From Pontiellaceae bacterium (GTDB taxonomy: Bacteria; Verrucomicrobiota; Kiritimatiellia; Kiritimatiellales; Tichowtungiaceae): 40,918 nucleotides of DNA. Made by a program: the position numbers and the translations under genes. Positions 1 to 40,918 of this stretch are shown here, one piece after another. The DNA is taken from positions 1 through 40,918 of the forward strand of contig JAOZSE010000003.1 of assembly GCA_029939835.1 (NCBI GenBank), read 5' to 3'. The notes beneath the pieces are model-generated. The model was given only the letters and a program-made list of their open reading frames with translations. It made no database searches and was not told the origin of the DNA. Positions within the stretch are counted from its first letter, which is position 1; each line of letters starts with the position of its first letter.

Positions 1-1686
1 CGGCTTTTCCAGACTCTGGAAATCCGTGATGGCACTACCAACATTCTTGAATACAGTTACGACACCGCCGGACGCCTCGAAGTCCTTGATCGAAACAGTG
101 AACGGATTGACTATGCGTATAACGGTTCCCTGCTCACCAACGTGCTCTTTTCCGGTTCCGTCACCGGTCATCTCGGCTTCGTGTATGACAACGATTTTCG
201 GGTGGAGGAAATGACTGTCGGCAGTGAGGAAATCGGATTTGAATATGACGATGATGGCGCACTCACCCAGGCCGGAGAGCTTGGCCTGAATTATGCCCCC
301 GCCACCGGCTTCCTCACCAATGCCGTCTTGGGCGGCGTTTCCGAAAGCTATACCTATAACGGCTACGGTGAACTCCATGCCGGTCAGTCAGCCACCACCA
401 ATGCGCTTCTCTTCGCCTGCGAATACGAATACGACGCGCTCGGGCGTATCACCAACAAAACCGAAGTGATTCTCGATGAAACCAACACCTTCGCCTACGC
501 TTACGACACCATGGGAAGATTGAAGCAGGTATACACCAACGGTGCGCTGTGCAGCGCCTACGGATATGATGCCAACGGCAACCGGACTTCTTTCACTTCT
601 GCGACTGAGGTTGTCACCAACATGGTCTATGATGATCACGACCGGTTGCTCCGCGTAGACGGGGCTTCCAGCCTCGTCAGTTACACGTATGATCTGGCTG
701 GCGACCTGACTTCCGTGTCCTCTGCAACTTCTGTGGTTGAATATGACTACGACTCTTTCGGTAACCTGCTCAGCGCTGATTTGAACGTTACAAACATTGC
801 CTACACCATTGACCCGCTCAACCGACGAATTGGAAAAACGGTGAATGGAACACCCATTCAAAAATTCATCTACAAAGACCAGCTCAACCCTGTGGTCGAG
901 TTTGACGGCTCCAATAACGTGGTTTCGATCTTTGTCTATGCAGAGAAAGGTCATGTTCCTGCGTATATGCTCAAAGGAACGAACACCTATCGCATCATTT
1001 CTGATCATCTAGGAAGTGTGCGTTTAGTCATTGCTATTGCAGACGGTTCGGTGATGCAGAGAATAGACTATGATGAGTTTGGGAACGTTCTGCAGGACAC
1101 CAGCCCCGGATTCCAGCCGTTCGGGTTCCACGGCGGGCTCTATGACAGAGACACAGGATTTGTGCACTTCGGTGCAAGAGATTATGACCCAAAGGTTGGA
1201 AGATGGCTCACAAAAGATGCACTTGGCTTTGAAGGAGGGAATAATCTCTACCTCTTCTGCGGCAATGATTCGATCAACCGGATTGATCCGACGGGATTGG
1301 TCGATCTGAATTTATCGGGGGAGCATTCGGCTGATGAATATATTGGAAAGCTGGGCTATTATGATCTGGCCATTCATGGTAGAAGAAATGTGGGAATATT
1401 TGTCGATAAATACAACACCCCTATTCCTGTTGAAATAGTTTATGCATTAATGAAAGCTAATGGATACAGGGACGGGACTCCGATAAATTTAATTTCTTGT
1501 TATGCCGGGTTGGACAGTGGAGATGCTCGAAAACTCGCTAGTATGGCTGGTGCCGAAGTCTTAACATCTACTGGAGAAGTTGCGCTCGCGTATAAAAACC
1601 CGCCATACCTTAGCTGGCTTGGTCATCTTGAGCAGATCACAGATGGTGAGTGGGTGAAGTTAGGGCCTGAATCTTTTGAGAAATAA
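1..1686 (+). CDS. RHS/YD-repeat protein, 3' part (5' end outside window)
   Basis: The frame is open from base 1, so this is the C-terminal 561 residues of a larger protein. Many Tyr-Asp (YD) repeats such as YDALGR, YDTMGRL and YDANGNR fill residues 1 to about 340. They are followed by an RHS core with GARDYDPKVGRW and a final NRIDPTG at about residue 426-432. In RHS/polymorphic-toxin proteins this core forms a shell, and everything after DPxG is a variable toxin tip. The 129-residue tip here contains AIHG (His459) and NLISCYAG (Cys500), spaced like the His and Cys motifs of clan CD (caspase/C80-like) peptidases. The tip is visibly more AT-rich than the shell. The next gene starts 2 bases after the stop, the usual place for an immunity gene. 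The RHS class is certain; the peptidase idea is inference. Confidence 0.9.
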   Translation, partial: RLFQTLEIRDGTTNILEYSYDTAGRLEVLDRNSERIDYAYNGSLLTNVLFSGSVTGHLGFVYDNDFRVEEMTVGSEEIGFEYDDDGALTQAGELGLNYAPATGFLTNAVLGGVSESYTYNGYGELHAGQSATTNALLFACEYEYDALGRITNKTEVILDETNTFAYAYDTMGRLKQVYTNGALCSAYGYDANGNRTSFTSATEVVTNMVYDDHDRLLRVDGASSLVSYTYDLAGDLTSVSSATSVVEYDYDSFGNLLSADLNVTNIAYTIDPLNRRIGKTVNGTPIQKFIYKDQLNPVVEFDGSNNVVSIFVYAEKGHVPAYMLKGTNTYRIISDHLGSVRLVIAIADGSVMQRIDYDEFGNVLQDTSPGFQPFGFHGGLYDRDTGFVHFGARDYDPKVGRWLTKDALGFEGGNNLYLFCGNDSINRIDPTGLVDLNLSGEHSADEYIGKLGYYDLAIHGRRNVGIFVDKYNTPIPVEIVYALMKANGYRDGTPINLISCYAGLDSGDARKLASMAGAEVLTSTGEVALAYKNPPYLSWLGHLEQITDGEWVKLGPESFEK

Positions 1687-1687
1687 T

Positions 1688-2161
1688 ATGTTGTTATCTA
1701 ACAAAAAGACCTTGTTGCTTATGGTTTTCGCGTTTTTGTTGGCGGGAATGTTTATAGCATCTAAAATGATAGTTTGGCATTCTCCTCCTCGACTGAAAAA
1801 CTGGAAAAACATTTTCTTAGAAAGTATCCCCGGGTTCGATGAGATGATTGTTTGTCCAATGAGGAATGACGACCCAATATTCATGCTCCAAGATGCGGAT
1901 GATTTACAGGTCTTTCTAGATACAATGCAAATTGATGAGGCCAAATCAGAAACTGTTTTTATGGCGGGGGATATGAGATTTATTTTTAAGGGAAAGTCGA
2001 AACCTGTTCAAGTTTTAGAATTAGTCGGTGAAAGTCACTTAAGGTGGCGAAATGGAAACTGGCCTTCTGATGCGAAATTAACAGATGATTCTGCTCATCG
2101 ATTGAAAGAATGGCTGATTTCGAAAGGCATAGAGTTGGAGGAGGGAGACCTGAGCCCATAA
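1688..2161 (+). CDS. Small membrane-anchored protein, candidate immunity protein
   Basis: A 157-residue protein of no family I recognise. The N-terminus (residues about 5-27, KKTLLLMVFAFLLAGMFIAS) is one hydrophobic segment that could be a signal anchor, followed by a soluble acidic domain. The ATG lies 2 bases after the RHS stop. An in-frame TTG at 1676, overlapping the RHS gene, is a less likely start. The gene is AT-rich like the RHS tip and unlike coaE or rho downstream, which fits a horizontally exchanged toxin-tip plus immunity cassette. Function is inferred from position and composition only. Confidence 0.7.
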   Translation: MLLSNKKTLLLMVFAFLLAGMFIASKMIVWHSPPRLKNWKNIFLESIPGFDEMIVCPMRNDDPIFMLQDADDLQVFLDTMQIDEAKSETVFMAGDMRFIFKGKSKPVQVLELVGESHLRWRNGNWPSDAKLTDDSAHRLKEWLISKGIELEEGDLSP

Positions 2162-2246
2162 AACAGGACGGTTCGGAATGAGAGTTTCTCTCGGTCGAAG
2201 TCGCAACAGATCGTTTTATTTTTCTGAGCTTCGGGTGTAACAGAGG

Positions 2247-2274
2247 TTGACATTCCAGAGGTTTACGGTACTTT
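2247..2274 (+). promoter_or_regulatory. Possible sigma-70 promoter for coaE-rho
   Basis: TTGACA (2247-2252) and TACTTT (2269-2274) are separated by 16 bases, about 90 bases upstream of the chosen coaE start. This is motif matching only. Confidence 0.4.
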
Positions 2275-2363
2275 TTCCCCACATCACGGCATTCTTCTCC
2301 CTCTGTTCCCGATTTTTCGCCGTATGTTTCATCAGGTCTGTTTCATCTTTTTACCCTGAATGT

Positions 2364-2984
2364 ATGACATCGCAGCAACCGATCATTCTTGGCATTACCG
2401 GCGGAATTGCCTGCGGCAAAACCGAAGCGGGCCGAATTTTATCTGCTGAAGGATTCAAGGTGCTGGACAGCGACCTGCTGGCGCATGAACTGATGGCGGA
2501 AGGGCAGCCTGTTTATCAGAAGGTGGCCGAATATTTTGGCGAAGCGATTTTGTCAGAAGACGGAGAAATTGACCGCGCGAGGCTCGGAGAAAGAGTTTTC
2601 GCAGATTCCCAGGCGCGCGAAGCGCTGAACCGTCTGGTGCATCCGGCCGTGATTAAAGCCGCGCAGGAGTGGATGGCGACATGTCGCGCCGCAGGGCAGG
2701 ATGCGGCGGTACTGGTGCCGCTGCTGTTTGAGGCGGGCTGGACGGACGGCTGGGACGCGGTGATCTGCGTGACCGCGCCGGAAGAACAGGTTTTCCAATG
2801 TTTGGAAAAACGCGGGTTGACGCAGGATGAGGCTCGCAAACGGATCGCGGCGCAGATGCCGCTGGCTGAAAAAAAAGCCAAAGCTGATTTTAGTATAGAA
2901 AATAACGAATCGTTGGAGGCGTTGCACAGTGGAATGTTGAACCTGCTGGAGCGCATCCGGAACGAGAGGAATAATGATGAGTGA
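2364..2984 (+). CDS. coaE: Dephospho-CoA kinase
   Basis: CoaE phosphorylates the 3'-hydroxyl of dephospho-CoA, the last step of coenzyme A synthesis. The 206-residue length is normal for the family. The Walker A loop [17 protein letters not shown] is at residues 9-25, followed by the CoaE signatures [11 protein letters not shown] and [14 protein letters not shown] carries the conserved LLFE region, and the C-terminal lid has [17 protein letters not shown]. The open frame extends upstream to 2247, but that extension is not CoaE-like; the ATG at 2364 gives the standard N-terminus, although no strong ribosome site precedes it. The 3' end overlaps the rho start by about 11 bases, so the two are probably coupled. 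Confidence 0.93.
2791..2809. repeat. TTCCA/TGGAA palindrome inside coaE
   Basis: Perfect 8-base arms (TTTTCCAA, spacer TGT, TTGGAAAA). Related palindromes lie at 6-22 (RHS gene) and 19070-19086 (ribD). All three sit in the same reading frame and encode FQ(T/C)LE. Confidence 0.6.
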
Positions 2985-4467
2985 AGAAAAGGTGAATGTG
3001 GAAAAAACCAAGCCGCAGGAAGAACCGAAGCCAAAGGCCGAAAAAGAGGTCTCCACAGAGGAGACGCGGACCGAAGAGCGCCCGCCGCGCAATCAGGGCG
3101 GCAACGGACGGAGGAATAACAATAACCGCGGACGCAATAATAGCCGGCGCGGTCAGGGCGGAGGCGAGCCGCGCGAGATGGAGCCCGATCCCAATGCGAA
3201 GAAAATGCCCAAGCTGAAACTGTTCGAGCTGCAGGTGACAGAAATTCCCGAGCTGAAAGAACTGGCGGAAAAATATGATATCGAAGATCCCGCCGGCCTG
3301 CGCAAGCACGAATTGATTTTTGAAATTCTCAAAAAACAGATCCGCTGGGGCAACGAAGCGCTCTGCCGCGGCATCCTCGAAGTGCTGCCGGATAAATTTG
3401 GTTTCTTGCGCTCGTCAGAAAACAACTATTTGCCCAACCCCGAAGACATCTATGTCTCCCCGTCGCAGATTCGCCGTTTCGGGCTTCGCACCGGCGACCT
3501 GCTGGAGGGGCCGATCCGTCCGCCGAAATCGAAGGAACGTTTTTTCGCGCTGATGTCGATCGACAAGGTGAATAACAATACGCCAGAGAAAAACCGAAAC
3601 CGCATCCCGTTTGAAAATCTGACACCGCTCTTCCCCGACGAACGGCTGGGGCTTGAGACCACCGCGGATGAAATTTCCATGCGTGTGATGGATCTGGCGA
3701 CGCCGGTTGGCAAGGGGCAGCGCGGGCTGATTGTGGCGCCGCCGCGCACCGGTAAAACGGTGCTGCTGCAAAAAATTGCCAACAGCATTTCCACCAACAC
3801 TCCGGATGCCAAACTTATTATTCTGCTGATCGATGAGCGGCCGGAAGAGGTGACGGATATGGAGCGCACTACCAAGGCCGAAGTGCTCTCTTCAACCTTT
3901 GACGAGCATCCCGAGCGTCATGTGCAGGTTGCTGAAATCGTGATCGAAATGGCCAAACGCCGCGTAGAAAACGGCGATGACGTAATCATCCTGCTCGACA
4001 GTATTACCCGTCTGGCGCGCGCGTATAACACCATTCAGCCTCACAGCGGAAAGATTCTTTCCGGCGGGGTGGATGCCAATGCCCTGCATAAACCGAAACG
4101 CTTTTTCGGCGCGGCGCGCAACATCGAGGGCGGCGGCAGCCTGACCATTATTTCCACGGCCCTGGTGGATACCGGCAGCCGTATGGACGAAGTGATCTTT
4201 GAGGAGTTTAAGGGCACCGGCAATATGGAATTGGCGCTTGATCGCGATCTCGTCGGCAAGCGTATCTTCCCGGCGATCAACATCGAGAAGAGCGGCACCC
4301 GCAAAGAGGAGCTGCTGTTGCACAAAGATGAACTGGCAAAGGTCTGGACGCTGCGCAAAGCACTCAAGGATGTTCCGCCGGTCGAGGCAATGGAGCTGCT
4401 GATCAATCGCCTTAAAAAGACCAAGAGCAATGCCGAATTCCTGATGACCCTGCAAGCCCAAGCCTGA
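2974..4467 (+). CDS. rho: Transcription termination factor Rho
   Basis: Rho is a hexameric RNA-dependent ATPase helicase that terminates transcription. At 497 residues it is about 80 longer than the E. coli protein. The extra length is an N-terminal low-complexity arm (residues about 1-75), first Lys/Glu-rich and then rich in Asn, Arg and Gly. The Rho N-terminal and cold-shock-like RNA-binding domains follow ([20 protein letters not shown]). The ATPase core has Walker [13 protein letters not shown] and Walker [17 protein letters not shown], the [10 protein letters not shown] segment and the C-terminal GTRKEELLL region. Such arms are known in Rho of Bacteroidota and other phyla. An alternative ATG is at 2977. 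A hairpin terminator follows. Confidence 0.97.
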
Positions 4468-4490
4468 CGCCTCTCCGTGAGCGCATCGAA

Positions 4491-4519
4491 AGCCGTCCCG
4501 CACTGCGGGGCGGCTTTTT
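4491..4519 (+). terminator. Rho-independent terminator after rho
   Basis: An 11-base-pair stem (AGCCGTCCCGC / GCGGGGCGGCT, one G-U pair) with a 3-base loop is followed by a run of T. It lies 24 bases after the rho stop. Confidence 0.85.
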
Positions 4520-4643
4520 CTATATTGACTGTTTTTGATGTGGAAACGGTGCCCGGTGTGGTACGATTTTCTGGTTAGCGGGACACTATTTTCTACACTC
4601 AGACGTTATATAAAAAAGCGGGAAACGGTCTACTGAGGGACTT

Positions 4644-6206
4644 ATGAAACGAAAACGGGTAAAAGTTCTGGTTTTCGGCCTGGTTGCGCTCGCCCTGACA
4701 TGTGCCGGGGCGAAGACGTATCCGCAGAATGTCGTGGACGGCCACGCGTCCGCGCAGATCCAGAAAGACGGGTTTCAGCCTTCGGAACTCTGTTCCGACG
4801 AGGTTTTTGTGCGGCGCGTTTATCTCGATGTGATCGGCACGCTGCCGACCGTCGGCGAAGCCCGGGCTTTTCTCGAACGACCCGGCCGCAGCAAACGGAC
4901 CCGTTTGATTGACGAGCTGATCGCGCGCGACGAGTTCGCACTGTATCTCGGCCTGAAGTGGTGCGACCTGCTGCGGGTGAAGGCGGAGTTTCCGAGTAAT
5001 CTTTGGCCGAATGCGGTACAGGCCTATCACCGATGGGTGGTCGATGCCTTCCGCAATAACATGCCGTACGATCAGTTTGCCCGCGCGCTGCTCACCACAA
5101 GCGGGAGCAACTTTCGCGATCCCCCCGTCAATTTCTACCGCCCGTTCCAGAAGCGCACTCCGCGCAATCTTTTCGAGACCGCCGCCCTCATTTTCATGGG
5201 CATGCGCCTCGAAAAAGCAGAGTTCTCCGAAGAGGAACTGCTTGGAATGGATGCTTTCTTTGCCAAGGTGGCCTACAAGAAGACCGCCGAATGGAAAGAG
5301 GAGATTGTATACTTTGATCCAACCCTGAAGTTTCTTCATCCGGTGACTCAGGAGCCGGTTTCCCCGACACCGCTGAACGGAAAGCCGGTGAAGCTGGGGG
5401 ATCTCGACGACCCGCGCATTGCATTCGCGGACTGGCTGACTGCACCGGACAACCCGTGGTTTTCCAAAGTAATCGTCAACCGGATTTGGCATCAGCTTTT
5501 GGGGCGGGGAATCATCCATGAAGTAGACGATATCCGCCCGGACAACCCCCCGTGGAGTCCGGAACTGCTGGCCTTTTTGGAAAAAGAACTGATCGTCAGC
5601 GGATATGATTTGAAGCACATCTATCGCATTATTCTCAACTCGGACACCTATCAGCGCTCATCGGTCCCGACCCCGGAAAATGCAGCCGATGAGGCCGGGT
5701 TCTCGCATTACCGGATGCGCCGAATGGATGCGGAGGTGTTGATTGATGCTCTCTGTCAGATCACGGGAACATTCGAGGAATATTCCAGCGCCATCCCTGA
5801 GCCGTTTACCTATATTCCTAAAAAACAGCGCTCGATTGCGCTGGCAGACGGGAGCATCAAATCGCCGTTCCTCGAAATGTTCGGACGCCCCGGCCGCGAC
5901 ACCTCCTATGAGTCGGATCGAAACAGTGACGTTTCCGTTTTTCAGTCCCTGCATATGCTCAACTCGTCGCATATTCAGGACAAAATTATGAATAGTCCGC
6001 TCCTGAAAGAACTGTTGCGAACGGAGCGGAATTCGGCCCGGCGACTTGAGGAGCTCTATTTACACATTCTTTCGCGATTCCCGACCGATGAAGAAAAAAA
6101 GACGATTTCAGAGTACCAAAAAACCAGCGGCTTAAATGCCGATCAGGTTGCCTACGATCTGGCGTGGAGTTTGATCAACAGCAAGGAATTTATGTTGCGA
6201 CACTAA
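4644..6206 (+). CDS. Secreted DUF1549/DUF1553 (PSD1) protein
   Basis: A 520-residue exported protein: MKRKRVKVLVFGLVALALTC is a signal peptide. Residues about 35-215 match DUF1549 (EVFVRRVYLDVIGTLPT, RTRLIDELI, PYDQFARALL). Residues about 255-515 match DUF1553 (DPRIAFADWLT, NPWFSKVIVNRIWHQLLGRG, HIYRIILNSDTYQRSS, ELYLHILSRFPT). These proteins abound in Planctomycetes and relatives, usually beside DUF1501 genes as here; their biochemical role is not established. The usual end of DUF1549 carries a Cys/His-rich CAQCHDHP-type motif. Here the equivalent stretch (about 183-205, FMGMRLEKAEF) has no Cys or His. A ribosome site (GAGGGA) precedes the ATG. It is the first gene of a four-gene operon. Confidence 0.88.
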   Translation: MKRKRVKVLVFGLVALALTCAGAKTYPQNVVDGHASAQIQKDGFQPSELCSDEVFVRRVYLDVIGTLPTVGEARAFLERPGRSKRTRLIDELIARDEFALYLGLKWCDLLRVKAEFPSNLWPNAVQAYHRWVVDAFRNNMPYDQFARALLTTSGSNFRDPPVNFYRPFQKRTPRNLFETAALIFMGMRLEKAEFSEEELLGMDAFFAKVAYKKTAEWKEEIVYFDPTLKFLHPVTQEPVSPTPLNGKPVKLGDLDDPRIAFADWLTAPDNPWFSKVIVNRIWHQLLGRGIIHEVDDIRPDNPPWSPELLAFLEKELIVSGYDLKHIYRIILNSDTYQRSSVPTPENAADEAGFSHYRMRRMDAEVLIDALCQITGTFEEYSSAIPEPFTYIPKKQRSIALADGSIKSPFLEMFGRPGRDTSYESDRNSDVSVFQSLHMLNSSHIQDKIMNSPLLKELLRTERNSARRLEELYLHILSRFPTDEEKKTISEYQKTSGLNADQVAYDLAWSLINSKEFMLRH

Positions 6207-6225
6207 GTCGCAAGGAGGTGGAGTC

Positions 6226-7560
6226 ATGAAGAGCAGAAATGGCATCACACGGCGCGACATGCTCAAGCTCAGCACGCTGGGGGCCGCCGGATTAACTTTC
6301 TACGGCGGGCTGGCTTCCAAAGCGCTGGGCGCGGTCAACCCGTTGAAGGCCAAAGCCAAATCGGTGATTCAGATTTGGCTTTGGGGCGGGCCTTCGCATC
6401 TGGACACCTTCGACCCCAAACCCGAAGCGGGTGCCGACTATTGCGGAAAGTACACCAACCCGATTTCCACCAACGTCGATGGCATCCAGATATGTCAGGC
6501 GCTTCCGCAACTCGCCAAAATCGCTGATAAATACGCACTGTTGCGCGGTATGACCCACGGCAACAACGGCCACGAAACGGCCTCGTACATGGTTATGAGC
6601 GGAACCAAGCCTGTCGATGGCGTTGTTAACCCCTCCATGGGATCGGTGGTTTCGCTCAAGAAGGGCTATGATGCGGGCTATACCGGCCTCATTCCACCGT
6701 ATGTCACATTGGTTCGACCTCAGGGCCGTTTTTCCGAAGCGGGCTTCCTCGGCTCGAAATACAAACCGTTTTCCACCGGCGGCAATCCCACTAAAACCCC
6801 GTTTGCTGTCGAGGGGATTGTCGCCAAAGGCATCACCGAAACGCGTCAGAGAAGCCGTCGCGAACTGCTCGGAAATCTCGATACATTCGGGCGGAAAATG
6901 GCCGGTGATCCGTTGGTCGACAAAATGGGTAAAAATAACGAAGAGGCCTATTCGCTGATTCTCGGGGAAGCTAAAAAGACCTTCGACCTTTCGACGGAGG
7001 CCAACGAACTTCGGCAGGCGTACGGGCGCAACAGTTTTCTGGGGCAGTCCTGCCTGCAGGCACGTAAGCTGGTGGAAGCGGGGGTTCCGTTTGTCACCAT
7101 CAACTCCTCTAAATGGGACACCCATAAAAAGCATTTTGAGGCCATGCAGAGCATGCTTCCTGATTTGGATCGGTCAGTCGCCACACTGTTGACCGATCTG
7201 GATCAGCGCGGCCTGCTCGACTCCACCATCGTCTGGGTCGGTGGCGAATTCGGCCGCGGGCCGAAAATTCAGATGGAGGCTCCGTGGAACGGCGGGCGCA
7301 GCCATTATGGCAAGGCCTTCAGCCATCTGGTTGCGGGCGGCGGTTTTCAGGGCGGGCAGGTCGTCGGAGCCACGGACGGACGCGGTGAAAACGTTACCGA
7401 CCGAAAGATATATCCGTGGGATCTCATTGCCAGCATGTATGAACTGCTCGGCATCGACCCGTTTGGAACCTTGCCGCACCCTGAGGGCAAGCTGGCCCAT
7501 GTTTCTCCGCTGGCGGACAGCGGCATCGAAACCGGCGGAATTCTCCGGGAGATTATGTGA
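6226..7560 (+). CDS. DUF1501 protein with Tat signal
   Basis: A 444-residue protein of the DUF1501 family (alkaline-phosphatase-like fold, often called sulfatase-like). The N-terminus has a twin-arginine motif, TRRDMLKLSTLGAAG, so export folded by Tat is expected. Family landmarks are IQIWLWGGPSHLDTFDPKP near residue 46-64, LRGMTHGNNGHE, VTINSSKWDTHKKH, VWVGGEFGRGPKI and GGRSHYGKAFSHLVAGGG. A strong AAGGAGGTGG ribosome site lies just before the ATG. It follows the DUF1549/DUF1553 gene by 19 bases and its stop overlaps the next ATG (TGATG), so the trio is translated together. Substrate is unknown. Confidence 0.92.
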   Translation: MKSRNGITRRDMLKLSTLGAAGLTFYGGLASKALGAVNPLKAKAKSVIQIWLWGGPSHLDTFDPKPEAGADYCGKYTNPISTNVDGIQICQALPQLAKIADKYALLRGMTHGNNGHETASYMVMSGTKPVDGVVNPSMGSVVSLKKGYDAGYTGLIPPYVTLVRPQGRFSEAGFLGSKYKPFSTGGNPTKTPFAVEGIVAKGITETRQRSRRELLGNLDTFGRKMAGDPLVDKMGKNNEEAYSLILGEAKKTFDLSTEANELRQAYGRNSFLGQSCLQARKLVEAGVPFVTINSSKWDTHKKHFEAMQSMLPDLDRSVATLLTDLDQRGLLDSTIVWVGGEFGRGPKIQMEAPWNGGRSHYGKAFSHLVAGGGFQGGQVVGATDGRGENVTDRKIYPWDLIASMYELLGIDPFGTLPHPEGKLAHVSPLADSGIETGGILREIM

Positions 7561-9809
7561 TGAAAAAAATCCTTTTTCTTGTTCTGTTGATCGGGACGAC
7601 GGCGCGTTGCATCGACTTGCCTCACATCGGCTATCTCTATCCGGCGGGTGGGGTGCCCGGCACGACGTTCACGGTGACCGTTGGCGGGCAGCACCTCAAA
7701 AACACTCTCGGCATTCACGTCTCCGGAGCTCAGGTGGTTGCCGAGGTGACGGACTATACCTTCGAGCTCGACCCCAAGGCAGGGAACAAAGCGCGAAGGA
7801 TGAAAGAGAAAATGGAAGCCGCGATGGAGGAAGAAAAGGATCCGCTGCTCCGTGAACAGCTTCAGCATCAGATTGATCTGTCCATGGACACGATGATGAT
7901 GGCAAAGGCGGAGCGAAAGGATCGCAATAAGAACAAGGAGCTGTATGCCAAAAAACAATTCAACCCCCAACTGGCGGACACCCTGACCCTGCAGGTCACG
8001 ATCGATAAGGATGTCGAGCCCGGCGAATACGAATTGCGGGTCATCACCACCAATGGACTTTCCAACCAGCTCATGTTTCAAGTCAGCGGATTGGAAGAGG
8101 TTTTTGAAGCCGAACCCAACAATGAAGTGTCCGATACCGTCGGTTCCGCCCCCGGGCTTCCGCTGCTCCTCAACGGGCAGATCATGCCCGGCGACATTGA
8201 CTGTTTTCGATTCTACGCTGAGCGCGGCGATGATCTCGTTTTCCGTGTGCAGGCTCGCGCACTCGTTCCGTATCTGGCCGACGCCGTACCCGGCTGGTTT
8301 CAGGCCGTCCTCACTCTTTACGACACGGACGGAAAAGAAATCGCCTACATCGATGACTTTCGTTTCGATCCCGATCCCGTCCTGATCTGTCAGGTGCCCG
8401 AAAACGGTGAGTACGTTTTGGAAATCCGCGACTCCATCTACCGCGGCCGCCGCGACTTTGTCTATCGAATCGCCATGGGCAATCTGCCGTTTATTGATCA
8501 CATCTTTCCACTCGGCGGCCCGGAAAACAGCGAGGTCCCCGTCCAGCTCTACGGCGTGAACCTGCCGAAGAAAAACATTATTCTGAAAACATCCGGCAAC
8601 GCCCCCGAAACACAGAAGATTGCGGTGGGGCAAGGGGCGAAGCGTTCGAATACCCGTCCGTTCGGAGTGGATCTGCTTCCCGAGGTCTTTGAGGCCGAGC
8701 CCAACAACCTGCCGTTTCAGGCGCAGACTATCGAAGAAAGCCTTGTCATCAACGGCCGCATCGAAAAGCCCGGCGACTACGACTGCTTTCGTTTTGAGGG
8801 CCAAAGAGGGGATCCCCTTTCGATTGAGGTGTTCGCCCGCCGCCTCGATTCGCCGCTCGACGCTCGTCTGGTTCTTCTCGATCCGGAGGAGCACATTCTG
8901 GCCATCAGCGACGATGAAGTGGATCGCGGAGCGGGGCTGGTTACCCACCACGCCGATTCCCTTCTGAATGTTGAACTGCCGAAGAGCGGAGCCTACATCA
9001 TCCGCCTCGACGACCTGCAAGGGAAGGGCGGTCATGAATATGCCTATCGCCTGCGTATCGGCAAAGAGCAACCCGACTACAGCCTGCGCGTTGTTCCCTC
9101 CAGCCTCAACATTCCGCTGGAGGGCAGCGCCGTCATCACCGTGCACGCCTTGCGCAAAGTCGGCTTTGATGGCCCGATTGAGCTGACCCTCAAAAATGCG
9201 CCGGAGGGAATCAGCCTCAACCGCGCCATCATTCCCGCCGGGGCGGATAAAACACAGGTGACTCTTTTTGCCGAGGAACGTGATGTGGATGAGTTGATGG
9301 GGCTTGATATTGAAGGAGCGGCCCGCATCAAAACACGTGACGTGCGCCGACCGGCCGTGCCCGCCGACGATATGATGCAGGCCTTCCTTTGGCGCCATCT
9401 CGTTTCTGCACAGGAACTGCTCCTTCGCGTCACCGAGCCGTTGCCCATTTCCGTCAAACTCGACCTGCCGAAGGAGGGGATTGCTGAGGCCCGCCCCGGC
9501 GAAGAAATCCGGATTACCGGGAAGGTTTTCAGGCAGGAGGGATTCAAGGGGAATCTCAGGCTTACCCTTTCCGATGCGCCCGAATGGATCACCCTGAAAA
9601 GTAAAAATTTTGGATGGAGAAACAGTGCAATTATTTTACTGGTCAGCGAGGAAGCTCCGCCCGGTGCCTTTGAAAGCCTCGTTTTGAACGCATCTTTTGG
9701 CGTTTCAAAATCCAAAGATGACCCCACCTACAATCCCATCCTCAAATGGTTGAACCGCAAAACCTGCAATTTTACCATTGGCGCCATCCCTATACAGATT
9801 AGCGAGTGA
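7560..9809 (+). CDS. Secreted PPC-domain / Ig-like protein
   Basis: A 749-residue exported protein (signal MKKILFLVLLIGTTARC). A TIG/IPT-like module at about 20-65 (IGYLYPAGGVPGTTF) is followed by a charged helical segment at about 78-135. Two bacterial pre-peptidase C-terminal (PPC) domains each begin EVFEAEPNN, at about 180-300 and 375-500. A second TIG-like module lies between them (IDHIFPLGGPENSEVPV), and Ig-like beta-rich sequence fills 500-749. Such proteins sit beside DUF1501/PSD1 genes in PVC bacteria; a role in carbohydrate or surface binding is plausible but unproven. A GTG at 7557 is an alternative start; the ATG overlapping the upstream TGA is preferred. Confidence 0.88.
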   Translation: MKKILFLVLLIGTTARCIDLPHIGYLYPAGGVPGTTFTVTVGGQHLKNTLGIHVSGAQVVAEVTDYTFELDPKAGNKARRMKEKMEAAMEEEKDPLLREQLQHQIDLSMDTMMMAKAERKDRNKNKELYAKKQFNPQLADTLTLQVTIDKDVEPGEYELRVITTNGLSNQLMFQVSGLEEVFEAEPNNEVSDTVGSAPGLPLLLNGQIMPGDIDCFRFYAERGDDLVFRVQARALVPYLADAVPGWFQAVLTLYDTDGKEIAYIDDFRFDPDPVLICQVPENGEYVLEIRDSIYRGRRDFVYRIAMGNLPFIDHIFPLGGPENSEVPVQLYGVNLPKKNIILKTSGNAPETQKIAVGQGAKRSNTRPFGVDLLPEVFEAEPNNLPFQAQTIEESLVINGRIEKPGDYDCFRFEGQRGDPLSIEVFARRLDSPLDARLVLLDPEEHILAISDDEVDRGAGLVTHHADSLLNVELPKSGAYIIRLDDLQGKGGHEYAYRLRIGKEQPDYSLRVVPSSLNIPLEGSAVITVHALRKVGFDGPIELTLKNAPEGISLNRAIIPAGADKTQVTLFAEERDVDELMGLDIEGAARIKTRDVRRPAVPADDMMQAFLWRHLVSAQELLLRVTEPLPISVKLDLPKEGIAEARPGEEIRITGKVFRQEGFKGNLRLTLSDAPEWITLKSKNFGWRNSAIILLVSEEAPPGAFESLVLNASFGVSKSKDDPTYNPILKWLNRKTCNFTIGAIPIQISE

Positions 9810-9826
9810 TCCCGAAAGGACATTTC

Positions 9827-10915
9827 TTGAAAGCACAGATTTTTAAAACACACTGCGATGCCGAAATCGCTACCCTGTCACTTCCGTCGCATGCCGAGCA
9901 CTGCATTACGGTACAGGCTCCCGAAAAAAAGGAAATGAACCGCTTTTTGCGGCTGGCCGCCGAAGAGCGCGACGCCACCGTACTCAGCCAGTTTGTCTTC
10001 GCAGGCTGTCAGCACTACGAAGATTTCCGTGCGGAAATCGAAAATACCGGCTGGCCGGTTGTCTGGTTGCAGGGCGATGCCTGCCGTAAAGGCGAAATGC
10101 TTTCGATGCAGGCCTTCGCGCTTTCGGGGCTTACACCGGATCCGGTCACGGTCGGCGGCCGCGATATCGGCTTCACCTACGAAACGGATCATGCCCGCTT
10201 CTGTCGTTTGCGCGGCCTGCTGCCGCTTGATGTAGCTGCGTCGCGCGAAGCGCAGACCCGCTCGGCGTTCGAAGTGATGCAGGCGGCGCTTTCTCAGTGC
10301 GGCTTTAACGTGACCGATACCGTGCGCACCTGGATATATCTCGACCGCCTTCTCGAATGGTACGACGACTTCAACGCCGTCCGCACCGCCTTCTTCGAAG
10401 AAACCGGCATCTTCGACTGCATGGTTCCTGCCAGCACGGGCATTGGCGCGGGCAACCCGTTTGGTGCGGCGATCATGATCGACGCGCTCGCTGTGCAGTC
10501 GAATGCTGGAATGACCATACAACCCGTCGATTCGCCGCTTCAGAATCCGGCCACCGACTATAAAAGCTCGTTCAGCCGTGCGGTGGAGCTTACATATCCC
10601 ACGCACCGCAACCTGATCATTTCCGGAACGGCCAGCATTGATTCCGCCGGGGAAACCGTCCATCAGGACGATCCGGAAAAACAGATCCGGCTGACGCTTG
10701 AAGTGATTCAGGCCATTCTGGAATCATGCGCAATGGAGTGGGGCGACCTTTTCCGTGGTATTGCTTACTTCAAAGACATGGCCCATTGGCCAATCTATGA
10801 ACGCATCGCCGACGAGCTGGGTATCCCGCGCTTCCCGCTCGCCGTCTCCCACGCTGACGTCTGCCGCGACGACCTCCTCTTCGAAATCGAAGTCGACGTC
10901 GTGCGGTGTTTGTAG
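9827..10915 (+). CDS. Tandem RidA/YjgF-like protein
   Basis: About 362 residues with two RidA-like (chorismate mutase-like fold) units in the C-terminal two thirds: about 135-215 (AFEVMQAALSQCGFNVTDTV to GAAIMIDALAV) and about 240-360 (RNLIISGTASID to LLFEIEVDVV). The N-terminal 120 residues are not recognised. Classical RidA hydrolyses enamines/imines using an Arg near the C-terminal EIE motif; aligning back from LLFEIE, that position appears to be Leu, so the same chemistry is doubtful. The TTG at 9827 has an AAAGGA site at good spacing. The GTG at 9806, overlapping the previous stop, is the alternative. Fourth gene of the DUF1501 operon by spacing. Confidence 0.8.
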   Translation: MKAQIFKTHCDAEIATLSLPSHAEHCITVQAPEKKEMNRFLRLAAEERDATVLSQFVFAGCQHYEDFRAEIENTGWPVVWLQGDACRKGEMLSMQAFALSGLTPDPVTVGGRDIGFTYETDHARFCRLRGLLPLDVAASREAQTRSAFEVMQAALSQCGFNVTDTVRTWIYLDRLLEWYDDFNAVRTAFFEETGIFDCMVPASTGIGAGNPFGAAIMIDALAVQSNAGMTIQPVDSPLQNPATDYKSSFSRAVELTYPTHRNLIISGTASIDSAGETVHQDDPEKQIRLTLEVIQAILESCAMEWGDLFRGIAYFKDMAHWPIYERIADELGIPRFPLAVSHADVCRDDLLFEIEVDVVRCL

Positions 10916-10921
10916 TTCCGC

Positions 10922-10968
10922 CTTTCCTGTTCGCCGAAGCCTTGGCGAAGGCGGAAGGCGGAAGGCGG
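10922..10968. repeat. Short hairpin repeat (GCCTTGGCGAAGGCGG type)
   Basis: Contains CCGAAGCCTTGGCGAAGGCGG and three tandem GGAAGGCGG-like units. A close relative, GTAGCCTTGGCGAAGGAGG, is nested in the repeat at 13701-13776. It lies between two convergent genes. Confidence 0.55.
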
Positions 10969-10973
10969 TAGAT

Positions 10974-12413
10974 TTACGGGGAGATATCCTTTACCGCACG
11001 GAAATAAGCCCGTCTGCCAAAATTGGTCGGGTCAATATACAGCCGATAGACAGCACCGTTGGTCTCGATGCTGGAAGGTGTACAGTCCGTCCATGCAGGA
11101 TTAAGCAGGTTGGTGGTGTATTGCAACATTGGCACCACATCTTCCTTGATGACATCGGCGCAGAACCATGCGCCATCACAACTAAACGCTTGAAGATGCT
11201 GAGGTACGCGGCACGGCTTGATCAGTAAATCGAACGTATCGGAGGTTTGGGGCAACCCTTGCGATATATAAACGACGTCATTAGCGTCGCGGAAGGTGTT
11301 GATGCCCGTGAAATAATCGTTGGTGGTTTTTTCCTCCATTAGTGCCCAGTTGGTCGCCATGGTGTCGCGGTAATAAACATATACGCCGACCGAATGCATC
11401 CAACCCGCCGGCTTGGTGAACTTGTAGGTCAGCGGATAGGACAGCCCATACTTATCCCGCTCTGCCGAATCACCTGTAACGGTAAACTCAAATACCGGGC
11501 CAAGGTTGGTTGTCGTGATGGTTGGCGGAACTTGATCTTGCAGATAGTGGTAGGTGTAAAGGCTGGAAAAATCCACATACCAGACATCTTTCCGGTTGCC
11601 CACATAATCCACAAACGCTGCCCACTTTGCGGAGTTCGTGCCGTACACCCACCCATAATCCTGCCACGCATGGTCATACTCCACATATATTCCGCCGCTC
11701 GCATACACATTATCAAACGTATTCGACCATTTTCCGTCCATAACGCGCCCGTCCCGCACGGTCGTATTAACCATGCCGAGTTGAGATGTGTGACCGTACA
11801 ACGTTAGAGACTCATTCCACGCGGGCCACTCGCCCGATGATGTTTGAGAGACCCACCGACAGGCAAGATAGTCGTTACTTGACAAGTATTGCCGTACCAC
11901 GTCGTAGTCAATGTTTGTGCACCCGCCGAACTGAATAAATGCGGGGAGGTATTCTTTGCCCTTGTAGGTAAACTGCCAAGGGTAGGTGATTTCCGATAAT
12001 AAATCGGTACGCGACCAGACATACTCGTTGGAATATGTCGTCGCCGTTATATCAACCGGGTGGGTGAAGGAGTGGTTGATTGGTATCAATTTGTCGATAG
12101 CCACTTCGGTTTGTAGAGGTGTCCAGCCGTCCAAATGTGTCATCCCCGTAAATGGATGCATCATACCCGTAATCACTCCCGGACTGTAAACCATATGATT
12201 GCTTACCGCCAAATGTGCGGCATCCATAAAGCGGTCATAACGGGAGTATCCCGGAGAGTAGAAAAAATCATCTGATGTCCAGACAACCGCACACCGCCGA
12301 TTGTCGTAATACTCACAGGTTGTCACGGTCTGCGCCGCAACCGTTCCCGCCAGAAAGAGCAAGATTATGAGAGTTTTTTTGATGGATTTCTGCACCAGAC
12401 TAAAACTTACCAC
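10974..12413 (-). CDS. Secreted NodB-like polysaccharide deacetylase family protein
   Basis: A 479-residue exported protein with signal peptide (IKKTLIILLFLAGTVAAQ). The N-terminal 250 residues look like the NodB deacetylase fold: VVWTSDDFF (Asp48-Asp49) matches motif 1 (the TFDDG type) and INHSFTHP (His114, His118) matches the metal-binding motif 2. The C-terminal 150 residues are beta-rich and end with a QYTTNLLNPAWTD...YFRAV module, seen as a tail in secreted Kiritimatiellota-type proteins. The expected activity is metal-dependent removal of acetyl groups from a polysaccharide; the substrate is unknown. The start is GTG (12413), with another GTG at 12395; neither has a clear ribosome site. 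Not part of an obvious operon. Confidence 0.75.
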   Translation of the reverse strand: MVSFSLVQKSIKKTLIILLFLAGTVAAQTVTTCEYYDNRRCAVVWTSDDFFYSPGYSRYDRFMDAAHLAVSNHMVYSPGVITGMMHPFTGMTHLDGWTPLQTEVAIDKLIPINHSFTHPVDITATTYSNEYVWSRTDLLSEITYPWQFTYKGKEYLPAFIQFGGCTNIDYDVVRQYLSSNDYLACRWVSQTSSGEWPAWNESLTLYGHTSQLGMVNTTVRDGRVMDGKWSNTFDNVYASGGIYVEYDHAWQDYGWVYGTNSAKWAAFVDYVGNRKDVWYVDFSSLYTYHYLQDQVPPTITTTNLGPVFEFTVTGDSAERDKYGLSYPLTYKFTKPAGWMHSVGVYVYYRDTMATNWALMEEKTTNDYFTGINTFRDANDVVYISQGLPQTSDTFDLLIKPCRVPQHLQAFSCDGAWFCADVIKEDVVPMLQYTTNLLNPAWTDCTPSSIETNGAVYRLYIDPTNFGRRAYFRAVKDISP

Positions 12414-12525
12414 GCAGGGCGTGGTTCAAGCAAGCGGGAAGCGTGGATAAGAATCAAAAAGGCTGTCATTCAAACAGAAATCTTGAAGCTTGCGGACGGA
12501 GGCGGCGAGGCGTAAAAACATAGTC

Positions 12526-12764
12526 ATGCAGGTTGCTTTTCCAGATGAACTGATTCAAGGACTTGATCTGACGCCGGAACACGCGCGGCTGGATATTGCC
12601 ATTGGTCTATATGCTGAGCGACGGATTACACTGGGACGTGCTGCCCGGGTGGCTGGTATGACCAGCCCGGCCTGCTGCGCAAGCTGGGTGAGTTGCGCAT
12701 CCCAATGCACTATGATCTGCCGGAGCTTGAAGCCGACCTGCAAGTAGTGAGGGAAACTGAGTGA
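12526..12764 (+). pseudogene. Frameshifted UPF0175 antitoxin-like gene
   Basis: From ATG 12526 the frame encodes MQVAFPDELIQGLDLTPEH and RRITLGRAARVAGMTSP, the typical UPF0175 N-terminus and helix-turn-helix. It then turns to nonsense near 12668. In the neighbouring frame the expected C-terminus continues: LLRKLGELRIPMHYDLPELE to a TGA at 12762-12764. A single base lost within the CCCGGCC stretch explains this. The intact protein would be about 79 residues, a normal UPF0175 length. A degraded partner toxin follows. The family match is by eye; a sequencing error could mimic the lesion. Confidence 0.75.
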
Positions 12765-12845
12765 TTGATCGTCTGGAAACGGAGGCGGGCTTCCTATCTT
12801 GCGCGACGGATCAAAGAGCAGGTCCTTCTCGCCGCCGACGAATAA
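12761..12845 (+). pseudogene. Remnant of a DUF3368/PIN-type toxin C-terminus
   Basis: Immediately overlapping the antitoxin stop, one frame reads VIDRLETEAGF and, after a shift near 12794, YLARRIKEQVLLAADE and a stop. This resembles the last 25-30 residues of DUF3368 PIN-domain toxins, which normally follow UPF0175 genes. The body of the toxin, including all PIN active-site Asp residues, is absent. Identification rests on this short tail plus context. Confidence 0.45.
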
Positions 12846-12884
12846 ACTTTCCAAACCTTTCAAAAATTCGCTAAAAACCTTCCG

Positions 12885-12917
12885 GCTTGTCGCGCTGGAA
12901 TCGCCGGTGCGACAAGC
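12885..12917. repeat. Inverted repeat upstream of radC
   Basis: Arms GCTTGTCGC (12885-12893) and GCGACAAGC (12909-12917) are separated by 15 bases and end 17 bases before the radC ATG. It could be a hairpin in the radC leader or an operator. Confidence 0.5.
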
Positions 12918-12933
12918 TGGGAGATGAAGGCGG

Positions 12934-13686
12934 ATGATTGGCAATCGAATCAACGAAGAGGGCGGCGTGTACCGGGTGCGGGTCAAAGATCTGCCCAGGG
13001 CGCTTCAGCCGCGTGAAAAATTTGACCGCCTCGGGCCCGAAAATCTTTCCGAAAGCGATCTGCTTGCGCTGCTGCTGCGCACGGGCACAACCGGAATCAA
13101 TGTGGTTGAGCTGGCTGAATCCCTTCTTTTGCAATACAGCTCCCTCAGTGCGCTTTCCCGTGCATCGGCGGCGGAGTTGCAGGAAATTCACGGCATCGGA
13201 AAAGAGAAAGCCAAAATTCTGAAAGCGGCACTCGAACTGGCCCGCCGTATGACGCAGGAAAGCGTTGGCGAAAATCCGCGCATTGCTTCGCCGGAGGAGG
13301 CCGCCGCCGTGTTGCGCGAGCGCGCCCGCGGCCTGGACCGTGAAATCTTCTGGGTGCTGCTGCTCGATATTAAAAACCGGCTGATGGCTTCGCCGATCGA
13401 GGTGTCGAAAGGGATTCTGAATGCCAGCCTCGTGCATCCGCGCGAAATTTTTAAACCGGCCTTTCAGTATTCCGCAGCAAACCTTATTCTGGCGCACAAC
13501 CATCCTTCGGGCGATCCGTCGCCTTCAGCCGAAGATATCCGGCTGACAAAAAAACTGGTTGAAGCGGGAAAAACAGTGGAAATCAAGGTGCTGGATCATA
13601 TTATAATCGGTCGGCGCATCCGCGGCGGCGCAGACGATTTTTTGAGCCTGCGCGAAAGCGGGCTGCTGGACTTTCAGGAGAAATAG
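12934..13686 (+). CDS. radC: RadC family JAB/MPN-domain protein
   Basis: A 250-residue protein. The N-terminal half has the UPF0758 region (ENLSESDLLALLLRTGT) and a helix-hairpin-helix motif (LQEIHGIGKEKAKILKAALEL, about 85-105). The C-terminal half is a JAB/MPN metal-site domain with the JAMM pattern LAHNHPSGDPSPSAED near residues 187-202, where two His and an Asp would bind zinc. RadC was first linked to DNA repair, but its biochemical role is unresolved. GGGAG at 12919-12923 serves as ribosome site. It stands alone between the decayed toxin-antitoxin remnant and lpxA. Confidence 0.93.
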   Translation: MIGNRINEEGGVYRVRVKDLPRALQPREKFDRLGPENLSESDLLALLLRTGTTGINVVELAESLLLQYSSLSALSRASAAELQEIHGIGKEKAKILKAALELARRMTQESVGENPRIASPEEAAAVLRERARGLDREIFWVLLLDIKNRLMASPIEVSKGILNASLVHPREIFKPAFQYSAANLILAHNHPSGDPSPSAEDIRLTKKLVEAGKTVEIKVLDHIIIGRRIRGGADDFLSLRESGLLDFQEK

Positions 13687-13700
13687 AGGGCCTAAAAAGC

Positions 13701-13776
13701 AGGACAGGCTTCCCTTGGCCGCCGTAGCCTTGGCGAAGGAGGCAGCCTGTCCGGACAGCCAGGATGGCTGTCCTAC
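13701..13776. repeat. REP/BIME-like double hairpin, family A
   Basis: The right half, GGACAGCCAGGATGGCTGTCC followed by CTAC, read on the minus strand is GTAG plus a hairpin (GACAGCCA/TGGCTGTC). The left half is GGACAGGCT...AGCCTGTCC with a nested GTAGCCTTGGCGAAGG insertion. The sister copy at 29797-29844 lacks the nested piece. Confidence 0.8.
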
Positions 13777-13821
13777 GTTTGAATGAAATCGGTTTTGAAT
13801 GGTTAGCAGACAGGAGCAGAC

Positions 13822-14601
13822 ATGGGAATACATTCGACAGCAGTAATTGAAACAGGGGCGGAGCTCGGCACGGACGTAACGGTCGGGCCGTTTGCATTTA
13901 TTGATGCCAAAACAAAAATCGGCGACGGCTGTGTCATCGGGCCGCATGCGGTGATTCATCCGTTCACGACGCTTGGCAAAAACGGGCGTGTGCATGCGGG
14001 TGCGGTGCTCGGCGACCTGCCGCAGGATTTTTCGTTTGATCCCCGGGAGGAAACCTTTGTCGAAATCGGAGAGGGGTGCACGTTCCGCGAGGGGGTCACC
14101 ATTCATCGCGGTTCCACGAAAGAGAACCGCGTCACGCGGGTCGGCAACAACTGCTACCTGATGGCGCTGGCGCATCTGGCCCACGATGTGCAACTTGAGG
14201 ATGACGTCACACTGGCCAACGACGTATTGCTGGCCGGGCATGTGCGGGTGGGAAAGGGTGCATTTCTCAGCGGGCATGCCGGGGTGCACCAGTGGTGCCG
14301 TGTCGGCGCGCGCGCGATGATGGGCGGTCATTCGCTGGCGACGCAGGACGTGCCGCCGTTTTGTACGCTCAAAAGCGGCGCCACCAATCAACTGGCCGGG
14401 CTGAACACCGTGGGCTTGCGCCGTGCGGGCTTCGCGCCCGATGAACGGGCGGCCCTCAAACTTGCCTATAAGGTGCTTTTCCGCTCTGGTTTAGCGCTCT
14501 CCACCGCGCTGGCTGAACTGGAAAGAGAAAACCCGGATGGCGCGGTGCTTGAGCTGGTTGAATTCATCAAGGCTTCGCAGCGCGGCGTCTGTTCAGGCTG
14601 A
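13822..14601 (+). CDS. lpxA: Acyl-[ACP]-UDP-N-acetylglucosamine O-acyltransferase
   Basis: LpxA transfers a hydroxyacyl chain from acyl carrier protein to UDP-GlcNAc, the first step of lipid A synthesis, and is a cytoplasmic trimer. The 259-residue length is standard. Hexapeptide repeats of a left-handed beta-helix fill residues about 2-190 (IGDGCVIGP, IGEGCTF, VGNNCYLMA, VGKGAFLSG). LAHLAHDVQ carries the catalytic His (AHDV). VTIHRGST and GLNTVGLRRAGF are LpxA signatures that separate it from LpxD and serine acetyltransferases. AGGAG lies 5 bases before the ATG. No other lpx gene is adjacent. Its presence implies a lipid A-containing outer membrane. Confidence 0.95.
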   Translation: MGIHSTAVIETGAELGTDVTVGPFAFIDAKTKIGDGCVIGPHAVIHPFTTLGKNGRVHAGAVLGDLPQDFSFDPREETFVEIGEGCTFREGVTIHRGSTKENRVTRVGNNCYLMALAHLAHDVQLEDDVTLANDVLLAGHVRVGKGAFLSGHAGVHQWCRVGARAMMGGHSLATQDVPPFCTLKSGATNQLAGLNTVGLRRAGFAPDERAALKLAYKVLFRSGLALSTALAELERENPDGAVLELVEFIKASQRGVCSG

Positions 14602-14670
14602 TTGATTTGCAGAAATAGTACCTTTGTCCTCGACGGCGCATCCACACGACATCTCAATCATTCAATTGCT

Positions 14671-15387
14671 CTAATCCGTGAACAACATATCGGAATTTTC
14701 GCCCTGTGTCGCAACAGCGATGCCATCGCGAAAGTGAACGCACAAAAGTTCCCTCTTGCCGCTGTAAGGCATAACGGACCGGCTGTAGTAAGTCCACCGC
14801 CTGTCCCCGTCAGTGGTGTATCCGGGTATGCCAAGCAGATCCTTAACCTGTTTCGTTGTCTTTCCGCGCAGAACGTTCCACCATTCCTCAGCGGTCATGC
14901 TTCCGCGAATCCGCTCTGCCAGCTCCTTTTGCTCCCGCTCCTCCCGCTCGCGTTGAGTGCGGACGTCCGCCTCGTGCTGCTGCACTTCGAGACGCTGCCC
15001 GACCTCCTGGATTTGTGCCTTTGCACCTGAAACTTTAGGACTTGAAGGAAAATCACGCACAAAAGCCTGGTAAGCCTGAAGAGCAGCAGAGAGATCGCCT
15101 GCATCGAGCAGCTTTCCGGCCTCGGTAAAGGTATAGACATCCTGCTTTTTAAGCCGGTCAATTTCGGCGCGCAGCCCGGCAATCAGATCGCTCGCTCGCT
15201 TCAACTCCAACAGAAGCCTTGTTACCTCGCCGTTTCTGAGTTCCGACACCTCGGTAGTGGCGGTTCGAAGCTGACGCTTTGTTTGGGCCAGTTCGTTCAG
15301 TACCTTTCGGTGGTCTTCTTTTCTCACCCCGCACCCCGCTAACAAGGCTGCGAGCATAATGGTGATGATGGTGGTTTGTACGTTCAT
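14671..15387 (-). CDS. Coiled-coil lipoprotein with BamE/SmpA-like C-terminus
   Basis: A 238-residue putative lipoprotein. MNVQTTIITIMLAALLAGC ends in a lipobox (LAGC), so lipidation of Cys19 is expected. A coiled coil spans about 25-80 (TKRQLRTATTEVSELR). A TPR-like helical stretch follows (AGKLLDAGDLSAALQAYQAFV). After a charged helix, a C-terminal domain (RGKTTKQVKDLLGIPGYTTD, RRWTYYSRSV) resembles the SmpA/BamE fold pattern (target G...V...LG.P...W.Y). The frame continues upstream to 15516, but the ATG at 15387 gives the clean signal peptide. Gene identity is not known; membership in outer-membrane assembly is only suggested. Confidence 0.75.
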   Translation of the reverse strand: MNVQTTIITIMLAALLAGCGVRKEDHRKVLNELAQTKRQLRTATTEVSELRNGEVTRLLLELKRASDLIAGLRAEIDRLKKQDVYTFTEAGKLLDAGDLSAALQAYQAFVRDFPSSPKVSGAKAQIQEVGQRLEVQQHEADVRTQREREEREQKELAERIRGSMTAEEWWNVLRGKTTKQVKDLLGIPGYTTDGDRRWTYYSRSVMPYSGKRELLCVHFRDGIAVATQGENSDMLFTD

Positions 15388-15635
15388 GTTTTTGCTGTAA
15401 GTTGTTTTAACCGGCCACAAAAGATAGCAGATCGGGCAATCGAAAGGCGAGGCGTTTGTTGATGAATTTGCTGTTAGCCGGTGAAAAACGGCTGCGGACA
15501 GCAGTCGATCAGGCACATCTTCTGATAACCGGGCCGGGCCCGGGCGGGCGCAGTCTGCCGGAGGTGCTTTGAGGACGGAATTCCGGGCGAGGAAATAGGC
15601 TTGTCACGTCGCCCGGATCGCAGTAGGTTTTTTCG

Positions 15636-15742
15636 GTCTTCAGGGCAGGGTGAAATTCCCGACCGGCGGTAAAAGTCCGCGAACCGAAAGGTTGATGCAG
15701 TGAGATTCTGCAACCGACAGTAGAGTCTGGATGAAAGAAGAC
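15636..15742 (+). promoter_or_regulatory. FMN riboswitch (RFN element)
   Basis: Closing stem P1 is GTCTTC (15636-15641) with GAAGAC (15737-15742). Conserved RFN segments are present in order: AGGGCAGGGTGAAATTCCCG, ACCGGCGGT, AGTCCGCGA, CCGACAGTAGAGTCTGGATG. It lies upstream of the riboflavin operon, where FMN binding is expected to reduce expression. TTCAGGGC (15640-15647) can pair with GCCCTGAG (15763-15770) as an antiterminator, the same arrangement as the Bacillus ribD leader. Confidence 0.96.
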
Positions 15743-15762
15743 AGGTACGAAGATATCCGTTT

Positions 15763-15792
15763 GCCCTGAGGACGAAAGTTTTCAGGGTTTTT
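15763..15792 (+). terminator. Riboswitch expression-platform terminator
   Basis: CCCTGAGGA (15764-15772) pairs with TTTTCAGGG (15779-15787) around a CGAAAG loop, followed by TTTT. Its 5' arm is also complementary to TTCAGGGC in the aptamer, so antiterminator and terminator exclude each other. Confidence 0.85.
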
Positions 15793-15813
15793 ATGTGTTT
15801 GGGATAAAAAATT

Positions 15814-15927
15814 GTAGGGAGGGAACGGCTGAAGGCCTTCCCGCCGCGGCTGGACGCGAAGCGAGGCTTTCGGAACGAAAGCAACGACCGCAGGGAGTGG
15901 CAACGTCTGCGACCATTCCAGCCCTAC
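15814..15927. repeat. REP/BIME-like element, family B (in rib leader)
   Basis: It begins GTAGGGAGGGAACGGCTGAA with hairpin GGGAGG...CCTTCCC and ends GACCATTCCAGCCCTAC. Both outer ends show the GTAG/CTAC signature. The sister copy is at 26252-26317. This copy has about 45 extra bases in the middle. It lies between the riboswitch terminator and the ribBA start. Confidence 0.8.
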
Positions 15928-15966
15928 AAGAGTGGATCACGATTCGGATATAGAGGATTACTGAAT

Positions 15967-17175
15967 ATGAGCGAAAAATTGTTTGATCCTATAGAAGAGG
16001 TTTTCGATGCACTCCGGCGCGGGGAAATGATCCTGGTGTCGGACGACGAAGATCGCGAAAACGAAGGCGATGTGATCTGCGCGGCGGAGTTCTGTACGCC
16101 GGAGCAGATTAATTTTATGGCCACCCACGCCCGCGGCCTCATCTGCGTGGCTCTGGAGGAATCCCGTCTCTCGCACCTGGGGCTGGCCCGCATGGTGCCG
16201 GAGCACCTTGGCGATAAATTCAGGACAGCTTTCATGGAATCGGTGGATGCGCGCGATGGCATTACCACCGGCATCAGCGCGGCAGACCGCGCACTGACGG
16301 TGAAGGTGCTGATGGACGATGCCTCTACACCGGACGATCTGGTGACGCCGGGGCATCTTTTTCCGCTGATGGCGGTTGATGGTGGCGTGCTCAAGCGCGC
16401 GGGCCATACCGAGGCGGCGGTGGATCTGACCCGCGCGGCGGGCCTTAAGCCCGGCGGTGTGATTTGCGAAGTGATGCGCGACGACGGCGAAATGGCGCGC
16501 TTGCCGGAGCTGACTCAGTTTGCAAAGAAACACGGACTCAAAATAACGTCGGTGGCCGACATTGCGCGTTACCGTTACGTCAACGAAGGCCTGATCCGTA
16601 TGGAGCGGCAGGTGAAGATGCCGACGGATCAGGGCGACTTCAAACTGCGCATCTACAGCTCGTTCGTGGACGACAAGGATCACCTTGCGCTGTTTATGGG
16701 CGAACCGACGCCGGAAAAACCGTATCCGCTCGTGCGTGTGCACAGCGAGTGCCTGACTGGTGATGTCTTCGGTTCACAGCGTTGCGACTGCGGCCTGCAG
16801 CTCCGGCATGCAATGAAGATGATCAGCGAATACGGCTACGGTGCGATCGTCTACATGCGGCAGGAAGGGCGCGGTATCGGGCTGACCAAAAAAATTCATG
16901 CCTACGAACTGCAGGATCAGGGACTCGATACCGTCGAGGCCAATGTCGAGCTCGGCTTTGCGCCAGACCTGCGCGACTATGGCATTGGCGCACAGATTCT
17001 TGAAGACCTCGAGATGACGAAAATCCGGTTGCTTACCAACAATCCGGCAAAAATTGAAGGCCTTGATAAATACGGCATTGAGATTGTCGAACGCGCATCG
17101 ATTGTGCTTCCCTCGACACCGCATAATGAGCGCTACCTGAACACCAAGCGCGAGAAGATGAAGCATATGCTTTAG
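15967..17175 (+). CDS. ribBA: Bifunctional DHBP synthase / GTP cyclohydrolase II
   Basis: RibBA supplies both precursors of riboflavin. The N-terminal RibB half (about 1-200) makes 3,4-dihydroxy-2-butanone 4-phosphate from ribulose 5-phosphate; it has DDEDRENEGD, THARGLICVA and TPGHLFPL. The C-terminal RibA half (about 205-402) opens GTP; it has SECLTGDVFGSQRCDCG, with the three zinc Cys, and RQEGRGIGL. The length of 402 is normal for the fusion. It is the first gene behind the FMN riboswitch and is followed after 27 bases by ribH. Confidence 0.97.
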   Translation: MSEKLFDPIEEVFDALRRGEMILVSDDEDRENEGDVICAAEFCTPEQINFMATHARGLICVALEESRLSHLGLARMVPEHLGDKFRTAFMESVDARDGITTGISAADRALTVKVLMDDASTPDDLVTPGHLFPLMAVDGGVLKRAGHTEAAVDLTRAAGLKPGGVICEVMRDDGEMARLPELTQFAKKHGLKITSVADIARYRYVNEGLIRMERQVKMPTDQGDFKLRIYSSFVDDKDHLALFMGEPTPEKPYPLVRVHSECLTGDVFGSQRCDCGLQLRHAMKMISEYGYGAIVYMRQEGRGIGLTKKIHAYELQDQGLDTVEANVELGFAPDLRDYGIGAQILEDLEMTKIRLLTNNPAKIEGLDKYGIEIVERASIVLPSTPHNERYLNTKREKMKHML

Positions 17176-17202
17176 GGAATGGAATTTTGGAGTAATGGAT
17201 TG

Positions 17203-17682
17203 ATGGGTAAGAATTTTTCAAAAGCAGGTCGGTTGGATGCGAACGGACTGCGGTTTGCAATTGTGGTTAGTCGCTTCAACGAGGAGCTGACCGAGCAGCT
17301 GGAGGCCGATGCGCGCGAGTGTCTGGAAGAAAACGGTGCGAAGGCCATTGCAACGTGTCAGGTGCCGGGCGCGTACGAAATTCCGGTGGTGGTCAATGAG
17401 CTGGCGAAGAGCGGAAAGTATGATGCACTGATCGCACTGGGTGTGGTCGTGGAGGGCGAAACGCCGCACGCGCAGATGATCGGCGATTCAACCGGCATCT
17501 CACTGGTCGATATTGCCCGCGAACACGGTGTTCCGGTGATTAACGAAATTGTCGGCACCCGAAACTGGGAGCAGGCGGTGGCGCGCTGCACCCGCAGCCG
17601 GACGAGCCGCGGCTGGTATGCCGCCGAGGCCGCCATTGAAACCGCCAATATTTTGAAAACCATAAAGGAATCTAATGAGTAA
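17203..17682 (+). CDS. ribH: 6,7-dimethyl-8-ribityllumazine synthase
   Basis: RibH joins the RibA/RibD-derived pyrimidine and the four-carbon phosphate to give lumazine, typically in a 60-subunit shell or smaller ring. The 159 residues include RFAIVVSRFNEELT, PGAYEIPVVV, ALGVVVEGETPH (catalytic His in ETPH) and GWYAAEAAIE. The segment PVINEIVGTRNWEQAVARC is more divergent than the usual PVxxGVLT. The ATG at 17203 has GGAG 10 bases upstream; the ATG at 17179, abutting ribBA, has its ribosome site too close. It overlaps nusB by 8 bases. Confidence 0.95.
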   Translation: MGKNFSKAGRLDANGLRFAIVVSRFNEELTEQLEADARECLEENGAKAIATCQVPGAYEIPVVVNELAKSGKYDALIALGVVVEGETPHAQMIGDSTGISLVDIAREHGVPVINEIVGTRNWEQAVARCTRSRTSRGWYAAEAAIETANILKTIKESNE

Positions 17683-18127
17683 AGTGACGGGACGCCGACA
17701 GGCGCGCGAGTGGGCGGTACAGTTTCTGTTCCAGACGGAGTTTAATCCGGATGATCTGGAGCAGGCTCTGGATGATTTCTGGAGCGACGAGGAAAAGAAA
17801 CCGTCGGAGCGCGACCGCGCTTATGTGGACGAAGTGGTGCACGGAGTAATTGAAAAACGCCGCGAAATTGACCGGACGCTTTCGAAGTACACGAAGAACT
17901 GGGATGTGGATCGCCTCGGTGTGCTCGACCGTACGGTGATGCGTGTGGCGGTTTATGAAATGCTTTTCCGCGGCGACATTCCGCCGGTGGTTTCGATCAA
18001 CGAAGCGGTGGAGATTGCCAAAGCCTACAGCGGCAAGGCGTCCGGACGGTTTGTAAACGGCGTGCTCGACCGGATTCAGAAGGAACTCGACCGTCCGGCG
18101 CGAACCGTCGAAACAGACAATGACTGA
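17675..18127 (+). CDS. nusB: Transcription antitermination factor NusB
   Basis: A 150-residue all-helical RNA-binding protein that, with S10/NusE, binds boxA RNA in rRNA antitermination. It has RRQAREWAVQFLFQTEFN at the N-terminus and DRTVMRVAVYEMLF, PPVVSINEAVEIAKAYS and RFVNGVLDRI in the C-terminal half, all typical. The location after ribH is common in many bacteria. Overlaps with both ribH (8 bases) and ribD (8 bases) place it firmly in the riboswitch-controlled operon. Confidence 0.96.
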   Translation: MSKVTGRRQAREWAVQFLFQTEFNPDDLEQALDDFWSDEEKKPSERDRAYVDEVVHGVIEKRREIDRTLSKYTKNWDVDRLGVLDRTVMRVAVYEMLFRGDIPPVVSINEAVEIAKAYSGKASGRFVNGVLDRIQKELDRPARTVETDND

Positions 18128-19133
18128 TCATGAACCATTTATGAAGCGCGCACTCGAACTTGCGCGGCGCGGGGAGGGGCTCACGCGGCCCAATCCGCCG
18201 GTCGGCGCGGTGCTGGTCAAGAACGGGAAAATCATTTCCGAAGGGTTTCACAAAAAAGCGGGCGGCCCGCACGCCGAAGTGAACTGCCTTCGGCAGGTCA
18301 AAGGTCTAACGGCTAAAAGTCTAAAGCCGGCTACTCTCTACATCACTTTAGAACCTTGCTCAACGGAGGGTAGAACCCCGCCGTGCACGGATCTGATTCT
18401 GGAGCGTGGAATTCGTCGCGTGGTGGTCGGTGCGCGCGACCCCAATCCCGCGCATGCGGGGCGTGGTTTGCGTCAATTGCGTCGCGCGGGCGTCGAGGGG
18501 ATCACCGGGGTTTGCCGTAAGGAAGCCGAAGCGCTGATTGCCCCGTTTTCCAAATTTATCCTGACCGGCCTGCCGTATTTGACGCTCAAGCTCGGTATGA
18601 CGCTTGACGGACGGATTGCCGATGCACCCGGAAAATCGAAATGGATAACCGGTCCGCAGGCGCGCGCAAAGGTGCAGGAGCTGCGTCGTGCTGCTGATGC
18701 GGTGATGGTCGGTGCAAAAACGGTGCTCGCTGACAATCCGTCGCTTCTGCCGCGTCCGGCAAAAGGCCGCGAGCCGTGGCGGGTGATTGTCGGAACGAGC
18801 GTCCCGAAAAATTCCAATGTACTGACCGATGAAGCGTCGGAACGGACGCTGGTGATGAACGACCCGCTGAAGAAAATTATGCGTGACCTTGGAAAACGCG
18901 GCATACTGCATGTGCTGTGCGAGGGGGGCGGCGAGATGGCCGGGTCGCTGGTACGCGCGGGGCTGGTGGATGAATTTGCAATTTTTATGGCGCCGTCCCT
19001 TTTGGGCGGCGAAGGAGTGCCCGCTTTCGGAAAAGCGGGGTGGACTTTAAAGGAAATGCCGCTTTTACGTTTCCAGACCTTGGAAAAATACGGCGAAGAT
19101 GTTTTGATTCGGGCACTGCCGGTAAAGGAGTAA
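18120..19133 (+). CDS. ribD: Riboflavin biosynthesis deaminase/reductase
   Basis: RibD deaminates and then reduces the pyrimidine intermediate. The N-terminal deaminase (about 1-140) has the zinc site GGPHAEVNCL and LEPCSTEGRTPPCTDLI. The C-terminal reductase (about 148-335) has LTLKLGMTLDGRIA, KWITGPQAR, AVMVGAKTVLADNP, LCEGGGEMAGSLV and APSLLGGEGVPAFG. At 337 residues it is slightly short (typically about 360) but both domains are complete. A TTTCCA/TGGAAA palindrome at 19070-19086 encodes FQTLEK near its end. Confidence 0.96.
   Translation: MTDHEPFMKRALELARRGEGLTRPNPPVGAVLVKNGKIISEGFHKKAGGPHAEVNCLRQVKGLTAKSLKPATLYITLEPCSTEGRTPPCTDLILERGIRRVVVGARDPNPAHAGRGLRQLRRAGVEGITGVCRKEAEALIAPFSKFILTGLPYLTLKLGMTLDGRIADAPGKSKWITGPQARAKVQELRRAADAVMVGAKTVLADNPSLLPRPAKGREPWRVIVGTSVPKNSNVLTDEASERTLVMNDPLKKIMRDLGKRGILHVLCEGGGEMAGSLVRAGLVDEFAIFMAPSLLGGEGVPAFGKAGWTLKEMPLLRFQTLEKYGEDVLIRALPVKE
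19070..19086. repeat. TTCCA/TGGAA palindrome inside ribD
   Basis: TTTCCA, GACCT, TGGAAA. It shares arms and reading frame (FQTLE) with the copies at 6-22 and 2791-2809. Confidence 0.5.
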
Positions 19134-19137
19134 GAGG

Positions 19138-19764
19138 ATGTTTACAGGAATTGTACGTTTGGGCCGTGTGGTTTCGATTGAAATGCAGGGGGCTTCAGGT
19201 CGGATTGCGGTTGTGCCGGATCGTCCGTTTGATTCGCCGGTCAATCTTGGTGACAGCATTGCCGTGAACGGTGCCTGCCTGACTGTGGCGGAGATGGACG
19301 GCGAAAACCTGATGTTTGATGTTCTCACGGAAACGTTTGATAAAACCAATTTGGGAGAAAAGGGCGAGGGTTCGGTTGTGAATCTGGAACGCGCACTGGC
19401 GCTGGGCGACACGCTCGGCGGCCACATTGTGACCGGCCATGTGGACGGGGTCGGAACGGTGCGGCGGATTGATCCGGTTGACCGCGACTGGAAGTTTGAG
19501 ATAGAGTGCTCGCGGGAGATGCTCATGCTGATGGTGTATAAAGGTTCGGTTGCGCTGGACGGCATTTCATTGACGGTTGCGGAGCTGAAGGACGACGGGT
19601 TTACAGTGCACATTATTCCGCACACTATGGAAGAGACCGATATGTCTGAATTTAAGCCCGGCACTAAAGTGAATCTGGAGGCCGATATTCTGGGCAAACA
19701 TGTTCAGCGAATCTTGGAATTCGGCGGCGGACAGGATTACCGCCTCAATTTCGAGAAAATTTAG
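19138..19764 (+). CDS. ribE: Riboflavin synthase alpha subunit
   Basis: It dismutates two lumazine molecules to riboflavin, the last step of the pathway. The 208 residues contain two lumazine-binding beta-barrel repeats: MFTGIVRLGRV with VNGACLTV (about 1-95) and GHIVTGHVDGVG with LDGISLTVAEL (about 96-195). The C-terminus EFKPGTKVNLEADILGKHVQR is typical. It starts 4 bases after the ribD stop, and with it the operon contains every committed riboflavin step. Confidence 0.96.
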   Translation: MFTGIVRLGRVVSIEMQGASGRIAVVPDRPFDSPVNLGDSIAVNGACLTVAEMDGENLMFDVLTETFDKTNLGEKGEGSVVNLERALALGDTLGGHIVTGHVDGVGTVRRIDPVDRDWKFEIECSREMLMLMVYKGSVALDGISLTVAELKDDGFTVHIIPHTMEETDMSEFKPGTKVNLEADILGKHVQRILEFGGGQDYRLNFEKI

Positions 19765-19775
19765 CAGGGGAGGGC

Positions 19776-20159
19776 ATGATGAAGCGGATATTGATTGTGG
19801 ATGACCAGCAGGCGATCTGCACGATGGTGCGGGCCATGTTCGAGGACAACGACGACTACCGTTTCGCTGAGGCTCACGACGGGGTTGAGGCGCAGGCGCT
19901 GGTAGACAAGGAGTCTTTTGATCTGGTGATTACTGACGTGATCATGCCCGACTGCGACGGGATTGAGCTGATCATGACGCTCTTCCGCAAGCACCCCGAT
20001 CTGAAAATAATTGTCATTTCCGGCGGCGGCCGGGTACGGGCGGAGCACTACCTTAATCTGGCGGAAAAACTGGGGGCCACCTGCGTCTTTGAAAAACCGC
20101 TTGATCCTGTCAAATTCCGGAAAACCGTCGAAGAACTGCTCAACGAACCATCTGCTTAG
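19776..20159 (+). CDS. Single-domain response regulator receiver
   Basis: The 127 residues are a CheY-like receiver with no output domain. The acidic pair is in ILIVDDQQ, the phospho-accepting Asp is in LVITDVIMPDCDG, the switch Ser in IVISGGG and the conserved Lys in CVFEKPLDP. A strong AGGGGAGGG ribosome site precedes the tandem ATGs at 19776/19779. It lies 11 bases after ribE and 8 bases before pyrE, so it is probably co-transcribed with metabolic genes. No complete kinase is nearby; the large PAS protein at 21717 lacks a phosphorylatable His. Its partner is unknown. Confidence 0.92.
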   Translation: MMKRILIVDDQQAICTMVRAMFEDNDDYRFAEAHDGVEAQALVDKESFDLVITDVIMPDCDGIELIMTLFRKHPDLKIIVISGGGRVRAEHYLNLAEKLGATCVFEKPLDPVKFRKTVEELLNEPSA

Positions 20160-20167
20160 GAATGGAC

Positions 20168-20743
20168 ATGAACGAAACCGATTTGCTGAAACTTTTTGAA
20201 AAAACAAACGCTTTGCTGAACGGCCATTTTGAACTGCGATCCGGCCTCCATTCCGACCGCTTTTTCCAGTGCGCACTACTGCTGCAGTACCCCCGCATCG
20301 CCGCGCAGGTCTGCGAGGCGCTGGTTCAGAAAATCCATACGACGCTCGGCAAGCTGGAGATCGACACCGTCATTGCCCCGGCGCTCGGCGGTATCTCCGT
20401 CGGCCATGAAGTAGCGCGTACGCTTGGAACCCGTTTTATTTTTGCGGAAAAAGATGCGGACGGCGCGCTGATGATGCGACGGTTCAAGATTGAAAAGGGC
20501 GAGCGGTTTCTGGTGGCCGAAGACGTGATTACCCGCGGCGGGCGCGTGCAGGAAACCATTGATATTGTTGAAGCTCACGGCGGCGCGGTGCAGGCGCTTG
20601 GTGTGCTCGTCAATCGCAGTGGCGGCAAAGCAGAATTTGACTATCCGCTGGTCAGTCTTCTCGACATCGAACCGGTCACCTGGGAGCCTGCGGAGTGCCC
20701 GCTGTGCAAAAAAGGCGAACCGCTGGTACACCCCGGAAGTTAG
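20168..20743 (+). CDS. pyrE: Orotate phosphoribosyltransferase
   Basis: PyrE adds PRPP to orotate in UMP synthesis. The 191 residues include FELRSGLHSDRFFQCA, the substrate loop around FAEKDADGALMMRRF, and the PRPP-binding motif FLVAEDVITRGG. The C-terminus CPLCKKGEPLVHPGS is a Cys-containing tail typical of the longer bacterial form. The ATG at 20168 has AGGA 6 bases upstream; the ATG at 20162 is too close to it. It follows the receiver gene by 8 bases and precedes the zinc-ribbon gene by 86. Confidence 0.94.
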   Translation: MNETDLLKLFEKTNALLNGHFELRSGLHSDRFFQCALLLQYPRIAAQVCEALVQKIHTTLGKLEIDTVIAPALGGISVGHEVARTLGTRFIFAEKDADGALMMRRFKIEKGERFLVAEDVITRGGRVQETIDIVEAHGGAVQALGVLVNRSGGKAEFDYPLVSLLDIEPVTWEPAECPLCKKGEPLVHPGS

Positions 20744-20829
20744 GCCGCATTTTCGATTGTCGAATCGAATTTGCCGCCGTATGCTCCACGCTCAATTTTG
20801 TTCTGTTGGGTCAACGGGAGATCGGTATT

Positions 20830-21531
20830 ATGGCGCATCCGCTTGAGGCACTTCTGGTATTGCAGGAAAAAGACCGGAAAATCGCAAAACTCCAGCGCGA
20901 AATCCGCGACATTCCCGCTCGCAAGGCCGACATCGAAAAACAGCTCGAAGGCGCCAAAACCCGGCTGGAAGCCTCCCGCGAAGAGCTGAAGCAGATCACA
21001 TCCGACCTCAAACAGCTGGAAGTTGAGGATGGGGCCCATCGCGAGCAGATCGTCAAATACCGCCAGCAGCAGATGGAAGCCAAAACCAACGAGCAGTATC
21101 GTGCTTTTCTCCACGAAATTGCCGGTGAGGAAAAATCCATTTCCGACCTCGAAGACCGCGAAATCGAACTGATGGAGCAGACCGAAATCTCCAAGAAAGC
21201 CATTGCCGAGCGTGAGGCTGAGCTCAACGAAGAAGCGGGCGGCGTGGCCGAGGAGCAGGAGATGCTGGAAGAGCGTCTCAAAGAGGTGGAAGAGGCTATT
21301 GAGACGCTTGCCACAGAACGTGGACGTCAGGTTTCCACACTGGATGCCTCGCTGGTGACCAAATATGAGCGGCTCTTTGCCAACAAAGGCGACTTTGCGG
21401 TGGTGGAAGTCGAAAAAGGTCATTGCGGCGGCTGCCATATGAAATTGCCGCCGCAGGTGGTCAACGATGCACTCAACCCCGCCAAGCTGGTAATCTGCAA
21501 CTTCTGCGGGCGTATGCTGCTTAATCGGTAA
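20830..21531 (+). CDS. Coiled-coil protein with C4 zinc ribbon (DUF164/CT398 type)
   Basis: The 233 residues form a long antiparallel coiled coil (about 5-175, for example LEALLVLQEKDRKIAKLQREI) ending in a zinc ribbon with CGGCHMKLPPQ and ICNFCGRML (two CxxC pairs). This is the architecture of the CT398/HP0958 family, implicated in secretion-system or flagellar assembly and RNA handling in other bacteria; the role here is not known. The open frame extends upstream to 20695, overlapping pyrE, but the ATG at 20830 has GGGAG at good spacing and matches the family N-terminus. Confidence 0.88.
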   Translation: MAHPLEALLVLQEKDRKIAKLQREIRDIPARKADIEKQLEGAKTRLEASREELKQITSDLKQLEVEDGAHREQIVKYRQQQMEAKTNEQYRAFLHEIAGEEKSISDLEDREIELMEQTEISKKAIAEREAELNEEAGGVAEEQEMLEERLKEVEEAIETLATERGRQVSTLDASLVTKYERLFANKGDFAVVEVEKGHCGGCHMKLPPQVVNDALNPAKLVICNFCGRMLLNR

Positions 21532-21549
21532 TCCGTTTGTCTTCATTTT

Positions 21550-21597
21550 GTAGCCGGCCTCCGCAGGGTCGGTCCGCGCTCTGCGGAGCGCGGCTAC
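21550..21597. repeat. REP/BIME-like double hairpin, family C
   Basis: GTAGCCGGCCTCCGCAGGGTCGG is followed by the rightward half CCGCGCTCTGCGGAGCGCGG plus CTAC. The right half read on the minus strand is GTAG and a perfect CCGCGCTC/GAGCGCGG hairpin. The sister copy is at 38692-38740. Confidence 0.8.
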
Positions 21598-21656
21598 ATT
21601 TTCCCGTTTCCTTGAAGTTTCTTTTTTTCCGGGAAACCCCACTTTCCACCCTCCAT

Positions 21657-21672
21657 TGGCACGTATAGTGCT
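21657..21672 (+). promoter_or_regulatory. Sigma-54 (-24/-12) type promoter
   Basis: TTGGCACGTATAGTGCT (21656-21672) has GG (21658-21659) and GC (21670-21671) exactly 10 bases apart. It matches the consensus TGGCAC-N5-TTGCW except one base. It is 45 bases upstream of the start of the large PAS protein. Confidence 0.7.
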
Positions 21673-21716
21673 TTTCTCAATATTGATAATAACAATCTTT
21701 TGGGGATGGAAAAATT

Positions 21717-24700
21717 ATGGATTTGCTCGGGATCATTTCAAACCTGACACCGCTTCGGATGGCCGCGGTCATTGTGGCGGGTATCACCGGACTTCTTCTG
21801 CTCGTCTCACTCATACTTTTGTTTATCTACCGGACACGGTTCAATAAGGCGCGGGAGCAGTGCCTGACCCTCAGGCCTGAACTGAAGCTCACGCAGGATC
21901 GTTTGGGCGAAACGACGGTTCATCTGGACAATACAACGCGCAAACTTGAGGAGACTCTCTATCGGCAGCAGAGTTTGCAGGATGAAGCCGTCGCGGGCAT
22001 TTTCAGAATGGATCGAGCCGGCGACTTTACCTATATCAATTCAAAGCTGGCTGGATTGTGCGGCATGACCTCCCAGCAGGTTCTGCGCGAAGGGCTGACA
22101 CAGGCCGTTCATCCGGAAGACCGGGAACGGGTGCGCGCGGAGTGGAATGTCCTGAAGGATCGGCAGGAGCCGTTCTGCTCGACGTTTCGTTTTTTGCGAA
22201 CCGACGACAGCGAAGTCACCGTAATCTGCCAAATGTACGCGGTGAAAGGTTCAGACCAAGCCGTTGCGGATTATGTCGGGCTGATCACAGATGTCACGGA
22301 ACTGCACAATGAGTACGCTGTGTTCAGGGACGGTGAGCGGCGTACCAATTCGTTTATCGAGGCGGCGGCAGGCGGTTTTTACCAGTTGATTCCGGACGAG
22401 CCGATTGCGGTGGACGGCGAGCCGAATAAGATCGCGGAGCAGATTTATAAGAGCATGTCGCTCGCATCGTGCAACAGCCCCTTTGCGGAGCTTTACGACC
22501 AACCGGAAAATGAACTGGCCGGAGCGCGGCTGGATGCGCTGCCGGGCGGGTGCGGGCCGTTTACTGATCTGGAAAGCGTGAAGGCCTTCGTTAAGGCGGG
22601 CTTTAAATTTTTGGAAACCGAGACGGTCCGAAAGGATCACCGGGGAAATCATCTGTGCCTTCAGAATCATGCCGTAGGCATCGTGGAGGACGGGCATCTG
22701 GTTGGTATCTGGGGGACGCAGCGCGATTTCAGCCGGCAGAAACGGGAGGCGGAGGCGCTGGACAGCCGGTTGCAGTTCCTCGAAAAAATACTGAACACCT
22801 TGCCGGGGGATGTGCTGGTTAAAGATACAAGGTGCCGCTTTCTTTATGTGAACCCGGGCATGGCCGAACGGACCGGTATTCCGGTGGAAGACTGGATTGG
22901 CAAAACCGTTTTTGAGCTGATGCCGGCCACGCCGCGCGACTTTAATAAAAACAGCATCGAAGTGATGAAGACCGGCGAGATGAGCCGCACGGTCGGGCCT
23001 TATGAAACGCCGGACGGCACGGGCTGGGCGGAAGCGTTCGAGATTCCCCTGGCCGGCAGCGAGGGTTTGATTGAGGGGGCGGTAAGCCTGTCGCTGGAAG
23101 TCACTGACCGCGTGAATGCGGAACTGGCACTTCAGAAATCGGAAGAGCAGTTCCGGAGCCTGATGGAAGGTTGCCCGGACGGGATCATCCTGGCGGATGC
23201 AGAATCGAAGAAGCTGACTTATGCCAACCCGGCGATGTGCGACTTTATCGGCTACACCGCGCCGGAACTGCTGGATATGCGTATCGCCGATATTCATCCT
23301 CCGGGCTCACGGAGGCAGGTCAGCGACGAATTTGCAGATCGGGCGCGCCACGGACAGAAGTTTGAGGAACCTATGGTGTGCCTGCGGAAGGATCGTTCCA
23401 TGGTCTTTGCCGATATCGGCGCGTCCATGGTGTGGATTAACGGCAAGGAACACATCATCGGGGTTTACGGCGATGCCACGGAACGGAAAAAAGCCGAAAC
23501 CGCCCTGAACGAGCAGAACGAACAGTATGCGAACATCGTCCGTCATGCACCGGCGCTTTTCGCCGTGGTTAATTACGGAGGCACGGTTCAATCCATGAAT
23601 GATGCCCTGCTGGAAAAACTCGGCTATGCGGAAGATGAACTGATTGGAATGCCGTATGTATCCACGCTGGTTGCCGAATCAGACCAAAACAAACTGGCTG
23701 ACGCCTTTTCGGCGGTGAGCGGTACGGAAGAGGCGGAGTATGAATACCGGCTTTTGACCAAAGGCGGGGAAGAAATTCTCGTGGAGTCTCACATCAGGCC
23801 GCATTTCGATAAAGACGGCAAACTGGTTTCGTTTTCCATGGTCGCGCTGGACATCACGAAGCGCCGGAAGCTCGAAGAGCAGATGAAAGACTGCTGCGAC
23901 CGGCTTCAGGAACAGCTCGCCCGGCGCACGGCCGATCTCGAAAAACTTGAAGCGGGCCGGCAGGAGGAAGCTGAGCAGTCGCTTCAGCAGGCTGCGGCGG
24001 AACTGGAGGAGCTTTCCCGTAAGCATGAAGAAGAACTCGCGCGGGAAATCCGTAAGCGGAGGGAAATCGAAGAACGGCTGCGGCAGAGCAAAAATGAGCT
24101 GAACCGCTGCAAAGAACAGTTGGATGCCTCGATTGAGCAGCGCACACAGGCGCTCGAAGATGAAATTGCCATGCGGCAGAAACGGGAAGAGCGGCTGCTG
24201 CAGAACGAGTCCGATCTGAACCAGTACCGCACGGAGCTGGAAGCCTCGCTGGAACAGCGCACGCAGGAGCTCGAAAAGCAGGTTGAGGAGCGGAAAGCCT
24301 CCGAGGAAGATCTCAAGGAAATGCGCAAGGAGCTGAAAAACCTCAGCGGCGCCCAGAAGGAACTGCTTGCCGGACAGACGCAGGAGCTCAAGGCGCAGAT
24401 TGCGGAAACCAAAAAAACGGAGGCATATCTGCGGCAGCAGGAAAAAGAACTTCAGCAGAAGCAGGGCGATCTGGAAGCACAGATTAAGCAGCGGACGCAA
24501 GAGCTGTCAGAAGAATCCGCCGACCGCAAGAAAACAGAGGAAGATCTGCAGCGGATGCAGTCGGAACTGCAGGAATTCCGGGAACAGCAGGAGAGCCTGA
24601 TTGCTCGGGAAACCGAAGCGTTGAATGTGGAGATCGGCGAGTATAAAAAAACGGAAGAAGCCCTGCGCCGGAACGAAAGCGTTTTGCGCTCACGCGCCGC

Positions 24701-26132
24701 CCAGCTGGAAGCGCTGGTTGAGAAGCGGACTAAGGAACTGGAGCAGGCCCGGCAGGAACAGGAGACCGCTGAACTGGCGCTGACGCAGAAGCAGGTCGAG
24801 CTCACCAAACTCAGCACGGAAGTGGATGAAAAAATAGCCGGGCAGGTTCGGGAATATCAGCAGGAAATTGAAGGCCTCAGGCAGGAGGAACAACTCCTGA
24901 AACGCAGTGAAAACCATTACCGGCAGCTGTTCGAATCTTCCGCGGAAGCCTTCCTGATACTGGAGACGGAAACCGGGGAAATTAACAAAGCCAACCCGGC
25001 CGCCGTTGAACTTTTCGGCGCAGAAGCCGAAGACCGGCTGATCGGCCAGTCATTGGATACGCTTTCGCCCGACGCGCAGCCGGACGGAGGTCCTTCGTCC
25101 AGACTCGCCCTCAAGCATATTCAGTGCGCCTATGAAGAAGAGAATGATGCCTTTGAGTGGCTTTACCGTAAACCCGACGGAACCGTATTCTTCGGGCTGA
25201 CCTCCCTGACGGCGATTGAAGAAGACGGGCGGCATCAGGTGCTGGCTGCGATCAGCAATATTGAGCCGATTAAAAAAGATCAGGAACAGCTCCGGCAGGC
25301 CAAAGACAACGCCGAAGAGGTCAGTCGGGCCAACAGCCGTTTTGTGGCCGACATGCAGGAGGCCATGTGCTCTTCGCTGGATCCGGTTGTGGAAATCTCC
25401 GCGGCCATTATGAACGCTTCCAACCTGTCCGATGATCAGCGGGAACAGCTGGCCGGGATTAACCGTAACAGCACCGAACTGCTGGAAATGATGAACAACC
25501 GGCTGGAACTGGAACGCATGGCCGCCGGGACGGTTCAGGCGGAAGCGGCACCGTTTGATTTGTATGCCTTCATCACGGAGATGAACGCGAAATTCTGCGA
25601 CAAGGCCAAAAACAAGAGTCTCTTCTTTGCTATGAGTCATGCCCACAATGTTTCCCGGCAGATCACAGCCGACCGGCGAAAGCTGCGCAAGGTGCTGGGC
25701 ACCCTGCTGGAGTATGCCATCGGCCAAACGGACAAAGGCCGGCTGGGCGTGCATGCCACAAGCGAAGAACTCGGCGACCGTAAGGAAAAAATCACATTTG
25801 AACTGGCGTACACCGGGCGCAATGCGCACGACACCATCCTTACCAGGGTATTGAGCCATGAAGATCTGCTGGAGAAGGAAGACAGCGATGTCACCGGCGT
25901 GGAGCTCGGGTTGGCCATCAGCCGGCGCTATGCACAGATACTGGGCGGTGACATCACGCTGGAAAGCCGCCCCGGAAATGTCAGTCTGCTGAAATTCGGC
26001 ATCACCGCTGAAGTCGATAAATCCGCCGAACCCGAACCTGAGCCCGAACCTGAAAAAGACCGCCCGCGGCCTGTTTCCAGAGAGCCGGTACTGGCTGTGG
26101 AAGATCACGATGTCTGGTCGCGTCGTAAATAA
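21717..26132 (+). CDS. Multi-PAS sensor with degenerate histidine-kinase core
   Basis: A 1471-residue protein. One membrane segment lies at about 15-38. Six PAS or PAS-like domains follow at roughly 88-205, 210-345 (atypical), 352-470, 475-595, 600-725 and 1063-1185. Between PAS 5 and 6 is a long coiled coil with seven exact 39-residue repeats (769-1041). The end resembles HisKA plus HATPase, but the H-box SHE is QEA (Glu1215 for His), the N-box Asn is Tyr1333 and the DxG Asp is Tyr1365; only the G2-like GVELGLAIS is retained. Autophosphorylation therefore looks impossible. An EPEPEPEPE linker precedes VLAVEDHD, which resembles the first strand of a receiver, then a stop. A sigma-54 type promoter is upstream. 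Confidence 0.9.
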   Translation: MDLLGIISNLTPLRMAAVIVAGITGLLLLVSLILLFIYRTRFNKAREQCLTLRPELKLTQDRLGETTVHLDNTTRKLEETLYRQQSLQDEAVAGIFRMDRAGDFTYINSKLAGLCGMTSQQVLREGLTQAVHPEDRERVRAEWNVLKDRQEPFCSTFRFLRTDDSEVTVICQMYAVKGSDQAVADYVGLITDVTELHNEYAVFRDGERRTNSFIEAAAGGFYQLIPDEPIAVDGEPNKIAEQIYKSMSLASCNSPFAELYDQPENELAGARLDALPGGCGPFTDLESVKAFVKAGFKFLETETVRKDHRGNHLCLQNHAVGIVEDGHLVGIWGTQRDFSRQKREAEALDSRLQFLEKILNTLPGDVLVKDTRCRFLYVNPGMAERTGIPVEDWIGKTVFELMPATPRDFNKNSIEVMKTGEMSRTVGPYETPDGTGWAEAFEIPLAGSEGLIEGAVSLSLEVTDRVNAELALQKSEEQFRSLMEGCPDGIILADAESKKLTYANPAMCDFIGYTAPELLDMRIADIHPPGSRRQVSDEFADRARHGQKFEEPMVCLRKDRSMVFADIGASMVWINGKEHIIGVYGDATERKKAETALNEQNEQYANIVRHAPALFAVVNYGGTVQSMNDALLEKLGYAEDELIGMPYVSTLVAESDQNKLADAFSAVSGTEEAEYEYRLLTKGGEEILVESHIRPHFDKDGKLVSFSMVALDITKRRKLEEQMKDCCDRLQEQLARRTADLEKLEAGRQEEAEQSLQQAAAELEELSRKHEEELAREIRKRREIEERLRQSKNELNRCKEQLDASIEQRTQALEDEIAMRQKREERLLQNESDLNQYRTELEASLEQRTQELEKQVEERKASEEDLKEMRKELKNLSGAQKELLAGQTQELKAQIAETKKTEAYLRQQEKELQQKQGDLEAQIKQRTQELSEESADRKKTEEDLQRMQSELQEFREQQESLIARETEALNVEIGEYKKTEEALRRNESVLRSRAAQLEALVEKRTKELEQARQEQETAELALTQKQVELTKLSTEVDEKIAGQVREYQQEIEGLRQEEQLLKRSENHYRQLFESSAEAFLILETETGEINKANPAAVELFGAEAEDRLIGQSLDTLSPDAQPDGGPSSRLALKHIQCAYEEENDAFEWLYRKPDGTVFFGLTSLTAIEEDGRHQVLAAISNIEPIKKDQEQLRQAKDNAEEVSRANSRFVADMQEAMCSSLDPVVEISAAIMNASNLSDDQREQLAGINRNSTELLEMMNNRLELERMAAGTVQAEAAPFDLYAFITEMNAKFCDKAKNKSLFFAMSHAHNVSRQITADRRKLRKVLGTLLEYAIGQTDKGRLGVHATSEELGDRKEKITFELAYTGRNAHDTILTRVLSHEDLLEKEDSDVTGVELGLAISRRYAQILGGDITLESRPGNVSLLKFGITAEVDKSAEPEPEPEPEKDRPRPVSREPVLAVEDHDVWSRRK
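24021..24839 (+). repeat. Seven tandem 117-base coding repeats (39 residues each)
   Basis: Each unit begins with a variant of QRTQELE (KHEEELA, QRTQALE, QRTQELE, GQTQELK, QRTQELS, RETEALN, KRTKELE) exactly 39 residues apart and contains RKKTEEDL-like and ELxxLRxxLE segments. A partial eighth (GQVREYQ) leads into the last PAS domain. DNA identity between units is modest, so this is an old duplication. Confidence 0.85.
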
Positions 26133-26251
26133 TGCCGGACGTGGCCTGTTCCCGGCAAAGCGGCGTCGTTCGCTAAAAATCAGACACTCGTCGCGTGGCG
26201 GGGGTGAGTGCATCACAAATGATGCGGGATGTCCCGCTATCTCTCCAAATT

Positions 26252-26317
26252 GTAGGGAGGGAACGGCTGAAAGCCTTCCCGCCGCGGCTGGAAGGTCTTT
26301 GACCATTCCAGCCCTAC
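26252..26317. repeat. REP/BIME-like element, family B
   Basis: GTAGGGAGGGAACGGCTGAA ... GACCATTCCAGCCCTAC. It nearly matches the copy at 15814-15927 at both ends but has a shorter centre (CTGGAAGGTCTTTGACC). Confidence 0.8.
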
Positions 26318-26403
26318 AAAAGAAGGCTAATGGCTCAGTCGTTTACATTGAACCTTCTTTTTCCGGTAGCCATGCCGTCCGGCGCGGCGTATTCTCTTTG
26401 GTT

Positions 26404-26758
26404 GCAGGCAGAGTGTATCGGCCGCTCTCCTTCGGGAGGGAGGAAAGTCCGGACTCCGCAGGGCAGGACGTTCCGTGGTTAACGCGGGAACTCCGGTGCG
26501 ATATCGCCGGGGATGGAAAGTGCCACAGAAAACAAACCGCCTCGATTCGTTGGGGTAAGGGTGAAACGGTGGGGTAAGAGCCCACCGCTCCAAGGGTAAC
26601 CGCGGAGGCAGGGTAAACCCCGTCCGGAGCAAGATCAAATAGGGAACGAGAGGCGGCCCGCCTCACTTGAGTTCCGGGTTGATTGCACTAGATAAATGGC
26701 TGATCCCGACCTCTTCGGAGAGTCGGGAAACAGAATCCGGCTTACCGCTCTGCCTGTG
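26404..26758 (+). ncRNA. rnpB: RNase P RNA, bacterial type A
   Basis: The catalytic RNA of RNase P, which matures tRNA 5' ends. Terminal stem P1 is GCAGGCAGAG (26404-26413) with CTCTGCCTGT near 26748-26757. The conserved cores are present in order: GAGGAAAGTCCGGACTCC, GGAAAGTGCCACAGAAAA, GGGTGAAACGGT with GGTAAGAGCCCACCG, GGCAGGGTAAACCCC and the 3' ACAGAATCCGGCTTA. Eight T residues directly after P1 suggest termination there. It is flanked on both sides by REP-like elements. Confidence 0.96.
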
Positions 26759-26788
26759 TTTTTTTTGTTCTCCTCTTTTTCAGGAAAG

Positions 26789-26864
26789 GTAGGGCGCGTT
26801 CGCCGAGCGCGCCGCCAGTCCTGAGCTTTGCCGAAAGACGGACGGCTCGCCGAGCCGTCCCTAC
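26789..26864. repeat. REP/BIME-like double hairpin, family D
   Basis: GTAGGGCGCGTTCGCCGAGCGCGCC and, at the other end, GACGGCTCGCCGAGCCGTCC plus CTAC, a near-perfect inverted hairpin. Related copies are at 35892-35944 and 40039-40089. Confidence 0.85.
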
Positions 26865-26912
26865 CAAAGATGTTCCGTCCTGAGCCGGAAGTCAGTGAAT
26901 CATTTCCATTGA

Positions 26913-26940
26913 TTGACATTAAAAGCATTTAGGCTAAAAA
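26913..26940 (+). promoter_or_regulatory. Possible sigma-70 promoter for rex
   Basis: TTGACA (26913-26918), a 16-base spacer and TAAAAA (26935-26940), about 40 bases before the rex GTG start. The -10 is weak. Confidence 0.4.
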
Positions 26941-26979
26941 TATGTCATTTCAATAACAATAAAAGGTGCGGGGAATTTT

Positions 26980-27612
26980 GTGAAAACAAACACTGAAGTA
27001 ATAAACCGGCTGCTCAAATACCGCGATGTGATGCAAAAAATGAAGGGCCTCGGCCTCGTCCGGGTCTTTTCCGACAATCTGGCCGATGCGCTCGGTGTTT
27101 CACCGTCGCTCGTGCGCAAAGACTTCTCGATGTTCGATCTCACCGGCAACAAGCGCGGCGGCTACCGGATCGAAGAAATGGTCGAAAAGCTCAACGTCAT
27201 ACTTGGCAAAGACCGCAAACAAAAAATCATCATTGTCGGCTGCGGAAAAATGGGCCGCGCACTGATGAACTACAATGGATTCCCGCAGGTCGGAATTCGC
27301 GTCGCGGCCGGGTTCGACAGCGACCCGCACCTGCTGGATTCCGACGCGCCGATTCCGATTCTGCACGTCAGCAAAATGAAAAGGTTCATCGCGGAGAACG
27401 AAATCAAGCTCGCCGTGCTCACCGTGCCCGAACCCTCGGCGCAGTCCATTCTCGACTCGCTCATGAAGACCTCCATCCGCGGCGTCATCAACTTTGCGCC
27501 CGTGCTGCTCAAAGGCAGCGACACCTGTCTCATTCACAACATTAACATTGAGCAGGAACTCGAAAACCTCTTCTACCAGATCCAGTTCGCCGACCGGGAA
27601 GAGGGGGAGTGA
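26980..27612 (+). CDS. rex: Redox-sensing transcriptional repressor Rex
   Basis: Rex represses fermentation and respiration genes and is released from DNA by NADH. The 210 residues contain an N-terminal winged helix (about 5-75; LADALGVSPSLVRKDFSMF) and a Rossmann domain with the NAD(H) motif IIVGCGKMGRAL (GxGxxG) and the C-terminal domain-swap helix ELENLFYQIQFA. The start is GTG with GCGGGGA upstream. It is monocistronic and convergent with the acyl-CoA synthetase. The NAD-linked hydrogenase genes 5 kb downstream are plausible targets, although I found no convincing Rex operator there. Confidence 0.95.
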   Translation: MKTNTEVINRLLKYRDVMQKMKGLGLVRVFSDNLADALGVSPSLVRKDFSMFDLTGNKRGGYRIEEMVEKLNVILGKDRKQKIIIVGCGKMGRALMNYNGFPQVGIRVAAGFDSDPHLLDSDAPIPILHVSKMKRFIAENEIKLAVLTVPEPSAQSILDSLMKTSIRGVINFAPVLLKGSDTCLIHNINIEQELENLFYQIQFADREEGE

Positions 27613-27634
27613 GCGCAGAGTACCACCCTTCGTT

Positions 27635-29335
27635 TCAACGGGATGTACTCCCCCGCCTGGCGAAGGTATCAATGGCGTACAGATAGCGTTTAATTTTCTG
27701 CGTGGTGGTTTTTTCGAATTCTTCGAACCGGATCTGGATGCAGCGCGGCCGCTTGTATTCGGCGAGACCCTGCACCATCCGTTTGACCTCTGCCCGCACG
27801 GTACCTTCGATTTCCTGCTCGGAGAGCCGGCGGCCCTCCCGGTCTTCAAGGGCGTCAAAGGCCTCCATATCCGGCACCGCAATCAGGCCTGTCCGTTCGC
27901 CGGTTGTTTCGCCGGGCTCGTGGTAGCCCAGCGCGAGACATTCCAGAATGAAGGGGCTGTGGGCCACCTGTTGTTCCACTTCTTCCGGATAAATATTTTT
28001 TCCCTCGCGACTGACGATCATGCTTTTCTTGCGCCCGCTGATCACCAGATAGCCCTTGTCATCAAAATGGCCGAGGTCGCCGGTCAGGTACCACCCGTCG
28101 CGCAGGCAGTGTTCCGTCTGCACCGGGTTGTTGTAGTAGCCCTGCATTACGTTCGATCCGCGGGCCGTGATCTCGCCGATCCCATCGCTGTTGGGTTCAA
28201 GAATTTTGATCTCCACGTCCGGCACCGGCAGGCCGACGGTTCCGGGGCGGGGCCGGTCCGGGGGGTTGACGGAAAGAACCGGGCCGGTCTCCGTAATGCC
28301 GTAGCCTTCCGCAATGGTAAAACCAAGCCGTTTCCATGCCTGCAGGGTCTCGGGGCAGATGGGCGCTCCGCCCGAAATAATCAGCCGCAGCGCCCCGCCG
28401 AGTTCGCGGTGAATTTTTATTCCGATCACGCGCGCCAGCCCGAGGGCATAGAGCAGGCGGCCCGCCTTTTTTTTCCGGATGTTTTCCAGAATGCGGGCCA
28501 GCATCTTTTCCAGTAGCAGCGGCACGGCCATCAGCACCGTGGGCGAGGTTTCCTTCATGGCGGCCTGAATGGTCTTCAGGTTGTCCACAATGGTTACCTG
28601 GGCCTGTGCGTACACCGGCAGCAGCACGATGCCGGTGAAGGCGAACGAATGGTGGAGGGGGAGCACCAGCAGAAAATTATCCGTCTGCCGGGTATCAATG
28701 GCTTTGGCGCAGCTTTTGACATTCGAAATGAAATTGCAGTGGGACAGCACGGCGCCTTTCTGACGGCCGGTGGTTCCGGAGGTGTAGATGATAGACGCCG
28801 GCGATTCCGGATCCGGATCATACTGATCAAAGGCGCGCGCAGGGGAGGCCGCCGCCGGCGAAACCTGTTGCCGGAGCGTTTCGTAGGCGTGGAAACGGAC
28901 ACGGCCGGATTCCGGCAGACCGGTCGGTTCCGCGTCAACCAGCACCGCGTTGCGCAGGTCGGGAAGCCGCTTTTCGATGTCCGAAATCATCGCGGCATAT
29001 TTTGCCGAACAGAACACCACGGAAACTTCGCAGTCGTGAAAAATGTGCGCCACCTCCTGTTCGCGGAGTGTGATATCGATCGGCACGGCGGTGGCGCCCA
29101 TGCTGACGATGCCAAAATAAATCTCGTACCACTCGGGGGAGTTCTCCCGGTAAAGAGCCACGCGATCTCCCGGCCCTGCGCCCAGGCCGGCGCAGATCTC
29201 CGACACCTGCCGCACCCGTTCCAGAAGCTCGCCGTAGGTTCGGGTCTGCCAGCTTCCCTCCTGCTTAAAGCGCAGGGCCACCCCGTCGGCACGCTCTTTT
29301 GCCGCCCGGTTAAAAATGTCTTTGATCGTCGTCAT
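27635..29335 (-). CDS. AMP-forming long-chain acyl-CoA synthetase-like protein
   Basis: A 566-residue adenylate-forming enzyme (ANL superfamily), expected to activate a fatty acid to acyl-AMP and then acyl-CoA. Motifs: P-loop SIIYTSGTTGRQKGAVLSH near 183-200, LPLHHSFAFTG, ISGGAPI, GYGITETGPVLSVNPP, GWYLTGDLGHFDDKGYL and ISGRKKSMIVSREGKNIYP. The C-terminal TTTQKIKRYLY supplies the Lys of the acylation conformer, with TQ where TG is usual. The frame runs upstream to 29440; ATG 29335 is chosen because GGAG lies 7 bases before it. Exact chain-length preference cannot be read from sequence. Confidence 0.9.
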   Translation of the reverse strand: MTTIKDIFNRAAKERADGVALRFKQEGSWQTRTYGELLERVRQVSEICAGLGAGPGDRVALYRENSPEWYEIYFGIVSMGATAVPIDITLREQEVAHIFHDCEVSVVFCSAKYAAMISDIEKRLPDLRNAVLVDAEPTGLPESGRVRFHAYETLRQQVSPAAASPARAFDQYDPDPESPASIIYTSGTTGRQKGAVLSHCNFISNVKSCAKAIDTRQTDNFLLVLPLHHSFAFTGIVLLPVYAQAQVTIVDNLKTIQAAMKETSPTVLMAVPLLLEKMLARILENIRKKKAGRLLYALGLARVIGIKIHRELGGALRLIISGGAPICPETLQAWKRLGFTIAEGYGITETGPVLSVNPPDRPRPGTVGLPVPDVEIKILEPNSDGIGEITARGSNVMQGYYNNPVQTEHCLRDGWYLTGDLGHFDDKGYLVISGRKKSMIVSREGKNIYPEEVEQQVAHSPFILECLALGYHEPGETTGERTGLIAVPDMEAFDALEDREGRRLSEQEIEGTVRAEVKRMVQGLAEYKRPRCIQIRFEEFEKTTTQKIKRYLYAIDTFARRGSTSR

Positions 29336-29547
29336 ATACATCGTCTCCACGACCCGGATTTTGGCAGATGCACCCGTTGCCGGCAAACGGAAAGAGGGGG
29401 GGGGCGCTCCGCTGAAATAAGATTTCACGGCGCAGTCCATTCCCTGATCGGGAAGAGGGGGGTGATTTTTCTCACGGAATACTTAGCGCGGCAACCTGTC
29501 CTCCATAGCTCGAAGAGCGACGGAGGAAGCCGCAACCAAAGAGGGGT

Positions 29548-29629
29548 GGCAAAATTATGAAAAGCAAAATCATTTTTCTATACCGTCCAGTTGTAAGGTC
29601 TTCATGATTTTGCTGTAAATGATTCTGCC
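29548..29629. repeat. MITE-like inverted repeat, GGCAAAATCATT family, copy 1
   Basis: The left arm is GGCAAAATTATGAAAAGC followed by AAAATCATTTTT. The right arm, as its reverse complement, is GGCAGAATCATTTACAGC followed by AAAATCAT. Each arm holds two GCAAAATCATT-like words. It is more decayed than copy 2 at 31630-31720. Confidence 0.7.
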
Positions 29630-29796
29630 ATAAAAATCTTTCGTGGATTAACGGTTGGAATAAATCGACTGCACCGAGACTCGTGCACAAAAAACAAGAT
29701 TCTGACGGATAGTAGTACAGAACACACGGAAGGGTTTTGCAGGGCGGGGAAGACTGCCGCACCATTTTTAAAAACAGTTCGGTATTTTCTTCAACG

Positions 29797-29844
29797 TGGG
29801 ACAGGCTTCCAGCCTGTCAAAGACAGCCAGGATGGCTGTCCTAC
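29797..29844. repeat. REP/BIME-like double hairpin, family A
   Basis: GGGACAGGCTTCCAGCCTGTC then GACAGCCAGGATGGCTGTC plus CTAC. Two adjacent hairpins, the right one perfect. Sister of 13701-13776. Confidence 0.85.
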
Positions 29845-29890
29845 TTCGCCTTACATCTGCCTCGTAATGCTGAAATTTAAGAATGGACAA

Positions 29891-29909
29891 ATATTCCATA
29901 TTGGAATAT
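29891..29909. promoter_or_regulatory. Operator-like palindrome upstream of the XRE gene
   Basis: ATATTCCA (29891-29898), spacer TAT, TGGAATAT (29902-29909): perfect 8-base arms about 100 bases before the regulator start. An autoregulatory binding site is the obvious guess; it also resembles the TTCCA/TGGAA palindromes found elsewhere in the window. Confidence 0.55.
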
Positions 29910-30012
29910 AGAGGATGCTCTATCTGTTACGGATCGGCGATAAGGATTCTCAGACGCAGGATTTAAAAACGTGCAGGAAAATGGTGAAAAAAATCAAAGG
30001 GGCATGCGGACG

Positions 30013-30561
30013 ATGAGCAAAAAGTACAAGAGTGTTGCCGAGCTGATTAAATCGATGGATCTGTCGAAGGAACAGAAGCAGGAGCAGATCGATTATCTCA
30101 ACCGACGGACGCTGTCACGACTGTTGACGGTTATGCGCAGCCAAAAAGGAATGAACCAGCAGGAAGCGGCGGAAAAGTGCGGTTGTACACAGAGCCGGAT
30201 TTCCAAGCTGGAGTACAAAGAGGATCGGAAAGTCACCATCGGTGAACTGCTGGATTATTCCGATGCGCTTGATTTGGAATTGTCGGTGGTTTTCCTTCCG
30301 AAAAAACTTCGTATTGTCGACCGGGTTAAAGTGCATGCGGCGCAGATTGAACATCTGCTTCGCCATCTGGTAAAAATGAGCAAGGGTGACCGGAAGATGG
30401 AGAAGGCCGTCAATAATTTTCACCGTGAATGCATGGTCAACATGATGGCGATCATCGAAAAAAGCCAGAAATCGCTCCGGCCCCGCAAAAAGAAAAAACT
30501 GACCGTCATCGGCCCTCCGGAAGTGGAACAGCTCATTGAGGAAGAAACAGCCGCCGTTTAA
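30013..30561 (+). CDS. XRE-family helix-turn-helix regulator
   Basis: A 182-residue DNA-binding protein. The XRE domain lies at about 35-95 (LLTVMRSQKGMNQQEAAEKC, TQSRISKLEYKEDRKVTIGEL). It is preceded by a short helical region and followed by a basic C-terminal helical domain (VKVHAAQIEHLLRHLVKM, RPRKKKKLTV). This arrangement resembles antitoxin-type XRE proteins, but no toxin partner is next to it. ATG 30013 has AAAGGGG 10 bases upstream; GTG 29971 and ATG 30004 are alternatives. Isolated between repeats and a pseudogene. Confidence 0.85.
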   Translation: MSKKYKSVAELIKSMDLSKEQKQEQIDYLNRRTLSRLLTVMRSQKGMNQQEAAEKCGCTQSRISKLEYKEDRKVTIGELLDYSDALDLELSVVFLPKKLRIVDRVKVHAAQIEHLLRHLVKMSKGDRKMEKAVNNFHRECMVNMMAIIEKSQKSLRPRKKKKLTVIGPPEVEQLIEEETAAV

Positions 30562-30710
30562 TTCGCTGAGAGCGAAGAGAGGGAATAAATCTCGCGACCA
30601 TGCGTCGTCAGGGGTTATGCAGGTCAAGAAGGCGCAGAGACGCAAAGAGTGTGGCTGATTCTGTGGAGATGCTTAAATGTGAGGATCCCGTCTGCTGTGC
30701 ATGGACTTGC

Positions 30711-31450
30711 CTACTTAATACGTGATCCCTCTTTCTTTGCTTTTGTTTGCATTTTCCAGTTTCCGTCAGAAGGAAAAGTCACCCAGGGATTTTCTTCTGC
30801 CAGCTTTGGATTATATTGAATTCGGATAACGCCGTCTCGATCAGCCTCTACCTTAATATCTCCGCTTATGCTGTGGATCAGCGCAGGCACCTTGGTTAAG
30901 GGGGTGGGCTTGAATTCAAACCAAGACACTGTCTCCTCAATTTCCACTTCATGTCCTTTTAGCGCTTTGACTGCGTGATTAATCGTTTGATCAATGGTTT
31001 TTTTGAGACCAAAGAGGTTCACGTATCGCGTTTTGTGCTGTTCGGACATGAACAGCTCTTGTGGGTCGATTTTGCTACTCAAGTCAATGCCCGCTTTCAG
31101 TTCCATACTCATGCTTCCCTTTGGCTGGTTGGCAACAATGAACGGGTTTTTCCTTCATTAAATCGTCACGCAAGGGAAGCGTGAATGTTCCGTCTGCGTT
31201 TAGGCGAAGGGGAATCTTTCCGTTCTTGGAGTCAATGTAGAGCTCGATGTCTTGCGGTTTCACGTTGGGGAGCTTGGACGATATGGTAAACCGAGCTTGT
31301 CGGTTTGTTATGATTTTTTCACGACTCCATCGTCGTGACCACGTTATAGATAGTTGCGTAGGGGAGCTTGCCTTCTTCAGTCCTGCTTTTGTCTTTGCAT
31401 GAACTGGCTACAACAGCGAGCAGACACAAGAAGATGATTTGCGTATTCAT
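30711..31450 (-). pseudogene. Lipoprotein gene broken by two frameshifts
   Basis: Three consecutive frames together encode one protein of about 245 residues. Frame 1 (31450-31319) starts MNTQIIFLCLLAVVASSC, a lipoprotein signal, after an AGGAGAG site. Near the run of A at 31313-31318 it must shift to frame 2, which continues QARFTISSKLPNVKPQDIEL and PLRLNADGTFTLPLRDDLM. Near 31135 it must shift again to frame 3, IVANQPKGSMSMELKAG to the stop at 30711. The junction order (beta-rich domain, then NQPKGSM, then helical end) matches a family of hypothetical lipoproteins I recognise only loosely. The last piece alone could still give a 133-residue protein from ATG 31112. Confidence 0.75.
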
Positions 31451-31629
31451 TTTCTCTCCTATGGCAGACAGTTGATTAGACAGAATTTGATTCTGTCTGT
31501 CACGGTGGTGACAGGCAGAAAACAAATCAGCTAATCCTGTAATTTAATCATTCTCAATTTTCAAACATACCCCCTGCGGGGCGGGCAATGCAAAACTTGC
31601 CTGCTTACGGCAGACTCGTAAATAGATTG

Positions 31630-31720
31630 GGCAAAATCATTAAGGGCAAAATCATTTTTCTGGGCGCGGGGAGAGCTTTCTCCTTCAGGTAAAAATTATT
31701 TTGCCCTTAATGATTTTGCC
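31630..31720. repeat. MITE-like inverted repeat, GGCAAAATCATT family, copy 2
   Basis: The left arm is GGCAAAATCATTAAGGGC followed by AAAATCATTTTT. The right arm is its near-exact reverse complement (about 32 bases per arm, ending GATTTTGCC). The centre, GGGCGCGGGGAGAGC, is GC-rich, unlike the arms. No coding capacity. It lies in the gap between the broken lipoprotein and nfo. Confidence 0.8.
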
Positions 31721-31785
31721 AATTCGTGTTCATTCCTGCGATTTCTATCCTCTCTGTGTCTCAGTGACCTCTGTGGTGGAAAGTC

Positions 31786-32637
31786 TCACTTCTCGAAGGA
31801 TCGCAGCAGCTTAATCTCATCCGTCCAGATGTCGGGCTGCGGGGTTTCTAAAATCAGTGGGATGCCGTTGAAGCGCGGGTCTTCCATGATGAAACGGAAG
31901 CAGTCGATTCCGATCAATCCTTTGCCGATGCTTTCGTGACGGTCAACGCGTGAGCCGAGGTCTTTTTTGGAATCGTTGAGGTGCATGCCTTTGAGGTATT
32001 TGAGCCCGACGATTTTGTCGAATTCATCAAAGGTGGTCGCGAACGCTTTTTCTGTGCGCAGGTCGTAGCCTGCTGCAAAAGCATGTGCGGTATCAATGCA
32101 GACGCCAACGCGCGTTTTGTCTTTGATCGGTTCAATCATTTCGGCGAGCTGCTCAAAACGGTAGCCCATGTTGGAACCCTGGCCCGCGGTATTTTCGATG
32201 ACGGCGGTAACGCCTTTGCTTTTTGCGAGCGCGAGGTTGATGGATTCAGCAATCGTGGCGAGGCATTCCTTTTCCGTGCATTTTTTCAGATGGCTTCCGG
32301 GATGAAAGTTGAGGCGGTCGAGACCGAGCTGTTCGCAGCGCTGCATTTCGTCGAAGAATGCAAAGCGTGATTTTTGCAGTCCTTCGGCTTCGGGATGGCC
32401 GAGGTTGATGAGGTAGCTGTCGTGCGGAAGAATCTGTCCGGCCGCGAATTCGCCGGCGCAGTTTTCGCTGAACGACTGGATGTTATTTTTGCTGAGCGGC
32501 GCGGCCTGCCACTGCCGCTGGTTTTTGGTGAACAGGGCAAAGGCGTTTGCGCCAATAGCATGGGCATTACACGGTGCATTTTCAATGCCGCCGCTGATGC
32601 TGACGTGCGCTCCGATCCATTTTTTTGCGGGTTTCAT
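31786..32637 (-). CDS. nfo: Deoxyribonuclease IV (endonuclease IV)
   Basis: Nfo cuts DNA at abasic sites in base-excision repair with three metal ions in a TIM barrel. The 283 residues include [14 protein letters not shown], the family segments [65 protein letters not shown] and a final LILETP, all of which supply metal ligands. The length is normal. It is transcribed away from the hydrogenase genes, with 121 bases between the two starts. Confidence 0.96.
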
Positions 32638-32758
32638 GTCACTATTGTTACGAAAAAGATCGGTTTTTTTAAACCTTCATCTTGTTCTGTTTCACCGGTT
32701 GACCTAATCTCTCCGCTCGCTGGTTTTAATCGGTATGCGTTTTGAGGAGAAGTTGACC

Positions 32759-34570
32759 ATGCTTAAAGAGGCAAAGATCAAAAAAATCTGTAAACGGTTC
32801 GGCAATGACCGTACACGAATGATGGACATCGTACGCGAGATCCAGCAGGAGTTCGGATATGTGCCGCCGAAATATTACGACCTCATTGCTCGCGAGGCGA
32901 ACACACATCGTGTGGAAGTTCAGAGCGTGGTTTCGTTCTACACCTTTTTGTCTGACCGCAAAAAAGGAAAGATCATCATCCGTCTGTGTGAGGACATTAT
33001 CGACAAGATGGCGGGAGCCGACGAGGTGGCTGCGGCGTTTGAGCGCGAGCTGGGTATTGCGTTCGGTGAAACCACGGACGACGGAAAATTCTCCCTTGAG
33101 TGGACCGCCTGCATCGGCATGAGCGACCAGGCACCCGCCGCGCTGGCCAATGACACGGTGCTGACGAACCTCACGCCGGAAAAGGTTCCGGAAATTATCC
33201 AGGCGCTGAAAAAGAAAGCTGATCCGCAGGTTCTGGTAACGGAATGCGGCGACGGCAACAATGCCGACCAGCTTATACAGACCATGGTGCAGAACAATAT
33301 CTGCGAACGCGGCGAAGTACTGCTGGGCGACTATGATTTGGAAGCGGGCCTCCGCAAGGCCATCGAGAAAACACCGGAAGAGGTGATTGAGGATGTCAAA
33401 AATTCCGGACTGCGCGGACGCGGCGGCGCTGGATTTCTGGTTGGCCTCAAATGGGAATTTACCCGTAACGCGCCGGGCGAAGATAAATATATACTCTGCA
33501 ACGCCGATGAAGGTGAGCCGGGCACCTTTAAGGATCGCGTGCTGCTTACGGAACGCCCCGACCTGGTGTTTGAAGGCATGACCGTGGCCGCCTTCGCCAT
33601 CGGTGCGCAGACCGGTATTGTTTATCTGCGGGCGGAATATGCCTACCTGCGCGCGTTCCTTGAGGACGTGCTGAACCGCCGCCGCGCGGCTGGACTGCTC
33701 GGCAACAATATCTGCGGCAAGGACGGCTTTAATTTTGATATCCGCATCCAGATGGGCGCGGGCGCATATATCTGCGGTGAGGAATCTTCGCTGATCAGCT
33801 CGTGCGAAGGTATGCGCGGCGATCCTTCCGACCGCCCGCCGTTCCCCGCGATTGCGGGCTACCGGGTTGCACCGACGGCCGTTAACAATGTCGAGAGTTA
33901 CTGCTGCGCGACGCGTGTTATGGATAAAGGGGCGGACTGGTTCTCAGGAATCGGCACGGAAAAAAGCGCGGGTACGAAGCTGCTGAGCGTCTGCGGCGAC
34001 TGCGAGCGTCCCGGTATTTATGAACTGCCGTTCGGCGTGACGGTGAATGAACTGCTTAAAAAGGTCGGCGCGGAAGATGCCGCCGCGATGCAGGTCGGCG
34101 GTCCGTCCGGCCAGATGATCAATCCCTCGCAGTTTGACCGCGCTATCAGTTTTGAAGACCTGCCGACCGGCGGCTCCATTATGGTGTTCAACAAGCAGCG
34201 CGACCTCCTCGAAGTCGTGGAAGCGTTCATGGAATTTTTTGCAGAGGAAGACTGCGGCTACTGTGTGCCGTGTCGGGTCGGCAATGTGCTGCTGCTCAAC
34301 CGCCTTAAGCAGATTCGCAACGGCAAAGGCGTCACCGAGGATATGGACTACCTGGAAAAACTGGGGAAGGCCACCAAGCGCATGAGCCGCTGCGGATTGG
34401 GACAGACCTCGCCCAACCCGATTCTTTCCACGCTCGAAAACTTTCGCCCGATTTACACCGAAGTGGTTCGGGATAACACCAGCGGGCTGCAAAAATCGTT
34501 TGACGTGCTGGAGGCGATGGAGCAGGCGAATGAGGTGACCGGGCGGCAATCCGTACTTTTTCACGCATAA
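32759..34570 (+). CDS. hoxF: NAD-reducing hydrogenase diaphorase subunit HoxF (NuoE-NuoF fusion)
   Basis: The 603-residue flavin subunit that passes electrons between FMN, NAD(H) and iron-sulfur clusters. The N-terminal 150 residues are NuoE-like but keep only Cys77 and Cys118; the partners expected at CxxxxC and CxxxC are Asp82 and Ser122, so a normal [2Fe-2S] cluster is unlikely. The NuoF part has the NADH/FMN motifs GLRGRGGAGFLVGLKWEF, CNADEGEPGTFKDR and GAGAYICGEESSLI and the [4Fe-4S] site DCGYCVPCRVG plus RCGLGQTSPNP. ATG 32759 follows GAGGAG at 9 bases; ATG 32735 is less likely. First gene of the hox operon, 56 bases before hoxU. Confidence 0.93.
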   Translation: MLKEAKIKKICKRFGNDRTRMMDIVREIQQEFGYVPPKYYDLIAREANTHRVEVQSVVSFYTFLSDRKKGKIIIRLCEDIIDKMAGADEVAAAFERELGIAFGETTDDGKFSLEWTACIGMSDQAPAALANDTVLTNLTPEKVPEIIQALKKKADPQVLVTECGDGNNADQLIQTMVQNNICERGEVLLGDYDLEAGLRKAIEKTPEEVIEDVKNSGLRGRGGAGFLVGLKWEFTRNAPGEDKYILCNADEGEPGTFKDRVLLTERPDLVFEGMTVAAFAIGAQTGIVYLRAEYAYLRAFLEDVLNRRRAAGLLGNNICGKDGFNFDIRIQMGAGAYICGEESSLISSCEGMRGDPSDRPPFPAIAGYRVAPTAVNNVESYCCATRVMDKGADWFSGIGTEKSAGTKLLSVCGDCERPGIYELPFGVTVNELLKKVGAEDAAAMQVGGPSGQMINPSQFDRAISFEDLPTGGSIMVFNKQRDLLEVVEAFMEFFAEEDCGYCVPCRVGNVLLLNRLKQIRNGKGVTEDMDYLEKLGKATKRMSRCGLGQTSPNPILSTLENFRPIYTEVVRDNTSGLQKSFDVLEAMEQANEVTGRQSVLFHA

Positions 34571-34626
34571 GAAACCGTTTAAACCGTTGAACGTTGAAAT
34601 CGTTAAAGACGTTGGGAGTAGAGAAT

Positions 34627-35334
34627 ATGGCGGACAAATTAAAATTTACAATTGATGGCGTCGAAGTGCAGGCCGAGCACGGACAGACGATCCTTGATGC
34701 GGCCGACGCGGCGGGAATCTATATTCCCCGGCTTTGCGCCCATCCCGACCTGAAACCGATCGGCAGCTGCCGTATCTGCACCGTGGTGGTGAACGGCCGC
34801 CCGCAGGCGGCGTGCGTTCAGCCGGCGGCTGAAGGTATGGTGGTGGAAAACGATACGCCGGAAATGCTGGAACACCGCCGCAATCTCATCGACATGATGT
34901 TTGTGGAAGGAAACCACTTCTGCATGTTCTGCGAGAAGAGCGGAAACTGCGAACTGCAGGCCATGGCCTACCGCTTCGGCATTACCGCGCCGCAATACCC
35001 GTCCCAGTTCCCGGACAAGGATGTGGACGCGTCCCATCCGGATGTGATGATGGATTATAACCGGTGCATCCTTTGCACGCGCTGTGTACGGGCGAGTCAG
35101 GAACTTGACGGCAAGAATGTCTTTCAGTCTATCGGGCGCGGCTTTGGGCGCAAGATCGGCGTCAATGGCAGACAGGCACTGGGGGACACGGATCTAAACG
35201 TGGACGACCGCGCGGCCGATCCTACTATCTGCCCGGTGGGCTGCATCATTAAAAAGCGGGTCGGCTTTGAAGTGCCGATCGGCGAACGGAAATTTGATCA
35301 TGAGCCGATCGGCTCGGAAATTGAGAAAGGTTGA
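34627..35334 (+). CDS. hoxU: Hydrogenase diaphorase subunit HoxU (NuoG N-terminus-like)
   Basis: The 235-residue electron-transfer subunit. It has a plant-type [2Fe-2S] ferredoxin domain (about 3-80; IPRLCAHPDLKPIGSCRICT, QAACVQP). The His/Cys-ligated [4Fe-4S] motif is NHFCMFCEKSGNCELQ. The C-terminal ferredoxin-like site is NRCILCTRCVR with CPVGCI. The length agrees with HoxU rather than full NuoG, which supports a hydrogenase and not complex I. ATG 34627 has GGGAG upstream; the frame's extension to 34594 is not needed. It ends 11 bases before hoxY. Confidence 0.94.
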   Translation: MADKLKFTIDGVEVQAEHGQTILDAADAAGIYIPRLCAHPDLKPIGSCRICTVVVNGRPQAACVQPAAEGMVVENDTPEMLEHRRNLIDMMFVEGNHFCMFCEKSGNCELQAMAYRFGITAPQYPSQFPDKDVDASHPDVMMDYNRCILCTRCVRASQELDGKNVFQSIGRGFGRKIGVNGRQALGDTDLNVDDRAADPTICPVGCIIKKRVGFEVPIGERKFDHEPIGSEIEKG

Positions 35335-35345
35335 GGAAAGCGGCT

Positions 35346-35891
35346 ATGTCTAAACCAAAAGTAGCAACAACTTCGCTGGCGGGATGCTTCGGCTGTCATA
35401 TGTCGCTGCTCGACATTGACGACCGTATCCTGCAGCTGATTGATCTGGTGGATTTCGATAAATCCCCGATCGACGATATCAAAACCTTCACTGACCGCTG
35501 CGCGATTGGCCTGATCGAGGGCGGCTGCTGTAACGAAGAGAACGTTCATGTGCTGCAGGAGTTCCGCAAGCACTGCGATGTCCTCATTTCCTTCGGCGAC
35601 TGCGCGACGATGGGCGGCATTCCCGCTATGCGTAACAACATTCCGCTGGCCGAATGTTTTGACGAGGCCTACCGCACCGGCGTGACGGTTTATAATCCGG
35701 ACGGTATCGTTCCCAATGATCCCGACCTTCCGTTGCTGCTGGACAAAGTCTATCCCGCCCACGAAGTGGTGAAGATTGACTATTTCCTTCCCGGTTGTCC
35801 GCCGTCGGCCGACACACTTTGGGCGGCGCTTACTGCGCTGCTGACCGGCCAGCCGGTTGAACTGCCGTACGAACTTTTGAAATATGACTAG
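35346..35891 (+). CDS. hoxY: [NiFe] hydrogenase small subunit HoxY
   Basis: The 181-residue small subunit carrying the cluster closest to the NiFe site. Cys ligands are seen in LAGCFGCHMSLLD, EGGCCNEEN, SFGDCATMGGIPAMRN and LPGCPPSAD, as in group 3 HoxY. It lacks the long C-terminal part with medial and distal clusters found in membrane hydrogenases. ATG 35346 follows GAGGA at good spacing. A REP-like repeat (35892-35944) separates it from hoxH. Confidence 0.95.
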   Translation: MSKPKVATTSLAGCFGCHMSLLDIDDRILQLIDLVDFDKSPIDDIKTFTDRCAIGLIEGGCCNEENVHVLQEFRKHCDVLISFGDCATMGGIPAMRNNIPLAECFDEAYRTGVTVYNPDGIVPNDPDLPLLLDKVYPAHEVVKIDYFLPGCPPSADTLWAALTALLTGQPVELPYELLKYD

Positions 35892-35944
35892 GTAGGGCCG
35901 CCTCGCCGAGGCGTCCGCGGACCGCTCGGCGAGTGGTTCCTGCC
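35892..35944. repeat. REP/BIME-like double hairpin, family D, inside hox operon
   Basis: GTAGGGCCGCCTCGCCGAGGCG, then ACCGCTCGGCGAGTGGT and a degenerate CTGC end. It begins directly after the hoxY stop and ends 24 bases before hoxH. Confidence 0.8.
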
Positions 35945-35968
35945 GGAAAGAATTGATGGAGAAATAAA

Positions 35969-37396
35969 ATGAGCGCAAAAAAAATTATTATTGAGCCGGT
36001 AACCCGCGTTGAGGGTCACGGTAAAGTCACTATTCTGCTGGATGAACAGCAGCAGGTAACCCAGGCCCGGCTTCATATCGTGGAATTCCGCGGTTTCGAG
36101 CGGTTTATCCAGGGCCGCCCGTACTGGGAAATTCCGGTGCTCGTGCAGCGCCTCTGCGGTATCTGCCCGGTCAGCCATCACCTCGCCGCCGCCAAAGCGA
36201 TGGACGGCATCATCGGTGTTGACCAGCTTACGCCGACGGCCGAAAAAATGCGCCGCCTGATGCACTACGGCCAGATGTTCCAGAGCCACGCGCTCCATTT
36301 CTTCCATCTTTGCTCGCCCGACCTGCTCTTCGGATTCGATGCCGATGTAGCGATCCGCAACGTCGTCGGCGTAGCCCGTAAGCACCCCGAGCTCGCGGTG
36401 CAGGGTGTGATGATGCGCAAATACGGCCAGGAAATCATCAAGGCCACGGCCGGGAAGAAAATTCACGGCACCGGCGCGATTCCCGGCGGTATCAACAAAA
36501 ACCTCAGCATCGCGGAGCGCGACGAATTGCTCAAAGATATTGACCAGATGATCGAATGGTCACGCGCGGCTCTTAAAATCGCCAAGGACTATACCTTCGA
36601 GCATCTTGAAGAACTCAAGGATTTCGGTTCGTTCGAATCCAATCACGTCTCGCTGGTCCGCAAGGACGGCGCGATGGATCTTTACCACGGGGATCTGCGC
36701 GCGATCACCGCCGATGGCGAAACGATCTTTGATCATCTGGACTATCAGGACTACTTCAAGTATATCGCCGAAGAGGTCCGTCCGTGGTCCTACATGAAAT
36801 TCCCGTTCATCAAAAGCATCGGCCCCGAAGACGGCTGGTACCGTGTCGGCCCGCTCTCGCGTATCAACGCCTGCGACTTCATTGACACACCCGAGGCTGA
36901 AGAAGCCCGCAAAGAATTCATGGCGGTAACGGACGGCAAGCCCAACAACCTCACCATGGCCTACCACTGGACACGCATGATTGAAGAGCTGCATTCTGCG
37001 GAGAAAATCCGCGACCTGCTCAACGATCCTGACCTTCAGGGCACCGATCTCGTGGTGAAAGGTGAACGGCGCGAGGAATCCGTCGGTCTCATCGAAGCAC
37101 CGCGCGGCACCCTGTTCCACCACTACAAAGTGGATGAGAACGATCAGGTGACGATGGCGAACCTCATTGTTTCGACCACGAACAACAACACCCCGATGAA
37201 TCTCGCGGTGGAAGGCGTGGCCCGCAAATACCTGAGCGGAACCGAGATTACCGAAGGCCTGCTCAACCATGTTGAAGTGGCGATTCGGGCATACGATCCG
37301 TGCCTTTCGTGCGCGACACACGCGCTCGGCAAAATGCCGCTCGAAATCGAGCTGCGCGATGCCGAAGGCGAACTGCTCGACCGTAAAGCGAGATAA
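35969..37396 (+). CDS. hoxH: [NiFe] hydrogenase large subunit HoxH
   Basis: The 475-residue catalytic subunit with the NiFe(CN)2CO site. The L1 motif is [10 protein letters not shown] (residues about 63-72) and the L2 motif DPCLSCATH (about 443-451). After the L2 His, the extension [20 protein letters not shown] (continuing to the C-terminus, 24 residues) should be removed by the maturation protease encoded next. With HoxF, HoxU and HoxY this makes a group 3d soluble, bidirectional NAD-coupled hydrogenase: H2 uptake with NAD+ or H2 release from NADH. No hyp maturation genes are in the window. Confidence 0.96.
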
Positions 37397-37406
37397 ACGT
37401 TTTCAG

Positions 37407-37844
37407 ATGAAACGCATTCTTGTTATCGGCTACGGCAATCCGGGACGACTCGATGACGGGCTCGGCCCGGCGTTGGCCGAAAAAATCAGTACGCTCAATC
37501 TGCCGAATGTCTCAGTTGATTCCGATTATCAGTTGAACGTTGAAGATGCCGCGCAGGTTGCCGAACACGATCTGGTGATTTTGGCCGACGCTTCGACCGA
37601 TGCCGAGCCGCCGTTCACCTTTACGCCGCTGGAAGGGGAAAAAGGCGGGCTGTCGTTCAGTTCCCACAGCGTTAGCGCCCCGCAGCTGCTGGGGATGGTC
37701 GAAGAACTGTTTGGCAAACAGCCCGAAGCATGGGTGCTTGCAATCCGCGGATACGACTTCAATGAATTCGGCGAACGATTGTCGGCAAAGGCCGGGCAGA
37801 ATCTGGAAGCCGCCGTCGAATTCCTGAAAAAACGCCTACAATGA
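37407..37844 (+). CDS. hoxW: Hydrogenase maturation protease (HoxW/HyaD family)
   Basis: The 145-residue endopeptidase that trims the large-subunit C-terminus after nickel insertion. Family features are ILVIGYGNPGRLDDGLGPAL with the first Ni-sensing Asp, LVILADASTDA with the second acidic residue, SSHSVSAPQLLG with the conserved His and VLAIRGYDFNEFGE. Starting 10 bases after hoxH, it clearly serves HoxH. The frame is open upstream inside hoxH, but the ATG at 37407 gives the standard N-terminus; its ribosome site is weak, suggesting coupling to hoxH translation. Confidence 0.9.
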   Translation: MKRILVIGYGNPGRLDDGLGPALAEKISTLNLPNVSVDSDYQLNVEDAAQVAEHDLVILADASTDAEPPFTFTPLEGEKGGLSFSSHSVSAPQLLGMVEELFGKQPEAWVLAIRGYDFNEFGERLSAKAGQNLEAAVEFLKKRLQ

Positions 37845-37952
37845 CGACCGGGGGATTGCCCTCTTGTCACGGCGGAGCTCGAAAAGCGTAGACGGAAGCC
37901 TGAGTGAAATCCTATACTGCGTCACAACGATAAACCCCTCGGAGAAAACCCC

Positions 37953-38327
37953 ATGTCGTTGAACTACGCGATTGATCCGGAAAAGAAGCACGTCCACATT
38001 ACCGGTGAAGGCCCGTTAACCATGCCAGCCATGATTGCGGTTATTGACGAGGTGGCAGAGGATTCCTGCTTCGACTCAAACTTCAGCGTGATTTTTGACC
38101 TGACCGGAGCGGGATATACGGCGGAGCTGGCCGACGGGGACGCGTTTGTTTCAGCGCTTAAACGCAGGCTGGAAAATTTTCAGGGCCGGTTTGCCCTGAC
38201 GGTGCCCGAGTCGCTTCATTTTCTGGCTAAAATGTACTGTGTTCTTGCCAAGGTCGGCGGGTTTGACCGGATGCAGTGTTTTACCGATCTCGACGAAGCC
38301 AAAAAATGGTGCGGAGTGGCATCGTAA
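37953..38327 (+). CDS. Small STAS/SpoIIAA-like protein
   Basis: A 124-residue single-domain soluble protein. The pattern ITGEGPLTMPAMIAVIDEVA, DSNFSVIFDLTGA and MQCFTDLDEAKKW fits the STAS/SEC14-like hypothetical proteins that have a SpoIIAA fold. No phosphorylatable Ser/Thr position can be named with confidence. CGGAGA precedes the ATG. It stands alone about 110 bases after the hydrogenase protease and converges on the DUF454 gene. Confidence 0.75.
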   Translation: MSLNYAIDPEKKHVHITGEGPLTMPAMIAVIDEVAEDSCFDSNFSVIFDLTGAGYTAELADGDAFVSALKRRLENFQGRFALTVPESLHFLAKMYCVLAKVGGFDRMQCFTDLDEAKKWCGVAS

Positions 38328-38410
38328 TATCAAACGCTAAAACGCTCAGGTATATTTGTCCAATGCAGGATGCCTGCACTGCCTTTTAGCGAAAGTTTCA
38401 GAAAACGGCA

Positions 38411-38641
38411 TTACAGCCATTTTCTTTTTTTGTACTTCTGATACCACGCGCGCAGGCGGATAAACCATCGCTGCTTTTTGATCCATGCATTAAAGCGTTT
38501 TGAACAGCGCATAAACGCCGGGACGGCCATCGCGAAAAAAATGAATCCCGGCATGATCGGCAGCAGAATACCGATGATGCCGAGTGCGACGAATCCCAGG
38601 CCGGCTGTCAGCCAGAGGCCGCGATGGACGGTTTTAATCAT
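38411..38641 (-). CDS. Short DUF454 (YbaN-like) membrane protein
   Basis: The 76 residues have two hydrophobic stretches, LWLTAGLGFVALGIIGILLP and IMPGFIFFAMAVPAF, then CSKRFNAWIKKQRWF and a very basic end (YQKYKKRKWL). The N-terminal part matches DUF454, but family members are usually about 120 residues with two further membrane helices; these are missing here, with no sign of a frameshifted continuation. Function of the family is unknown. Confidence 0.75.
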   Translation of the reverse strand: MIKTVHRGLWLTAGLGFVALGIIGILLPIMPGFIFFAMAVPAFMRCSKRFNAWIKKQRWFIRLRAWYQKYKKRKWL

Positions 38642-38691
38642 GATTGGAATGTTGGAAAAGGGGGTGTTGGAGGAATGGCATGGAGCATGTT

Positions 38692-38740
38692 GTAGCCGAG
38701 GTCAGCAGACCTCGGTCCGCGCTCTGCGGAGCACGGCTAC
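38692..38740. repeat. REP/BIME-like double hairpin, family C
   Basis: GTAGCCGAGGTCAGCAGACCTCGG is a perfect GTAG-plus-hairpin unit. It is followed by CCGCGCTCTGCGGAGCACGG plus CTAC. Sister of 21550-21597. Confidence 0.85.
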
Positions 38741-38801
38741 AGTAATGTTTCAACCGTGATTCCAGCACTCCATCATTCCCGTACTCCATCATTCCATTCC
38801 C

Positions 38802-39854
38802 CTATGGGCATCTGCCCGGAAAGTTCAGGCCGAGCGTCGGATCAAGCCCGAACATGAGGTTCATGTTCTGCAGTGCGTTGCCTGCCTGACCCTTCATCAG
38901 ATTGTCGATATGCGAGATCACCCGAAGCCGGTTGTTCCGCTCGTCCACGTCCACCATCAGATTGCAGAAGTTGGTGCCTGCGACCTGCATGGTGCCGATA
39001 GCGACGCTGCTGTCAAAAATCTGCACGAACGGCTTGTCGGCGTAAAATGCTTTATAAACCTCCAGAAGTTGGGCGGCGCTCATGGTGTTGTTGAGGTCTG
39101 CATAGAGGCAGGAGAGGATGCCCCGGCAGATCGGAACCACCTGCGTGGTGAGAGTGATCTGTACAGCTTCGTCGGCCAGTTCGCTCAGCTCCTGCTCGAT
39201 TTCCACCCGGTGCTGGTGGCCGCTCAGTTTGTAGGCGTTCACCTGTTCGTATCGCGCGGGATAGTGAAACCCCGGGGCGGGCTTTTTACCCGCGCCGGAG
39301 ACGCCGGTCTTGCTGTCGCAGATGACGCTTTTGGGATGGATCAGTTTTTTCGCTGTGGCGGGCGCGAGGCCGAGAATACAGCTGACGGCGAAACAACCGG
39401 GATTTCCGGCCAGTTTTTGCTTTTTGCCGAACGGATGCAGTTCAGAAAGACCGTAAACTGTTTGCAGCAGCAATTCCGGCGCGGCGTGGTTTGGATCCAG
39501 TCCAATAAAGGAGGCATAGGTGCTGTATTTTTCCGGTGTGGCGAACCGGAAGTCGCCGCTGTAATCCACCACATGCGCGCCTTTTTCCAGTTCCGCGGCG
39601 GCAACCTTCATGCCGACGCCGTCGGGCGTGGCGAGAAAAACCGCATCATAGTTCGCCTGCGCTTTGGGATCGTCCGGCGCAACAATAACTTCATCACAGA
39701 ACCCGGTCAGGTGCGGATAGAGATCACTCATTTTTTTCCCGGTGTCGGCAACATCCACCAGACAGCCGAGCTCAAATTCCGGATGCCGCAGCAGCAGTTC
39801 GGTAATACCAACGCCGCCGTACCCGCCCGCCCCGATAATTTTTACGCTTTTCAT
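38802..39854 (-). CDS. argC: N-acetyl-gamma-glutamyl-phosphate reductase
   Basis: ArgC reduces N-acetylglutamyl phosphate with NADPH, the third step of arginine synthesis. The 350 residues include the Rossmann motif KIIGAGGYGGVGITELLLRH, FLATPDGVGM, the catalytic Cys in LAGNPGCFAVSC, SKTGVSGAGKKP, LSGHQHRVEIEQEL and VAGTNFCNLMVDVDE. ATG 39854 has GGAG at good spacing; ATG 39875 would place the ribosome site inside the gene. No other arg gene is adjacent. Confidence 0.95.
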   Translation of the reverse strand: MKSVKIIGAGGYGGVGITELLLRHPEFELGCLVDVADTGKKMSDLYPHLTGFCDEVIVAPDDPKAQANYDAVFLATPDGVGMKVAAAELEKGAHVVDYSGDFRFATPEKYSTYASFIGLDPNHAAPELLLQTVYGLSELHPFGKKQKLAGNPGCFAVSCILGLAPATAKKLIHPKSVICDSKTGVSGAGKKPAPGFHYPARYEQVNAYKLSGHQHRVEIEQELSELADEAVQITLTTQVVPICRGILSCLYADLNNTMSAAQLLEVYKAFYADKPFVQIFDSSVAIGTMQVAGTNFCNLMVDVDERNNRLRVISHIDNLMKGQAGNALQNMNLMFGLDPTLGLNFPGRCP

Positions 39855-40038
39855 TTTAAAATCTCCGTTAGCCATTTTTATGAATAATGCAGGCTAGAAA
39901 TATATTCAAGAGAGTGTACTATAACCTGTTTGTTCAGAGAGCCAAGAATGAAAGATAGGTGTGGGCGGAGCCGCCAAACCGGAAATTTGAACCGCGAAGA
40001 AACGCCAATGAGAGCGAATGAATATACAGCGGCATAAG

Positions 40039-40089
40039 GTAGGGCGATTTGCCGAAAGCGCCGCGGACGGCTCGGTGAGCCGTCCCTGC
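40039..40089. repeat. REP/BIME-like double hairpin, family D
   Basis: GTAGGGCGATTTGCCGAAAGCGCC then GGACGGCTCGGTGAGCCGTCC and a degenerate CTGC end. Sister of 26789-26864, lying between divergent argC and the phosphodiesterase gene. Confidence 0.8.
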
Positions 40090-40149
40090 CATTAGCGTTT
40101 ATTTTCGTTAATTAGCGGTTGAAGCTGAATTGGGAGTAATGTTTTAGAA

Positions 40150-40659
40150 ATGAAAATCGGAATCATAGCCGATACGCATGGACAGGTTGAGCTGGCCATC
40201 GCCGCCGCCCGCGAATTCATTTTTCGCGGGATTGAAGCCGTTTTCCACTGCGGCGATATCGGAACCGATATGGTGCTCACTGAAATGGCGGTGCTGTTTC
40301 AGGCACTCGATATTCCGATGTATGTGGTGCTGGGCAATACCGACCGTCATAGCGACCTCGAATTTTTCCCGGATAATATAGGTGTCAAATTCCTTGGCCG
40401 CTTCGGGCAAATGGATATGGCCGGGCGAAAAATCGCCATAATTCACAGCGATGACGAAGAGCGCTTTCAGGAAACGGTGGATTCCAGCGAATATGACTAT
40501 GTGCTCTACGGGCACACGCATGTCTGCCACGATGGGAAAACAGCCAGAACCCGCTTCGTGAACCCCGGTGCCGCCGGGCGGGGTATGCATCCCTCCTGCG
40601 CCGTCCTCGACCTCGTAGAGGATGAACTCGAATTCTTCACCATCCGCCGGAACGTATAA
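40150..40659 (+). CDS. YfcE/MJ0936-type metallophosphodiesterase
   Basis: A 169-residue calcineurin-like phosphoesterase. All metal motifs are present: IIADTHG (DxH), FHCGDIG (GD), VVLGNTDRH (GNxD), IIHSDD (His) and YGHTHVCHDGKT (GHTH), followed by VNPGAAGRG. This matches the small YfcE/MJ0936 phosphodiesterases; the natural substrate is not known for most members. Single gene, no obvious operon partner in the window. Confidence 0.92.
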   Translation: MKIGIIADTHGQVELAIAAAREFIFRGIEAVFHCGDIGTDMVLTEMAVLFQALDIPMYVVLGNTDRHSDLEFFPDNIGVKFLGRFGQMDMAGRKIAIIHSDDEERFQETVDSSEYDYVLYGHTHVCHDGKTARTRFVNPGAAGRGMHPSCAVLDLVEDELEFFTIRRNV

Positions 40660-40729
40660 GCTTCTGCAACTCGGGTTTTTCTTCACCCGCAGGTGAAACG
40701 CCCAATGAGGGCATCGGGCCTTTTCCCCT

Positions 40730-40753
40730 GTAGGCCGGGTGACCCCACCCGGC
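40730..40753. repeat. Single REP-like unit
   Basis: GTAG followed by GCCGGGTG, ACCC, CACCCGGC: a perfect 8-base-pair hairpin with the same GTAG header as the double elements. The rest of 40660-40918 holds only a CCCCTCCAAAGGAGGGG hairpin (about 40834-40850) and no gene I can support. Confidence 0.7.
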
Positions 40754-40918
40754 GCAACGTCAGCAATAGCGTTTAACGTTTGAAATGTTGTCTTGCGGAA
40801 AGCGGAAGAACCCACCCCGCCGTTCCGCCACCCCTCCAAAGGAGGGGAATTTTCAAGATTTCCCAGTTGTGTGCGTCAAGTTCTGCAAAAAGGATTTCCG
40901 GCATCTCCTATTCGTTCC

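Follow-up and report, generated by a model that had tools for sequence, protein, structure and literature searches.

An order-wide conserved pseudo-histidine-kinase that may act as a phosphotransfer-free docking or allosteric module

Within the window, i.e., the whole stretch of 40,918 nucleotides that was analyzed, an open reading frame of 1471 aa (21717..26132, + strand) encodes a protein with a transmembrane helix, a PAS array, a coiled coil, a last PAS domain and a pseudo-histidine-kinase that is conserved across the order Kiritimatiellales, to which this uncultured bacterium belongs. On balance, we favor the view that this C-terminal domain is a docking or allosteric module that works without phosphotransfer. 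Relatives throughout the order share the loss of catalytic residues and have preserved it, so that the domain is probably a functional module for protein binding and not an enzyme in decay.

Architecture and predicted fold

All features of the protein lie on the + strand. An N-terminal transmembrane helix (approximately residues 15-38, 21759..21830), read off the translation as a hydrophobic stretch, is followed by an array of about five PAS domains assigned to Pfam PAS families (approximately residues 85-717, 21969..23867) and by a long helical region rich in E, Q, K, R and L and devoid of proline, which is probably a coiled coil as judged from the composition of residues 715-1065 (23868..24896). 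A final PAS domain, recognized by Pfam and from the sequence (24912..25265), precedes the pseudo-histidine-kinase with its DHp and CA parts (residues 1190-1433, 25284..26015), and the protein ends in a divergent tail (26022..26132), the counterpart of which in Pontiellaceae terminates in -GAA. The translation of 21717-26132 contained no large periplasmic domain, and no Pfam match to Response_reg was obtained for the window protein or for six scanned orthologues, one of which leaves its contig while another is a natural truncation. The string VLAVEDHDVW at the C-terminus of the window protein was considered as the relic of a receiver and dismissed as a chance resemblance: the downstream frames held no receiver continuation and the orthologues lacked a receiver. 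One orthologue of the same kind (L032 1-735, - strand, in G007) has an extension of about 240 aa beyond the pseudokinase, which matched no Pfam family and reaches the contig edge.

The DHp and CA fold is predicted with confidence to be retained. The AlphaFold2 model computed from the 21-row alignment (pLDDT 87.8, pTM 0.79) displays two DHp helices and an alpha/beta CA layer, and the best Foldseek matches of this model were GacS (7z8n, E 3.3e-18) and RetS (6dk7, TM about 0.77), with TM values ranging from about 0.74 to 0.78 and with DivL (4q20) matched at a lower rank. The profile search of the PDB likewise returned RetS (E 1.2e-22) and DivL 4q20 (E 3.9e-10), with two other histidine kinase entries similarly placed, and phytochrome A was matched by both approaches. 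Pfam HATPase_c barely passed the cut-off on the window protein (E 7.5e-6); together with the AlphaFold2 model, it supports a retention of the fold over about 240 residues, where the initial annotation had given about 230.

Loss of the catalytic residues, its age and its maintenance

The initial annotation had read the His of the H-box, the Asn of the N-box and the Asp of G1 as replaced by Glu1215 (25359..25361), Tyr1333 (25713..25715) and Tyr1365 (25809..25811), respectively, and an alignment with L002 and 34 other kinases confirmed that reading. L002, the canonical hybrid kinase of the window genome itself, shares 26% identity with the DHp-CA region of the pseudokinase and carries the motifs HMSHELRTPMNG, ISNALKFT and VADTGIG at the three aligned sites. 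The loss was wider than initially described: the Glu, Arg and Pro of the H-box, the first Asn as well as the Lys and Phe of the N-box, the second Gly of G1 and most of the G2 glycines are gone as well. In none of the 21 pseudokinase domains was the phospho-acceptor His present, its position being occupied by Glu (13), Asp (4), Gly (2), Arg (1) or Thr (1), which makes it the least conserved of the three replaced sites. Similarly, the N-box Asn, a Mg2+ ligand, was found in 0/21 domains (Tyr in 18, His in 3), and so was the G1 Asp of DxGxG, which contacts adenine (Tyr in 20, Phe in 1), with the second Gly absent in 21/21. Each of the three residues was present in 35/35 canonical kinases from the same genomes. 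The segment GVELGLAIS (25896..25922), described before as G2-like, is a degenerate G2 by alignment and only partly deserves the name: with reference to GxGLGL, the Gly at +4 and the Leu at +5 were kept in 18/21 and 21/21 domains, while the Gly at +2 was missing from all 21 and the first position was variable (Asp in 15, Gly in 3, Glu in 3).

Besides these losses, the clade has near-invariant residues of its own that are rare in canonical kinases, namely Pro1223, Glu1264, Phe1304, Ser1307, Gly1344 and His1346 (21/21 each) as well as Arg1262 and Tyr1405 (20/21 each). Several of them fall on alternating strand positions, a spacing that would be compatible with an exposed face of the sheet. A cryptic activity, with the domain binding another ligand or using a non-canonical phospho-acceptor, e.g., by Tyr/Glu chemistry, appears improbable to us. 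The conserved pair Tyr1333/Tyr1365 could indeed bind a different small molecule, but the Mg2+/ATP ligands of the N-box and G1, the G2 glycines and the Arg and Pro of the H-box have all been lost, and the H position varies among Glu, Asp, Gly, Arg and Thr.

Orthologous domains were found in 20 further sequences, three from the same genus and 17 from Pontiellaceae, the sister family, among them that of Pontiella sulfatireligans; the Pontiellaceae loci (L084-L100) were added by a profile search of the order. The initial annotation had left the conservation of the substitutions among orthologues to be checked, and they proved to be conserved order-wide in 21 domains, the three orthologues of the same genus each combining Glu at the His site with an N-box His and a G1 Tyr. 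The gene is present in only 4/14 genomes of the genus of the window. Against the 35 canonical kinases, the 21 domains formed one clade (SH-aLRT 100). Pairwise dN/dS (NG86) ranged from 0.06 to 0.16 for the domain and from 0.09 to 0.13 for the PAS1-2 part; both ranges are approximate since dS was high in several pairs. The PAS1-2 region (residues 95-461), used as the query across the order, matched strongly in 25 genomes, each with a single match apart from G025 with two pieces, and led to no orthologue with an intact kinase; the genomes positive for PAS1-2 and without a match to the domain were checked, among them G014, whose locus reaches the contig edge. In G025, the frame of the orthologue (L099 7637-11823, - strand) is broken inside the PAS array, leaving two ORFs and a match interrupted by one TGA. 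Outside the order, the pseudokinase domain was not found at E <= 1e-38 among the sampled genomes (288 of the class, 388 of the phylum). A single-sequence scan of genome contigs confirmed no relative.

As judged from the aligned sequences, the catalytic signatures were already lost when the two families diverged, and the domain is kept by purifying selection. The loss is old and maintained, with a single event as the simplest account, because the replacements are shared, the domains form one clade, dN/dS is low, no intact relative was found and the domain was not found outside the order in the sampled genomes. Recent decay or a sequencing error in a low-quality assembly has next to no probability, although the assembly of the window genome is fragmented and 87% complete and the tail of the window protein is divergent: comparable replacements were seen in 20 more genomes, among them the single-contig G001 and named records, and dN/dS is far below 1. 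This explanation was rejected on the grounds of the 20 orthologues and the low dN/dS, and the recent decay for which the initial annotation had allowed does not apply, no orthologue with an intact histidine kinase having been found.

Gene neighborhood, natural deletions and the C-terminal tail

In Pontiellaceae the gene resides in a conserved block (e.g., locus L098, 6856-15475) with an upstream, probably secreted protein that has a C-terminal hydrophobic segment, a downstream GH18 protein and two divergently encoded proteins without a Pfam match. The upstream protein and one of the divergently encoded proteins co-occur with the PAS-pseudokinase gene in Pontiellaceae, and neither was found in the genus of the window. 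The neighbors in the window differ from the Pontiellaceae block and comprise riboflavin genes, a receiver, a phosphoribosyltransferase and Rex. In the window, a gene trio encoding PSCyt/DUF1553, DUF1501 and PPC proteins (4644-9809) is separated from the pseudokinase gene by 12 kb. In Pontiellaceae the distance is about 4 kb, and the arrangement in the window may be what is left of an old linkage.

The orphan receiver at 19776, put forward in the initial annotation as a possible partner, did not hold up. Pairing of the pseudokinase with this receiver (19776-20159) is very improbable, and a role as dedicated partner is not credible. Pfam classes it as a canonical receiver, and it is encoded on the same strand about 1.5 kb upstream of the pseudokinase ORF in the window, but its orthologues occur in 11/14 genomes of the genus, mostly those without the pseudokinase, and it was not found in most of the pseudokinase-bearing Pontiellaceae, where only two genomes were matched, and weakly. 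Moreover, the two genes are about 557 kb apart in G001, so that the distribution profile does not match and the genes are unlinked in that genome.

The pseudokinase domain is useful but dispensable in some lineages. It is not indispensable because two members of the Pontiellaceae have lost it outright: the ORF in G028 (L131 4748-7591, + strand) ends at 948 aa and that in G027 (L132 10481-13573, - strand) at 1031 aa, and the six frames contained no remnant of the domain in either case. These deletions support the main rival to the docking model, a pure structural cap, according to which the pseudokinase would serve the dimerization or stability of the PAS/coiled-coil rod and have no kinase or receiver partner, the output passing through the PAS array, the coiled coil or the tail. 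Both proteins keep the PAS array and the coiled coil without the domain, and the protein of G028 retains the C-terminal AGAA, as this account would have it. In addition, no histidine kinase or receiver recurs directly beside the gene among its neighbors in Pontiellaceae, where the recurring genes are those of the block described above. However, the domain is constrained as strongly as the PAS part according to dN/dS, and the near-invariant residues particular to the CA part go beyond the needs of a DHp dimer cap. We thus regard the cap as a serious but rather unlikely alternative.

The -GAA ending, mostly -AGAA, was found in 17/17 Pontiellaceae orthologues (L084-L100) and in 0/284 other stop-terminated frames of at least 200 aa in those loci. 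It may represent a putative ClpX-like degron, which is possible because tmRNA tags of these bacteria end in ALAA/AMAA. A more elaborate scenario, which we put forward tentatively, would combine this tail with the replaced residues: in order-specific nucleotide-free pseudokinases, the Tyr/Tyr pair would plug the ATP pocket, the CA part would be a protein-binding platform and the ssrA-like -AGAA degron would set the level of the Pontiellaceae protein.

Proposed mode of action and comparison with known systems

Following the preferred reading of a docking or allosteric module, we propose a sensor tethered to the membrane, with a PAS array that would read cytosolic cues. The PAS inputs would alter the coiled coil and the DHp dimer, and the signal would thereby reach the C-terminal pseudokinase. 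As the putative domain would neither bind ATP nor carry phosphate, the signal would leave it by conformation and contact. Tyr1333 and Tyr1365 probably occupy or stabilize the vacated nucleotide pocket. A partner may bind to the DHp helices and to the surface of the CA part; the likeliest candidates are canonical hybrid histidine kinases and receivers whose genes lie elsewhere, and the activity of the bound partner would be biased without phosphotransfer, by analogy with DivL acting on CckA/DivK and RetS acting on GacS. Against this reading stand the two natural losses of the domain, the variability of the H position and the presence of the gene in only 4/14 genomes of the genus. The scaffold or partner role that the initial annotation had suggested for the domain would fit this scheme. 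We infer the partner, the direction of the effect and the signal from DivL (PMC4211667) and from RetS and ChrS (PMC12189002, PMC9491836); the ChrS pseudokinase and RetS provide precedents (PMC9491836).

The claim that the window holds an undescribed signaling arrangement was overstated, as DivL and other pseudo-histidine-kinases have been described before (PMC4211667). The novelty lies in the clade as such, in the Tyr/Tyr replacement conserved within it and in the C-terminal -GAA of Pontiellaceae: a search of the open-access literature found neither the clade nor the Tyr/Tyr pattern nor any such protein from Kiritimatiellota. To our knowledge, few bacterial pseudo-histidine-kinases have been characterized. 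The 21 domains with an old loss of all chemistry that are still under selection, together with the two natural domain deletions, form a natural series in which the function left to a histidine kinase fold deprived of phosphotransfer can be tested. Among cultured species, at least Pontiella sulfatireligans F21 (NZ_CAAHFH010000002.1; locus L093, G042:C2) carries the gene, and Tichowtungia aerotolerans, P. desulfatans and P. agarivorans probably do so as well.

DivL from Caulobacter resembles the window protein in combining PAS domains with a DHp-CA region in which the phospho-acceptor His is replaced. It has no autokinase activity and works by binding, although it still binds TNP-ATP weakly, at 57 uM (PMC4211667). 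By contrast, DivL has Tyr at the His site, where the pseudokinase clade has Glu, Asp, Gly, Arg or Thr and Tyr in 0/21 domains, whereas the clade mostly has Tyr in place of the N-box Asn and the G1 Asp; the phylum differs too, and no CckA/DivK neighbors were seen. The closest solved relative is RetS/GacS, which scored above DivL by profile and by fold. Unlike the pseudokinase clade, which has lost all three residues, RetS has in its aligned region an intact His (SHEIRTP) and N-box Asn (LLDNAF) as well as an Asp in G1 (VQDSG). It further possesses receiver and periplasmic parts, which were not found in the window protein. Regulation of GacS by RetS proceeds through heterodimerization (PMC12189002).

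Subfamily-II ethylene receptors and the kinase-related domains of plant phytochromes are likewise degenerate histidine-kinase-like output domains kept in evolution, as described for the degenerate ETR2 (PMC10968091). Within the order itself, the HisKA-HATPase_c hybrid kinases such as L002 have a homologous DHp-CA region with intact catalytic boxes, from which the pseudokinases are set apart as a separate clade. Ethylene receptors and plant phytochromes, for their part, are eukaryotic, have other input domains and have lost different residues.
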